In this document: positions 1 through 64,000 of the stretch, in pieces | How the letters are laid out: every line of letters starts with the position of its first letter | Position numbering within the stretch: position 1 is the stretch's first letter | From: Darksidea phi | Lineage: Eukaryota; Ascomycota; Dothideomycetes; Pleosporales; Lentitheciaceae | Direction: 5' to 3' | NCBI GenBank assembly: GCA_030770425.1 | Contig: JASJFT010000003.1 | Coordinates: forward strand, 372,001-436,000 | Length of the DNA stretch: 64,000 bases | Notes under the pieces: model-generated | What the model saw: the letters and a program-made list of their open reading frames with translations, nothing else | The model's database searches: none | What the model was told of the DNA's origin: nothing | Translations under genes and position numbers: made by a program

Positions 1-405
1 AGTGAACCAACTTGGACTAGATTCGACCCCCCAGTTTGTTAAAATATAGAAGAGACACATTAAGAGTCCCATCAAGAACAACAAATAGCACAAGTACCGC
101 TTCAATCTCAGCTTTATTGACATCCTGTCGGAGCAGAAAGAGGAGCTAATTAGTATAATACGGTGCGAGCAAACCTTACGGTTGACAGAGGGTGAGCAAA
201 CGAGCGCGTTAGGCTTTTCTAAGTGTAAACAAGGCGATATTCCAGCGACGCGGGAATAGCGGAAAATTTAATGATATATCGGCAGAGGATAGGTGTAGGC
301 CTAATTTTTAGGCTCGTTAGGTTGGTATGAAATTTATGATCTACGAAGAGCTGACGGGCTGCAGGTCGCGCGAACCCCGCACGCATCCCGCCCTTGGCGC
401 AACCG
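1..405. other. Intergenic, no gene seen
   Basis: No open frame here has a credible start, codon pattern or splice structure. The last part forms the upstream region of the VOC-domain gene and ends in a TATA box. Confidence 0.5.
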
Positions 406-411
406 TATAAA
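406..411 (+). promoter_or_regulatory. TATA box of the VOC-domain gene
   Basis: TATAAA lies 115 bp upstream of the chosen start codon at 526, a plausible core promoter spacing for a filamentous fungus. The transcript start is not visible from sequence alone. Confidence 0.45.
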
Positions 412-525
412 GAGGGCTGAATGCCAACACGGAACTCATCAAACGAGCTTCAATCAATCTCTCAAGCGGTACTTATCACAACCTTCTGTCTACTTTCCCC
501 GTACACCCTCACTCCACCAGCCAAC

Positions 526-966
526 ATGACTCTCGACCACGTCTCCTTCAGCGTCCATTCTACCAAGTACGCGGAAGTCGTCGATTGGTACCTCAAGGCC
601 CTTGCCCCTCTCGGCTACACGAAGCAAATCGACATTCCAGACAAAGCCTGCGGTCTCGGTGACAGCCTCTCCAACGCCAAATTCTGGATCGGCAAGAGTG
701 AAAACGCGAGCGGGAGTGGGATGCATATAGCATTCAAGGCAAATGACCACGCGACCGTGCACAAGTTCCATGAGGAGGCGATCAAAGCGGGCGGGAAGGA
801 TAATGGAGAACCGGGTCTAAGGACAATGTACCATCCGAATTACTATGCGGCATTTGTGTTTGATCCTATTGGGTGAGTATGGTGGTGACAAAGAGTGGTG
901 CGGTCTTAGAAACCGCTGACTGGATACAGGAACAACATCGAGGTCGTGGACCATGTGGCTCATTAG
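526..966 (+). CDS. VOC-family (glyoxalase/dioxygenase-like) protein
   Basis: Two exons, 526..872 and 930..966, give 127 residues. The 57-nt intron starts GTGAGT and ends ATACAG, and joining keeps phase so that the product ends Pro-Ile-Gly-Asn-Asn-Ile-Glu-Val-Val-Asp-His. Beginning and end are typical of small fungal VOC proteins: Met-Thr-Leu-Asp-His-Val-Ser-Phe at the N-terminus and the Asn-Asn-Ile-Glu-Val-Val strand with a metal-ligand-type Glu at the C-terminus. I chose the ATG at 526 because an upstream in-frame ATG (421) adds a non-conserved leader next to the TATA box. Such proteins bind a divalent metal in a beta-alpha-beta-beta-beta fold; the substrate cannot be told from sequence. It is probably cytosolic, as there is no signal peptide or membrane segment. 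Confidence 0.85.
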
Positions 967-1438
967 TTAACCCCCGATTCGAGTATAGCTTAATCTTTCG
1001 GTCCAGGGTAGGTGTGGAAATGAAGAATTGGAGCGAAACTCGGTGGGCGTACTTTCATAATCATCAATTCAGCATACGCAATGCAACTTCTAGATGCCTC
1101 TCCTGAAACTTATTAGTGAGAAAGTATCTTAAAGATTCTATTGCTCTGCTCTTAACTTGGTACTGCGTGTCAATGGAAAAAAATTGTCACGATACTCATT
1201 TGACTGCAGACTGCCTTCACTTGCTCGATAAGAGAGCGTAGAAGTGACTCACACCGCGCTCTCCTTGGAGCCTAGACGTCACCTTCTGCCTAGTAACCAC
1301 CAGTTGACCCGACAACCAGCACGGCCCAAAGACAGCCCTGAGGAAAGGGCGACCTGCTGGTGACGTGAACATCTCCCCGCCGTACTGATATCTTCACGCC
1401 TCTCACAACACCACATCGCTATCGAGTCTATACCTAAG
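967..1438. other. Intergenic, no gene seen
   Basis: This spacer separates two plus-strand genes. It contains the 3' region of the VOC gene and the pyrimidine-rich leader of the coiled-coil gene. I see no conserved frame or RNA gene. Confidence 0.5.
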
Positions 1439-2506
1439 ATGCCGCCGAAGTCACACAGTCACGAGAACGCATCTCCGCGGCAGTTAGCATACCCCTTCGT
1501 CGGTGCCACGATCGCCTCACAACGGATACCAGGTGCGCCCGCCACCCCGACACAAGGCTCAGACTCATGGGTGCCCGAACCTGAGCTTGTCTGGATGAAC
1601 GAGAAGATTTGCGAGCTCGCCCATAATGCCGAGATGGCGACTCTCGCTATCGGAATTGTCAAGACCCTATCGATACGACTACACTCGCAGCGGAACGGCA
1701 CCGAATGCAAGCGGGACAGAGCAAAAGAGAAGGCTGATGAGGCAATGGCCTTGCAGAAGTGGAATGAGGCGAAAGCATTTTTGAAAGAATGGGGGCTGCA
1801 GTGGGATGCTGTCGTAGGCCAGCCATGCGAGCGTCAGGGTGGGCATTCTTCTACTTGGATGTTAAGATCGCACTAACCCAGGGCAGCCGCCCGTCCTAAT
1901 GTCAATACAGTGGAAGATTTGATACGCATGAAGGAGACGGAGCTGAAGGTCTGCCGCGATGTCATCAACGAACGGTTCCAACAATATAGCAATGCTACTA
2001 ATGACCTGAAACATGCACAAGCAGAGCTTGCGCAGACTCGTCAGGAGCGGGACAAGTGGCAGACGCTTGCCGACGCACGCGAACAGAAGCTGCAGCAGCT
2101 GAAGGTAGCGGAGAAAAAATCGAAACGCGCCGATGAACGCATCAGACAGCTCGAAGGCACGCTCAAGGACAAAGACCGATCATACGAGAAGCTCAAACAG
2201 GCGCACGATGCAATTCAAGCTGAGAATGGCGTCCTTGCTTTGCGCGCGAAGAACAGCAATTGCGCCTTCGACGAATTGAAGCATTCGCACGAGGCGGAGC
2301 GCATGCTTCTAACCCAGAGGCTAGAGGATGCTGAGAAGACGTTTGCAGCCCTTCAAGAAGCCCTTCAAGAAGCGAATACTGCTCTATCCGTGGGCCAGTC
2401 AGACCTTGATGGCCAAGAGGATGATACTGGCGCAGCCAGCAGCTCAGACGAGCACGTGCTGGGGCTTAACACGCCAGATGGAGAGCATGTTCACAAGGAG
2501 GGTTAG
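1439..2506 (+). CDS. Hypothetical coiled-coil protein
   Basis: The first exon starts at the ATG at 1439 and the second frame runs to TAG at 2504-2506. An intron must join them because the frames differ. The best phase-consistent solution is donor GTGGGC at 1839 and acceptor ATACAG ending 1910 (72 nt, branch-like CTAAC at about 1872), but an acceptor at 1886 also fits. The product is about 332 residues. The N-terminal third has a Pro/Ser-rich stretch. The second exon is dense in Glu, Lys, Gln, Arg and Leu in heptad-like spacing, so a long coiled coil is expected over roughly residues 135-290, followed by an acidic Ser-rich tail. No enzyme motif, signal peptide or membrane segment is seen. Function unknown; a scaffold role is only a guess. 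Confidence 0.6.
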
Positions 2507-3199
2507 TTGCCACCTTCGCTCCCTTGGAGACGAGCCATTTGATGCATGTATGAAGGTAGGTGTTGCATTTTCATTCTTGGTACTCCGGCCCAAATCAAAA
2601 TTTCAACCCAAGGCTAGGTAAAGTTGCAACATTGATGACACATATTCAAGGATATGACGTTCATCCCGTTCGGTTGGGCTATCTCGTGCGAGAGGGATTG
2701 GACACAAGGAGGGGTTGTGGTGGAGGGTGCACCAAGAGTTTATAACGGTCGATAGGGACCGTTATCGCGCAGGTTGAGCGTATAATTGGCGGGGTTGGTA
2801 TTGCAAAGGGCTGTGCTGCATCGCCCGGATGAAGTGTGGCCCCCGGAAGGTTGGAGATTGAGTAGTGGCTCGGTATCTAGCGAACTAGGTTATTGCATCT
2901 CATTTGCCCATGGCAGGCGGAGCTCTCGTGATTAAATTTCGGAACTTTCCCTGAGGCGTTGATGAGAAAAGGTGATATCACAAATGTCGTGCATCTCCCA
3001 TTTCCAGGACCTAGCACTCATCCCAGATCGTATGTTTCAAGGACCGCATGTGGAAACCTAAAGACATCATTTATGGCGTAGAGGAGAACCAATCGTACGT
3101 AATGCAATCATCAGGCGTGTGCAAGAAGGGACAAGAGATGGGAGTTGGAATTGCAAGGTGGATGGTCGATATGATCTCGAGAAATCAAGGCCGACTAAG
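2507..3199. other. Intergenic, no supported gene
   Basis: Short open frames occur (for example 3048..3245) but show no family resemblance, splice support or consistent codon bias. I treat the stretch as non-coding. Confidence 0.45.
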
Positions 3200-3655
3200 A
3201 GAAGCGGACTTTAGCGAAAAGATGCCCATGCGCGACGACGGATAAACCTCCACCTCACGCTGCTCTACATCCTAGGCAGAGCGCCTCATCATGAAGTCAC
3301 ATTGCGGTACCATGGACCCAAATTTCTGAAAAGCATACTGGACAGAATTTTGTGCGAGAACAAGCGCTGCGCCCACGCGTTTCACAGGTTTCTACGTCGG
3401 GCTTTATTTTCAGCCCACTGTTATCGCGAACCCGACCCCTGCATCGCATCCCGATTAGCGTTTTTAGTTCGTCCTTGGCACGCGGTTGGACTTTCAGCCT
3501 TGCGCAGGCTGAAACCTCAGCTACGCGCCCCATACGAAGCGCTATGTTCTTGGCTCTGGCTGTTGTCACATGGTGGAAATTAGAGTTGTAGACATTTGGC
3601 GGCTAGTGGTCCGCTTAAGCGCTTGTATGCATCCGTTTCGCTAAGGTCTTTCTCT
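3200..3655. repeat. Possible short terminal-inverted-repeat element
   Basis: Near 3211 the sequence TTAGCGAAA followed by A/GATGC is mirrored on the other strand near 3631-3645 (TTTCGCTAAGG). The arms can be paired for about 20-25 nt with mismatches. The interior (about 455 bp) codes for nothing recognisable and includes a hairpin around 3500 with arms TTCAGCCT and AGGCTGAA. The right-end sequence recurs at 6785-6805. This fits a small non-autonomous TIR element, but no clear target-site duplication was found. Confidence 0.3.
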
Positions 3656-4220
3656 GATTGAATGATGTGTATGAGGATAGTTCCTTTCGTGACAAGTGTG
3701 CATGCTTCTGCTTTAGTGACGGGGAATGGTCACATGGTGTTGTACGGCAGGATGTCGCTGACTGCTGCATCACCCTGGAAGGTGGTCAATTCCGCACAAC
3801 CGCTCACGCGCAATTTCCGCCGAAGTAGAATCCTGACGGGGGTCCCATTAGAATGGCTTCTAAACATAGACTACGTGCATATTGGGAACAGAACCGCGAA
3901 GCCATGCGTAAGTTTGGCCGCATTCGAAATGGTGATACTCTATACGTACAGGTCATCAGAGATATGGTATGAAAAGCGCGTGCCAGCCGAATCATTCTAG
4001 ATCTGTAGAAAAGAGAATTTACATAAGGGAATGCAGCGACGTCAAGGTATGATATCCCCGTCTGACGGAAACCAAACCCAGAAAATGGGATATACGGCAT
4101 GTAAGAAGAACCAAGAAGCTACAGGCGAAGCCATAACTCCAACACGCATGCTTTACCACGTAACTCCTTCGTGAATATCAACAACACCTGATACCTAGCC
4201 AACAAGCAAATTGAACCCCA
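3656..4220. other. Intergenic, no supported gene
   Basis: The open frames here lack family signal on both strands. The right part is the 3' flank of the minus-strand VWA gene. Confidence 0.45.
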
Positions 4221-6147
4221 CTACAGTGCTAGTGCTCTGACTCCATACGTCGCCGCCATTTTCACTCCAGAAACCGCCGCATCCTGCGCCATATACTTGC
4301 GTACTAGCTCATTGTGCTCTTTCTTCTTGGCTTCCATGTACGACGGGTCGTTCAGCGGACAGTCCGGATCTTCCTTGGGACCCAGACACTTGTGAGGTGG
4401 TGCCCGTTCATCTTTGCAGCTGTGCATGCGCGAGTTTAGTTTGCATTTTGGATCGACACAAGTGCATGGATGGTCTGGGTCGTCGCAGACATGGTCGGGT
4501 AGGACAAGCGGGCACTTTTCGTAATAGCATGGGTGGTCTGGCGAAAGATGGTGGTGATGATTGTTACCGTAGATGCGGATGCGATGGATGCGATGATGCT
4601 TCTTCTTGTGAGCTGGATCTGGGGGAGGCTGATTGGGATCTTGAGGTCCATCATCTTCGTCTTCGACTTCTTCCCACTCTGAGCCGGACTCATCGTCCAT
4701 GGATTTGCCCTGATTGTCTTGAGGTGGAGCGTTGTTCGCTGCCGTTGGATATTGCGGAGGTGGCGGTACTGCTGGCGGGGCGTGGTCCGGGAACTTGAAA
4801 ATATCCTTAAGCCAGTTCGTAGATGGGGGAGGTGGAGGCAGGGCTGTCATGGTAACTTCCGGGCCGCCCTTTCCATCAGGAGAATACTGTAGCTCGTGGG
4901 TGTCAAGCTTGTGGGTGTCAGGCCCGCCTGCCGTGGGGGTTTTGGAATGGAAGTATTTCCACAGCATATAGGAGGCACCACCGAGGATCACTGCGAGGCC
5001 AATGCCAACTGTTGGTCCGATGATAACTGCCTTGTTCTTTCCACCCCCTCCTCCACCAATGCCTACTGTGCAGTTCTGGGGAGGCAAGTTGGACTCGACA
5101 CCGACGATGAAGATGGAATCTTTAGGCGCGCCTCGGGCGGTAACTTTGACGTCGATGTTGCCATCGCTGGGAGCTACAACCTGCATCGTCTGGGAAAAGA
5201 GTATGGATTTCTGTGTCGCAAGCGTCTTCTTCCCAGAGACGATTTGCGCATCGATCGTTCCTGCATCAACGCTTCGGATGGTGAATGTGAGCTTCTCTTG
5301 AGCCCTGGCACCGTATGTCATCGTCTGTGTCTCGGATCCTTCGATGAAATGCGCCGCCTCTAGGCTAGAGAGTAGGATTGTGTTGTCGCCGTTTGGGTTA
5401 TCGTTCTTCGTGAGTCCGTTGACTAAGATGCCATTGATGAAGCTGTGCGAGCCTTCAGCAGACGAAATAGTGAGGTAGATGCCTCCTGAATGCATGATGG
5501 ATCTCTGAATCTCGACATCCTGATAGCTAGAACCGCTATTGAGAAAGCCAAACGACACTCGGATCCCAGCGCTAGCAGCTTTGTTGATTTGGTCGACGAG
5601 TTCTTCGGTTAAGCCATCCTAAGATCCGATTAGTTATTGTTCCTAAATATGTATGGGAATCATTTACCACTCCATCGGTGAATACTACAATACCACTCCG
5701 GTCCTTGGTATCGCCGGTCCCTCCGGCGGTCAATTGTTCAATTGCCATTTCGACTCCGCTAGCGATATAGGTTCCACCGTAGGCAGTGATATTTGCTAGC
5801 GGATCGTATGCATCGGCTGGATCACCGAGTCCGTAATCGAGATTCGCCGAGTCAGCGAAATCAATCACTGTTACCGAGTCTGCCTTCTTAGAGTCGGACG
5901 CCTCGTTCTTAGCGATCAACCAGTCAAGGATAGATTTCCCTGCATCTAGGCGGAGATCAAGCGGATCTGATCCTGTCATGGAGCTGGAACTGTCGATGAC
6001 AATGGCCATTTTACGGTCGCCATTGTTGGATTCGGCTGTGAGACCAGAGCAGACTGGAGTGGAGTCTCGTGGAAGGAGATGCGCATTGGTGATGCTTCCT
6101 GCAAGCGCGACGAGGACGAAGAACAACATCGTGGGGTTCGACATCAT
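4221..6147 (-). CDS. Secreted/membrane-anchored von Willebrand factor A domain protein
   Basis: Two exons, complement(5668..6147) and complement(4221..5618), are joined by a 49-nt intron (GTAAAT...TTAG) in phase 0. The product is 625 residues. In order: a hydrophobic signal peptide (about 1-22); a VWA domain (about 45-250) with the metal-site motif Asp-x-Ser-x-Ser (DSSSSM) and the later Phe-Thr-Asp-Gly strand; a beta-rich region to about 340; a glycine-rich linker; a single membrane helix (about 353-378); then a cytosolic tail rich in Pro, His and Asp/Glu with many Cys pairs towards the end. VWA domains bind ligands through a divalent ion, and CLCA/TerD-like arrangements are related. The layout suggests a surface adhesion or sensing protein. 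The His-rich stretch and Cys-x-x-Cys-like pairs in the tail could bind metals, which is inference. Confidence 0.8.
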
Positions 6148-7018
6148 TTGAACGATCTAAGGGAAGGCAATCTCTCAAAGGGAACACAGCTCCATATCAC
6201 TGATCTTGTTTCGAACTAGCTGGTAAACGCGGGCAAACAGCCTTGCAGCTGTGGTCCGACTAGATGGCACTACCTCTTGGATAGCGCTTGAGTATGACCC
6301 GAGCTGAAAGGCGCCTCAGCGAATCAAACTGAGACATTCATTATAGTTACGACTAAAGAAAGTACACATGGGCGAAACGACAGACAATTTGCCCGATGGG
6401 GTAATTACCAGTGCTCTGATAAGCTTTCCATTGGTCTGCTAGCGCCCTGCTTTATCTCTGTCGGTGCAACTCCAAGCACGCCTCTCGCTTCTGCAGGAAA
6501 CTTGTTGGTTTTGTGGCTCGACTTCTGTAAGGTAGGGGAATCCAAGTACTGGTAATCTAGACTCAGCCTCAACTAAGCGAGAATCTGGCCCCCTCGTATT
6601 CGTGTAGCTTCTCCTCTAGATGAGATGGGCCGGGGTTAGACCGTATGCCTAGTCGCGCTGCTGTTGATTGGCCGCGCAGAATCTCAGCCTTGCGCCTCAA
6701 TGCAGGCTTTAACGAATTCACACCCCAGACTGCGAACAGGACACAGATTAGGAAGCGCCGGGCGCATACAACGGTCAAAGTTCATATGCTTTCGCTAAGG
6801 TCTACTTTCGATTGGTTCACCCCTGCATTGGTCGCATAGACTTCAAACGCAGGAGGGTAATAGGTTACAGCCACCTATGACACCTTGAAGTCCAGGTGCA
6901 TTATCGAGGGAGACTGGATGCGCGATGATATTGAATCGCTTGCTATTTCTGGATGACTCCAGCTTGGGGTCGGGTTTGCGCCTCGGCGGCAGGGTGAGTT
7001 ACTACGTACGTGGGTGGG
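6148..7018. other. Intergenic between divergent VWA and MARVEL genes
   Basis: No gene is supported. At about 6785-6805 the sequence TTTCGCTAAGGTCT matches the right end of the putative TIR element at 3.6 kb, and CAGCCTTGCGC near 6687 also recurs from that element. A degenerate relative may therefore occupy roughly 6570-6805. Confidence 0.35.
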
Positions 7019-7025
7019 TATATAG
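7019..7025 (+). promoter_or_regulatory. TATA-like box of the MARVEL gene
   Basis: TATATAG lies about 170 bp upstream of the ATG at 7195 and just before the 25-bp tandem repeats, which would then sit in the 5' leader. Confidence 0.35.
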
Positions 7026-7073
7026 ACTCTCTCGCGACTATCCAAATTTCTTCACCGTCGTCCTTCTTTTACC

Positions 7074-7148
7074 TTCCCATTCGTGGTATCATCGTTCCTT
7101 TCCATTCGTGGTATCATCATTCCTTTCCATTCGTGGTATCATCGTTCG
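7074..7148 (+). repeat. Three tandem 25-bp repeats in the 5' leader
   Basis: Three units (7074..7098, 7099..7123, 7124..7148) share the core CATTCGTGGTATCATC and differ at only a few bases. They end 46 bp before the MARVEL gene's ATG, so they lie in the promoter or 5' UTR. Copy number is likely to vary between strains. Confidence 0.9.
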
Positions 7149-7194
7149 TTTATCAATTTCCCGCACGCCGTCAGTACAGCTACCCGCTCTCAAT

Positions 7195-7932
7195 ATGCCT
7201 AACAACGGCTATTCTGTTGTACCCGTCCAAAAGGCCTTCACCGCCTTGCGCATCATCCAAGTCATCTTGGGTATTGCCGTTCTGGGCTTGTCTGCCTACC
7301 CAGTCTCCCTAACATCCAGTTATGGTTACGGCGCCTACATCTTCGAGGTACGCATTGCAACCCCACTACCTTCTCACGGTCTAATATCCCTAGCCCGGTG
7401 CTATCGCTATCTTCACCGGCATTGCGACCTTGATCTTCGTCGTCTATTGGTTCGTTTCCAACAGCGCCTCGAACCAAAAGCTCTACAACTACTGGGCCAT
7501 TTTCGCGGTCGAGTGTTTCGTTTGGGTCTTCTGGCTCACTACCTTCGCACTGTATGCCTCGTTTGTTGGGCAATCGCTTAGCACAATGGGCGTCTCCAGC
7601 ACTTCTTATTCTGGCTCTAGCTCGAGCAGCGGGAATACATACTGCTATGCTGGGTACTGTGTTACGGTTAAGCGTGGTTTGTCCAAGCGATACGTCGACA
7701 CGGATCCGGTGGCTGGCGCGATCTATGCTGCACTCGCGTTGTCCGTCGTCAACTTGTGAGTCTCCGGAAAACGTTCCTACGACCCCGTTCGCGCGCTGAT
7801 CTGACAAGCATTCTCTTCTCGGTCACCCTAATTCTGTTCACGGTCAACATGGTGCGCCACCGCACCGCGCACGTCAGCGTTCACCGCGGTCAAACTGATG
7901 GAGGTTCTCATGCCATGGAGCTCAAAGCATGA
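7195..7932 (+). CDS. MARVEL-like four-helix integral membrane protein
   Basis: Three exons, 7195..7347, 7394..7755 and 7809..7932, join in phase to give 212 residues. Donors are GTACGC and GTGAGT; acceptors are CCTAG and ACAAG. Four hydrophobic segments can be read: about 14-35, 52-72, 82-107 and 155-185. Between helices 3 and 4 is a Ser/Gly-rich extracellular-type loop with two cysteines (Tyr-Cys-Tyr-Ala-Gly-Tyr-Cys). This matches fungal MARVEL-domain proteins, which sit in plasma or vesicle membranes and act in membrane apposition and trafficking. The C-terminus is short, basic and His-containing. The start fits the position of the first helix and has a long leader with tandem repeats upstream. 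Confidence 0.8.
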
Positions 7933-9711
7933 AGCATTTCCTGAAAAGACCTTGGTCAGGCGACACGTGGACATTGACGATACGGATATGAATGTGGAAG
8001 AGGGATAGCTGGCGGCGGAAGGAGGAATGCTTACGGATGGGTGGAGGTAGGATGACGGCAATACTGGTTGGAGAAGCACAATGTACAATAGAAGGATTGT
8101 TTTATGTTTACTGAGCAAGCAATTGATAATTGGGTTCTAAATTTGGATAAAATGGTAATAGTTCCAACCAGCTCTGTACGGGAGAATGACTTTTAAACAA
8201 ACCAGCCACGAGCGGTTGAGTCGGGATGAAAACGACGAGCAGTCCGTGGCAGGATGGAATACGATGCCTTCGACCAAAAAGCCACCTCAATTAGTAAGTC
8301 ACTGACAAGCAACTGCTAACACAATGAAATACAACGCTCGCAATCACAAACACGCTCAGCCAATATGGTACTCCTTTCGAAATAGGGAGACTTCGCTCCC
8401 TTGTTGTTGTCAATCCCGAATCGTCCCGATTTGCCTTATATCGCACCACGAACGTGCCTTGTCCGGCCCTTCTCGACGGCAAACTGAAGCTTCGAATATC
8501 GGTAGAGGGTATTTAAACAACTTTTTCGCGACCCATATCATCACTCTGCTCTTTCAGCAGAGTTGGCGGGCAACTATTTTGGTCGCGCTTGCGAAATGCA
8601 TGCTGATTCTACAAGATAGTGCCCTGAGACCCCTTATCGTACTTACTATCATCCTATACAACACTTACTAACCACTACTAACAAAATTTCTTTCTCTCAA
8701 CAGCCTTCATGGGAGCTAGGTGGGGGATCATCTTTACAAAATGGTTTCACTGTTGGTGGCTGAAAGAAACTACTTCAGACGGTGGCGGAGGTGAGAATAG
8801 CAAAGAAAAACAGAAACAAGCTAGACTTTTCCAGCGTCCTCGTCCGCGCGGTCGAGCGCGACTTTAACGTCATGGCGGGCTACCGCCAATTCGACCTGGG
8901 CCACAACATGACCGAGCAAGAGCGTCACACGGAATTCGCGGGCATAGAGGTCACCGAGTCCGATCAGGCCTAGTTCGGCCTAGTTCGGCCTAAAGTTGGT
9001 GCAGGGCTCATATCGCGGACTCGACCGGCTGTATGGCTCTAGGACACATTCGTACAGCTTCAGCATGGCATTGACCGAGATTGGGTGGCATATTATGTGA
9101 GATACCTTTTCATATGTTCTAGCACTCTTTTTTCACGGCCTTGGCTAACTCGTGTGGATCCACGGAGTACGGCGGAAAACATAGCAAGGCCATCACTTTC
9201 TACAGCAACGGAGGAAAGTAGGAAATTCGACAGGAATGCAGGAACTGACGAAGATGGTGAGCTAGTTTTTACATCACGGAAAAATTGGTCAGCCAAACCG
9301 CAAAGTTTGCCGCTAAGCTGGCTGAGGAGGGACGATGAAGGAACGGTAAGGAGGGCGGTGAGCCGCAGATGGATAGGATAGTTTTGCTGTTCCAGTATTG
9401 CTGAAGATATGCAATGTAATTGCATTGACGTGTAGCCTCGCACACGATCGATGCGCAGATTGGTGTGTTGTAAGCACCCGGAGTTGCATCGATTGGCAGA
9501 TGCCGTTCTATGCTTATTAAGCTTCTTTGCAAGGCTTTCTATCTACGGTCAGTTCGATATAGGTAGCGCGAGAGATAATGAATCTATCCTTAAGCTATCT
9601 ATCCTAATATTGGGGCGTCTTTAACAAAACACGCTTAATGGTAGTAGACGCAGACAGGAGGGCTGCAACAGAGACGTCTTCCCCATTCTGCGACGGTACG
9701 GTGGGCCGGCA
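7933..9711. other. Gene-poor stretch, no supported gene
   Basis: Small frames exist on both strands (8324..8671, 8782..8973, 9093..9443) but none shows a recognisable domain. The 8782..8973 frame has somewhat coding-like composition and is followed by three copies of GCCTAGTTCG (about 8964-8995), so it could be a decayed gene end. The right end is the 3' flank of the next minus-strand gene. Confidence 0.4.
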
Positions 9712-12006
9712 TCAGACACCGCCCCCTGCCTCAGTTCCCCAAGTAAAGTGAAACGGGACTGACATACCCGGGTCGGGTGTCTGCGCCAGCTTATTAAAGA
9801 TTTTCTCTCTGTCAGTTCCCCAAGTAACGTGAAACGGGACTGACATACCCGGGTCGGGTGTCTGCGCCAGCTTATCAAAGATTGTATATTTCGGTACTGA
9901 CGTGGAGCTTTTAGCTTTCGCTGAAGGATTGGTGTCCGAGCGGGAGCTTTCCAGGGGCTCTTGCGGCGGTGAAAGAGTGCTGCGTTGAGGATTGGACTGA
10001 AAGCTAAAACATGGCGCGTCGGAAGGAAAGGATATAGCAGGCTCTAAAGAGCTACGTAAGGGGTTAAGATGTAAGGTTGAGATCGCGCGTGCTGGCTCAT
10101 GCTGAAGTGTGGCGCTTGTCGGAGTAGCGGTAGGAGGAGCAGTTTCTTTGAAGCGAGGAAGAGCAGAGCCTAGGTCATTGAAGTTGAACAGTGACGCCAG
10201 TGGAGTTTTCGGAGAGCTAGAACTAGCGTTGCTTGCCGTATTAGCGGAACCCTCTGGGCGAGTGCAGAAGGGCTGTGTCATTATGGGTTTCCTTGCAGAT
10301 GTGGAGAGCGAGGACGTCGTGAACTCTTCTACCGTTCCGGAGGCATTGCCGAAAAGTGTTCCAAACATACTGGTAGCTCGTGGACCAAATAGGCTCTTGG
10401 GGAAGGGGGCGGTTGCGCTATTAGTGGTTGTACTGGACTTAGAGTCTGGGGCGGCCGGTAGCTTAACTCGAATCTTTTTCTTTGGCATGGTTTTCGCTGG
10501 CGCAAAGGTTGCGCCCGTGGCATGCATTGCGACCCCTTTCCCGGACAGCGCCCCGTTTGCGAAAAGGCCCTTTGTGCTCGATGCACCCACCTTACAGTCA
10601 ACAACCGGTGCATCCGGGCCCTTCGAAGGACTGGGCATGTCATTCGGCGTCGTCGAAGCAACTGCGCGATATGCCCAATCGATGTACTGTACTATCTTGC
10701 CTCGCAGAATCCGCGATGCCCACAATTGCATGCGGTCAATGACTGCAGTCAAACATAACGCCCCCCACACACTATGAACAGAGGTGGTCCAAATGCATAC
10801 CATATGCTGTAAGATGTTATTTTTATGTGATAGTTTGCATAATCCAAGATAACTTACCATCTTACTATCATTGCCCCGGTAAGTGAGCCACAATCTCACT
10901 TTTGGTCCAATACACGTGAAACCAATGATCGGGTCAACAGGACCTGAATCGTCTACCGATCTGGTGAGTTTCTCTCGTAGATCGTACGCGCATGTTGTTG
11001 CGTTGGCCAGTTGGCACTGACAGTATTCTTCGTTTGACATTTTTACTTGACCATGCTTCACTTCGACTACTGCCCAAGGGAAGCACAAGAAATCTGGGCT
11101 AAGTAGCTTCCCCGGAAAGGGGCTGTTATGGCATTCATTCCTGTTAGCTGCTCGCCAGAGGTGCCATCTAGACAGCCCAGTGGTCACGGTCGATCGAATG
11201 GCCGGGGTCCTCGCTAGCAACTCTCCGAGGACATCGAAGGACAGATTCCGAAAGTAATGCATCCCTTCAAAGCCTCGCTGGTTATTGCTTAATTGGCTAG
11301 CTTTGAACCCATACGACAAGTCGGGTTTGGGCCCTGTTCGTTCGCGGATGCCTGGAGTAAGGTTGTTCGTTAACTGGAATGCGAGTTTAGATTGGTCCCA
11401 CAAAACGTTCTCTTCCCTACGTAAATAAGCATTTGAGCGACCCAAGTTGCATTGGAATTCCCTACAGGCTGAAATCGTCAAATTGTAAACTGTTTCCACA
11501 TAGTTAGCTATAGGAAAGCATATGGGTTTGGTATCGTACCGGTCATCATCGTTCTCATCCTGCTGGCGTTCGAATCGCTTGAAGAACTGGGTTTTGAGGA
11601 AATCCATCCACCCGCTCTCCGCATCAACGTCTAACTTCCGCGCTTCGTTTGCGATCTTCTTGGATGCGTAAATGTTGCCGTCCAGTCTTCTCTTCTCGTT
11701 GCTCCAGTCAGGACCCGAACTTCGTAGCTTTTCCACGGTAAGATAAGCAGATGTAGGAGGCTGCAAGTCCAGTTCACTTGCTTGCAGGTTTGTTTCTTCG
11801 TCCCGAAAGAACGTCTTCCAGCTATCCAGGATTTGAATGCCGGAGAAATCGAGTAAGGCCTCTCGAAGGTTGTTGACATGATCTGGCATTGACGGTAACG
11901 GTATTGGCGTAGTACTGTTTCCTAAATAGAACTCCTCATGATAGTAGATGCCATGGCTTTTCAATATAGCGCGTGTCAATTTTGGCTTCTCGGGCTTTTC
12001 GGCCAT
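9712..12006 (-). CDS. PD-(D/E)XK nuclease-like fungal protein with duplicated C-terminus
   Basis: The ATG at 12006 is the first in frame. A 51-nt intron (10807..10857; GTAAGT...TTACAG) lies in the open frame and is predicted to be spliced because its removal joins Ser-Lys-Met to His-Met-Val-Cys-Ile-Trp, giving 747 residues. Around residues 215-325 are a Lys-Pro-Asp-Leu-Ser-Tyr-Gly-Phe segment and Pro-Asp...Val-Val-Glu-Val-Lys-His, which resemble the Pro-Asp and Glu-x-Lys catalytic signature of PD-(D/E)XK folds common in expanded fungal families. A second half rich in Ser, Thr and Pro is probably disordered. The last about 55 residues contain two near-identical 27-residue units. Nuclease activity is unproven; the fold assignment is from motif resemblance. 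No signal peptide is present, and a nuclear or cytosolic location is likely. Confidence 0.65.
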   Translation of the reverse strand: MAEKPEKPKLTRAILKSHGIYYHEEFYLGNSTTPIPLPSMPDHVNNLREALLDFSGIQILDSWKTFFRDEETNLQASELDLQPPTSAYLTVEKLRSSGPDWSNEKRRLDGNIYASKKIANEARKLDVDAESGWMDFLKTQFFKRFERQQDENDDDRYDTKPICFPIANYVETVYNLTISACREFQCNLGRSNAYLRREENVLWDQSKLAFQLTNNLTPGIRERTGPKPDLSYGFKASQLSNNQRGFEGMHYFRNLSFDVLGELLARTPAIRSTVTTGLSRWHLWRAANRNECHNSPFPGKLLSPDFLCFPWAVVEVKHGQVKMSNEEYCQCQLANATTCAYDLREKLTRSVDDSGPVDPIIGFTCIGPKVRLWLTYRGNDSKMVSYLGLCKLSHKNNILQHMVCIWTTSVHSVWGALCLTAVIDRMQLWASRILRGKIVQYIDWAYRAVASTTPNDMPSPSKGPDAPVVDCKVGASSTKGLFANGALSGKGVAMHATGATFAPAKTMPKKKIRVKLPAAPDSKSSTTTNSATAPFPKSLFGPRATSMFGTLFGNASGTVEEFTTSSLSTSARKPIMTQPFCTRPEGSANTASNASSSSPKTPLASLFNFNDLGSALPRFKETAPPTATPTSATLQHEPARAISTLHLNPLRSSLEPAISFPSDAPCFSFQSNPQRSTLSPPQEPLESSRSDTNPSAKAKSSTSVPKYTIFDKLAQTPDPGMSVPFHVTWGTDREKIFNKLAQTPDPGMSVPFHFTWGTEAGGGV
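9732..9890 (-). repeat. 81-bp tandem duplication inside the PD-(D/E)XK-like gene
   Basis: Two copies offset by exactly 81 bp (one begins at 9732, the next at 9813) differ at only a few bases. In the coding frame each encodes Lys-Leu-Ala-Gln-Thr-Pro-Asp-Pro-Gly-Met-Ser-Val-Pro-Phe-His followed by a Thr-Trp-Gly-Thr block. The high identity points to a recent in-frame duplication. Confidence 0.9.
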
Positions 12007-13809
12007 TGCACTGTTGCCTAGCAACCTCCAACGGGGACTACGGTTGGTTTGATTGCTTTAATGCGATAAGATCTATCGCGATTTGTCGTGGTCGATTTCT
12101 TCGATTGGTGATGGCCTTTTGATGGCGTAAAAGCTGTATACTGACTGGTCTTGGGCTTATGCTGAGCTGGTATATTTGGAGGGGAAAATGGGAATGGACG
12201 GTGATTTCTGCAAACGGAGAGTTGTTCGAGGAGATAAGCGCTCGGGGAACGAGGTTGGCTAGCACAGCCCCGTGCGTGCCGTGTGTCAGGTGGGGGCTGG
12301 GACCTGCGCAACTAGTCCAGAATTGGTTGGGAACTGGCGTGAACTACGGGATTTTCTGCAACTTTGGAAGATGGTCGTGCTGAAGTGGGTGGAAAGGTAT
12401 TTCCCAATTCCTTAGACATAAGCGCATGCTCTCGCAGGTAGGTCCAGCAGAGTAGAAGTGTATCTGACGTCCAGCCGCCACGAAAGAAAACCGCAAACGA
12501 GTTAACACGCCCCTTCCTCTTGTCATGCACTACTATTGGTCAGTGACAGTTGCGGCGGGGATTCTCGTTACGTGATTTACATGGTGGTTACGCCGCATTG
12601 CTGCATCTCGTGAAACGCTTCGCGGAACGGCCCCTTTCCTTATTCCCATTGAACTTAACGGGAATAATATGGCAACGTAACCTCTAGGGTAACGTTCGCT
12701 GTAAGACCAACTGAACCATATTCCGTATCTGCTTCTACCAAACATTTATAGGCGGTGCATATGACTTCCGCGATGCCAACAACCCAGCCTGCCTCACCCC
12801 TAATACCCCGCCTCCACCAGCGAATTCGCCAAAACCTCCACAAAAGCATACTCTCCTTCCCTAATCGTCATATCATCATCCTTCCTCGGATCAAGCCCCA
12901 GCTTCCTCTCCGCCTCATCCTCTCCGTCCCTCCATTACCCGTCCCACATCGCCCACACTCGCCTCGTCACTGATCAACGCGCCCTTCCTACTATACGGGC
13001 CAAGGTTTATTCGTAAGGTGCGTATCGACAATTGAACGCATAAACTTGTCCGATCGGCCCTCTACGTTAAAGACCTACGTATCGCCGGACCGCTTCTCCT
13101 CTAGTATAGTAAGGCTAGGTAACTCCGTAGCTGGCCGTACCGTCCTCTCCTACGGCAAAGATCGCTGTAGGGTGCGTACAATCCTGTTAAACGTTTTAGA
13201 TCCCTCCTAGTTCTTCGCCCTGTCTCTTTGTAATGCTCACCGGTATTCCCGGTCCGCTTGTTCTTGTCGGTTCCTCGCCTTATCTCTCTGTAACTGCGCT
13301 CGTCGACGTCTGAGTTTGGCTTCCTCTTCTTGTCGGCGCTTATTTCAAGCTTTACTTGGTATCTGGAGGAAGTAAACTGCATGCGAATACAGTTGCTCGG
13401 CAGGCAAGGTTGAACCAACGTCGAAGTCGGTTGTGGTGTGGCACTTCACGCCCGCATCAGCTGCGCCCTCGCGGCCAGGGCTCAACGCCCGCCAACACCG
13501 AGCCGATCCTGCCGAACTTCAGAACGCTCCATCGCATTTGCCCGCAACGTCACGTGCTGGCATCAGGACAGCGGGCGGGCGCCGGCGAACTCTTGAGCGG
13601 CACTGTTTCTGAGCCTTTTGTCAGCTTCCGCGACGGCAAGACAAATTGTCAAGCGAGAAGTGATGGGGACCGGTATACGTGTACGGCAGATTACTACTGT
13701 CCGAGCACCGATGTTTCATAGGCGCAGTGGTTGGAGTGGGCGTGGGTCATAATTTGCTAAGCTGTAACAATTAAGACGTCTTCTCAATTGTTAACGTTAC
13801 TGCATGCTG
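12007..13809. other. Gene-poor stretch with decayed sequence
   Basis: No intact gene is supported. On the minus strand 12800..12934 is a 44-codon run, closed by TAG, that reads like the C-terminus of a lost protein (Asp-Pro-Arg-Lys...Glu-Tyr-Ala-Phe-Val-Glu-Val-Leu-Ala-Asn-Ser-Leu-Val). At 13100-13420 (minus) a basic, Lys/Arg/Glu-rich frame resembles the tail region of pogo-type transposases but has no catalytic domain. Both are relics at best. Confidence 0.3.
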
Positions 13810-16800
13810 TCACTTCATAAGTACTTCACCGTCTTGCACAATCTCGATCCCGCGTCTCATTCTTCCATCTGGAGCCCTGAACCAGCCCAATCTGGTTTTG
13901 ACATCGGCGCCAATCAAGCCTTGCACGCCATGCTCTCTGAGAGCCGCCAACAGCCTCTCGCTTCCGGCGACGAGAACTAAAGTGTCGGCAATTGATTCGA
14001 TATTGCGATCTAGTTCCTTGAATGTCTGCCGGTGCAACGCCGCAACGATGAGCACCGTGAACACCAGCCAGCAGAGAATAACCAGACACACCAAGAAAGC
14101 CTCACGATTCATGTCCAGCATTTCGACGCGAGTGGTCATGGTGGCAGTCGCTGTGGGCTCCGTGTTTCGAGGCGGCAGATCTTCCACTTTGACAGCTGGT
14201 TTACCTCCAGGCTGAATCTGACGAAAGGTACCATTAGCGAATCCGCGGAGATCTTCAATCTTCGCACCGGTTGGTTGAAAAGCCCACCCTCCGGTCTCTA
14301 GAGAAACATTATTGCTGACATAGTGCTGAAAGAAGAGCGAAAATGTTGCCTCCGAGCGGCGCATCAGAGAATCCTGGTCAAGTAGCGCGGCGGCATCTTC
14401 TCCAGCTCGGACATAGGATGCATAAGACATAAAGTCGAGGTTAAGGCCGGTCAAATTGTTTCGGATATTGAAGACATTATCTGCCAAATTTTCGGCAATC
14501 CCATAGCCTCGCGTCGCTCTTGGAACATTCAAAGACATGAGCCGCGATGCGCGCAGCAACGCCTCAGTAAAAAGTATACCGTAGCTGGGATGGCATTAGC
14601 TCAAACTGAGTGTCATGGCCACTTTACTTACCTGGTGGTCACATTCTGCGACGCATAAGAAATTTTCTCCGTATTGTACATTCTGTTCGAGCTAGACGTC
14701 AATTGTGCTTTGAAGTCCGGGTCGTTTGGATCATACGGGTCGTGGAGCACGAAGTTGTCACTCCACGCGCCATCCTCGGGCACGGCGTCCTTGAGTATTG
14801 TGAACGAGTGCACACGCTTCGTTTGCTTGTCTACCGTAATTTCGGCCTCCGAACTCTCAATGATCGGCATACAATTCAGTGATTGTAGCCTTGTGGCGTT
14901 TCGGAAGATTATTGGATCAAATGAATCCCCTGCATAATAACCGAAGCCGCCTTCTCCATGGATCCATTTGATCGTGAAGTTTCCATTGTCCCCGGTCACA
15001 GATTCTTCTCCATAGCGCTCACCAAAATTGGGCGTCCAGTACCCTACGGCAAGCGACATTGAAAGATTCTCCATCCGCGAAGGTTCCGACTGATTAAAGC
15101 AACATTGCATATACTGGCCGTCAGGTGCGATTGGCGTCGCATAGTTCAAAACTTCTGAAAAATTGAACTTCCAAAGAGAAGGAAGTTCACTTAAGTCGGT
15201 AGTTTTATTCGCCAAATCGGTGTAGTTGTAAGAGTACGGCTCGAGCCACCAGGACGTGTTAGTCACGTCACTGGTGGGATTACATTCCAGGCGGGCGCGT
15301 AACGCCGGAGTTGTGACAGTGATATTTATAGCGGAGTAGTTTTTGAACGTATCCTGGAAGTCTGAATCGCCTTGCTGGTGTGTTTCCCGCAGGGTATCAA
15401 CCCCAGAAAGGTTCAATGGAACAAAGCTCCAACCATCCTTGGACCATGGTGGCTCCGAGCCATTCAACGTCGCTTGGATGATGGCAGAATACATCCAGTT
15501 CGTCGTGAGGTTCGTGTACAAATTTTGTAGTGTGGTTCTTACATAAATGGAGCCCATGGAGATGCTATCATCGTCGAGACTGGGCGGGTAAGGAGTGTCT
15601 TCGAGCACCAAGTGGGGAGCCTGACGTATTTCAAGGTAGCGATCTAGAGAAATTTGACTCTGAACCAAGCCAGTGTTTAATTCAAACAATGCGGACATGG
15701 CAATGATGACTGCTGTATGTCAGTGCCCGAAAAAGCTCACTCGTGCGCCAAACTTACAAGCTTGTGCCAGGAAGGTGCCTAGTGTCACGAGTGCAAGTAA
15801 CCAATGATTGTTTTTCGCAGCCCTGGATGATGCCAGCAACCAGTGGGACGATTGATATGAGACACCAGCACCGCGTGCAACCTTGATGGGTGCCCTGGAC
15901 ATGGCGAGATATGGTTGGAGTGATCGAAAGGACTTGTCCATACCATTCCACCATAGACCAACCCCGATACCTAGAACGGTAGGAATGATGGAGAAAGGAG
16001 TAAAGCTGCCGAATGCATCGGAGCTGACTCGGTAGGTGAACAATCCTTGTCGTAGACTCGATCTTGTAGCGAAACGATGGACGACGGCGAGTGCACCTAG
16101 AAGAGCCACAAGGTACAGCAACAACCCCACGAGCGTCCATATTTTGAGACAAAGGGGGCTTTGATCCGGTTCTTTTTGGGGGGATCTGGACGTTAAGTCT
16201 TGAAAACTTGTCAGTGCAAACAGCGTGTCATTTGGCTCAAGGGCTTACCAATGCCTTCCGGCTTACTATGCACAGAATCCTTGTGGAGCACGCCGGGCGA
16301 GGTAGAGTATACATTTCCCCCTAGTGTGGAGATTAGTTCCTGCGCTGTTGCTTGATCCAGACCGCGCAGTGAAGATAAAATCTCCGCGGAGTTGGTAACG
16401 AGGGCCGCAGTGCCCAGTACGGTAGCCGGATCATGCACCAAATTGAGCGGTCTTTGTGTAAGTCGAGAAAACCAAGTGATGTACACCAACATGAGGAATG
16501 ATATAAAGAAGAGGCTCGCCAAAAGAGCAGCGGCCTCTACGCTCACCCTCACTCTTCGCTCGAAATGTGCATCCTCGCCTGGGATATTTTCGGTTTGTGA
16601 CGCTCCTGGTGCATCGATTGAGGACCTCAGAAGCTCGCTGAAGAGCCGGCGTCTTACATGAGCAGCCTTTTGGTCTAGCTCCTGGTCTTGCAGCATCAGT
16701 GTGGCATTGAGACCATGCTGTGTTGCCAGTAAGGCCGCAAGACCATGCTGTGGTGCCAGGAAGGCCTCAAGACCAGAACCGTCGTTTTCGCCCCCCATAG

Positions 16801-18355
16801 AGGCCAGGGTTGGAATATACCCGTACCACTTGGGCTCGGTAGAGATCCGCAAAAGGTCGGTGAGATTCATGAGTTTCTCGGTAACGGCAGATTTGACATC
16901 GTGAAATCGCGTTTCGTCAAAACTGACGCTGAAAGTTGTTTCAGACACAGATGCATCCACATCTATAATCGCTGTTGAAACCTCCGAAGAGCACATATAG
17001 CCTCTGCTGGTCATGTTCGAGAGAAATTGAATCGTCCTGTTTGAATCTGAATAATCATAGTCCGTCCATTGGGTATTTAGGATGATCGCTTCGTCCCCTT
17101 GGCACTTGTCGTTTGCCAATGGGTGGGCATACGTTTCAAGGTCAGGACTGTAGAAAGAATTCTTGTAGGCGATATGGTTTGAGTCAGTCCATGAGATGAG
17201 CCATTTATTGGAAATAGAATCGGCCACACTTATGTTGTATTGGCAACCATTCAGGCCATCAAGGCGGACCGAAGCCATCAGCGACGAATCAGAACGTCCA
17301 GGGAGGGCTGCATTTACCATATCGGTTGCGGCAAGGCTCAATTTCGTGCATTTGAACTCGTTATGGAACACGGTGGTTTCCGCGCGCCAATTCCGTGGGG
17401 CTTGAAGTGATGGGCCGTTCCAGACAGCGTCTGGGTTATCCATTGGCCAGAATGGCAGGACAGCGTACTCATTGGAAATCCAAGGGGAGGTGGTAACATC
17501 TTGCAGCAAGGCCGCCATGGTCCGGAAATACATGTTTCTGTCGTCGACGAGCTTCAGAGGCTCATCCTGTTTTGGAACTAATCGAGCCATTTCAATCTGT
17601 CGCGAGACGCGCATAGTTTGAACGTCGAGCAGCGCCGAAGACAGGGGCGAAATTGCCAGGAAAGCTAAAACGTAGACAAGACATGTCATAATGAGAACCC
17701 AGCTGCGTTTACCACCATTGCGCTTCTTTTGAAAACCGAGCGTCAGTGTGATCCACCAAGCTCTTGGTGTCTCTAGGATAGTACGTGAGGCGTTAGGAAT
17801 GCTGCCTGCAGGTCTCGCCATGCGCGCAAAGGGCTCGGTGCGCTTGACATCATCAAACAAAATGGTCGTCAATTGCGTGTAGATCACAGCAATGAGGGTT
17901 GGAACGAACTTCCACCCGAAAATCGCGGTCGTCGCGGGACCTAAGCCATTGTTCTTTTTGGAATACCAGTAAAGCAACATAATGACGAGTCCGCATATCA
18001 GAGCAATGGCTGTCGGGACCCAGATGAGATACGTCCGAAGGGTAATAGGAAGCCATTGTGCATCTGAGCGTAAGCGTTAGAGTAGCAATGCACAAAGCAC
18101 TTCAAACGTACCATCATAAGCTACTTTGCGGCGGCTACTTGTAGTTGAACTCATTGAAGCTTGTGTAATGTTCCTGTCGTTGGACTTCAGATCGAGGAGG
18201 CGTTGCGCCGAAAGAGACGGTGAAGAAATGGGCGGAATATCATCTCGCGCGTTTGGTCGCAGAGTATCCCTTCCTGAGTCCGATACATCGGAGATAGCAG
18301 ACAGCGACCGCGTGTCCGAGAGCGAAATCTGCTCGTATGCTCCCCGTCCACTCAT
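13810..18355 (-). CDS. DUF3433 family multi-pass membrane protein
   Basis: Five exons on the minus strand, 18112..18355, 16249..18063, 15758..16198, 14632..15712 and 13810..14584, join in consistent phase (introns 45-50 nt, GTACGT/GTAAG donors) to give 1451 residues. A Ser-rich cytosolic N-terminus (about 80 residues) precedes paired hydrophobic helices, then a long luminal or extracellular loop with many Asn-x-Ser/Thr sites, more helices, and a second copy of the same helix-loop-helix pattern from exon 3 on. This two-fold layout is the hallmark of DUF3433 proteins of ascomycetes, whose function is not established. The last helix (Val-Cys-Leu-Val-Ile-Leu-Cys-Trp) sits about 95 residues from the end. 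There is no enzyme motif. The gene is complete and shows no disabling change. Confidence 0.85.
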
Positions 18356-18947
18356 TTTGACGTTGATCGTAGAGGGCGCGAAGAATGAAGGCTCAACAGG
18401 ACATGGCAGGCGTTAAAGGTCCGAAGTAGAGGCCGAACCTTAAATCAGTAGACCAACTCGGGCGTATCTGCATGAATATAGCCGCTCGTCCTGTTTAGGC
18501 CCACAGCGGCTGACGACAAGCACGGTATTTTACGCCCCGTCATCATTTGACCCCGGCGGGCCTCCAGCTCGAAAGCGCCGAAACCTGTGAAACCAATGTT
18601 CGCATGATGGAGACGGTTGTGGTAAAGTTGCGATCCGTCAAAGGGTGGTATCGGCAATCAAGCGACTGGGTGGCGCTGCGCCAGATCACGTGCGTGCCAA
18701 CGTTCCAAGGTTTTCCGGGTCGAACATTGAAACCACCTGGCATCTATCACCACATTCTAAGCGTGGCGTTGAGTTAGGTAGACATTCACCTTGGTACGGC
18801 ATATTTACTACATTATGTGAACCGCAACGGTTTTCAGGCACAATCTTCAATCTCATAAGACGGAGTTGATTGCATCTGACCCGAGGCTGACATTCGCCTG
18901 ACCTGCCCTGGCGTTCGATCTTTGATATTATGTAGCGCCTTAAGGCA
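18356..18947. other. Intergenic upstream of the DUF3433 gene
   Basis: No coding frame with family resemblance was found. The part next to 18355 is the likely promoter of the DUF3433 gene. Confidence 0.45.
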
Positions 18948-19120
18948 AGCAGCCTTGCGTGGACTAAGGTCAACTCTCTAAAGGTAACCTCTTCGCCATC
19001 CTCCCAAGTATGCGAAAGAATTGCGTAGGGAGGGATAGAGTCATCGCCTACAAAGTTCTTGGTAAGGCTCAAATCGCCAGTATTACTGCGTAGCAAAAGA
19101 CGTATTGCTACCAGGGGATT
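18948..19120 (-). pseudogene. Truncated HET-domain gene fragment
   Basis: A minus-strand frame reads Ile-Arg-Leu-Leu...Ser-Leu-Thr-Lys then Ile-Pro-Pro-Tyr-Ala-Ile-Leu-Ser-His-Thr-Trp and Glu-Val-Thr-Phe. This is the conserved opening of the heterokaryon-incompatibility (HET) domain. The expected start Met-Arg-Leu-Leu is replaced by Ile-Arg-Leu-Leu (ATA for ATG). The following HET blocks (Lys-Ile, Gln-Ala, Trp-Val-Asp-Thr-Cys-Cys-Ile) do not follow in any frame. It is therefore a 5' remnant, not an active gene. Intact HET domains mediate cell-death reactions during non-self fusion. Confidence 0.7.
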
Positions 19121-19612
19121 GGGCGGATACAGGTGGGAGGAATAGGGTCTCGGAGGCTCAACGTGGCAGCCTAGGTAAAACGAGCACGGCAACTTGCTTG
19201 TCTGAGAACGTTAGTCCTACTTCTAGGGGTTAGCGCGCATATAAGGAAATAGGGATATTGAGCTTTACTAAAGGATCGCATCAAAAAGTGGGATAGAGTG
19301 CAGTAAGCTGATTCTACTGTGCGTTGGCCTATTAAGGGAGGTTGAACAGGCTCGGCTCAGCGCGGGCGGGGCTGGTTGCACCGTCAGTGTGGCGCAGTAA
19401 GGCTGACATCCGGTGTTAGCAGAAGGCGATTTTGCAATGCACCAAACTGAAGTGGACGAACACCTTGATGACGCTAGCAGGGAGGATGGCTGAACCGCAC
19501 CTGCCATAGGGTTGTGAGGTGGCGAATTCTGTAGATGTTTTCAGAAAGTTGGTTGACCGGAGGCATGGCTGAGATTGGCCCGCTTGCCGGCTAAGCCAAG
19601 CTGCTCGAGCGC
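19121..19612. other. Decayed sequence upstream of the transposase remnant
   Basis: No intact frame. Because the transposase tail follows at once, this stretch may be mutated transposon sequence, but I could not read a DDE catalytic domain in it. Confidence 0.3.
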
Positions 19613-19870
19613 ATGGCAGCACTGAAAGCACGAATCTCAGAGTTAGAATATCAGCAACAGACTACATCCTCTACGAAGAAGCGCAAGCGAATTACTATTG
19701 ATCAGAATCGGGGGTTTGCTGATATCGAGGATATCAGGCGTGCTATGGATCAGGCAGCTGCTTCAGTCGTTCAGGTCTCTGCATCTATTGAATCAAACAC
19801 TGCACAAAATAGTGAAAGGGCAGCTGATATCCCTAAATTCGAATATATGTGCATAGAGTGGCAATTATAA
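19613..19870 (+). mobile_element. Remnant of a pogo/CENP-B-type transposase (C-terminal coiled region)
   Basis: The frame reads Met-Ala-Ala-Leu-Lys-Ala-Arg-Ile-Ser-Glu-Leu-Glu, then a basic Lys-Lys-Arg-Lys-Arg block, then Arg-Gly-Phe-Ala-Asp-Ile-Glu-Asp-Ile-Arg-Arg-Ala-Met-Asp-Gln-Ala-Ala-Ala. That order (short coiled coil, basic patch, Ala-rich helix) is typical of the tails of fungal pogo-like transposases. No DNA-binding or DDE domain remains, and no terminal inverted repeats were recognised. Confidence 0.5.
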
Positions 19871-20491
19871 TAGAGCGTTGTTGATTCTGGCGTCTTTTCT
19901 GGTGGCGGCTGATTTTGGTGAGGTCGCACCAGGCAGTCGGGAGCATCAGTATCGGGCATCAAAGCGGGAGCTAGGGAGGCAGAACGCAGAAAATCCTGGC
20001 TAGCCGCACTTGGATTGTCGGCTAGATATTAGGTTCAGAGCCCCTCGAGCATAGATCTGCCGAGAAATGGTCTTCCTGTCGCCAGGCAAGTAGGGTTCAG
20101 TTTTGAACCTGCTTATGTAATACCAACACAGAACTCCTGCACATGCAAATCCTTTACTTTGAACTTTGTAGCTACAAGGAGTTTCACATGCCTTATAAAA
20201 CTTCTGGTTGAGAACGTGACAGTGACGGAGACGATGGGATTTGCTGCAACCTCGTTACGCATTGCGTGCGCCAAGACAATACCCCGCAAAACCAACACGT
20301 CCTACATATATGCCTTCGTTCTGCATCTTTCACTATCTTATCAACTTGCATCAGATATAGTATCAATTAGTTACAATGTAGGGTTGGCCCCATCACTACT
20401 CTTCACTCTCCACCCTCCTATCCAACTCGCACGCTATATCTAATCAAATACCAGGAACACAATACTTGCAGCTCCGGAGCAAAGCGATGCG
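19871..20491. other. Intergenic upstream of the C2H2 gene
   Basis: No gene is supported. It holds the promoter of the zinc-finger gene. Confidence 0.4.
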
Positions 20492-21658
20492 ATGCTCACA
20501 ATTTGCACGACCGCTACAGAGACATTCTCTTGTCCTGAATGTCGCTTGCAATTTGCGGAACAACCGACCCTCGAAGCTCACCAGCGCGACAGCTTGCATG
20601 CCCACTGCTACAATTGCAACGTAGCATCGAGTACGAGACAGCTTCATGCAGCACACATGCAATCGCATTCCCCTGCCTGGGCGGCAACTCCATCTGTTGT
20701 GACACAATTTCGGTGTTGCAACTGTGAGCGCGATTTCAAAGACGATGTGGCACTCGCGAATCATCTTCGCAGTAGCAAGGTACACAAACCAAAGACTGGA
20801 GGTAACAAGAAGAGAAAGAAGTCAAAGCAAAAAGACAAGCAGTCAAAGCAAGTTGAGAAAGGTGGTGTTAGATTCAAGTGCAAGATATGCGACAAGACTT
20901 TCCAGACTCAGCATGCGCTGGGGCAGCACTTGACATCTATGCGACACAACCCCCTGAGCGACATTCAGTGTCTAGCAGATACGAGCTGTAAGAAGCGGTT
21001 CAATTGTCCGTCGGGGCAGTTGCAACATCTTGAAAGTGGGAAGTGTGTGTCAGGAATGACAAGGGCAAAGTTGAACGCTGCTGTTGCAGTAAATGATACC
21101 GCAGGAATAATAACAACAGGAGGAGACGGAGCGGTGGAATGGTCGCTAGACACTTTGTCGGTGACTTCAAAATCGCCATCGCAGATCGGGAGTCCCATAC
21201 TCACCCCCACCTCTACCGAATTCTCGGATTCATATCCACCCTCTGCAGTTCGTACACCAACATCGACCCTTCCAACAGGCACAAGCTTTTCTTTGATGCT
21301 TACTTCTTTGCCCCCAATTCGAAAGGGCTCTAAAAGATGCCCTCTGTGCCCGCCGTCTAGCCCTCGTCAATTCAAGCCCAACGGACTTCGGCAACATCTG
21401 TCATCAAGCGTTCATGCACAGGTGTCAGCGCATTTATTCCCACCAATGCCTAATAGGATCTCATTCCATTGTCCACGCCCCTTGATGGAAGGAGAGAGTG
21501 AGAAAGCTGTTAAGCAGTTCTCGACTGTAAGTGGTCTGGCGCAACACCTTGAGAGCGGTGCTTGTACAGGCGGTAAGGGAACCCTGAGGCGTGTAATAGA
21601 ATATGTACAGAAGGAAATGAAGAAAATAGGGTTGGGAGAGCTGAAGTTGGTGAAATGA
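20492..21658 (+). CDS. C2H2 zinc-finger protein
   Basis: A single-exon frame of 388 residues. At least three fingers of the Cys-x2-Cys...His-x3-5-His type can be read: residues about 13-34 (Cys-Pro-Glu-Cys...His...His), 75-97 (Cys-Cys-Asn-Cys...His...His) and 128-150 (Cys-Lys-Ile-Cys...His...His). Two to three degenerate finger-like units lie later (Cys-Pro-Leu-Cys...His...His near 285). A strongly basic Lys-rich stretch after finger two could serve as a nuclear localisation signal. Residues 195-265 are Ser/Thr/Pro-rich and probably disordered. Fingers of this JAZ/U1-like spacing can bind DNA or RNA. A transcription or RNA-binding role is inferred. The gene is intact and stands alone between transposon relics and the amyloid locus. 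Confidence 0.85.
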   Translation: MLTICTTATETFSCPECRLQFAEQPTLEAHQRDSLHAHCYNCNVASSTRQLHAAHMQSHSPAWAATPSVVTQFRCCNCERDFKDDVALANHLRSSKVHKPKTGGNKKRKKSKQKDKQSKQVEKGGVRFKCKICDKTFQTQHALGQHLTSMRHNPLSDIQCLADTSCKKRFNCPSGQLQHLESGKCVSGMTRAKLNAAVAVNDTAGIITTGGDGAVEWSLDTLSVTSKSPSQIGSPILTPTSTEFSDSYPPSAVRTPTSTLPTGTSFSLMLTSLPPIRKGSKRCPLCPPSSPRQFKPNGLRQHLSSSVHAQVSAHLFPPMPNRISFHCPRPLMEGESEKAVKQFSTVSGLAQHLESGACTGGKGTLRRVIEYVQKEMKKIGLGELKLVK

Positions 21659-22680
21659 CGACAGAAATCTCTACCGATTCATTCACCGGTAAAGCTAGGC
21701 TTTATCATGAACGATGGTACCTTTGCACTGTTTGTTCCGGCGTTCACGTAGTTCAATGACAGAATGATGGAATCTAGCCGGACCCACTGCCTAACTATAT
21801 ACGGTTTGCCGTTACTGTTCAAAATGGGTTGTGATAACCGAGATCGTAGCAGGAAGGCCTTTTGCCGATAGATGAACACATAATGCATGCGCGAGTCCGC
21901 CCTCATCTCATGAAAAGAGCAAATAATGTCACATTGGGCGCATGCGCTCGCATCACGACAACAAAAGAGGCACGCACCCCAATGCGATGGAGTTTTTGGT
22001 GCAATCTTTTAATTAGCGCTCGTGGTGGATGCCAACCAGCCAATCAGCACCGTGGAAAGGGGTGGTGGTGGTGAGGACGACACAGAGAGCCAAGCGTCCA
22101 GGAATAGCCGCCCATCAAGAACACCAAAACACTAACCGAGGGGTCGAAGACAAGACATTCCGGCGTTCAACAATCAGGTACGCGGCCGTCATTGCAACGC
22201 ATCAGTCCTGTGCATCAGCGCGCAAGCGACAAGATCTGATCAAACTACATAACTACGCTGTCAGTTTTCACATCTGATCTGAACGGCCCTGGCCAGCGTG
22301 CTCACTAAGATCGATCGTCGCACGATCTGCATACTGTACCGCACAACTGCATGTTAGTACACCCTGGGGACAATACGTAGGAATGCATTAGCTCCAAGAA
22401 CTCTATTGAGACTTTACTACAATGCAGGACCAGTCACTTGCAAGAGCCACGACAAGTAGCAAAGGAACAGCCGCATAACTCTGTGCTTTAGTCAACGAAC
22501 CCCTGACACCTGCCTGTGCAAATGCTTTATCTAGCATCGCGCCCTCCATCTACCTACACACGATAGAGCCGAGGTAGACAGGATGACCGATCATACTGTG
22601 CTGTAAAAACGATTAATTATAGAGTGACCACTGCACAACGGTAAATAGGAATTGGTATCTGCTACCAAAGTATTCATTCG
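21659..22680. other. Intergenic, no gene seen
   Basis: About 1 kb between the convergent C2H2 gene and the SesB-like gene. Frames are short and lack family signal. No tRNA or other RNA structure was recognised. Confidence 0.45.
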
Positions 22681-24192
22681 TTACGAAAGATTGAAGTTGG
22701 TCGTACCCCCAGTGACTTGCGTTCCGGGTATCACATTGTGACCGGTGATGGGAGCATTGAATACAGGTCCGCTGTACAAAGTCCCTCCACGGTCGCTCTC
22801 CGTGACGCTAGTAGGCTGAAGAAGGCGCTGTTGTTGCCTTTTTGCGGCATCTTTCTTTTCCTTGCACGCATCTTGGCTCTCTTCAACCATATTATACCAG
22901 AGCCAAAGCCGGTCCTGTACTCGAACATAGCCAGCGTCCTTGGCAGTTTTGAACTTTGTCATCCCTGTGTGCGTTGCGTGAATGCCGTTGTTTGGATACG
23001 CGGTGAGGATCGCTGATTGCTTCGGTACTATCTGCAAGAGCTTAGCACTTGACTTCACTTGTGGAAGGGAGTATCGAATACCTCGCCTAGTCCAGTGTAT
23101 CCAAGTTCTTCGTAAAAGCAGAAGATGTCGATATATTTGCTACCGTTTCTACTTCGGTCGTCAAGCATGGTATGGAACTCTTGTTGAACCGCGGCGAGCA
23201 TCTCAGAGCCTGGCTGCAAGACTCCTACAATCTCAGAGTTGGTTTTCCGTAGCAGATTTGAGAGCTTTGAGATTGGGTGTCCCCAATTTGCAAGATTCGC
23301 CCCGAGGTGTGGTGTGCCCATGAACGCAATCGCCACCGTGCTTTCAAGCAAGTCCTTAACATGCTGCTGGGCCGAGCCGCGAGAGACAAGAAGTGCCTGC
23401 CTAGGTGTATTAGTAGACTAGCGACGAGTGATTATGTCGGTGCTTGACCCGCCTGCTCAACGACTAACCCACCAAGGCTGTGCGCAATGAATATCAGAGG
23501 GCGAAGGTTCTATCACTTGAGTCAGCTTGGTGACCAACTTCCAACGACGTGTGTCGGCTACTATAACGACAGCTCTTTATGGCTGCTTTAACTTGCATGG
23601 AACTCTAAGGCAGCCACTACTGATTATGTGTCGACGACACTCTTGTATCGATAGGGCTATTGGTTCCCATCATCGAGAAGTTCGAGCACGATTTGTCGTA
23701 AATAGCGTCGGAGAAAGTCTCACATTATCTGTCTTCTTCCTCCGCATAGCCAAATCCTCGGCCAAAGCTTTGCCGTGGTCTCTTAATGTGCCGTTTCCAG
23801 CTACGCTCAATCCTCGAATGATATCGGCATCGTAGCCAAACGTGATAATTCGCGCCTTTGGGAGATCTTTTGTGAGAAGATCCTTCGGCCAGAATACCTC
23901 AGCGGGTTTGTCGGTCCAAGTGGATTCGCGGTTACCGGTTAGACCGTGGACGAAAACAATGCTGGCTTTGCTGGTTAGAGAAAGCCAATGAGTCATAGCA
24001 CACTACACACTCGATAATGTCACCAGCGTTCTCGGACAACGTTTGAAGACCATAATCTCCGACCGTTGAGAATAGTTCCTCTGTTGGCGCGTTGGAAGAG
24101 GCATTCCGAGAATCTTCGTTGCCTTGACCCAGTTCGGTGCCCGCATTGGTATGAGGCGCTGATCGACTTACTAGCCTCCGAAAGAAAGACAT
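22681..24192 (-). CDS. SesB-like alpha/beta hydrolase with C-terminal sigma amyloid motif (putative cell-death effector)
   Basis: Five minus-strand exons (24011..24192, 23724..23970, 23453..23509, 23082..23396, 22681..23031) join in phase to 383 residues. Introns are 40, 214, 56 and 50 nt. The third must use a GC-AG boundary to keep the conserved Leu-Val-Val-Glu-Gln-Ala-Leu-Leu. The lipase-like fold shows Ile-Val-Phe-Val-His-Gly-Leu-Thr-Gly (oxyanion region, about 65), the nucleophile elbow Ala-His-Ser-Leu-Gly-Gly (about 152) and Phe-Met-Gly-Thr-Pro-His-Leu-Gly. A late His near Asn-His/Thr-His-Thr-Gly is a candidate for the triad. The last 27 residues match the sigma motif: Ile-Thr-Gly-x-Asn-Val-Ile-x-Gly, then Gly-x-Thr-x-x-Asn. 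In the ses system such motifs assemble as amyloid when templated by a receptor. The matching receptor is the adjacent divergent gene. Cytosolic, with no signal peptide. Confidence 0.85.
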
Positions 24193-24391
24193 AGTGCAAA
24201 TTAGCAGAGATAGTGATAGCTACAGGAAAAGCTCATCACCAGAATCAAATCGGCTGGTGTAGAACTGTAAGACTGCAAAACGTGGTGGGGTAAGGCCGAG
24301 CTGCCTCAGCTGCCAAGCGCGGACCGCACCACAACGGTTCATGAACTGCAACATGTATGTCTGCGTCCTGCACCGCTGTTTGAGAGCGAAG
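24193..24391. promoter_or_regulatory. Shared divergent promoter of effector and NLR
   Basis: Only 199 bp separate the two start codons, so both genes must share regulatory DNA. No clear TATA box or known operator was recognised on either strand. The compact head-to-head layout suggests joint expression. Confidence 0.7.
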
Positions 24392-26767
24392 ATGCCGCAA
24401 TCCAGCGACTTCAATGGAGCTATTACTGGCCGCAACGTCATTGCTGGCTCGAGCTTCGAGACTGGCGCTACCATGAACAACTACTTCGGCCCCGTAGTGC
24501 AGGGCAGGTCTACCACGGGAGCGAAACGAACATGCACATCCACACTAACGCCGGCGCGCAGATAGACTGAGCCGAAAACACGAGCCCTTCTCCACCGTTC
24601 CGTTCGCCCCGGACCCTGATTTCGTCGACCGGCCTGAGATCCTCGCGTGGATGCGCGACAAGTGCGCGAGACCGGGCGCGCGGGCGGCGCTGGTGGGCCT
24701 TGGCGGGGTAGGGTAAGTCAACGTCCGACCGTCTCTTGTGTACACGATCACAGCGCTGTGCTAACGGCGTAAAGAAAGTCGCAGCTCGCCATCCAGTACG
24801 CCCACCGTGTGCGCGATGCAACGCCGCCTACCTACGCCTTCTGGGTGCACGCGAGCACCCGGGCCCGGTTCGAAGAAGCGTACAGAGGCCTTGCGGACAG
24901 GCTGGAGCTTCCTGGGCGACTCGACCCGAAGGCGGACGTCTTACGACTAGTCAGCAACTGGCTGTGCGATGAGACAAATGGACAATGGACGATGGTTGTG
25001 GACAACGTTGACGATGTTGAGACGTTCTTCCCATCGCGACGGCGCGAGCAGGACGGCACCGTTGGGAGCTCGGCAACATCGTTGGCAGCTTACCTCCCTC
25101 AAAGCCGCAACGGATCGATATTGATCACGTCGCGAAGTAGAGATGCAGCAGCTAGGCTAGCAGGAGGCTACCACAACATTAAGGAGGTGCTTGCAATGGA
25201 CAAGAGCCAGGGCCTACAGCTTCTCCGCAACAAGCTCTTGGTCACGTCAAACGAAGAAGGTACTGCCATGGAGCTGCTGCATACGCTTGACTACATGCCT
25301 CTTGCCATCACCCAAGCTGCTGCCTACATCAACCGGCGAGCGCGCATGACGATAGTAGGCTACGTAGACGAGTTTCACGCGAACGACAAGCGGCGAGAAA
25401 GCCTGCTCAACCAGGACGCAGGTGACCTCCGCCGAGACGAGAGCGCATCGAACTCGGTGGTGACGACGTGGCAGATGTCGTTTGAGCGCATCCGGCAAGA
25501 GAGGCCGTCGGCTGCAGAGCTGCTGTCGCTGATGAGCTTCTTTAACCCGCAGGGGATTCCTGAGAGGACGCTGCGGAGGTACAACAGGACAGCAGCAAGA
25601 GTGGGCGCGTCAGATAACGAAGGTGAGGCTAGCCACACCTTTGACGAGGATCTTGACACTCTGCACGCGTATTCTCTCGTTACAATGACAACAACGACAG
25701 CAGATAAGGAGATGTGGGAGATGCACGCTTTAGTGCAGTTCTGCACGCGAGTGTGGCTGTCGTCGTTCAGCGAGGCGGAGTGGTGGAAGGGCGAGTTTAT
25801 AGAGCTGATGGCGCAGGAGTTTCCTAGCGGGGAGTTTGAGAACTGGACGCAGTGTCAGCAGCTGCTTCCGCACGTGGAACCGCTCTACGACGCTAAGCCA
25901 GGTTCTGAGCAGTTGTCAAAGGCATGGGCGCAGGTGCTTACAAATGCTGCGTGGTATCTATGGACGAAAGGGAGGTATCAGACAGCGCAAGCAGTAGCAA
26001 CAAAGGCGGTCACAGCTAGAGAAGGTGTGTTCGGGTTGAATAATAGCCAGACACTGACAAGCGTTACCGTCTTAGCGTTGGTACTGCGTGGTCAGGGGAA
26101 GTACGAGGAAGCAGAGAAGCTAAACCGGCGAGCGCTAGAAGGGAGGGAGAAGGAGCTAGGGGTACACCACCCTTCTACGCTAACGAGCGTGGACAACCTA
26201 GCGTTGGTGCTGGGTTATCAGGGGAAGTACGAGGAAGCAGAGAAGCTTCACCGGCGAGCGCTGGAAGGGAGCGAGAAGGAGCTAGGGGTACACCACCCGC
26301 ATACGCTGACGAGCGTAGACAACCTAGCGTTGGTGCTGCGTTATCAGGGGAAGTACGAGGAAGCAGAGAAGCTTCACCGGCGAGCGCTGGAAGGGAGGGA
26401 GAAGGAGCTGGGGGTACACCACCCTTCTACGCTGACTTCTGTGTCCTGCCTTGCTCACCTTTTACACACACAAACGCGCTATGCAGAGGCTGCACAGCTG
26501 TACCAACGAGCATACGATGGGTGTGTACAGAAGCTCGGCCCTCAGCACCCAAAGACCATGGCTTGCGGCAACCACTTCTCAGCGTTGCAGCAAGAGGTAA
26601 AGCAAGCCGCGCTAGCGGATAATCAGGACCTAGCTCCACGTGACGAAGAAGCTATCGTCAACACTACTCGTGCCGAAAGTGCGTTCGCACGAGCAAGTGG
26701 CAGGCAGAAAGACAAGCGAGACTCATTTTTGGCGCGCATCAAACAAAGGATGCGCCGAAGAGATTAA
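24392..26767 (+). CDS. NLR: sigma motif + NB-ARC + TPR repeats (putative amyloid-signalling receptor)
   Basis: Three exons (24392..24507, 24566..24712, 24775..26767) join in phase to 751 residues. Introns of 58 and 62 nt both carry CTAAC branch sites. Residues about 6-34 carry Phe-Asn-x-x-Ile-Thr-Gly-x-Asn-Val-Ile-x-Gly, then Gly-x-Thr-x-Asn, matching the effector's C-terminus. The NB-ARC ATPase follows: P-loop Gly-Leu-Gly-Gly-Val-Gly-Lys-Ser (about 83-90), Walker B Val-Val-Asp-Asn-Val-Asp (about 160), Ile-Leu-Ile-Thr-Ser-Arg (about 200), and Met-Pro-Leu-Ala-Ile (about 260). From about 505 come kinesin-light-chain-type TPRs of 42 residues, three almost identical. In known fungal NLRs the repeats sense a ligand, the ATPase oligomerises, and the N-terminal motif nucleates amyloid. 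I chose the ATG at 24392 because upstream Mets precede a non-conserved leader. Confidence 0.87.
26085..26460 (+). repeat. Near-identical 126-bp TPR-coding repeats
   Basis: Three consecutive 126-bp units, including the GTACGAGGAAGCAGAGAAGC and GGGGTACACCACCC blocks, are almost identical in DNA as well as protein. They encode the 42-residue TPR unit Tyr-Glu-Glu-Ala-Glu-Lys-Leu...Arg-Arg-Ala-Leu-Glu. Older, diverged TPRs flank them. Identity at third positions shows recent duplication or gene conversion. Confidence 0.9.
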
Positions 26768-27268
26768 GAACACGACACAAACAGTTGTATATACTTAACT
26801 AACTTAACTTACTAATGTATTGTCTGAGTGCCCGCTGCATCATACTTGTTATAAGTGCTTTACACGAGTTATAAATTACATAGTATACATAATAAGTAAG
26901 TCCAGTTCGTGCAAGGATAATTAATTACTGTTTAACCCCTGCGTAGCGCTAATACCAACCTAGTAAGCGTCTCGTAAGATAACCGTGCGCTGAGAACAAA
27001 CGATGTGCAAGAACCGGAAACCGATTCCGGCCACTACTGTATCTGTAGTTTTCCTGTTGTTGAGCAGACCCCTCGAGTGGTCTGTGCTTGGAACCTCCCC
27101 AACGTATTAGGGAGCCTTCTGATATTACGTTATTAGCTATTCGCCCAACTTACGTTAAACTTTATAGTATTTATCCCTTAACTCGGATAGGTACAAAAGC
27201 CGGTTTACGGGGGGCGAGTCCTAATAAAATTAAAATATAGCCGAATAGAGCGCGAGCTTTAAAGTATA
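26768..27268. other. AT-rich intergenic stretch
   Basis: This 500-bp stretch follows the NLR gene and is rich in TA steps, with no readable frame. It may be mutated repeat sequence. Confidence 0.4.
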
Positions 27269-29710
27269 CTAGGTCCTAATAGAGGAAGAATGGTATGCGC
27301 GGTCTACTCGCAGCATGCGGGCAGAGACGCCCCGCGAAGAGCAGACTTTTTTAACAGCCGCGAGAGCGTCGACATTTCCAGATAATGTTGCACTCGATGA
27401 AGCATTGTGAGCAGCGACGAAGACTTTTCCTAGAAATTGATCTGTGTTGCAAATGTTCCGAGCCTCGCTAGCGCTGCAGCCAACAGCCATCATTGAGGTC
27501 TGCTGCTGCGCATCTGCGGGTATTCGCGACACGGCTTAACCTCTATAGTAGGCTATCTGAATTGCGCCTTCTGCAGATATACAGCGAGCGGCGTATGCCT
27601 GGGACTTATTAGTTCGCATATTTGACCATAAGCTGCCGGCTTACCGCTGCCATTTCTCCGCTACTATGCCCAACTACTGCATCGAAGTGGAAGCCGGATT
27701 CGTAAAGTAAATCTACAAATCTGGACAGCAGTACAGAGCGGCTGTGAGAATTTCGGTTGGTGAACTCTGCTTTCCTGGTGATTTTTGCCAAGTTCAAGTG
27801 CAATGCTCCACTCAGGTGGTTGCGGCAGGGCCTGGAGGCATGCGTCCAATTTTCGGATCGAGTTTGCGAAAGAAGTGCAATGGGAGATTAATGTGCGTCC
27901 CATTGACGGCCACTGCGCACTTGTTCAGTGAAGATCCCAAGGACACGGTGAGAAACATTTGGTTGAGTTGTCATGGTAGGTGCTGCACCTAGCTTGTGTT
28001 CTTCGAAGGACTGGATCCACTCATCCGTCTTGTGCAGCAAATTTTTTTCTCGAATTTGCGACGAAAGCAGCCCGATAAGGAAGCAACGAGCGGTGATTCG
28101 AGAGCATTGAAGCTAGTGATGACAGATCGATAGATGGGTTCTTCAGAAAGAAATCGTGATGCTGCTGTATTATCGTTCGAAGTGTTTTCAGCAGCGCTGC
28201 GGAAAATACGAAAGTCCCACGTGCGCTGATGGGTTCTTCCGCAGGGCAGGAGCTTGAGATGTTTTCAAATGACGAATCCAAAATAACGTATGAATTCGTT
28301 CCTCCGAACCCGAAGCTGTTGACGCATGCTCTACGTGGCGTTTCGGCAGGCAATCGCGGCCAACCGTGCGATGTCGTGGGCACGGTCAAGTGGCCATAGA
28401 ATGGTATGAGAGTCTCGTTCAACTGATCGAAGTGCAGATTGGCTGGAATACGGGACTGCTGAATAGCCAATGACGCCTTCAGGAGTCCTACTAGGCCAGC
28501 GGCGCCTTCGAGATGTCTGACTACGGTCTTCGCAGATCCCACGAACAGGTTATCTTCACCTCTATCCCTCGAAGGTACTTGACGAGACCAAAATACTGAA
28601 TGGATCGCCTCCGATTCCGCTGCATCACCAGCCTGTGTACCGGTACCATGCGCCTCGAAGTATTGGCATCGGTCGGTTGGGAGCAACGGGTCTAACCCTG
28701 CCCGCTCAAAAGTCCTCCTAATAAGCTCAGATTGGCTCGCATCTGATGGAATTGTGATGCCCGGTGTTCTTCCATCTGAGTTTACCCCGGTTTCGCGAAT
28801 GATAGTCTCGACATGATCGCAACGAAGCAACGCGTCTTCTAATGTTGTGAGGATGACAACGACAGCACCCTCACCTCGAGCATAACCGTCCGCGCTAGCG
28901 TCCCACATCTTGCAATGCCCTTTTGGCGAGAGCATATGAAGACTAGAAGTCGCCATAAACATCTCAGGTCCAAGGATGAGATTACGCCAGCCACGATAGC
29001 CGTGTCGCACTCACCGTTCCGCAAGCTCTGTACAGCTAGGTGGACTGTGACTAAACTCGATGAGCAGGCAATATCTATTGTCATAGAGGGGCCTACATTG
29101 AGAAGAACAACGTCAGCCAATGTTCTTTTAGGGATTTCAGTCAAGCAAAGATCCTTCCCTTGCTCACTTTCTCGCGGGAGTTTACTTTATACGCCATATT
29201 TACGTACCTTTCAAATCGTAGAAATACGATATTCGGTTGGAGAGGATGCTTCGCGCAGTCCCGGTTGCATGATATTGCGAGGTGTGCAAAAAATCTCTCG
29301 CCTGTATGTCGTAGTAGTCTGCGCCCATCAGGCCGGCAGAAAACACCCGTTCTAGAGCCGGGAACTGATTCCATCCGATATCCTGCCGACTCCAAGGCTT
29401 CGTATGTCAACTCCAAGAGCATACGCTGTTGCGGGTCAATCACCTCGGCCTCTCTCGGATGAATACCAAAGAATCCAGCATCGAACGTCGAGAGATCTTC
29501 ATCCAATAGGTATGCGGACTTAACATTAGAGGTTCCATGGTGCTCAGGCTGCGAGTTGTAGAAGGCGGTGGCATTGAATCGTGATGGAGGTATCTCCCGT
29601 CGAAGATCTTGAGGGTGTTGTAAGAGATCCCAAAATTTGGAAGGCGATGAAGCTCCTCCAGGCAGTCTGCAGCTGCTGCCGACAATAGCTACCGGTTTGG
29701 TGGTCGCCAT
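27269..29710 (-). pseudogene. Degenerate KS-AT fragment of a reducing polyketide synthase
   Basis: The frame opens with Met-Ala-Thr-Thr-Lys-Pro-Val-Ala-Ile-Val-Gly-Ser-Ser-Cys-Arg-Leu-Pro-Gly, the KS start. It contains Asp-Pro-Gln-Gln-Arg-Met, the active-site Ile-Ala-Cys-Ser-Ser-Ser, Glu-Ala-His-Gly-Thr-Gly-Thr and a changed third motif (Thr-Val-Val-Arg-His-Leu-Glu where Asn-Ile-Gly-His is expected). An intron at 29093..29207 still splices cleanly. Single-base frame changes occur near 29340 and 28990, and several more in the AT part, where Gly-His-Ser-Ser-Gly-Glu-Met is still readable. DH, MT, ER, KR and ACP domains are absent. The gene therefore cannot make a working synthase. It is head-to-head with the enoyl reductase gene. 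The product of the original pathway cannot be told. Confidence 0.88.
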
Positions 29711-30078
29711 TATCGCTTTGACGAACACGTAGAGCCTCGTACGAGGTCAGCCCACAATAAGGTGATATGATGAATCAACAGCAAAGGCGTTCTATGCAGC
29801 AGCACCATCATGTAGAAATACCGCGCCGGCGCAGTGGCTGTGATCTGTGGCGGATTGGAGCAAAGGTCCGATGGCTAATTCGCCGAAGGCACCGCAGTCA
29901 CACGCGGTGCAACTCAGAAAATGGAAACCGACCAATTTGCCTAACTGCCGAGTAACACGTTGATATCCTTGGCACAACGAGCCAACTTTAACGCAGAAAG
30001 GGGTCTGGCGACACATTCGATTTGGACAGCCGTGTCAAGATTCGTTCGCTCCTGAAGCCTACAGTAAACGCGTTCACA
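29711..30078. promoter_or_regulatory. Divergent promoter region of PKS relic and trans-ER gene
   Basis: This 368-bp spacer lies between two divergent start codons. It contains GC-rich spots but no motif that I can assign to the cluster regulator with confidence. Confidence 0.4.
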
Positions 30079-31239
30079 ATGGATCTGTTGCCAGCAACGC
30101 AGAAAGCCCTAATTGCGACAATAGACGGGAAATGGAAATTCGATTCGGAGTCACCTGTACCATATCTGAAGGATGGCGAAGTATTGGTCAGAGTAGAGGC
30201 TGTGGCACTGAATCCATCCGACGCGAAACAACTCGATAATTGCCCAATTGATGGCGCTATATGTGGAAGCAACCTAGCGGGCACCGTGATGAGAATCAGA
30301 AAAGGTATGAAAAAGGACCTAAATGTCGGTGATCGGGTTTCGACACTTATTTTGGGATGTAACCCACGACGGCCGGACAACGGAGCATTCGCGCAATACG
30401 CTGCAGCAAGAGCGGAATTCTGTATCAATTTGCCAGACACTTTCTCATTCCTGGATGGCGCGACAATGAGCGTGGGATTGGTCACCTGCGGACTGGCTCT
30501 GAAATCTTTGGGCTTGGTTGATGAAATGGCGGAGATCAATGTGACCGTAGACAAGAGCAGCGCATACGTTCTCGTGTACGGTGTCTCAACAGCAACCGGA
30601 ACATTAGCGATCCAATTGCTTCGCTATCTTGGATACTCTCCTATCGCGGTGTGCTCTCCCCATAGCTTCGTCTTGGCTAAAAAGGCGGGCGCGGCGTGTT
30701 GTCTGGATTACAAGAAGCCCGGATGCAGCGATGAGATCCGCTCAATTAGTGACGGAAGGCTTGAATGGGCGCTGGACTGCATCGGCACCCCAACTTCGAC
30801 AACTTGCTGTTACAGCGCTATCGGAAGCATGGGAGGAAGATATACGGCTTTGAACCCAGTTCCTAACCGGCTGAGACTAAGAAAGAAGAAGGTACGACCA
30901 GATTGGATACTGGGATACACCATCTTTGGGAGCGACGTGAAGCTGAGCGAGGAGTATGCAAAGGAAGCATCGTGCGAAGATGCAGCATTCACGGCGGCAT
31001 GGATAGCGAGAATGGAAGCTCTGCTGTGGCATGGCCAGTTGCGGGCGCACCAGACAGTACCCCAACCTGATGGACTTCGCGGGATCGCGCGAGATAGAGA
31101 GCTGCTAAAGGCATCTCGGGCAAGAAGCTGGTGTACATTTTGCAAGACATGTCGGCAGCTAAAAGGGAATGAGATAGCAGTTCAGTTGCTTCAAGTGGTT
31201 GGAAGTGACGCGGTTAGATCTACAGCTATGAAAACTTGA
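30079..31239 (+). CDS. Trans-acting enoyl reductase (LovC-like), C-terminus frameshifted
   Basis: A medium-chain reductase of about 386 residues. Family landmarks in order: Val-Arg-Val-Glu-Ala-Val-Ala-Leu-Asn-Pro-Ser-Asp near 35, Gly-Ala-Phe-Ala-Gln-Tyr-Ala near 110, Val-Leu-Val-Tyr-Gly-Val-Ser-Thr-Ala-Thr-Gly (NADPH loop) near 175, Ala-Val-Cys-Ser-Pro-His-Ser-Phe near 205, Ala-Leu-Asp-Cys-Ile near 240. These enzymes reduce the enoyl intermediates of partner polyketide synthases whose own ER is inactive. The conserved end (Ser-Gly-Lys-Lys-Leu-Val-Tyr) lies in the +1 frame just after about 31110, so one base has been lost and the protein runs on with a non-homologous tail to 31239. Activity may be reduced or lost. 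The ATG at 30079 is preferred over a longer non-conserved start at 30022. Confidence 0.8.
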   Translation: MDLLPATQKALIATIDGKWKFDSESPVPYLKDGEVLVRVEAVALNPSDAKQLDNCPIDGAICGSNLAGTVMRIRKGMKKDLNVGDRVSTLILGCNPRRPDNGAFAQYAAARAEFCINLPDTFSFLDGATMSVGLVTCGLALKSLGLVDEMAEINVTVDKSSAYVLVYGVSTATGTLAIQLLRYLGYSPIAVCSPHSFVLAKKAGAACCLDYKKPGCSDEIRSISDGRLEWALDCIGTPTSTTCCYSAIGSMGGRYTALNPVPNRLRLRKKKVRPDWILGYTIFGSDVKLSEEYAKEASCEDAAFTAAWIARMEALLWHGQLRAHQTVPQPDGLRGIARDRELLKASRARSWCTFCKTCRQLKGNEIAVQLLQVVGSDAVRSTAMKT

Positions 31240-31613
31240 TTCACCGAAACGATCTCTTGCAGAACTTCAACGTCTATATGTACAGATTCAAATTTCGCCC
31301 GTCGTAAATCCAGAGACTATGCGAGCTTTCTACATATACAGGAGCAGCAAAAAAAGCCTACAATACAAGTCTATGGAAAGGGGGGTACAATTAGAAGAAA
31401 TTCTGCTGTTTAAAGCTTCCTTGTTCAGTTGTTGGGCTCTAGCGAAGACAGCAGTAGTACCAGAGATAGAAATGAATACAAAAAGTTTCTTTTCGAACTG
31501 TCGAACTTCAATGTGGTCTCAACACCCATCGTATAACTAGATGCGTTGTACTAAACTTATAGATTGCATATGTATGAAATCTCCATGAGCCATGACGGGT
31601 TGCTATGGCTACT
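31240..31613. other. 3' flanks of convergent genes
   Basis: A short spacer between the converging trans-ER and EthD-like genes. No gene or RNA is supported. Confidence 0.5.
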
Positions 31614-32174
31614 CTAGAAGTTGATGATTTCTGCCGACTCTGTGCGTTTGCTTGAATCGCCTGCCTTGATGCACTCCGCGAATGGCGGATACAAGCTCTC
31701 GCCATTCTCGACATTGACAATCTTCCCGTCCTCGACGTATACCTCCTCCCATCCCGCCGTCACCGTTGCCCTCGCTGGGTCAACCACCTCATCATCACCC
31801 GCAATGAGCGCCTGGAAGTCTGGGTCCATGACAATTGCCATCATGTTCTCCGTCGTACGAATGTAGACGCTGATCTGACAGTCGTGGTCATCGACCTTCC
31901 AGCCCGGTCTCACAGCCCAAGGGAGCTTCTCCTCTATGAGCCTACGGGTGGCGATTGGGGTGTGGTACTGGATGCTGATCAACTCTTGCTCTTTGCAGCG
32001 GCGGAAGAGCGATCTCACCTGAGTAACTCGGACGGCGCCATGTCGCGTCTGGACGAGGGCGGCCTTGGGGCCGTGGAACTTGCTACCGTGCTCGTGGAAC
32101 CGCTCTTCAGAGACGTCGGCCTTCTTGTAGCGCATTGATGTCAACTTGAAGACGATTTCCTTGTGGGGCGCCAT
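31614..32174 (-). CDS. EthD-domain protein
   Basis: Two exons, complement(32019..32174) and complement(31968 excluded; 31614..31967), are separated by a 51-nt intron (GTGAGA...CCAG) that is open in frame. Splicing restores the family segment Arg-Val-Thr-Gln-Tyr-His-Thr-Pro. The product is 169 residues. EthD-like ferredoxin-fold proteins are short, dimeric and common in polyketide clusters, where relatives act as decarboxylases, cyclases or dehydratases on aromatic or polyketide intermediates. Visible landmarks are Phe-His-Glu-His-Gly-Ser near 27, Pro-Gly-Trp-Lys-Val-Asp-Asp near 80 and Asp-Pro-Asp-Phe-Gln-Ala-Leu near 105. It has no disabling change, unlike its neighbours. Cytosolic. Confidence 0.78.
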   Translation of the reverse strand: MAPHKEIVFKLTSMRYKKADVSEERFHEHGSKFHGPKAALVQTRHGAVRVTQVRSLFRRCKEQELISIQYHTPIATRRLIEEKLPWAVRPGWKVDDHDCQISVYIRTTENMMAIVMDPDFQALIAGDDEVVDPARATVTAGWEEVYVEDGKIVNVENGESLYPPFAECIKAGDSSKRTESAEIINF

Positions 32175-32799
32175 GGTATGATGAAGTTCTAGACGCGGTC
32201 AAGGTAGGCTGAGTGAACTTTGGATCTGTGGATTGGGCAAGCTTGAGGATGCCCAGCATCCGTGCCGCGTTCTATATCTTCTAAGCAACTACGCCGCTCA
32301 CGCCACAAGTCCGGCGCTTTCGGGTACTATGGCCGACGAATACTCCGGGCATTGTTCGAAAACCCCGCTGTGATGTACTCTGGCAGGATGAGAATGCGAC
32401 TGCATATACGATGAATCCCAATGAGCTAGTTGTCGGGTGCCGGAACGGTCGAGCTCTGCAGCGCCGATATTTTGCAAAATATTTTAACAACGTGTTACGC
32501 GCTCTGGGGGTATTCGCTTTCCATGCTCTCCTCAATATCTGCTACATTCTCTATCAGGGTTCTACGCTGATATAATCTCCGGTCTGAGATGCATGTCGTA
32601 GAAAGAAAATATGCGGTGGTTTGCCAATTCAAAAGCCCCTATATTAGCCCGTAGAGCTCCTTGTTCAACACCTTTCGCGATCCATATCTCTTTCTTCGCC
32701 GCATCCATATGGCCAAGCGCTCCGTACATCTTCTCGATGTTGCTGTACAAGTCAAAGTATAACGATGTTGCAGCCCTAGACACTAGAGCGGGGCGTTGA
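32175..32799 (-). other. Spacer with unassigned coding-like fragment
   Basis: A minus-strand run from about 32820 to 32562 reads as plausible protein (Leu-Tyr-Phe-Asp-Leu-Tyr-Ser-Asn...Phe-Tyr-Asp-Met-His-Leu-Arg-Pro-Glu) and ends in a stop, like the C-terminal end of a lost cluster gene. I do not recognise the family. The remainder shows nothing. Confidence 0.35.
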
Positions 32800-34000
32800 A
32801 CCTTGTCCAGATATTCTTTCAATTTCGAGTTCCTGCGAGTGCTCAGCACTGCTCCGTATGGGGGGTGCGAGATCGGCGAGGCTCTGTTGCAGCGTCACAA
32901 ATGAGGGACGGTGACGCAGAGTCTTGGAGCAAAGCATGGGGTCATGCAAGATCGAACGCCGAAGAGCTGGCGGAGAGTGCGCAGCAGGCCCGTGACATTC
33001 GTGGCGCTCGCGCTGGATTCCTGAGAGCTGCGAACTATGCTCGGGCGAGCCAGTACATGCCCAACATCTCCAAGCCTGAGCATGATCCACTAGTAGTACC
33101 CAGGCTGGAAAAGGCCGGGTGCTTTTCAACAAAGGTGTCGTGTTGTTGCAAGGAGCGTCCGCGCATTGTTCACAGTTCCATTCGAAGTAGGGGTGGACCT
33201 CCTCGCGTATCTGTGTATACCTCTCAAGGGATGTGCACTTCATTCACCCGTGGTGAACCTGACAGGAGGCGATGTAAACCAAGAGAAGCTGTTTTTGGGC
33301 TGCGCATATGCCGGGTTAGCCCGCCGATATGCCGTTCGCATTTTCGATGGTCCAGGCCAAGGCATCCTACTCAAGCGCAACAGGCTTCCAATGGTGACAC
33401 CGTATGAGAAAGCCACTTCTATTGTCTTGGACCATGTCGAGAAGTTGGAGGCGGAATCTAAGCGTGGCATCGACCTTAGCCGTGTGGTAGTGGTCGGTCG
33501 GTCTCTAGGTGCTTACTTTGCCCTTCGATCTACTCCCGACCTTCGCATCAAAGCCTGCATATCAACTGGCCCACCGTACGGCAGGTGGGATGTAGTCGCA
33601 TCGAGAATTCCGCCGTAGTTCCTTGGAAGCTGGGGAAAGGGGTATCTGTCAGACGGCATGTTCGATACGTTAATTGGAATCCTCACAGCACTCGACTTCT
33701 AGATGAAGTGGGAGGCTGAGCATTTGCGTGCTGTATCGGGCACGGAGAGCGCAGCTCGCGATTTCAGAACGTTAAAGAATTTCAACCTAGCTCTTGCAAA
33801 TGGGAAGAATTCAGATTTGAAAAATCGATGCATATCTTTTGCACTTGTGCTGGGGCTAAGCAGGCATTATCTGGATTCTTTGGCTGTTTCATGGATTCGC
33901 CGAAAGGCTCCATCAACCGTATGCGCAGGGGTTTCAAGAGCAGATGATACCTGCAAATATTCGGTCGAACCCCCGCTCGGCGTTTTCGCAATATGTCACA
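32800..34000 (+). pseudogene. Broken alpha/beta hydrolase (FrsA/DUF1100-like) of the PKS cluster
   Basis: Segments of one hydrolase appear in successive frames. First comes an N-terminal Phe-Asn-Phe-Glu-Phe...Gly-Gly-Cys-Glu-Ile-Gly-Glu-Ala (about 32810-32890). Then a helical cap segment, Asp-Ala-Glu-Ser-Trp...Arg-Ala-Ala-Asn-Tyr-Ala-Arg-Ala-Ser-Gln-Tyr (about 32900-33060). Then the core, 33166..33618, with Leu-Thr-Gly-Gly-Asp-Val, Phe-Asp-Gly-Pro-Gly-Gln-Gly and the nucleophile elbow Gly-Arg-Ser-Leu-Gly-Ala. A stop and further degenerate sequence follow. At least two frame changes and an in-frame stop prevent a full-length product of the usual about 400 residues. Such hydrolases release or process polyketide chains in fungal clusters, so it was probably part of the same pathway. 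Confidence 0.72.
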
Positions 34001-34264
34001 CGTTTCACGACAAACTAATGTCCGCGTCTTCGTCCGCTTACTTCAAATGACAGCTGTGCCTCGCTTGCATATTGCGGCACAGTCGCGTCAAGGCGGTAGG
34101 CAGACATTGCTTCTTCGCACTTTTCACTGGAATGTTCTTCACCCCCGCAACGCCTGAAACAGGTACAAATCAGAAAACAAAAATTAAAAAAGCACGACGA
34201 TCGTCCTCGGTTCTTCCTCACACTGTCTTCCCCACTCTGCACTCAACATCCGATGGTCTAAGAA

Positions 34265-35959
34265 ATGCCGACAACAGCTCATGAGACTGCCCGCACCACT
34301 ATCCTACGAGAAGCCTCCGACGTTGAACATGCCATTGAGCCAAACGAACACGAGAGTTATGGCTGGCGATTCTGGCTGATCATAACAAGTCTTTGCGCGA
34401 CGTCGCTGCTCACCGCGGTCGAAGGGACTGTCACCGCTACTGCATTACCAACTATCGCACGCAATCTTAACTCTAGAGAATTGTATGTGTGGTTCGTGAA
34501 TGCTATCTTCCTTTCCAGGTAAGTTGTTCTTTATCGCTACATGTCGCGCAGCTTGATAATAAGACCAAACAGTGCCGTCGTACAACCTCTCTTTGGGCAA
34601 CTAGCGGATGTGTTTGGCCGACGGTACCCCGTTATATTCTCCGTCGCCATCTTCACACTCGGTAGCGGCATTGCGGGTGGCTCCAATTCAGCGGGTATGC
34701 TGATAGGTGGTCGGACTTTGCAAGGTATCGGTCTGGGCGGCGTGAACATGCTCATCGACATCATTGTTTGCGACCTCGTTCCGCAAAGGAAGCGCGGCGC
34801 CATATTAGGCATCATTTTCGCCGTATTCGCTGCTGGATCATCGCTGGGGCCATTCATTGGTGGAGCACTGGTAGACAAGTCGTCGTGGCGATGGGTCTTC
34901 TACCTCGGCTTGCCTGTCTCGGGAGTGGCGCTCCTATTGCTCGTGCTTTTCTTACAGGTCAATTATCAAAAAGAAACAACGATAACGACAAAGCTGAAAC
35001 GTCTCGATTATATCGGTAACTCCATCTTGATTCTGTCAATGGTATCAATTCTGATCGCTTTAACCTACGGCGGGACCATTCGAGCTTGGAATTCCTGGCG
35101 GACACTCGTGCCTCTCATCTTAGGGCTCTTCGGCATGGCTGTCTTTCTCATCTACGAAGCGACAGGATGGCAAAAGGAACCGGTCATGCCTCCACGCCTC
35201 TTCAAGAACCGCACATCATTGTTTGCGTTCATCCTCGTGTTCCTCCATGGGATGCTACTCTACTGGATCACCTACTTCCTCCCAGTCTACTTCCAAAGTG
35301 TACTGTTAAGCAGTCCTACCCGTTCAGGTGTACAGTTCCTTCCAACTATTATAATCGTCATCCCGTTCGCCATCCTTGCTGGAGGTCTAATCACGAAGAA
35401 TGGACGATATAAACCCATCTGCATTATTGGCTTCGCTTTGCAAAGCCTTGGTGTCGGTCTCTTCACTACGCTCGATTCAACATCTTCAACCGCAGAATGG
35501 GCAGTTTTCCAAATCATCGCGGCTGCAGGCGTCGGGCTTGTAACGACTTCCATCCTGCCAGCTGTCCAAGTCGAGCTCCCTGAGAGCGATGTCGCATCCT
35601 CAACAGCTACGTGGAGCTTCCTCCGTAGTGTGGGCAACATTTGGGGTGTATCGATCCCCGCTGCCATCTTCAACAACCGCTTCGAGCAACTTGCCGTTCA
35701 GATTAGCGATATAACCGTTCGCAACTCATTCCATCACGGCGTCGCGTACGAGAAGGCTTCTGCAACGTTCATCAACAGCTTTAGCGAACCTGTGAGGAGC
35801 GAGATCATTCGAACCTATCAAGGGGCACTGCAGAGGGTGTGGCAAGTCGCCATTGTGTTTGGATTGCTAGGGTTCTTGGCCGCGTGGCCTTTGCGAGAGG
35901 TCAAGCTGAGGAAGACTCTTGAGACCGATTTTGGGATGCAGAAGAAGGGGGAGAAATGA
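34265..35959 (+). CDS. Major facilitator superfamily drug/metabolite efflux transporter (DHA type)
   Basis: Two exons, 34265..34518 and 34573..35959 (54-nt intron, GTAAGT...AACAG), encode 546 residues. A hydrophilic N-terminus precedes the first helix (Trp-Leu-Ile-Ile-Thr-Ser-Leu-Cys). After it come Thr-Ala-Leu-Pro-Thr-Ile, the loop Gly-Gln-Leu-Ala-Asp-Val-Phe-Gly-Arg-Arg (motif A), Gly-Arg-Thr-Leu-Gln-Gly-Ile-Gly-Leu-Gly-Gly and Gly-Pro-Phe-Ile-Gly-Gly-Ala (motif C region). I count about 13-14 hydrophobic segments, consistent with the 14-helix fungal efflux group. Proteins of this kind use the proton gradient to export metabolites from the plasma membrane. Its place between the PKS relics and the regulator suggests it once exported the cluster product. 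The frame is fully intact. Confidence 0.88.
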
Positions 35960-36132
35960 GTGCTAGACTAGGCGGTTCTGAATGAACGGTGTTAGTCCCA
36001 CTAGCATATTTGTATGCATGGCATACAGTGGAGCTTGGGATATAGTAGAGGCTTCATCGTATACCGTAGGGGTATGCATAAGTATGAAGCGAACATCTGT
36101 TCCGATCATGCCCGTCTTCCTCCAAACGTCTC

Positions 36133-37430
36133 CTACCCCACCGCATTAGACAGGATCACTTCTAACCGCTCCTGCAGCTCAGTGTCTTTAATTCGCTTCA
36201 TCACAGCTTCCTTCTTCCTTCTTACTTCCCTCATCTTACCCATAACAAGCTCAATCGTCGTCTCACTGACATGCGGCAAGACATCAGCATTGGCCATTCG
36301 ATCTCTGCCTACTATGCTCGTCGCAATGGTTTTCAGCCCTTCAATGAGCTCTTGAAGTATGGTAGCCGATACTCCAAGAACCAGTCGGATTTGTGCGACA
36401 TCGCATGTTGGTGTAATAAACATGCCGATGCTCACCGGTGGTAAGAGCCGGAGAATGCTTGAGCGTAGGTTGGTGGAGGCGAGAGAAGAAGGATTTAAGA
36501 TGTCTAGCCAGAGGGTGAAGATTCTGTCGTAACGAGTGAGGAGCTTGAGAAAGCAAGATAGGATGAGGACGACATCGGCATCGTCGATTTGGATGGTCCA
36601 TTCCTCTTGGGTACTGCGACGAGACTCTCCGAAGAGTGGGAGGGCTTGCATCAACGCCCTTGAGGTGTTGAAGGTGTGGGCGTACAAGTCTGGATAGCTG
36701 CCAGAGATATCCCTCGGAGAAGGGCAGTGGGAATTTGAAGGAGGCAGACGCAGGTTGTCTAGCTCGATTTTCTGGAAAATGGGAGGGACGATGTCCGCAA
36801 TTCTGCTGGTATGAGCAACACCATGACTGTTTTCGGTAGCGACTATGTTGTTGGGCGCTTCAACCGCTACAGGGTCTGTGTTGTCAACCCCACCTGCTAG
36901 TACAGATGCACTTCCCGCTAGTGACGAGCTTCCTAACAGGGAAGTGCTTGAGGAGGTAATGGAGGCGCTTCTTTCTCTAAATGCATGGTCTCTTGACCAA
37001 AGCGTTTCGATTCCAGTAGTTTGAAATGGTAGAGCTGCATGCTGCGTCGGCGCCGGTAGGTTTAGGAAAAAGTCGAACCCATCCCTAGTCCAGTCTTCTA
37101 ACAGATCGAGGCCTTGGGTCGTGTCACCTTTACATCATTAGGGCCGCAACAATAGATAAACGCTGCATTCTTACTGGGTGCTAACGAAGACTCAGCGGCA
37201 TTTGATTGGCTTATCCGTAAATGCGGCCGTTGGCTAGACTGCCGTGCTCGGTTCGATATGTCGTAGGGACGCCTAGGGCTAAAGACGCAGGGTAGGCTCG
37301 CTTGGTCGCATCTGGTGCAGCCTATCACAGTGCGTTCACATTTAAGTTTCTTTGAATGGCACCGATCGCATGCGGCTCGTACTTTGGCAAGAGAGTGCCT
37401 CTTGCGGTGCGAAGTGTGACTTGCGGACAT
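36133..37430 (-). CDS. Zn2Cys6 transcription factor (cluster regulator, AflR-like layout)
   Basis: Two exons, complement(37175..37430) and complement(36133..37127), with a 46-nt intron (GTAAGA...AAAG), encode 416 residues. The binuclear cluster is complete near residues 20-48: Cys-x2-Cys-x6-Cys-x6-Cys-x2-Cys-x6-Cys, with the basic Lys-Lys-Leu-Lys between the second and third Cys. A Ser/Pro-rich linker follows. The C-terminal half is helical ([17 protein letters not shown]), like the C-terminal domain of sterigmatocystin/aflatoxin-type regulators. It probably binds CGG-type sites in the neighbouring cluster promoters. It is transcribed towards the MFS gene, and both are intact. Confidence 0.85.
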
Positions 37431-38613
37431 GGGTTCAAGGATGAGGTGAGCAGCACTCTAAGTCGGAAAGCGATGGGATATATTCCAAGAATCACTTTGA
37501 CATAAAGCGAAAAGTCTTCCAGTTATGCATCTTCGACATGCGTCAACTCCGCCGTATTACGCCTCGCCAGCCACTAGAGCATTCGTTCCTATTTGAGAAG
37601 GCGGCTAAGATTCCAATATGCAAGCCGCCCTATCTAGATGCCTCCAAGAAGAGTGATCGCGGCCGCCTGGATATATGTGGGGATCCCGGGAATATTACAG
37701 CTTCAAGGCTTACGAACTCTCAACTCCAGGTAGTGGAGGAGGCGACCGCTAGAGTACGGTGCTGACCGAAGCGGCTCGGAAAAGTGGCTGCTTGAACGAC
37801 TGAATTCACGTTGTTCGTAAAATTGTTATCGCACAATAATTATCTGCAGCTTATGACCTTCCTGCAGTATCTTCTAAATCTAGCACTAGAGTGCCGTACG
37901 CTTGCAGCTGTTGTGCCACGTAAGACTTAATCCCGCCAATGTCGGACAAAATGCTAGCAGAGCCTTACTCGTTCAATTAATGCGTGACTTGGCCTTTGGA
38001 AGCCAGATGCCGCTGGCGGACCATTTTCGAGACGTAGCCATACAAGGAGACGCGTTCGCCGTCCCCAGAGCCATCTTAAGTTGGGTACTTGGTGTGGCGT
38101 TCGCTCGCGCAATTGGTTCGCTAGCCTCGATGGCTTCGGCATTTTCATGCAACGTCGGCGTATTCAGCTATCCAGCCTATGCCTCAGTTATAGGAGCCAA
38201 CGGCAGCAATTTGCCTAACATTATATGATAATGGGGTGTCGCATAACTCACTAAGGCCGCATGCCTCAGACTTTCAGACACCGCACTTGAACTCACATGT
38301 CTAGTTAAGCAAGAGTTAGCTCGCTACCCTTGTGGCCGCATGACGGCGCCTCTTAAGCCTCTCCCGCTTTTCGTCCTTCGACACAATGCTTTCTTCACTG
38401 CTTTGGGTACGGTGAGATGTCGGGCAGCTTCCAGACCGGAATGATGACGGGTCGGCCGAGTTGGTCGTGATCAGTGTCATCTGTATTGTCGCCATCTGCG
38501 CAAAGTACGGCAACAAATCCGTGAAAGGCGTGGGATGCGTGGTTTACCATCATCGCATCTGCAACGCCAAAGCATGTGGAACGGCACGATACGAAGCTGA
38601 CTTTAAGCGATAG
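37431..38613. other. Intergenic with possible unassigned 5' exon
   Basis: Most of the stretch shows no gene. Around 38430-38560 on the plus strand a hydrophobic run (Leu-Val-Val-Ile-Ser-Val-Ile-Cys-Ile-Val-Ala-Ile-Cys) could be the missing first helix of the rhodopsin-domain gene that follows. I could not connect it with a phase-consistent intron. Confidence 0.35.
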
Positions 38614-39672
38614 ATGCTCGCTATAGCAGTAGCCTCATGTATCCTGCAGTCAGTCAAACTCGGACTTGGATACCGCACTGTAAGTCCGCTTTGTCAAGTA
38701 TACATAACGATCGCTTACTAGAATAGGTTCGGATAGTACTAGAGGACCCCACGCCGCCCAAGAAGCTTGCCAATATCCCCATGGTAGGTGCATATAATGA
38801 TATGTTCTTTAACAGTTGATTAATGGTTTCATTAGTATGCCTACATTCAAACGATCTTACATGCCGCGGCAATCCTATTCATTAAGCTAGCCATCCCTAC
38901 GCTCTATGCCCGTGTTTTCGGCCTACGCCACCACGACCGGTTCTTCACTCATGGCCTCTACGCATGTATGGTCTTCACCGTGCTGCTGGGGGTGGGAGCA
39001 ATCATCGAGTTCATCGCGCAATGCGTTCCTCCACCCGTGTTCTGGAACCGCATCTACTTGCTCTTCCCGAGTGGTACTCCACCTGATGGCCCGACAGAGG
39101 GATACTGCATGGACCAGTTGACTCATGTGGTTGTTCCAGTAGCCCTAGACTTGGTCAACGAAGTTGCCATCATGGTCCTTCCGGCGAAAATTCTATGGAA
39201 CCTGCGCCTGCCATTGAGAAAGAAGCTTGGTTTGGCAGTCACCTTCGGCCTCGGCATTTTCGTATGCATCACGAATATTGTCCGCATCACCATCTACGCG
39301 AAGTTAGTCAACGGCGGCGACATCGCATGGGATGACATCAACGCCTTCATTTGGACCATTGTGCAGCTTTCTGTTGGCATCATCTGTGCATGCATTCCGC
39401 CAAGTGCTCCGCTACTAAAGATATGGTCAAAGAAGGTTGGGACCGGACACAGATCGTCGATCATATTGTCGGACCGCTCAGATCGATCAAATAACCAAGG
39501 TAGTCCCTGGCCGAAGAGCCAAGATAAAATCTCTTATCGTCAGACCTTTGGAGTCTCGTATGGTGACAGGAAAGGAAAGACAGAGAGCGTGCGAGATCTT
39601 AATGGAAGCAATGTGGATCTGGAGTTGGTGTCGCGAACGAGTCCCTCCTTGGAACGTGCGCATATAGTTTAG
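38614..39672 (+). CDS. Fungal rhodopsin-domain integral membrane protein
   Basis: Three exons, 38614..38679, 38727..38783 and 38836..39672, join in phase 0 (introns 47 and 52 nt; donors GTAAGT, GTAGGT) to 319 residues. The sequence runs Leu-Gly-Leu-Gly-Tyr-Arg-Thr, then helix Ala-Ala-Ile-Leu-Phe-Ile-Lys-Leu-Ala-Ile-Pro-Thr-Leu-Tyr-Ala-Arg-Val-Phe, then five further helices with the conserved Cys-x-Asp-Gln and Pro-Ala-Lys-Ile-Leu-Trp-Asn-Leu between them, and a charged Ser/Arg/Asp-rich tail. This is the ascomycete rhodopsin-domain family (PF20684-like), not a retinal opsin. The family normally has seven helices. Only about six are present here, so the first exon may lie upstream or be lost. 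Function unknown; membrane sensing is a guess. Confidence 0.75.
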
Positions 39673-41179
39673 GTTTCTCGTATACTTCTTCATCTTGTTG
39701 GTCAAAGAATCGTAACGATGAAAAACTTGTTTACTTTCCCTAAGTGCGACTTAGTATAGACAACTCACTCATTTGGCCACCATCCTCCCTGCATCCTGCT
39801 TAGTGACGAATTAGAAGTGTTAAAGCTGATATCTTCTTTCATATTAGTCTACCGATCATGAAGTGCGCGGTATTGGTGAATGCAAGCCGGTAGTCCGGCT
39901 CGCCGCTGGCCAAGCGGAAGAACTTTGGGATCTTGGGCTCCTCTCAATTGCAAGCCTTAATATTTGCCATCAACGCTTACTGTTACATATATACTTTAGT
40001 ATCTTTTCCTCTAGTATTTCTGGGTCATTGTATTCATTTATTTCAGGTTTAGAAGACCAAGCAAGGTAACACCTGGAGGTCTTTAGACACGGTATAAAAT
40101 GACGTTATAATATATAGGTTTAAGGATATGCTTTATACCCTATAGAAGCTTTTCTAGATTTTTTCTAAGTCATGTCTGATAAAAGCTCCTGTAGAAAATT
40201 AGGGTTGGAAAGTAATAGGGCGATTGATCAACAGTACGCGGAAGACTTTCGAGATCTCCCGGCGGGCGCTTCGTAGGTAGGTGGACAAATCAATACCGCT
40301 ATAGAGGGTAAAGAATAGAAGGTAGAGATATAGGATAGACTAATAAAAATTTACGGAGTCTTGGTAAGCGGGCCAACCTTAGCCCTGCAGCCTTTATGAT
40401 TTAGCTTAGCCATGCCTCCGGTCAACCGACTGAACTCTCTACGGATACCTACAGAATCGCCACCTCACTAGGGCCTAGCCGGAGCGAGTCGTCTATCCTC
40501 CCTACTAGCGGTGGCGATATCAAGTACCGGATCACTTAGGTTACGGTCAGTTATTATTCATAAGCGTGCTGTCGCAGCTCGACTCTTCCGTATTTGCACT
40601 ACCTTCGCGGATATTACATTTTAACCCCTGCTAATGCGCTAACCATGTACGGTTAAGCGAATATTATTCCCCTGTACAACCAGTGGTGTTAAGAGTTTCG
40701 CGCACTCTAGAGGGAGAAGCCGATTTCGTCAAGGACTGTCTGTATTCAACACGCCTAGGTATTTTGATTTGCCACCGTAGTCGTTAGCGTCAAGGACGCA
40801 GAGTGTTGTGAACGGAAGCTAGGCACCCACCGGCCCGCGGGGTGGACCCCGCTAGCGCTAGACCCTGTCCACTCACCTCCATCAGCTCTCGGCCCAAAAC
40901 GTAGAGATCAGCGCGTAGAGGACTGCGGCGGGCTGAAGGTTGCAACTGCTTTAGTCTTTGATTGGACAAGACAGGGGCCGGCAGTGACCCCTTACCCTCG
41001 AGACCACCATTATAGGCTCAGCCGCATTCTCGGCGTCGTACTTCGCCATGGCGTGGTGGGTTGCGTGCACCTCATATGGGGAGCCTGATCTCCCACGAGG
41101 GAGCCAACACTGCTCCCAAACACTCCTAAACTACAAATCGCTTGTCAGTGAACTGTCTACCTACCTAGCGATGCCCACC
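39673..41179. other. AT-rich, gene-poor block
   Basis: About 1.5 kb with many stops in all frames and abundant TA steps (strongest at 39950-40350), consistent with old, mutated repeats. No domain or terminal repeat could be assigned. The last about 250 bp form the promoter of the next gene. Confidence 0.4.
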
Positions 41180-42763
41180 ATGGCACGACTCGCGTCCATG
41201 GCATTTTTGATCCTCACGGCCTATGCGAGCCTCGCGCTCTGCCAGGACAAGAACACCACAACGACTGCAGCTAACGGCACAGCCTCGGGCGACGAGCGCG
41301 TGGGCTGGGTGTCGCCCCGGTCGCGACGCAGCACCTGGGACATCATCTGGACCTGCCTGACGGTATTTTTCATCTGCTCGTGGAAGTGCACGCACCTCAA
41401 CATCCCCACCGTCGAGGAGAGCGAGGCCGGGTGGTACACGACGTGCGCCATCCCCTGGTGGCCTTTCAGCAAAACGTTCTGCCTCTGGCTATTCCCTAAA
41501 GCTCCCTTGCGCAAGAAGTGGAGGCGCAAGCTGGGCTTCATGTTGTTAATTGCCATCGCGCCCGAGGTAGTGGTCGCCCTGGCCACGAAGCAGTGCGAGG
41601 AAGCGTGGGCAGACCTCAAGGAGGTGCGAGCGAGGGTAGACCTCGATAGTTCCAAGCTCACCATGTCGCACGCCTTCTTCGCGCGCATGGGCGGCTTCGT
41701 GCTGCGGTTCCGTGATCCGGACCCGGTGTTTGTCCAAGGGGGCGACGGGGCTGAGGATAAGACTGGAGACGAGTGCAAGGACAAGGCGAAGCCGGCGGGA
41801 GAGGCCGAGAAGCAGCCCGACGACACGTGCAGAGAATACATCCTGAACTTGGAGAACGTCGGTAAGTCACGGCTTTGCTTTGATCAAAGAGATGGCCCCG
41901 AACCAACCGTGCCTGGACTAACCTTCCGGTCAGCCACACTCGAAACCAAGGGCATCTCTTTCAACGTCGACTACGAGGACATCAAGGACCGCGCCAAGGC
42001 CGACAGCTTCACCAAGCTGTTCGCGTTGGTGCAGGCCGGCTCGCTGGTGGTGCAGAGCATCGCGCGCAAGGCGACAGGCCTGCAGATCACGGAGCTCGAG
42101 CTCATGACCATGGCCTTCACCATCTGCGCGCTGGCCACCTACATCCTCTGGTGGTACAAACCGTTTGACACTGAGCGAGCCATCGTCCTCGACTGCCCCG
42201 GCCCGCAGGCTAAGCAGCGCGACATCCGCACGATGCTGGATGCCTCCCGCGACAGGGACGCCCGCCACGACAGGTACATTTTCGGGCCGCATGCCCGCGG
42301 GAAGCGGCCGGCCGTCGGGGACCTCGACATGAACATACTGCTTGACATTCTGTTTGACATTCTGTTTAGTGCCACCATGGAAACGACCACTAACAACGAC
42401 CAGCGAGTCTACTCCTCGGGCGCGCTATACGCGTCGGGCGCCGCCTTCTCCGCGGTCCACCTAGCCGCCTACAACTGGACATTCCCGTACCCGGTGGTGC
42501 AGATACTGTGGCGCACCTTCAGCCTGGCCGGGCTGGGATCATCGCTGCTCCCCCTCGTCGGGGTAATTGCTAATCTCACTCCGAAGATCATCGGGAGGGA
42601 TTGGTTCGCGTTGAGTGTTGGTGGTACAATAGCCGCGGCGCTTATCATTAACGTGCTCTCGCGGTTGGCGCTTATTGGGCTGACGTTTTACTGCCTTTCT
42701 TCGATGCCGGTGAGCGTGTACAGCGATTTGAGTTGGACAAGGTTTCTTCCTCACTTTTCGTGA
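41180..42763 (+). CDS. Fungal multi-pass membrane protein (GWV-SxRSRxTxDIIWTC family)
   Basis: ATG at 41180 has a good ACC context. Two exons, 41180..41861 and 41934..42763, flank a 72-nt intron (GTAAGT...GTCAG) that is also open in frame. The product is 503 residues. It begins with a signal-like helix (Leu-Ala-Ser-Met-Ala-Phe-Leu-Ile-Leu-Thr), then Gly-Trp-Val-Ser-Pro-Arg-Ser-Arg-Arg, a helix Ile-Ile-Trp-Thr-Cys-Leu-Thr-Val-Phe-Phe-Ile-Cys-Ser-Trp, the helix Ile-Ala-Pro-Glu-Val-Val-Val-Ala-Leu-Ala, and at least four more hydrophobic segments in the second half. Many ascomycetes have several paralogues, and no function is assigned. The family signature also appears, broken, at 44.1 kb. Location: plasma or endomembrane. 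Confidence 0.78.
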   Translation: MARLASMAFLILTAYASLALCQDKNTTTTAANGTASGDERVGWVSPRSRRSTWDIIWTCLTVFFICSWKCTHLNIPTVEESEAGWYTTCAIPWWPFSKTFCLWLFPKAPLRKKWRRKLGFMLLIAIAPEVVVALATKQCEEAWADLKEVRARVDLDSSKLTMSHAFFARMGGFVLRFRDPDPVFVQGGDGAEDKTGDECKDKAKPAGEAEKQPDDTCREYILNLENVGKSRLCFDQRDGPEPTVPGLTFRSATLETKGISFNVDYEDIKDRAKADSFTKLFALVQAGSLVVQSIARKATGLQITELELMTMAFTICALATYILWWYKPFDTERAIVLDCPGPQAKQRDIRTMLDASRDRDARHDRYIFGPHARGKRPAVGDLDMNILLDILFDILFSATMETTTNNDQRVYSSGALYASGAAFSAVHLAAYNWTFPYPVVQILWRTFSLAGLGSSLLPLVGVIANLTPKIIGRDWFALSVGGTIAAALIINVLSRLALIGLTFYCLSSMPVSVYSDLSWTRFLPHFS

Positions 42764-43956
42764 TTCGGGGTTGTTGTACAGTCCCCGGGTGAGCAGATGC
42801 CGTCATCAGGGCCTTCGTGGTCATCCCGTTCATTCTGTCCCATTTCCAGTTATCGCTGTCGAGACTACCGATTTCCGAGCGGTCGATTTAGCTCGTGCGG
42901 TATACCATCCCTATCTAATCAGAACCCTGCTGTTGGCGGCGGTATATCCGGGCTCGGAGCTGCAGAGGTCTAAAGGTAGCATCGCATTCGCTAGATTTGA
43001 CGTTGTTTGACGAACTTGTAAAGTCGTGATGAGCCATTTGATAAAGTGAGGCAATTCTACCTAACCGCTAGCTGGAGAAAAGTAACGCAAGATAGTAAGA
43101 CTTCTAGATGCGTGATAATGTGTGAGTTGTTCGCATGCCCTTGAGCTGCACCCAACTTCTACGCGGTTGACCACCCCCAGCTTTTAGGCGGTCGGTCCCC
43201 TGCTCTACTATGTGTAGGGGCTGCTCTGTTTCCTTAGTCTGCACGAAGTTTCAAGCGTACGGAGGATACATTAGAGCCCGTACATCAACCTATAGGTCAT
43301 TTATGAGGTCCTATCCTAGCCGCCGTAAGTCGTCGCTATCGACGTTGTGCGGCCGCTGTTCCAAAAGACGATCGACCAAATTCATTTCTACTACCATCGC
43401 TATATACGGAAGTATCCTGTATTTATAGCTTCGGTTCATTCTTTATCTTTTCAAAGTATACCTTTATTTCCTCGAATATCTTTACAGAGTCCTCTTAGAA
43501 TCCTTAGTAGTACACCCCTCTATGTCACCTTTTCGCGTTATTCCGCGAGTTTGACGACGCCATGGCTACTACTTATTCGAAGATATAGAATAGAACATAG
43601 ACCGCTTAGTAGTAGAGGTACTAGAGTTAGATTAGAGAAATAAGGGAAAGAAATAAGAGAAAGCCTAGCAATAAGGGGGTAAGTGTTTTATAGACGTTAG
43701 GTTGATAAGGTAAGAAGCGATGCCCGATATGAATAAGCGTAGGGACTACGCTAGACCCGAAGAGGGAGTCCCTAGACAGGGATTACCGGAGGGATACTAG
43801 ATGAGTACACCACGGATAACGACGAAGAAGCTGAGTGATGAAGACCATCCGCATCGGTTCTATAAGAAAATATCAGTGCATGTGTATTTCTTGGTGGAAT
43901 GCAGTTCTATCCTGCGTTGAGTGGAAGAAGCATTGACAATACCACACAAGTGCGCA
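42764..43956. other. Gene-poor, AT-rich block
   Basis: No gene is supported. From about 43250 to 43830 the plus strand is rich in TAG/TAT/TTA steps and broken frames, as expected of old repeat sequence altered by C-to-T mutation. Confidence 0.4.
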
Positions 43957-44220
43957 TCTTTTCGGTGAGCTTACGAGCCGCACGTCAGTCCTTGAAGGCG
44001 AACACGGCGACTATTCTGGAGCCAGGAGCGCAGCAATCAGGTCGGCGAGCTTGCGCAGAAATAGAGCCATGTCTGAGGCATCTTGTCGCCGCGGCACACT
44101 CAGGTGTAGCGCACAGATGAGGGTCGTGGAAACGCAACTAAACACAAGAGATGCCGTGCCACGAGTAGTGCGCTCTGCGACCCATCCAACGGTTCCATTT
44201 CCGTGGGGAGTGGTCGCCAT
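43957..44220 (-). pseudogene. Frameshifted 5' fragment of a membrane protein of the 41-kb family
   Basis: From the ATG at 44220 the frame reads Gly-Trp-Val-Ala-Glu-Arg-Thr-Thr-Arg-Gly-Thr, then a hydrophobic helix with Cys-Val-Ser-Thr-Thr-Leu-Ile-Cys, then Leu-Leu-Ala-Pro-Glu and a stop. The expected continuation (Ile-Val-Ala-Val-Phe-Ala-Phe-Lys) follows immediately in the next frame, so one A has been lost near 44013. The rest of the protein is missing. It is a relative of the gene at 41.2 kb in opposite orientation. Confidence 0.7.
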
Positions 44221-45138
44221 AGTACAACGGAGAAGAGTCGGAGGAAAGCCTGTGTACACTCGATTGGCTGCGGCGTATAAATGACCAGAGGACCAGCTAC
44301 TACTATACTCTAAATAGCTACTAGATATAGCAGAAGCTGACGAGGAGCAAAGATACCTAACAAGACAGAGGGCGGTGAAGAGTGAGCCAGCGACGTATCG
44401 TAACAGTAAGGCTGAGAAGGGGATGGCTGGAATGGCTAAGTCCGCGCGACCCTTGGTAGAAAAAAAAAACACACCGGGTAGCAAGGGCAACCGACGGGAT
44501 ATCTGTAAAATAATAAATTCATTTTGTTTATCGTAGTATAACAAGAGATGCTGGCAACTTCTAGACTCGCCGCTACCAATGCTGTAATAACTCCTAGGAA
44601 TCAAGATAAGGGATGTAGGACCCGTAGTGATAACTCAGATGCAATGAGCAGTGCAAGTGGCGCAGCGAGGGTATCGTATTTATTAATATATTAATGGCAA
44701 TATTAACCAATTTATAGAGTTATAAGGAAGAATAGCTAAGTAGCCATTCCCAAGCACAATTATTGCCGTGCGCCTGAACGGCAGCGATCCGACGCTGGGT
44801 GACGTCTACCAGCCTGGTGTATTGGTTGATTGCTGCGGTATGTTTGCATGCAACAAATACACCGTTGGCGAAGAGAGTAGAAGCGGGTGTCGCCGTTGGC
44901 TGGGTAGACCGGCGGCTTACGTTGCGTACACGGCCATGACAAGTAACGTGAGCAAGCAAGGCCGAAGCTGTTATGGAGATGTATTGATGGCCGTACCACG
45001 CCAGACAGGGGTGCCGAGGTATCAGCATCAAGCAAAGAATACCCCACGACATCCACTCTATTGTTCCGGGATCCTCGACCTCCACTAGGTCCTTAATACC
45101 ACCTCATTGTCCACATCAGGAGAGCGTGCGCATATTCA
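44221..45138. other. Intergenic, no supported gene
   Basis: Left part: upstream sequence of the broken membrane-protein gene, including a poly-A run near 44460. Right part: 3' flank of the HNH gene. The minus frame 44720..45085 has no family signal. Confidence 0.4.
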
Positions 45139-46572
45139 TCAGCTGTGACTTCCCCAAAGCGCCTTGTCCGCCTGCCCCACTTTATTGTGGACCGTTGTAT
45201 AGTTCAATAAGGACCTTTGCACGGCCTGTTCCGCGGTGCTTTTGGGCCCGAACCGCCATGAGCTTGGATCTTCATCCTGTTCGTCTTTGCAGTCTTTGAC
45301 ATGACTACGGGCGCTAAGACTGCAGTTCCAGCTCTTCGCTCTGGAGCATGCCCACCCTTGATATACACCAGTAGGGTTCTCTACCATTCCCAGCCATCGA
45401 CGCACGAGTTGTAGACTATTGTACGGGTCCAGAGATAACTGTCCGTCGCCGGGCCGAGCCAAGGCGGGCTCGGAGCAAGTTGTATCCGCACATGCTGCGT
45501 CTCTGAAGGTTGCGAATATCTTGTCCGAATGTTTGATCGGTATCGCTTGAGGTGAGCCCAGGCAAAGGCGCTTGCGCTGGGTTCGGTCGGAGTCGGGTTC
45601 GAACTCGCAGCGGCGTTTTTGGGCTTGTGGAGAGGACGCGAGGGCGGACGAGAGTGGGGTGGGTAGGCATTGCGAATGGCGTCGCGTCGTGGAGCTGTCG
45701 AAGTTAGACTGCGTGCCTGGGCCCGAATCGCCTGACGACGGTCCCGCGGGCGCGGAAGGACAAAGGCACAGATCGGACTGCATGTCCGGCTGCTTTTCGA
45801 ACTGCGAATCGGGATCCCGTTGCGATGGAGGTGGCGGCGCGAGCATTGTTCCCTGCTCTCCTCGTTCCTCCTGCAGCTGTTTCCACCGGCACGTGCCCCT
45901 GTCGTATAACAAGCTCAACTCCTTCAGCTGCATGAAGACTGCGACAGGCAACCGAGTCGGCCATGCGATCTTACTTACGGCCTGGATGGCGTGACGGACC
46001 ATGGCCATGGGGTCGCCATGCCAGTGCTTCTCCACACACCACTCGCGCTTGTCGCTAGGACCAAAGAAACTCTCGTCGATGTAGCAGGTATAGGAGCCGC
46101 CTAGCGCACCGTTGACAAAATGGCCTGAACGGGGGCCCATATGCGCACAATGGTCGAGATATGCCATGGCGGTTGGCGGGATTCTAGTAATGACGTTCGA
46201 AGATTGGCAGGCAGCCTGCCAATTGTGCTCCGCTTTGAAGAAGTAGTCAAGATGCGTGGGTACGATAAATAGTTCCGGTTTGTATCGATCGTCATAAGCG
46301 GCATGGCAGGACTTACAGAGGAAGAGGCCGTTGGCGATATCGCCGTGTGACCGTATGCTCATCAAGCCAACGCGGTGAAGCGTGCGCAGATTGTCGTCTC
46401 CCTTAGACAACACATGGGCCTTGTCGAGGTGGCGAGGAGCGCTGCAGGCCCAACACGCCCGGCCGCAGTATAACGAGGCCAACTGGTCGGCTACGTCTGT
46501 GCCGAAGGAGCGCGCGCTGTCCGAGTACGACGACGTCCGCGCGGACTGCGACTGACGCGGGGCCCAATGCAT
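45139..46572 (-). CDS. HNH-type nuclease-domain protein
   Basis: A single-exon frame of 477 residues. Near residues 38-95 are Cys-Trp-Ala-Cys, then Leu-Asp-Lys-Ala-His-Val-Leu-Ser, then Leu-Phe-Leu-Cys-Lys-Ser-Cys-His-Ala-Ala-Tyr-Asp. This is the HNH pattern with two Cys pairs holding a structural zinc and a His as catalytic candidate (the central Asn is less clear). Residues 100-230 form a helical domain. Residues 240-350 are Ser/Pro/Gln-rich and probably disordered. A conserved C-terminal block (Arg-Arg-Trp-Leu-Gly...Lys-Ala-Leu-Trp-Gly) ends the protein. HNH folds cut nucleic acid. In fungi such stand-alone genes form expanded families of unknown role. A decayed copy of the C-terminal block lies at 55.5 kb. 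No signal peptide; start at the first Met. Confidence 0.75.
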   Translation of the reverse strand: MHWAPRQSQSARTSSYSDSARSFGTDVADQLASLYCGRACWACSAPRHLDKAHVLSKGDDNLRTLHRVGLMSIRSHGDIANGLFLCKSCHAAYDDRYKPELFIVPTHLDYFFKAEHNWQAACQSSNVITRIPPTAMAYLDHCAHMGPRSGHFVNGALGGSYTCYIDESFFGPSDKREWCVEKHWHGDPMAMVRHAIQAVSKIAWPTRLPVAVFMQLKELSLLYDRGTCRWKQLQEERGEQGTMLAPPPPSQRDPDSQFEKQPDMQSDLCLCPSAPAGPSSGDSGPGTQSNFDSSTTRRHSQCLPTPLSSALASSPQAQKRRCEFEPDSDRTQRKRLCLGSPQAIPIKHSDKIFATFRDAACADTTCSEPALARPGDGQLSLDPYNSLQLVRRWLGMVENPTGVYQGWACSRAKSWNCSLSARSHVKDCKDEQDEDPSSWRFGPKSTAEQAVQRSLLNYTTVHNKVGQADKALWGSHS

Positions 46573-46744
46573 CGCCCTCGAAGGCGCGCTTTGCCATGAC
46601 GCGGTGATGAGAATGAGAACTAGGCGGGGTGAGACTGCATGGTTAATGGCATAACAACGGCTAAACCTCGGTCCCGCCTAAGGCACACATAATCCTAGTA
46701 ACCCACTTCTTGATACCACAACATAACGCCTAACATAACCCAAT
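46573..46744. other. Upstream region of the HNH gene
   Basis: Promoter-side spacer between the HNH gene and a repeat copy. No motif can be assigned. Confidence 0.4.
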
Positions 46745-46895
46745 CTGTATAGCTGAGAATATATTTTCTTCCATATATAAAGAATATTCGAGTATGAGGT
46801 GTGACTATGCAGCTCTACTATATGTAGACTTCTGCTGCGTTTCGTACGGACCGTACAAAGGAGACCTCCACTTTGTAAATCCAAATAAATAACAG
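46745..46895 (+). repeat. Dispersed LTR-like repeat, copy C (partial)
   Basis: This stretch carries TGTATAGCT, then TATATAAAGAATATTCGAGTA, then GCTGCGTTTCGTACGGACC, an AGGAGACCTCCAC block, and ends AAATCCAAA. The same blocks in the same order occur at 52.0-52.2 kb and, inverted, at 60.8-61.0 kb. The 5' third seen in the other copies is absent or too diverged here. Confidence 0.7.
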
Positions 46896-47727
46896 TTCCT
46901 AAAAAGGCTATAAGACGATATAAAGCAATCTAGAATAGACAATATTCCGCCTAGCTCTAAGTCTAAACGGTACTAGTATACAATATCATAAACCTATACT
47001 TCCTTTTAATACCGACTTAAACTCCTTAAGCGTCTGTATAGTCTAGTAAAAATAGAAGTCTAAGACTTACTCTAGCTGAATTACATCGGCTATAAAGTTA
47101 TTGGCGAAGGATTTATTTGGTAGGATTATACTGCTAGGTACGAGTCCTTAGAGCGGCAATGAATACCAGCTTTACTCGGAGAGTACAGGTAGTAAATGTA
47201 GATTCGATATATTACTGCTTCTAGTCATGGTTAAAGAGTGCAGTAGGCTGTTTATACAGTAATGAGAAGAAATGAGTTTTATTGTAGTGACTGTTCCATA
47301 TTTGACAGAGTGATGGTTTATGACTTGGTGATGGTCTCTAATTTAGGAATGACCTGTGACGCCGTATACAGTCCATGTTTCCTAGCGATTTGTACGTGAG
47401 AGTTTCTTACGGTAACACCGACTATACAAATTTCTTTTCGCACCCAAATAGGATGGTCAGCGTACATGGTCAGCGTGCTGCGGGGTAAGGTAGGTAACAT
47501 GAAGATGAGATAGTTTTGGCTAATGCGTAGATATATAAGAAGCAATTGAAGATAAGGCCTTAAGATGCAGTCTATACTCTTATTGTGCCGTATTTGAAAC
47601 CACCTTCTTTACAACTTTGTCGGATTAAATCGACCACAACTCCAGCCTTTTCCTCCCTACACCGCCATGATCTTAGAAGTCCTACCATGTATGGGCAGAT
47701 TTTGATCCATTAATCTGCGCGGCCGAT
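46896..47727. other. AT-rich block, no gene
   Basis: Dense in stops on both strands and rich in TA, CTA and TTA. Probably mutated repeat sequence. The right end is the 3' flank of the F-box gene. Confidence 0.4.
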
Positions 47728-49122
47728 TCACCACCTCCACTCATCAATCTTGAAATCCTTTTCCTCCGCTCCCTCCTGCTTCTTCGACGCCATCGTGCCA
47801 TCTACAAACTCCATGTTACCCTTTAGAACATCTATCGCTGCGCTTATGTTATCGCCCCTGTATCGTATGCCTTGCAATGCATACGACATGTAACCCCTCC
47901 CCATATCCGACAGCTCAAACCTTTCATCTTCAAAAGGTGGAGGGAGATGCCGATGATATCGAAAGTACTGAAATGACACCGACCGTATCGACCAAGATGG
48001 ATAAGCGCCCAGAACGTGGCTTAGTGATACCATGGTGATATTTTTCAATTTTGGGAATCGAGAAGGGTCTTGGAGATAGGAGAGTATGGATTGCCAGGTT
48101 CCGGATGAGAGACGTATCTCATGGAAGACGAGGGATTTTAGATCTTGCAAGGGTTGTGAGAGCAATGCTTTCAAGGCATCTGCTGTGACTCCTGAAAGCT
48201 TTAGAATAAGCGTATCTAATCCTCGTGCAAAGCGCCTGGTGCAGAGATTTTGGAGAAGGAGGCTTTGTCCGTCCGCGTCTTTAAAGGCCAGACGAAGCCT
48301 TTTTAGATTTCTTGCTGCAGAGATGATGCGTGCGTTGTTTTTCGCCGACTGCTCTACCGAAGACTCGTCTGGGTCGAAATTGAATTCGTTCATCTCCAGA
48401 TCAAGGCTCTGCAGCGCACTCCAACCACGATGAAACATTCCAAACTCCCAAATCTCGGGGAGGTAGTGATTTCCTGGGAATGCCAATGACATCACCGATA
48501 TCCGAATCTGCGATTCGAGGGCAAAGGACTGTACTTCAATGCCAGTGAGAGCAATAACCCGTAATAGAACAGCGAAGACATCGATCGATGTAATACAATC
48601 AGCGCGCCGGTATTCTCCATTCGCCCAATCCGCTCCGTCTGGGCCAATACGGAAAGATCTGCAGTGGGTAAAGCTCGTAGTCAAAATAGAACAGAGATCT
48701 TGGATCGCTGGACAGTCCCATCGTATACGTGCTCTCTCACTCCAATCACATTCTCTTTTACGCCATTCATATCCCCTGCCAAATGCGCGCCAAGGGTTGA
48801 GTTCGTTACGCTCTTGGGGGGAAAGGTATCTGAGAATGTCCGTCCCGATGTCTGTACCTTTGGCAACGAAACAGAGTTCTTGGACCTGTTCTCTTAGATT
48901 CTTGTGCTGTGCAATGTGCTTCAGTCTTTGAATAGAAAATACCGAGAGACTCGTTTCTATAGTGTTGTAGAATCCTTTAAGGAAAGCGGTCTGTGTCTTG
49001 AGGCAGAGCTCGGAGCATGTTAGGCGTAAAGCCAACAAGTCCTCTTTGTCCTCAACCAGGGATGCCACATTTTCGATCAGTTCGGTTGGGAGGTGAGGTA
49101 GAAAACAGCGCATTGAATTCAT
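47728..49122 (-). CDS. F-box protein
   Basis: A single-exon frame of 464 residues. The start Leu-Pro-His-Leu-Pro-Thr-Glu-Leu-Ile-Glu-Asn-Val-Ala-Ser-Leu-Val...Leu-Leu-Ala-Leu-Arg-Leu-Thr-Cys fits the F-box of about 40 residues, which binds Skp1 in SCF ubiquitin ligases. The rest holds scattered Leu-rich segments (Leu-Gln-Ser-Leu-Asp-Leu-Glu, Leu-Lys-Arg-Leu-Arg-Leu, Leu-Asp-Thr-Leu-Ile-Leu-Lys-Leu-Ser-Gly, Leu-Lys-Ser-Leu-Val) that look like weak leucine-rich repeats for substrate binding. This layout is very common in ascomycetes; the target is unknown. Cytosol or nucleus. The frame is clean and the start is the first Met. Confidence 0.8.
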   Translation of the reverse strand: MNSMRCFLPHLPTELIENVASLVEDKEDLLALRLTCSELCLKTQTAFLKGFYNTIETSLSVFSIQRLKHIAQHKNLREQVQELCFVAKGTDIGTDILRYLSPQERNELNPWRAFGRGYEWRKRECDWSERARIRWDCPAIQDLCSILTTSFTHCRSFRIGPDGADWANGEYRRADCITSIDVFAVLLRVIALTGIEVQSFALESQIRISVMSLAFPGNHYLPEIWEFGMFHRGWSALQSLDLEMNEFNFDPDESSVEQSAKNNARIISAARNLKRLRLAFKDADGQSLLLQNLCTRRFARGLDTLILKLSGVTADALKALLSQPLQDLKSLVFHEIRLSSGTWQSILSYLQDPSRFPKLKNITMVSLSHVLGAYPSWSIRSVSFQYFRYHRHLPPPFEDERFELSDMGRGYMSYALQGIRYRGDNISAAIDVLKGNMEFVDGTMASKKQEGAEEKDFKIDEWRW

Positions 49123-49618
49123 TTTTGCTTGAGAATCGTTGATGTGGGGAAAGACGTTTTCCGGGGATTTAGGCGAATGGTTGCCTAGAGTATATTTGTG
49201 CGCTAGTGCTGTGCCGCAACCAATTCGCTCTCATATGCGAAAACCGCGCATGCCTGCAGCCAACTCTCGCTGAATAACTGTATACGGTGGACCGTCAAAG
49301 GTGTCGAGTCAAAACTGTTTCCCATCCTAAACTCGGATCTCACACCACCTGCAGCGCCGCTGACACTTAGCGAAATACTGTATATAAGCTTTTTATATAG
49401 TAAAGTCTATATCTTCAGCATTTTACAAAGAAATACTGGGTATTGGTGGCGCTACAGTTGGTGTTTCATCAGCAGCCTGAGTTCTGGCGGAGTTTCTCGA
49501 CTGAACCTTAGTTATTCGCCCGCCCGCGTAGGCTGCAGGTGTACTAAAGATACTAGATAGGATACACTAGCTAGATGCTTTTTGCGTGTCGGCAAAGGAG
49601 AGTATATCAGCGCTAATC
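49123..49618. other. Intergenic between two minus-strand genes
   Basis: Holds the F-box promoter and the 3' flank of the protease-like gene. No coding or RNA feature seen. Confidence 0.45.
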
Positions 49619-51043
49619 TTACAAAGGTCGGTTCCCAAACGAAATGCTTTTCCTGTCGGCATCAAAAACACTGTTGAGCCCATTCAAGAAGGGTGCTCCC
49701 AGAATTATGAACCCTTTGTCTCCGTACTCCGAAAGGTTGAAAAAGCCAGATACGCACTTCAACTGCTTGTAGAGCTTATCATGCATTTCGATGAGATAGT
49801 CCCAAGGCGTTAATGTGATTGCCTGCTCATCAGGCCCGAACACAATTGTCCAATTTGGCAGATTTTGTCGCTCCTCGCAGTCGATCCAGTCAAAGACGTG
49901 CCTGATACCAATAGCTTTATGAATCTTCTCTGCCACTTCGTCTGGTACACCAATCCATGGAAACGATGATGATATAACAGCGATTTGCGGTTTCTCTAGG
50001 ACTTGTGTGGTAGCTTCAGAGAGATTAAAACCCATTGACATGCTCTCTACGGAGACTTGCCAACCGTTCATGGTATAGTACCTCCATATGTGGTCTGAAT
50101 CGTCGGTCTTGCTATGATTCAGTGGCACCTCTATTAGCTCCTCTCGCCGTAGGTTTTGGGGTAAACCGCCCAATACCATCTCGCCCGTCTCATTGTCGGT
50201 CCGCGCGAGTTTGAGTGACACAATGTTTTCGTCTAAGAGTTGCTGCTGGATCATGTTGTGGAACGGACTCGAAGCAGAGAAATCATCGGGCCGATCTCCA
50301 TTCCGGGCCGGGAAAAGCGCCAGACCGAGCGCAGTATCGAAAAGATCATCACGCGTACTAATATCCGGGTGCCAGATCGTCGCTTCTTCAAACATCTGTC
50401 CCTTTATTTCCATACCTGCTACATGTACACTGTCCTGAGAGACATTGCCCCATGTATGCAGTCCCGCAGGACCGGTGTAGAGCACACTGGCAGGCGTCAA
50501 GTCTGCGCGGTAGGTTGACGAAAGCGACGAATTGTAGAGGGGATGGGTAATGCAGGATTTGGATTGTCCCGGATCATAGGTGCAGTTTACTGAAGGTATG
50601 AATAATGTACTCCAGCTAGTGTCGACAGTCGCGGTCAATTTGAGGGGAGGGTTGCCCACACTGATAGGTGTGGTGTAAATGCTCCAGTACATGGCGTCCC
50701 AGAGATCGTCGTCATCGTCAAATTCATCCTGGGCCAAAGTACGGGGACGAGCTTTCTGGGAGATGGTTGCGAAAAAGGTATCGTGATTTCCTAGGGCCAG
50801 GTGAGACGAAGGCGGAGGTGGCAAAGCGAGTGGGATTTGATCCTGGTGCTCCTATGATGTATAGTTAGCATCGGTTTTCTAGAAATTGAGCATGTACTTT
50901 TCGCTCACTTGAGCTTGAAGAACATTGGTTTCACGAAAATAGAGGCCAGATGTGGTTCGTGTGATGGGTAGACGATAGAAGCCAGCTTCAGCCACAGCGA
51001 ACATCAGTACCACAGAAGTTGTTGAAGAATACGAAAATATCAT
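49619..51043 (-). CDS. Pepsin-fold (A1 family) protein lacking the second catalytic Asp
   Basis: Two exons, complement(50909..51043) and complement(49619..50851), with a 57-nt intron (GTGAGC...CATAG), encode 455 residues. A signal peptide (about 1-20) is followed by a propeptide with an acidic run. The first active-site loop reads Ala-Thr-Val-Asp-Thr-Ser-Trp-Ser (Asp about 120) where Asp-Thr-Gly-Ser is usual. The second loop, expected as Asp-Thr-Gly-Thr/Ser, reads Ala-Val-Ile-Ser-Ser-Ser-Phe-Pro (about 336), so the partner aspartate is absent. The C-terminus keeps the fold strand Ile-Leu-Gly-Ala-Pro-Phe-Leu-Asn-Gly. Several Asn-x-Ser/Thr sites fit a secreted glycoprotein. A1 enzymes need both aspartates, so this is probably a non-catalytic binder or a degenerate paralogue. 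The frame is otherwise clean. Confidence 0.82.
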
Positions 51044-51984
51044 CTTGATATACAATGGCCGCTCCGAAATGAGACCAACCGTTATGTCCTGGAGTTTTAG
51101 TTACCGCTGGGTGCGGCACAGTTGGGGCAGTGCAGCGCACGAGCCTACAGGGCCTGATTGGCCTTAAGAAGTTCGGGCCCGTTCGGTACCGCCTTCTGGA
51201 GGCGCCAGATTACCGTCAGAACGCCTAATAATTGATCTGAGTTGGAAACTAACGGCCTGTTCGATAAAAACGAGGTTCTGATGGCGCTTCTGGTGGTATC
51301 AGAAATAATATAAAATGAGCCGATTTGAAACGCTTGTTAGCGCTTACATGACCCACATCGAACCTCATTAGACGATCTGGTACCTCCAGAAGTTTCTGGA
51401 GGTTGTAAGGTGCCGTAGGACGCTCAACCTCAACTCAGCTCTAGCCCTAACCCTCGGAGCTAACCATCGTTATCTCCGTGGTCAATTATCGCCAGTCTTG
51501 GCATGGTGTTAATAGTACGTGATCGGTAATATTAGGTTAGTAGGAGGTTTGATTTTGGCCATCTATGTATCTAAAAATTGATATTCTGTGTGTACCGCAC
51601 AGGATTTCAGATGACTGATTAGCGAGTAATAAACCTAGCTTAAACTATAATCTACCCCTTTATCTAATATATAGATAGTTTTATACTAATAGTTATTATA
51701 ATCGAGGAGCCCTATCGATAGTACCTCCCGCCTGTAGCGCCGGGGATGCTCCACCACGATATTCGAAAGGTTTAGAGCGCTATACTCGAATAGCCTATCA
51801 TACTCTAGTTTATTCTACTAAAGAACTAGGTGAACGATCGTTAGTAAAGATATATAGTTAGTAGGTATTAATATAAGGAAGCTAGCTAGGTATAAGAGAG
51901 GAATATAATAAGGAAGCTAGCTAAGGATAAGAGATGGATATAATAAGTAGTATACTAGTATCATCGCAGGCAATATTTATACTA
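51044..51984. other. AT-rich block with a short tandem repeat
   Basis: No gene is supported. Upstream sequence of the protease-like gene passes into AT-rich, stop-dense DNA. At 51873..51942 two 35-bp units (core ATAAGGAAGCTAGCTA) stand in tandem with about six differences. Confidence 0.5.
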
Positions 51985-52242
51985 TAGGTGGTAGTATGGG
52001 TATACTAACTTATCGCTACCGCTGTTGGTCTCCCAATCAGCCTCTGTAGTTCGGCAGCACATGTCATTTCTCGTCGCCTTAATATTCGAAATATTACCTC
52101 GTCATACTGTGTATAGCTCTACAGCTCTATTATCGTATATAAGGTATAAGTATAGCACCTCCAATGTGTACAAACTCCCACTGTATTTCGTGCGGACCTT
52201 CTAAAGAGACTCCCACTATGCAAATCCAAATCAAATCAAACA
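51985..52242 (+). repeat. Dispersed LTR-like repeat, copy A
   Basis: About 258 bp, from GGGTATACTAACTTATCGCTACC through TGTTGGTCTCCCAA, TATTCGAAATATTACCTCGTC, TATAGCTCTACAGCTCTATTATCG and TTTCGTGCGGACCTTCTAAAGAGAC to AAATCCAAATCAAATC. Nearly every block matches copy B (inverted) with transition-type differences. There is no internal coding sequence, so it behaves like a solo LTR or a non-autonomous element. Confidence 0.8.
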
Positions 52243-52299
52243 TTAATTACTACTCGAAATATCTATACGAAAATCCACTTCTTAGAGAGCTCTTGTACA

Positions 52300-52990
52300 G
52301 GTCATGCACCATAAAGGAAACACCACCCAAGCCCGCCTTGTATGCGTCATTTGACCGCAGTGGTGACTCGCCTCCTAGTGAGCCACCGAAAGGCGACCCC
52401 AAGAGCCTACAGATCATCTATGAAACTTTTATCAGCGAAGGCGCCGAGAGTTGGCAAAATGGCACTTCTTCGAAGGCGTTCCGGCACAGGCCGTAGACAC
52501 ATGCAGCGACAAAGTCCCCTTTCCATTGACGATGCTCCCCCACCTAGTCATCACGGCCCACGGGCTATGCTCAAGACTGTAGATTTGAGGGTCTCGACGG
52601 TAAAGGTCCAAGCGGAGACGTCGGCTGGCTGCACTGCCCGAAAAGGCCTGCCATCATGTGTGTTGAAGATCCCAAGAAAGCTGGAGGGAAGGACGCGTGG
52701 AAGAATTGTGAGTCGGGTTTATGGATCAGAGATCGTATTCCGGTCAGTTATTATGACTGGGAGTAGATGCGGTTCAGCTCCGAAGAACCTCTTGCGCGAT
52801 TTTGAACGACGGAGGATGGCGTTTCGGGTTACCCTAGCTCAGCGTTTTAAGGCAGTATATTCTCTAGACGAGCGCCCGCTGGCGGGACCTTGCGCGTCAA
52901 CACCCAGTATGCAGCCAGGGTCAGCAACTTTATGAGGGCTACGTGGAGAAAGGCACTAAGAGCCAAACACCGGAAAGAATATGGAGTGTA
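52300..52990 (+). pseudogene. Unassigned gene relic
   Basis: Two runs in adjacent frames look like parts of one protein: Ser-Leu-Gln-Ile-Ile-Tyr-Glu-Thr-Phe-Ile-Ser-Glu-Gly-Ala-Glu-Ser-Trp-Gln-Asn (about 52404-52460), then His-Phe-Phe-Glu-Gly-Val-Pro-Ala-Gln-Ala-Val-Asp-Thr-Cys...Pro-Phe-Pro-Leu-Thr-Met-Leu-Pro (about 52461-52570). They need a one-base shift to join. Stops follow. I do not recognise the family. Confidence 0.35.
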
Positions 52991-53372
52991 GCAATAATCC
53001 ATGTTTTCTCATCTAAGAGTTCAAGTCGCGACGTGGTTGAGGTATGGGGAGAGTGTGCGTGCATAGCTGAGATGGAGAATTGACGGATGAGGATCGTACC
53101 TTCCTAAAAAGTATACTTATGGGTGCCACTGATTGAGATCGGTCTAGTTCGGTGATTGGTAACATTGTTCGCCTAACGAGTATAAGGAACGAAATGTCGG
53201 TGCGGGGGTTACAGGAAACGCAATTTAGCATCGGTAACATAGGTTGAATTCCTCAAGGCCTTACCTCTTTCCATCCATTCGCATCCAGAACAACATCTCG
53301 AAGCCGTTCTAGCCCTCGTATCCTCCTCCGCCTAGGACCGGCCGTCAACAATTCTCTAACAGCATCTCTCAA
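52991..53372. other. 3' flank of the GKW protein gene
   Basis: No gene is seen; pyrimidine-rich toward 53372. Confidence 0.4.
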
Positions 53373-54131
53373 TCACTCATCCAACTCCCCCACCCACTCG
53401 TACACCAACCTCGCCCTAACAACCTCATCCCTATCCGTCCTGCGAACCGCAAACCGCCTTGTCAACCACCTTTCTCCATTCACCTCCGCGAATCCCCAAA
53501 CCTGCCACGCCGTCCACCCCTTCCCCTCATTCTTTACATAACTGTCCACCACTTCCCCATCCATCGTCTCCGGCAGCCATCCCTCGGCCAGAAATTTCGC
53601 GTCCTCCTCCACCGCACCTTTCCCCTCGTTTTCCTTGAGAATGGCAGAGATGGTGTTGTAACGCGAACGGCCTTGCACGTCGCCGAAGAGCCAGTCGGAG
53701 TGGTGGCGGTAGGTCCAGTCTAAGGTACGCTTTTCGGTGGTTCCCTTTATGCCGGCCGTGGCGGTCTGTTGGATTTCGATGTGCGTGACGGAGGCCCCGT
53801 TCGGGTCTTCTTCTGGGGGTGCTGTGTAGGTTCTTAGGTGCTGGGTTATGGCGGCTAGGTTGATGGTTTTGCGGGTTAGCCAACCGATGCCTTGGAGGGC
53901 AAGGATAGGGTCCGTAGAGTCGGAGATGGTTTTGTTCTAGTATGGTATCAGATAGAGCCACCAAAATAGGTTTACAGGACCGGGAAGTCCCAAAGGAAAA
54001 AGAGGGAATAAGAGCTCCACGAGTTTGATGACTCGATGGCTGCTACTCATTCGAGAATCAGATGGCAGAGGACGTACAATAAGCCATTTTCCGTCCAGGT
54101 TCTTGATATTCTTGTGCGCCGGTGCCGCCAT
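53373..54131 (-). CDS. Small conserved fungal protein with GKW start (lipocalin-like guess)
   Basis: Two exons, complement(54078..54131) and complement(53373..53936), flank a 141-nt intron (GTACGT...ACTAG) and encode 205 residues. The start reads His-Lys-Asn-Ile-Lys-Asn-Leu-Asp-Gly-Lys-Trp-Leu-Ile-Asn-Lys-Thr, then Asp-Pro-Ile-Leu-Ala-Leu-Gln-Gly-Ile-Gly-Trp-Leu-Thr-Arg-Lys. The middle alternates polar and hydrophobic residues in strand-like fashion (Thr-His-Ile-Glu-Ile-Gln-Gln-Thr-Ala-Thr). The end has paired Trp (Gly-Trp-Thr-Ala-Trp-Gln-Val-Trp-Gly-Phe) and a basic strand. The Gly-x-Trp opening and beta-rich pattern suggest a calycin-like barrel that binds a small ligand. This is inference; similar proteins are common in ascomycetes and uncharacterised. 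Cytosolic. Confidence 0.75.
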
Positions 54132-55499
54132 GTTTATAGTCCTAGCCGAACTCTACCTGTAATAGATCACGGTGGTGGACTTTTAATGATGTCGACGGAA
54201 AGAATTCGAGGCTTGGTAAAAGTTGGAAGCAGTGGCGGGGAAGCTGTTTCACTTCTGCCCAGGAAGAAATGAATCGAAAACTGGCAGCAGGGGCGAGACA
54301 GTTTAAGTATGCGAACTAGCCCAGGTGATACATTAGAAATTTGGACGCATACGCAGTCCCTTAGTCGTCATTCAGTTCACATGCAGTTTGCATACCTGAC
54401 TGCTTGCCGTGCCTAGGTATATCCGCATTGGGATAGCTCCGTGACGTATTTTGGCGGGGAACCTTGGCATCCCCATCAAGGCATAGCTCCGTTCCCCACG
54501 AGCAAGCGGAAACAGGATGATCGTGAGCCGAGGAACTGCAGGTGCGATATCAGATGCAATTGGTTGAGGGAGGGAAGAAGGCGTTGCTCGGGCGACCTGT
54601 CGAAATGGGAAGCCGACGAGGAGGCATGCTTCCCCGCAACCTAGTTTATCCCTTCGTATATCCAAAGCTATCATTCGTATATCGGAGCGAGGAACGATAT
54701 ATATTCGGGTCCGCCGAAACTAAATATCCCTACAATTCTATAATAGGTTAGTATTATTACTCTGCTAAGAGAGTACTTACGTTCTCTGACGTTTATTTTA
54801 CCAAGAGCCAATCAATTTATACCGCTATAGGTCCGATAGATCAAGCCGAACCCATCGAAATCAGTATCGGGCCCAGTATCAGGCTTAGTAGGTGGCAGGT
54901 ATCGAGCTTAGTAGCAAGCGGACATTGACCTTAATATTAAGCTTATTATTAGGATAGCTTATCAACTTAATAATCTATAGATTTCGTACTCTAATACTGA
55001 TATACTAGCTTAAACAATTAACTCGCTCCGTCTTTTAATTCCCGCTTACGAAAAATTAGGTTGTTCATAATTAGTAGAGACAAGGTTATAGTTCAAGTGC
55101 TATACTAGCTTATTGGCGTAACTGTCCCTGGATGTGTCGTATAGCTCATTTCCATGGAATGATAGTCGATGGTTATTTCACAAAGGGTCACTCAGTAAAG
55201 ATAACGCGTACCAATACACCCACCACGGAATAGCTAACAACCCCCCTACCTCTACATCCATCCTTATTCTTCCAGCTAAGAAGAATCTGCGCTGACTGCG
55301 CAATAATCCTGCAGCTTTTACGTTCTTAAAACTTAGTTAGGTGGTTAATTCATTCTAAGTGCATGGGGAAATTAGTGGAGCGAGTATTTATGAACATCGA
55401 TGACTTAGAATATGCACACAATATGAAGTATATATTTGATATCATGTTCATCCATTGCTATAGCTTCAAATCTAGGTACCCAGCGACATCTGCTTCGTT
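54132..55499. other. AT-rich, gene-poor block
   Basis: About 1.4 kb. From 54640 on it is rich in TTA/TAT and stop-dense. Around 54850-54940 the motif TATCGGGC/CTTAGTAG recurs imperfectly, perhaps a decayed tandem array. No gene is supported. Confidence 0.4.
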
Positions 55500-55830
55500 G
55501 CTCTAGGATCCTCAACGTCTACGAGGTCCTCGGCATCCGCCCATTATCCACCCGCTAAAAGAGCGTGCGCATAGTCATCGGCCGCGACCTCAATCCCCAG
55601 AGCGCCTTCCCCGCCTGCTCCACCTTGTTGTCAGCTGCTGTGACGTTCTACAAGGCCGTGATGAGTTCCACGGGGAGAGACTGTAGAAGACCACGCGGCG
55701 CTTTATGTTCTCCCTGGACGCGGCTTATCCTTCTCCTCGTCCACTGTGTACGAGATGACGTGCAGGGTCTGCATGCCGAGTGCCTGTAGCTGGTCGTTGA
55801 GCTTAGGGGTTTGCTGCTGATGCTGTTCGA
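55500..55830 (-). pseudogene. Decayed 3' end of an HNH-family gene
   Basis: DNA at 55500-55680 aligns by eye with the 3' end and downstream flank of the HNH gene (45050-45220). Shared blocks include GGATCCTC, GAGCGTGCGCATA and GCGCTCTGGGG, which corresponds to GCGCTTTGGGG on the minus strand of the HNH gene. On the minus strand the relic reads Lys-Val-Glu-Gln-Ala-Gly-Lys-Ala-Leu-Trp-Gly, like the HNH gene's end. The HNH domain itself is absent. A copy of the family was therefore once here, immediately beside the PD-(D/E)XK gene. Confidence 0.65.
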
Positions 55831-55876
55831 CCCTCTTGCGGGTTGAGTGCACATGTAAAGCATGTGGACAACTCGT

Positions 55877-57187
55877 TCATTCACCTGCAACCAACCCCAG
55901 CAGCCAAGGCTTCCACACCGTGACCGCCCAATCCATGAGGTAGTTCAACACCGCCACTGCTTTCGGCGCATCGTACACCGAGCGCGTACCCCCAATACAA
56001 ATCTGATTCCTTATAACCATACCACCGCCATTGCCGTTCTTAGACACAATCATCAAATACCAGTCATGCCCCTGAGCAATCAGCACCGGCAAACACGGCC
56101 ACACCCTCTCCTCCCTTTGGTAGATCAGTGCGAGCCGCCGCAGCCATGCATCCATCCAGATAGCCAGCTGCGCCTTGCCATCGGCCCAGGACTTTGTAGC
56201 GCTCTTGGTCTCAATGTTGATGGCGAAAGGGGTGCGGCGGGCGTCCTTGGTACTCGTGTGGTTCCAGTTACGGACGCCGCCACTTCCCAGGAGCGGGTTA
56301 AGGCGTTGCCAGGCTTGCGCGAGGGCAGGGTCGGCCTGCAATGCTACAACGTAGTCGACCACGCGGCGGGGGAGTTCGTTGCGGGCGAGCGAGCGTGGTT
56401 CGATCTTTGCGGTTTTGCTGCTATTGTCAACATTCGTGTGCAGTAAAATGAGAGCAGAGTGGCAAGACTGACACATTCTGTATCACCAGACTGTCCCGAT
56501 GTTTACTGGTCCCACGAGAGAGTTTAAGCAGAGCGAGCTGGGCTTCCGAGTTCCACTCATCCTCAGATTTACCCGCGCCGCGGTCGCAAAGCTGGGCAGC
56601 CACTACAATCTCAAGTACCCTTCCAGGTTCAGGTGTCAAGCCAGTCTTGCTTCGCAATGGTACATCAACAGCCCAGGGATACTGCAGCCGCACCTTATCC
56701 ACTCCGTCAGGCAATGTGCCCACGTCACAGCACCTGAGAATTCCAACACCATCAGCAAGGCGCTGGGCCTTCAAGCGCATGACGGCCACATCTGCAGGCT
56801 CTTCGCCAAACCCTGCGTCCCAAAAGTGCAATAGTTGACGAGGTTGTCCAGCGCATCTTCAAGGAAGTGCAATTGCTTGGTAGGGCTGCAGCGCCCGCTG
56901 TGGTGCGATTCGGTGACGGATTCCGCATCGACATCGGCTTCGGAGCTGGAGGCGCTGAGAGTAGGAGTGTGGGCCGCATTGAGTTCGCGTTGTCGCTTCG
57001 CGCGCTTTGGAGGCCGTGGTGTCTGGTCTAGGTCGACGAGGTCGCCCATGCTCTCATCCATGGCCTGCCGCTTCTGGACTTCTGCATTCCTCTTTCTCCC
57101 TGTGCCGCTTACAGGGCGCGCGTTCTCTTTGCTGTCGTCTATATCATTATGTGGGGAGATGAGAGGTGTCGTCCTAGAAGAAGTCAT
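55877..57187 (-). pseudogene. PD-(D/E)XK nuclease-like family gene, frame-disrupted
   Basis: The N-terminus (from ATG 57187) is Pro/Ser/Arg-rich, with Thr-Pro-Arg-Pro-Pro-Lys-Arg-Ala-Lys-Arg and then Gly-Arg-Cys-Ser-Pro-Thr-Lys-Gln-Leu, the usual lead-in of this fungal family. After Asn-Leu-Val-Asn-Tyr (about 56840) the conserved text continues in another frame: Pro-Ala-Asp-Val, Leu-Ala-Asp-Gly-Val-Gly-Ile-Leu, Glu-Trp-Asn-Ser-Glu. From about 56440 it returns to the first frame with Val-Val-Asp-Tyr, Phe-Ala-Ile-Asn-Ile-Glu-Thr-Lys (Glu-x-Lys), and Lys-Ala-Gln-Leu-Ala-Ile-Trp. No GT-AG intron of normal size repairs either change in phase. Two opposing indels, or two assembly errors, would explain it. 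If intact, the product would be about 415-435 residues, nuclear or cytosolic, with nuclease fold inferred. Confidence 0.68.
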
Positions 57188-58052
57188 TTAGCAACGTTGT
57201 CAGGTGGGGAGACGGGCGAAGGATAGAACGCACTGGTGACGTATTCCACGCTGTCGAGCCAGAGGGTAATTTGAGCGAGCCAAGCTGGCCCCATAAGGAC
57301 CTGTAATTCTCGCAAGATGTCGCAAAGCAATGTGGTGAGAGAAGGTGATGGTTGGTTCTATTTGTTTTAGTGTTGTTTGGCACTGCCAAGAGGCGGGGTG
57401 GCTTGTCACATTTGCTAACCAATTAGAGCACAGCGCATTTCCGAGTCACCGCAGCGATGTTTCTTGTAGTCAGGCTCATGCCCGGGACCGGCGACCTACG
57501 AGTCTGTAAGTAACAGCAGCACAGCCTACCGTCTTAATCAAGGGCTAAGAGGGCCATATAGTATTAACGCCATTTTTACCAGGGCGTATGATATAGGCGA
57601 GCGCAGCAACAACATTAGAACGAAAATCGGGACAAAATAATAATAGGAAGCAAGCGGGAAAATATGAGTTTACTTACCCAATTTGCTAGCGCGTCGCTAA
57701 GATTGTGATGAATATTATAAGACGGATTGATGGTTAACTCTCGGGAAGGGTGTTGATGACCGTGTTCTCAAACCAAGACAGATAACCTGTCCGCCCGAAA
57801 TGCGCACTCTAGCGAAGATTCGAGTATAGCTTGTATATCCGCGCCGTTTCACCCGCTGTGTCACCAATATGCACAGGGCCTACGAAGCCCAGCTCCATAG
57901 GCCCAGAATCCAGCTCGGCATTGACCGTATGGACAGTACCACTGCTCACCGGTTAGCATGCACCTGCTACCCCGCGCTTTGTCAGCCTTGCAGCAAAGCA
58001 AGGCAGTCTCAACACTTTGCTCTACCGGACTCTTTTTAGGTTGTCTTTCATC
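57188..58052. other. Intergenic, divergent promoters
   Basis: Lies between the divergent PD-(D/E)XK and STAND-N/UBL genes. No gene is supported; the centre is AT-rich. Confidence 0.45.
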
Positions 58053-60192
58053 ATGCCCGTCGCTTTCGGCTTTTCTGTTGGTGATTTCATTGCCGCTCTG
58101 AACCTCGTACACGATGCGATCGAAGCAATCCATAGCACCCGCGGTTCAAGCGCCACCTATCGTGCTTTATTAAGAGAGCTATATGTCCTTGAGTCAGCCT
58201 TGCTACGTGTGAAAAACCTTGAGTTGGAAGAATCCCTCGAGTCCGAAAGACGGGCGCTAGAACAGACAGCTTCACAGTGTCAACGAGCCATCGATGACTT
58301 CTTTGCAAGGATTCAGGCGTATCAGCCGCATCTACGCGCGGGAGGGTCCGGTAATAGCTCTTGGGCGCGACTAAAAGATACTTGGATGAAGGTCAAGTGG
58401 GCTCTCTGCAAAGAGGAAGATGTGGAGAAATTCAAGGCCGACTTGAGAGGTCACTCCACATCCATCCAGTTACTTTTGCAGACTATAGAAATGTACATTA
58501 TTGGGTTGCAAGAAGCAAATTTCCAAATATTGATTAGCAACAGGAAGAATGCGTCAATCCAGGCACGGAAAAACGATCGAAACCGAGATACAATCGCCGG
58601 ACAAGTCCAGAATGCGTCGTCAGCACTCATGTCTAGCGTATCATCCATTTCGAGTGGTATCCTAAGGTAATGTCAATACTATATTTTCTGAAGCTCTCTA
58701 ACACCGTTATTGCTTATCTAGTTGCCTCCAACAAGGAAAAGAACAGCTACAAATCACTACAACCATCATGTAAGTGGACCTGAGTAATACAGTTTCTGAA
58801 GACCTATGACTTACGGGTTTTGTAGGCGAGCGAATTTACAGATTTTCAACATGGTACTAGATATCCACAAGTTCCTCAGCAGACTACCGTACCAGATCCA
58901 GCGAGACCAGCCAGTCTATATGATAGATGCTTTTGGTCGGCTAACTCCATTTCACCTCGAATTCATTCGTTCCGCAGAGGTCTGTCAACTTAGAACCTTA
59001 GTTCGCATTCCGGATAATGACTGAGAATACGGAAGGGTCTTCTAGCTGTCCTTCGTGTGAATTTCGAAGCCGCGGGAGTTGGGACAGAGAAGATCGACCG
59101 TCGTCAAATCGTGTTCGAAGATACGCCAACGAGACGAGAGATCGATATTACAAGAAACTGGGAATCCTGCTTTCGTCCGGGACAACGAGTATCGATGAGC
59201 GTCGTCTTCGAGAATGCTTCTCGGGATGTTGGGAGCACATGTCCCCATTGTCATGCAGAACAACAAGGACCTCCGGACCGTGACATCGAATGGTATGAAT
59301 CGTCTTTTTGATTTGTGTGTCATACTGTTAACGTCATTAGCGTGGTATGCCATCTCGTCTTCCGAAGAATCGTAGATTTACCCGAGGTCGCGGGTGACAT
59401 ACGGGCACGCGTTCATCATTCGAAAGGCCCTCGAAACGAAATTCCACTTTCGAAGTCATGGTCATCCACACAGCCTAATCTACCGGCGACAGCTTCTAAA
59501 CCCACAGATTCGAATCAAATTAGTCTTTTTCGTCGGGTACGTATAATACCGCCGAAGGAAGCGCACAAATGCAAGCTGTGGGCTCTGTGGAACCATGAAA
59601 CGGGGGACATGACACTCGAAGGTATTGGGGGTATCTGCATCAGAACAATTCGAGTAGGTAAAGGAACCATCGCAATTGAAGGAAGCAAAGCATTGAACCA
59701 TCTTAGGACCGGCCATTTTTAGAGCTATTTGGCGATGACGAATCTGAGACGCCGAATGAAATGCTGATATTCGAACCAATTCCATGCGAAGAACTCTACT
59801 ATCAAAGAATGGACCGTATGTGCATTTTTCAACATTCAATTTCACCTTTCCGAAATAAACTCACCTAGCTTTTAGGTCAAAGAATTGTTGTGTCGGGTCA
59901 ACTACAGCGTCCCGTTTACTCGTCGCAAGCTCCATTGGCGCATGCGCTTGACTTTAAGGAGAAGGATTGGTGCGAAGCTATATGGTTCGTAGGCGGTCCA
60001 GGTCACCTCGAAATGTACAAGGTCTAATCACACTTTTAGGGCAACTTTGGCGGCCACAATAAACAATCAAAACCCAGAGCCAGTGATGTCACCCCTTCTA
60101 TGGCACAAATATTCCCAAGACAGGCCCTCTTCCCCAACGAACCGGCGATATACAATGCCCAGTGGTGGTGGCAGGGGTGGTGGTGGGAGTAG
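58053..60192 (+). CDS. STAND-type N-terminal domain + ubiquitin-like domain + zinc ribbon protein
   Basis: Eight exons (58053..58666, 58722..58769, 58826..58983, 59046..59292, 59341..59657, 59723..59815, 59876..59988, 60040..60192) join in phase to 580 residues. The exon 3/4 boundary is least certain. Residues 1-205 are helical and start Val-Ala-Phe-Gly-Phe-Ser-Val-Gly-Asp-Phe-Ile-Ala-Ala, like the N-terminal domain of fungal STAND/NLR proteins. A ubiquitin-like fold follows: Gln-Pro-Val-Tyr-Met-Ile-Asp-Ala-Phe-Gly-Arg, Gln-Ile-Val-Phe-Glu-Asp-Thr-Pro and Trp-Glu-Ser-Cys-Phe-Arg-Pro-Gly-Gln. A zinc ribbon is formed by Cys-Pro-His-Cys and, across the next splice, Cys-Val-Val-Cys. The C-terminus ends in a Trp-rich block (Gln-Trp-Trp-Trp-Gln-Gly-Trp). 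There is no ATPase, so it is not itself an NLR. A role in signalling by interaction is inferred. Confidence 0.78.
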
Positions 60193-60783
60193 AAAGCCGC
60201 CCCCTATACATGGGGGAGGCGGTCAATCCTCCGATCCGAACACAAGCACATCTGCTAGCAATGCAGGGTTCTATAACTAGATATAGAGGGATTTTCTGTG
60301 GCTGTATTGGCTGTGTGTTAACTCTTTGTACGTTAAGGAAACAACGGGGCTGCTAGTGATTGACTAGTGCAGTTTGAATACGGGCATCAAACGCTTCCAA
60401 AGAATGAGGAATTTGACATCGCAGATTTTTCTTAATTTAAACGACTGTTCACTCGTAACTTGCTAATTGCGACCATCGCTGTGAGGTGTCTGCTTATCCT
60501 ACCGTATTTTACTCATGGTTGTTTTTTAACCGAACACTAATCGAAGCATTCTAATGTGTTCAAGAACCGCCAATAACGAAGCGCTCTAACTGCATTGCTT
60601 CTCTGATTCTCTGATTCTCTGATCACTTCTGCATATTTGCTACATAGGGTCATATAAGTGGCGCCATCAGTGCTAGCATCTCGTAAAAACTTGTCTATGT
60701 TCGTATTTGGACTGTTAACAAGAAGCATTTATCGTTTAATTGAAAGAAGATTTGAGCACCGATAGCAATCTCAAAATTGAATT
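60193..60783. other. Intergenic, 3' flank
   Basis: No gene seen. A 9-bp microsatellite (TCTCTGATT, three units) stands at about 60599-60622. Confidence 0.45.
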
Positions 60784-61041
60784 GGTTTGGATTTTTCGTA
60801 GTGGGGGTCTCTTTTGAAGGTCCGCACGAAACATAGTAGGAGTTTGTACACAGTAGAGGTGCTATACCCACACCTTGTATACGATAACAGAGCTATAGAG
60901 CTGTATATAGCACTATCGATCGTGAGCGACGAGATGATTTTCGAATATTGGCAGGCTATGAGCAATGAAATGTACTGCCGAGCCGCAGAGCGTTGGGAGA
61001 CTTCAACAGCGGTAGCGATGAGTTAGCACACCCACACCTCA
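60784..61041 (-). repeat. Dispersed LTR-like repeat, copy B (inverted)
   Basis: On the minus strand it begins TGAGGTGTGGGTGTGCTAAC and runs through ATCGCTACCGCTGTTG, TATTCGAAAATCATCTCGTCG, TATAGCTCTATAGCTCTG and TTTCGTGCGGACCTTCAAAAG to AAATCCAAACC. The flanks on both sides carry AATTC (GAATT on the plus strand at 60779-60783 and 61042-61046), consistent with a 5-bp target-site duplication. Least mutated of the three copies. Confidence 0.8.
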
Positions 61042-61231
61042 GAATTGAATATTTCTCACAATTCTATAAATTTATAATTCATTAGGAGGCTTTCTAAGAG
61101 CTAAGAGAATATGAAACTAGCGAGTGAATGTGTATGTACACAGTACGACTTCATCTACAGCTCCAACGGAGTGCTGGCTCAAACCCCATCTTCCCTACTC
61201 ATGGTGATTGATATAGTATCGCTCAACTCGT
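61042..61231. other. 3' flank of the cupin gene
   Basis: Short AT-rich spacer; nothing else seen. Confidence 0.4.
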
Positions 61232-62089
61232 TTAGACCTTCTGAGGAATATTGCACCTCTTGACACAGGTTTCGATTTGCACAGCAAAGGACGTCGGAAT
61301 CTGGTCCCTGAACTGCTGGATGCGGGCAGGATCCAACGTTTCGAGATTGCCGCCCACAGCTGTGATGAGGACCTCCTCATCAGGGAACGCAGAGAAAAAG
61401 TTGCGCGCGATTTGGGTGCGTCCGGGGTCAGCGCTGTCAAAGGCAGCGGCGAAGAGCGCAGGCTCGCAGGTAGGGTTGAACTGGAAGTGTGTTTCGCCCT
61501 GAGGGAACAACATCCCTTTGAAGTTCTCAAGCGTAGCGTTGACCTGGTGGAGGGGTCCGTTGACGGGTTTCGGTTGACCGACGACGTTGCCGGCGCCGCC
61601 GGGGTTCTCCTCGAGGATGAGACCCCCAACGAGTGTGCCAGAAATAACGGTCAAGAACTCGTTGGCACGAGGGTGGTTATGCGGGACGTTCAGACCGCAG
61701 GCGTTGACAAAGCCGATGGCCGCGGCGACATTGGTACCAATGAGGGCGGGGAAGTTTTCCAGGGTGGTAAGCGCGATAGTGCCACCGGTGGGAGGGGCGA
61801 CGGTGTTGTTGACGAATTGGAAGGTGATGTTGCTAGCATCGGGAGGATTAGGCAGAAGCACGCTCTGACGGTCGGCGAAGCCGGGACTTAGGAGCAGGGC
61901 GGTCTGGAGGGCCTTAATGGCGGCAGGGTCGGTGGGAGAAACACCGCCTCCTGCAGTAGGGGAAGGTTCACCGTTCTGGCTGGAGGAAGCTGAAGAGACA
62001 GCTGAAGAGACAGCTGGGGAGACAGCTGGAGAGGCAGTTGCAGCAGCCACAAGCGTAGCTGCGAGAGCTGAGGTGAAGAATTTGACCAT
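61232..62089 (-). CDS. Secreted cupin (germin/spherulin-like) protein
   Basis: A single-exon frame of 285 residues. Signal peptide about 1-19 (Phe-Phe-Thr-Ser-Ala-Leu-Ala-Ala-Thr-Leu-Val-Ala-Ala). A Ser/Ala/Val repeat follows (four-residue units from a 12-bp tandem repeat). The cupin domain is about 95-260: motif 1 shows Gly-Leu-Asn-Val-Pro-His-Asn-His-Pro-Arg-Ala-Asn-Glu-Phe (two His and a Glu as metal ligands), and motif 2 shows Phe-Pro-Gln-Gly-Glu-Thr-His-Phe-Gln (final His). A complete three-His-one-Glu metal site is therefore present. Germin-like proteins bind Mn and can have oxalate oxidase or superoxide dismutase activity, but many are structural. Spherulin 1A is the closest named type. 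It is probably secreted to the wall or medium. Two Cys near the end could form a disulfide. Confidence 0.85.
   Translation of the reverse strand: MVKFFTSALAATLVAAATASPAVSPAVSSAVSSASSSQNGEPSPTAGGGVSPTDPAAIKALQTALLLSPGFADRQSVLLPNPPDASNITFQFVNNTVAPPTGGTIALTTLENFPALIGTNVAAAIGFVNACGLNVPHNHPRANEFLTVISGTLVGGLILEENPGGAGNVVGQPKPVNGPLHQVNATLENFKGMLFPQGETHFQFNPTCEPALFAAAFDSADPGRTQIARNFFSAFPDEEVLITAVGGNLETLDPARIQQFRDQIPTSFAVQIETCVKRCNIPQKV
61989..62036 (-). repeat. Four tandem 12-bp units in the cupin gene
   Basis: Units of the type GCTGAAGAGACA on the plus strand code for Ser-Ala-Val-Ser/Pro-Ala-Val-Ser after the signal peptide. The unit is a multiple of three, so copy number can vary without breaking the frame. 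Confidence 0.85.
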
Positions 62090-62200
62090 GATGAAGATAT
62101 TGGGATACAGATGAGGATCCGAAAGAGGTGATGGAGAGAGTAGAGAAGTTGATGAAGTGTTGAGTGCGTGTAGTCTACTTTCGAGGTAAAGCAGGCTGGC

Positions 62201-62206
62201 TTTATA
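62201..62206 (-). promoter_or_regulatory. TATA box of the cupin gene
   Basis: TATAAA on the minus strand lies about 112 bp upstream of the ATG at 62089, a normal spacing. Confidence 0.5.
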
Positions 62207-64000
62207 GCTTCCTGAAATGTCTCCAGGCGCTCATGCTTTGAGAGCCGATTGCGAAGCATTACTTCCAGACCTCATCATATCGTCGGGCTCGCTCATCACA
62301 AGGTCTGCATCCGTTCTTTTCCGCTTGGACCTTGTCATCAATAGTGGCAACAGTGGGGCATGAAGCCTATTGGTGTGATGCTATGGCCGATGAGTGCACA
62401 AGGGAGCATCTCATTGTTTTTGGGACGACTAATCGTGTAGAGTATTGTCTCAGTCATCTCCCGTGGCTTGAGCAAAATTATTCCCACGACCGTTCCGGTC
62501 AATGATAGCGGAAATAACAATCGCGTTAACCACTTTTGCATCGAGGTAGAGTGGCTTTCCTGATGTTGCAAGATGCATGTCGCGAGGCCCCTCGTGATCT
62601 ACTGATGGCTTTGACTGTCGGCTACCTATGATCATGGGTCTTCGGGAAGATGAGTTCGCTCAGCATCGGTACTTTGATACAGCGAAGATGGTCCACAGCC
62701 TTCTGCCAATCAAGGCGATGTTGTGTTCATCTTCCGCACCAGGAAAAGGGCCTATCCAGCAGTGAATGCCATTTTCTTACAAACTTGTTGCCGCATGACA
62801 AGGATAGCAGTGGGTGTTTTCCACTCATTGCCACCCGTAAGAGCCGAATTGCTTGTTTGTAGCTAAGCTCTTGCCTAGAAGGCGATCCTTTCATTCTCAG
62901 CGGATTCCACATGCTCTTTCGCTTGCGTCACCCAGCCATGTTTGTGTCTCAAATAGCTCGTAGCCTGATTTCCATGACTAAGGTAGCGGCAGATGGCTTG
63001 ATGAATCATACGCACGTGCGACATCCAATAGTAGCGGGTCACCGTACAAGCAAATTTTGCAGAAACAAATAAGGCCGTGGGTCTAGGTACCACGCGTGTG
63101 GTTGAAAGCAACATGCTCGGCTTGTATTAGTGACCTGGTTAGGTTGATTGCGACCCGAATGACTCAACCGCATGTCATCAAATGTGGTTAGTAGAAGTCC
63201 AAAGAAGCGCCATCAACGTCATCGCATGTGCTCGTTCTTGACCGCCTCAACTTAGCCCTCAGTCTGTGGCGTTATGATGCTTACTTGCTTCAGGTGATGC
63301 GCCACTTTCCGTGAGACGCGGTCATCTGCAATCCGGCAGCCTGGATCAAGGTGTCGGACCGTGCCGAACCTATAGAACGTCTGTTCGTATATTAGGTGAT
63401 AGGTGTTGTGGCGCATGAGTGCTTAGTGTTGAGGCTTTTTGTGACTTGTCAGCCGCTTAGCTCGGCAGCCAAGATGACGGCTTACCTTCGCACATGTTAA
63501 GCAGCTTATACTAGAAGACTAACTGCATACTGTATGTAATGTCACGCCCAGAACGATTTTTTGCCGGAAAGACCGCGTCTCTGTCCTCCAAGACTCCCAC
63601 CCGAACAGCCAGCAGCTTGCTATGCAAGTCTAAACCTTGGCCTGCGGTAAAGAGTGTTTTATAAGCCTTGCATTGCAACAGTCGTATCCTGCTTCGTGGA
63701 CAGGAAAGAGTTGCGGATCCGGTGGATAGAGTTAAAATGTTTACATTACAATGCACCTCGCAGATCGCGCCATATTTGCCTATCAATGCAGCCTTTAGTC
63801 TAATGAATTATGTCCGGTCATGCATCCGGATCAACACAGACCGTTATCGCCATGACCTCAGATGAGAAAGTGTTTGCCGAGCCATCAACTACGCCAGTTT
63901 CCTCATCTTAACCAGTAATTGCTTCTTCTCCCATGTCCAGAAGATATTCCACTCGGTCCATTTCCAAGGTCTGCTCGTGTCGTCCTGCCCGCCACTTATG
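62207..64000. other. Terminal stretch without supported gene
   Basis: About 1.8 kb. A minus frame at 62875..63114 has a His/Tyr-rich, finger-like pattern (Leu-Arg-His-Lys-His-Gly) and might be a remnant of a zinc-finger or transposon protein, but it lacks the Cys pairs. Nothing else is readable. Confidence 0.4.

Follow-up and report, generated by a model that had tools for sequence, protein, structure and literature searches.

The window, a 64,000-nucleotide stretch of Darksidea phi DNA, contains two adjacent, divergently transcribed genes. One encodes a SesB-like alpha/beta hydrolase (HYD1) on the minus strand and the other an NB-ARC/TPR receptor (NLR1) on the plus strand; their start codons are 199 bp apart, in agreement with the head-to-head layout given in the preliminary description. 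The locus is built as follows:

22681..24192, minus strand: HYD1, SesB-like alpha/beta hydrolase gene, 5 exons, 380 aa
24192-24011, 23961-23724, 23509-23453, 23396-23082 and 23031-22681, minus strand: HYD1 exons, modelled against the paralogue on C241
23397..23452, minus strand: HYD1 intron 3, GC donor (GCGGGT), where the C241 paralogue has GTGAGT
24193..24391, no strand: intergenic region, 199 bp from start codon to start codon, presumably a shared promoter
24392..26767, plus strand: NLR1, NB-ARC/TPR receptor gene (Pfam), 3 exons, 751 aa
24392-24507, 24566-24712 and 24775-26767, plus strand: NLR1 exons
24392..24507, plus strand: NLR1 motif exon
24508..24565, plus strand: NLR1 intron 1, 58 nt, with a CTAAC branch-like site, near the putative exchange point between motif exon and NB-ARC
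24713..24774, plus strand: NLR1 intron 2, 62 nt, GTAAGT..AAG
24775..25757, plus strand: NB-ARC and DUF7779 part of NLR1 (Pfam)
26073..26436, plus strand: TPR array of NLR1, 126-bp unit, 2.9 copies, 92% matches

In NLR1, the exon with the motif and the one with the NB-ARC are read in different frames. A frame break was considered and replaced by intron 1, whose junction agrees with annotated relatives (RLSRK, the same as in P0176); an alternative intron at 24494-24584 gives a shorter linker and is not preferred. Because HYD1 has a GC donor and intron 1 of NLR1 a weak one (GTCTAC), the splicing of both genes is a prediction only.

HYD1 matches Pfam DUF676 (E 2.8e-8), and its best relative among the matches listed (P0001) is 87% identical over 100% of the length. 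Three conserved stretches carry the residues expected of a serine hydrolase:

23462..23485, minus strand: nucleophile elbow AHSLGGLV with Ser151, Ser in 99/102 aligned relatives
23103..23117, minus strand: FYEEL with Glu255, Glu in 104/104, the putative triad acid
22960..22977, minus strand: ATHTGM with His285, the probable catalytic His, His in 103/104

The effector is SesB-like, as first described, i.e., a DUF676-type alpha/beta hydrolase with an HSLGG elbow (Ser151) and a catalytic histidine (His285). Foldseek ranks serine hydrolases and thioesterases first (E 2.4e-8), with TM scores of only 0.39/0.53. In the AlphaFold model of P0001, the hydrolase core is confident and the last 40 residues have a pLDDT of 45-55, as expected of an unfolded switch. 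The NB-ARC/TPR assignment of the receptor is likewise borne out by Pfam domains and by the TPR array, which is kinesin-light-chain-like; the NB-ARC match of NLR1 scores under Pfam's cut-off.

The hydrolase C-terminus and the receptor N-terminus carry a common motif of 26-27 residues, as had been claimed:

22684..22776, minus strand: effector-side motif YSGPVFNAPITGHNVIPGTQVTGGTTNFNLS, C-terminal end of HYD1, tail profile E 1.2e-22
24410..24490, plus strand: receptor-side motif FNGAITGRNVIAGSSFETGATMNNYFG, NLR1 residues 7-33

Its consensus here is FNGxIxGRxVIPGTxxxGGTxNFNF; glycine, asparagine, threonine and aromatic residues abound and charged ones are few. The tails of 14 hydrolases from other records were made into a profile, which matches the N-termini of NLR1 (E 2.2e-6) and of the related receptors NLR2 (5.5e-6) and NLR3 (3.1e-9), as well as 41/120 receptor relatives among the matches listed. 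When listed receptors with 25-150 aa ahead of a PFSTVPF linker are taken (n = 47), 41 match the tail profile and 6 do not. Aligned profile to profile, hydrolase tails and receptor heads give a probability of 99.0 (E 2.4e-18). Both ends are rich in G, N and T, a composition that could produce a chance or low-complexity likeness, but this is hardly credible here because no control piece matched the tail profile (0/968, 0/120 and 0/2400); the tail is, moreover, kept in records of three fungal classes. The same motif at the receptor N-terminus and the effector C-terminus of adjacent genes places the locus, by sequence, in the general class of such motif-linked pairs.

The motif recurs in this genome. 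A second head-to-head pair with the motif on both partners is found on C241, a third with a truncated effector on C14, and there is a fourth receptor (NLR4). The effector side comprises at least five sites (HYD1, HYD2, the C14 fragment, a fragment at C223:676 kb and a HET-domain protein on C467), and the receptor side four (NLR1, NLR2, NLR3 and NLR4). The C467 protein is a candidate motif-wired HET effector. A search for further motif-bearing HET proteins returned five candidates, none of them scored, with a 55-residue query region that yields few words. Blended other tail types, searched against the genome with no positive control, gave no match. The sibling loci on C14 and at C223:676 kb and a HET fragment on C238 are truncated.

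The pair is conserved in another species, Talaromyces amestolkiae, where the two genes have consecutive locus tags (BHQ10_009463/009464). Motif-tailed hydrolases share a contig with a listed receptor in 4/24 listed cases and hydrolases without this tail in 0/96 (Fisher 0.0013), with contigs matched by species and length and 118/120 receptor contigs entered. Co-variation of the motifs within pairs did not hold up: by raw similarity in six pairs, within-pair likeness does not exceed between-pair likeness (permutation P 0.26), and no pair-specific matching was found. The HYD1 tail scores 81 against the C14 receptor motif, 78 against that of Zopfia and only 51 against NLR1. Receptor motif subtype does track hydrolase clade in the six pairs (four and two, the C14 fragment being assigned by eye).

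We consider it probable that the pair works as a two-component cell-death switch, in which oligomerised NLR1 would activate HYD1 by amyloid templating, as has been proposed for SesB/HET-eN. NLR1 would oligomerise on sensing a cue through its TPRs, and its clustered N-terminal motifs would take up a beta-arch/amyloid fold. This fold would template the matching tail at the C-terminus of HYD1, the templated hydrolase would cluster and become active, and the cell would then be damaged by the enzyme's Ser-His (Glu) esterase/lipase activity, possibly to the point of death.

Three other accounts of the pair deserve weighing against this switch. The genes may be wired as a network rather than one to one, with NLR1 signalling to HYD2 and the C467 HET protein as much as to HYD1; the many effector-side and receptor-side sites in one genome and the missing pair-specific similarity speak for such wiring, yet the linkage recurs in other species and motif subtype follows hydrolase clade, and we regard it as rather improbable. 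An unlikely variant keeps the switch and drops the amyloid: a homotypic interaction motif would assemble receptor and effector in another fold. Consistent with it, the motif has no match to any described amyloid-motif model compared; its composition, length and terminal position, however, resemble those of the published amyloid motifs (PMC3321046). Quite unlikely is a decaying locus, in which one gene would lack a working protein. The GC donor of HYD1, the weak donor of NLR1 and the truncated siblings point that way, but all modelled exons are open and the catalytic and P-loop residues are kept. Against decay stands also the annotated Talaromyces protein P0003, which lacks just the Ser exon, an exon that a gene finder might skip if the GC donor is shared there.

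Hydrolases whose catalytic part is 91-94% identical are present in Dothideo-, Leotio- and Eurotiomycetes, whereas the figure for those with other tails is 62-69%; some class labels in the hydrolase tree were confirmed from records, and the others we take to be correct. The first 33 residues of NLR1 are 78-85% identical to Talaromyces and four Leotiomycetes receptors and 39-52% to seven others. Its NB-ARC is nearest to that of Zopfia P0121 (92%), followed by Lentithecium (85%), and motif exon and NB-ARC fall in different clades (AU p 4e-76). To judge from these sequences, NLR1 looks chimeric, its motif exon grouping with receptors of Talaromyces and four Leotiomycetes and its NB-ARC with another clade, and the hydrolase gene and the receptor motif may be exchanged jointly, as a single unit. 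Retention is the alternative to exchange: the NB-ARC clade of NLR1 could have had this motif type from the start, with later loss elsewhere. Among the listed receptors of that clade, Lentithecium P0122 is the only one whose N-terminus has a matching motif to compare, and Zopfia P0125, a receptor inside the other clade, has the GGTxNF type. Starship cargo was rejected: the genome has nine DUF3435 captain matches, none of them on C223.

Tentatively, and with some doubt, we read the effector gene and the motif exon as a cassette that moved across classes and was re-joined to another NB-ARC/TPR body near intron 1; horizontal transfer is suggested by the hydrolase tree and the gap in catalytic identity. 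As part of this reading, the motif family would also run HET-domain (TIR-like) effectors in trans, besides SesB-type lipases. PMC3321046 raises the question why the linkage of receptor and effector genes persists, and proposes that the motifs act as portable units. The locus offers a concrete case, in which effector and receptor motif seem to be of one history and the receptor body of another, within a motif subfamily that, among the matches listed, comprises 24 hydrolases with the tail and 41 receptors with the head. If the cassette reading is true, a working effector and its matched motif reach a new sensor in a single step.

The motif had been labelled sigma-type, a label that is not confirmed here. 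In the sigma motif of Nectria haematococca, units A (GxGxQFNxx) and B (GGTQNINT) are repeated three times (PMC3321046), whereas here we find, by eye, one B-like unit (GGTxNFN in effectors, GATMNNY in NLR1) and a weak A-like one (only GxVFN). Its length falls within the 25-27 residues that PMC3321046 gives for sigma; PMC5485727 gives about 40. Against the sigma-like SesB tails P0105/P0111/P0114, a small proxy alignment chosen by eye, hhalign gives a probability of 0.1 percent for tails and 0.4 for heads. Pfam NACHT_sigma (PF17106) had no match at E up to 10 with weak matches filtered, and five sigma-like proxies were likewise without one. The Pfam PP model Ses_B, a pseudopalindrome centred on Q, had no match at E up to 10 with filters applied and no positive control.

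Among known systems, SesA/SesB/HET-eN of the Nectria haematococca s locus (PMC3321046; PMC5485727) is similar in that a SesB-type hydrolase, its motif at the C-terminus, neighbours a NOD receptor whose N-terminus carries the motif, and het-eN, like NLR1, has a 5' intron (PMC3321046). HET-eN is a NACHT/ankyrin protein, unlike the NB-ARC/TPR receptor here, although NB-ARC and TPR versions of such NOD receptors are mentioned in PMC3321046; SesA had no match among the 19 ORFs of the window with at least 230 aa. The PP-motif system PNT1/HELLP/SBP (PMC5485727) likewise has an NLR control a putative lipase (SBP) through a common motif, but its FxGx(x)NxGLQLxGxNxGxL pattern is absent here by eye. NWD2/HET-S of Podospora anserina (HRAM) shares the divergent neighbours and a receptor N-terminus that templates the effector C-terminus, which here is a proposal; its effector is a HeLo protein with a doubled 21-residue motif, against a hydrolase with a single motif here. 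All-in-one receptors of the same NB-ARC/TPR family fuse the effector domain in cis (HET in P0147, P0152 and P0193; PF01048, in PNP_UDP-NB-ARC-TPR form, in P0198 and P0230), whereas here a motif links the two.

The two genes lie in a genome of 51.35 Mb (477 contigs) with intron-bearing genes, and among the matches listed, most of their nearest relatives are from Dothideomycetes.

24192-22681, minus strand: HYD1, SesB-like hydrolase (effector) gene, 5 exons
24392-26767, plus strand: NLR1, receptor gene, 3 exons

The genes are divergent, with 199 bp between start codons, and the domains and head-to-head layout of the preliminary description hold. HYD1 matches DUF676 (Pfam, 2.8e-8), and its Ser151, Glu255 and His285 are kept in 99/102, 104/104 and 103/104 aligned relatives, respectively. 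NLR1 matches TPR_12 (1.6e-55) and DUF7779 (9.7e-9); its NB-ARC match (9e-4) is below the Pfam cut-off, and an NB-ARC search of the whole genome did not have it among the matches listed. The TPR region, built on a 126-bp repeat unit (2.9 copies, 92% matches), resembles kinesin light chain in sequence comparison with the PDB. G+C reaches 57% at 24000-25999, over the NLR1 gene; the remaining kilobases between 16000 and 33999 are at 48-53%.

The C-terminal tail of HYD1 was said to match the N-terminus of NLR1, and a profile of foreign tails bears this out. It was built from 14 database hydrolase tails, picked by eye among the listed relatives with the window left out, and searched against the first 80 residues of 120 receptor relatives (best 120 of 1674) and three receptors of the same genome. 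E 1e-3 was reached by 44/123 N-termini, i.e., 41/120 from the database and all three own receptors (NLR1, 2.2e-6; NLR2, 5.5e-6; NLR3, 3.1e-9). No match was found in 968 tiles, 120 reversed or 2400 shuffled control sequences (best control E, 0.009). Among the same best 120 of 1674, 47 receptors have 25-150 residues ahead of the PFSTVPF-type linker, 41 with a profile match and six with none; ten have fewer than 25 residues, ten have a long N-terminal part, and in 53 the pattern recognised no linker. The HYD1-type tail is present on 24 of the best 120 of 858 hydrolases, including the 14 seeds. The name “sigma-type” for the motif was not confirmed.

Both genes also co-occur elsewhere: in Talaromyces amestolkiae, hydrolase P0003 (BHQ10_009463) and receptor P0129 (BHQ10_009464) have consecutive locus tags, and in Tricladium, Zopfia and Melanomma, the two are on contigs of equal size, where adjacency was not seen. 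Among the best 120 of 858 hydrolases, 4/24 tail-bearing versus 0/96 others share species and contig size with a listed receptor (Fisher, 0.0013). The expected co-variation did not emerge, motif similarity being no higher within than between pairs (P 0.26). Receptor motif subtype (GATMNNY-like or GGTxNF-like) tracks hydrolase clade in six pairs (4 + 2), too few for a firm test, with the hydrolase fragment of contig C14 placed by eye.

In the hydrolase tree, HYD1, its paralogue HYD2, a metagenome row and P0001 (Dothideomycetes), P0002 (Leotiomycetes), P0003 (Eurotiomycetes) and P0004 (Dothideomycetes) make up a set of seven rows (SH-aLRT 100). In the catalytic part, P0001-P0004 are 94%, 93%, 91% and 91% identical to HYD1. 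Horizontal transfer is the simpler reading of such cross-class identity, which may also reflect slow evolution with many losses. The annotated P0003 model omits the catalytic-serine exon, as a GC donor in common would explain. A second clade (P0047, P0051, P0063, P0066, P0077), with 48-50% catalytic identity to HYD1, keeps the tail (48-77%), while five catalytically closer hydrolases (P0006, P0007, P0013, P0016, P0019; 69-62%) carry different ones (21-38%); judging by these comparisons, either the tail has a history of its own, independent of the enzyme, or it was lost more than once. At least two other tails recur in SesB-like relatives (P0006, P0007, P0009, P0010, P0013, P0016 and P0105, P0111, P0114), SGGGAIFMGNVxAGRDFTYN and QHGDGNRQFNNFGTGTQKN, perhaps further motif families.

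NLR1 itself looks chimeric. Over its first 33 residues it shares 78-85% identity with receptors from Talaromyces and four Leotiomycetes (Scytalidium, Bisporella, Venustampulla, Tricladium), versus 39-52% with seven others, while its NB-ARC is 92% identical to Zopfia P0121 (N-terminus missing) and 85% to Lentithecium P0122, versus 66-71% for the five motif-alike receptors. A careful tree sets NLR1 in an 11-row set (100/99) apart from those five, and a topology that unites all six is rejected (AU p 4e-76), the group being defined by motif type but after a quick tree had been seen. The 44-residue linker leans to the NB-ARC side (86-95% to the seven, 82-86% to the five), so the switch in kinship lies near the first intron. 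Convergence of a short motif under selection could produce the likeness, but the match is not confined to the motif core, taking in the MPxSS start as well. Against a clean exchange stand Zopfia P0125, which bears the other motif type inside the clade of the five, and NLR2, whose GATMINY motif is on a long branch elsewhere (quick tree). Since HYD1 groups with the Talaromyces and Tricladium hydrolases, the effector and the receptor's motif seem to have a common history, and the receptor body a different one.

The motif has further carriers in this genome:

L057, 760-1956 (C467:335.4-336.6 kb): HET-domain protein, open frame; motif of window type after the HET domain, then acidic tail
L066 (C238), 1501-1590, minus strand, and 1852-2073, plus strand: fourth motif-bearing receptor, head to head with a HET-like fragment
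L024/L056, C14:40640-43883: third receptor/effector locus; effector retains the tail without the catalytic half
L014/L055, C223:675864-676142: lone hydrolase tail fragment, in-frame stop within the matched stretch

The last lies ~280 kb from the pair on the same contig, and the 74-aa C238 fragment resembles the beginning of a HET-domain protein and then passes into unrelated sequence. The L057 protein is possibly an effector wired in trans by the motif. Within the window, 18686-19210 (minus strand) resembles a HET-domain start (IPPYAILSHTW), with no HET match in the Pfam search; ketosynthase pieces of a polyketide synthase lie downstream of NLR1 (28021-29746, minus strand); and an ORF at 57957-58670 (plus strand) carries PF17111, listed as PigL_N and called Helo_like_N in PMC9815663, possibly another NLR-type effector domain.

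In the portions surveyed of PMC3321046, PMC9815663, PMC5485727, PMC8086366, PMC12261475, PMC12881547, PMC12258605 and PMC10197012, no HET-domain effector sharing a motif in trans was found; the motif subfamily might already stand in the motif tables of PMC9815663. The predicted model of P0001 has pLDDT 45-55 over its last 40 residues, which agrees with an unfolded switch and proves nothing. The parts, residues, matching motif, linkage and conservation are observed directly; by analogy with NWD2/HET-S and HET-eN/SesB, the TPRs would sense a cue, the receptor would then oligomerise, its motifs would nucleate a beta-arch templating the hydrolase tail, and the templated hydrolase would kill by lipase-type activity.
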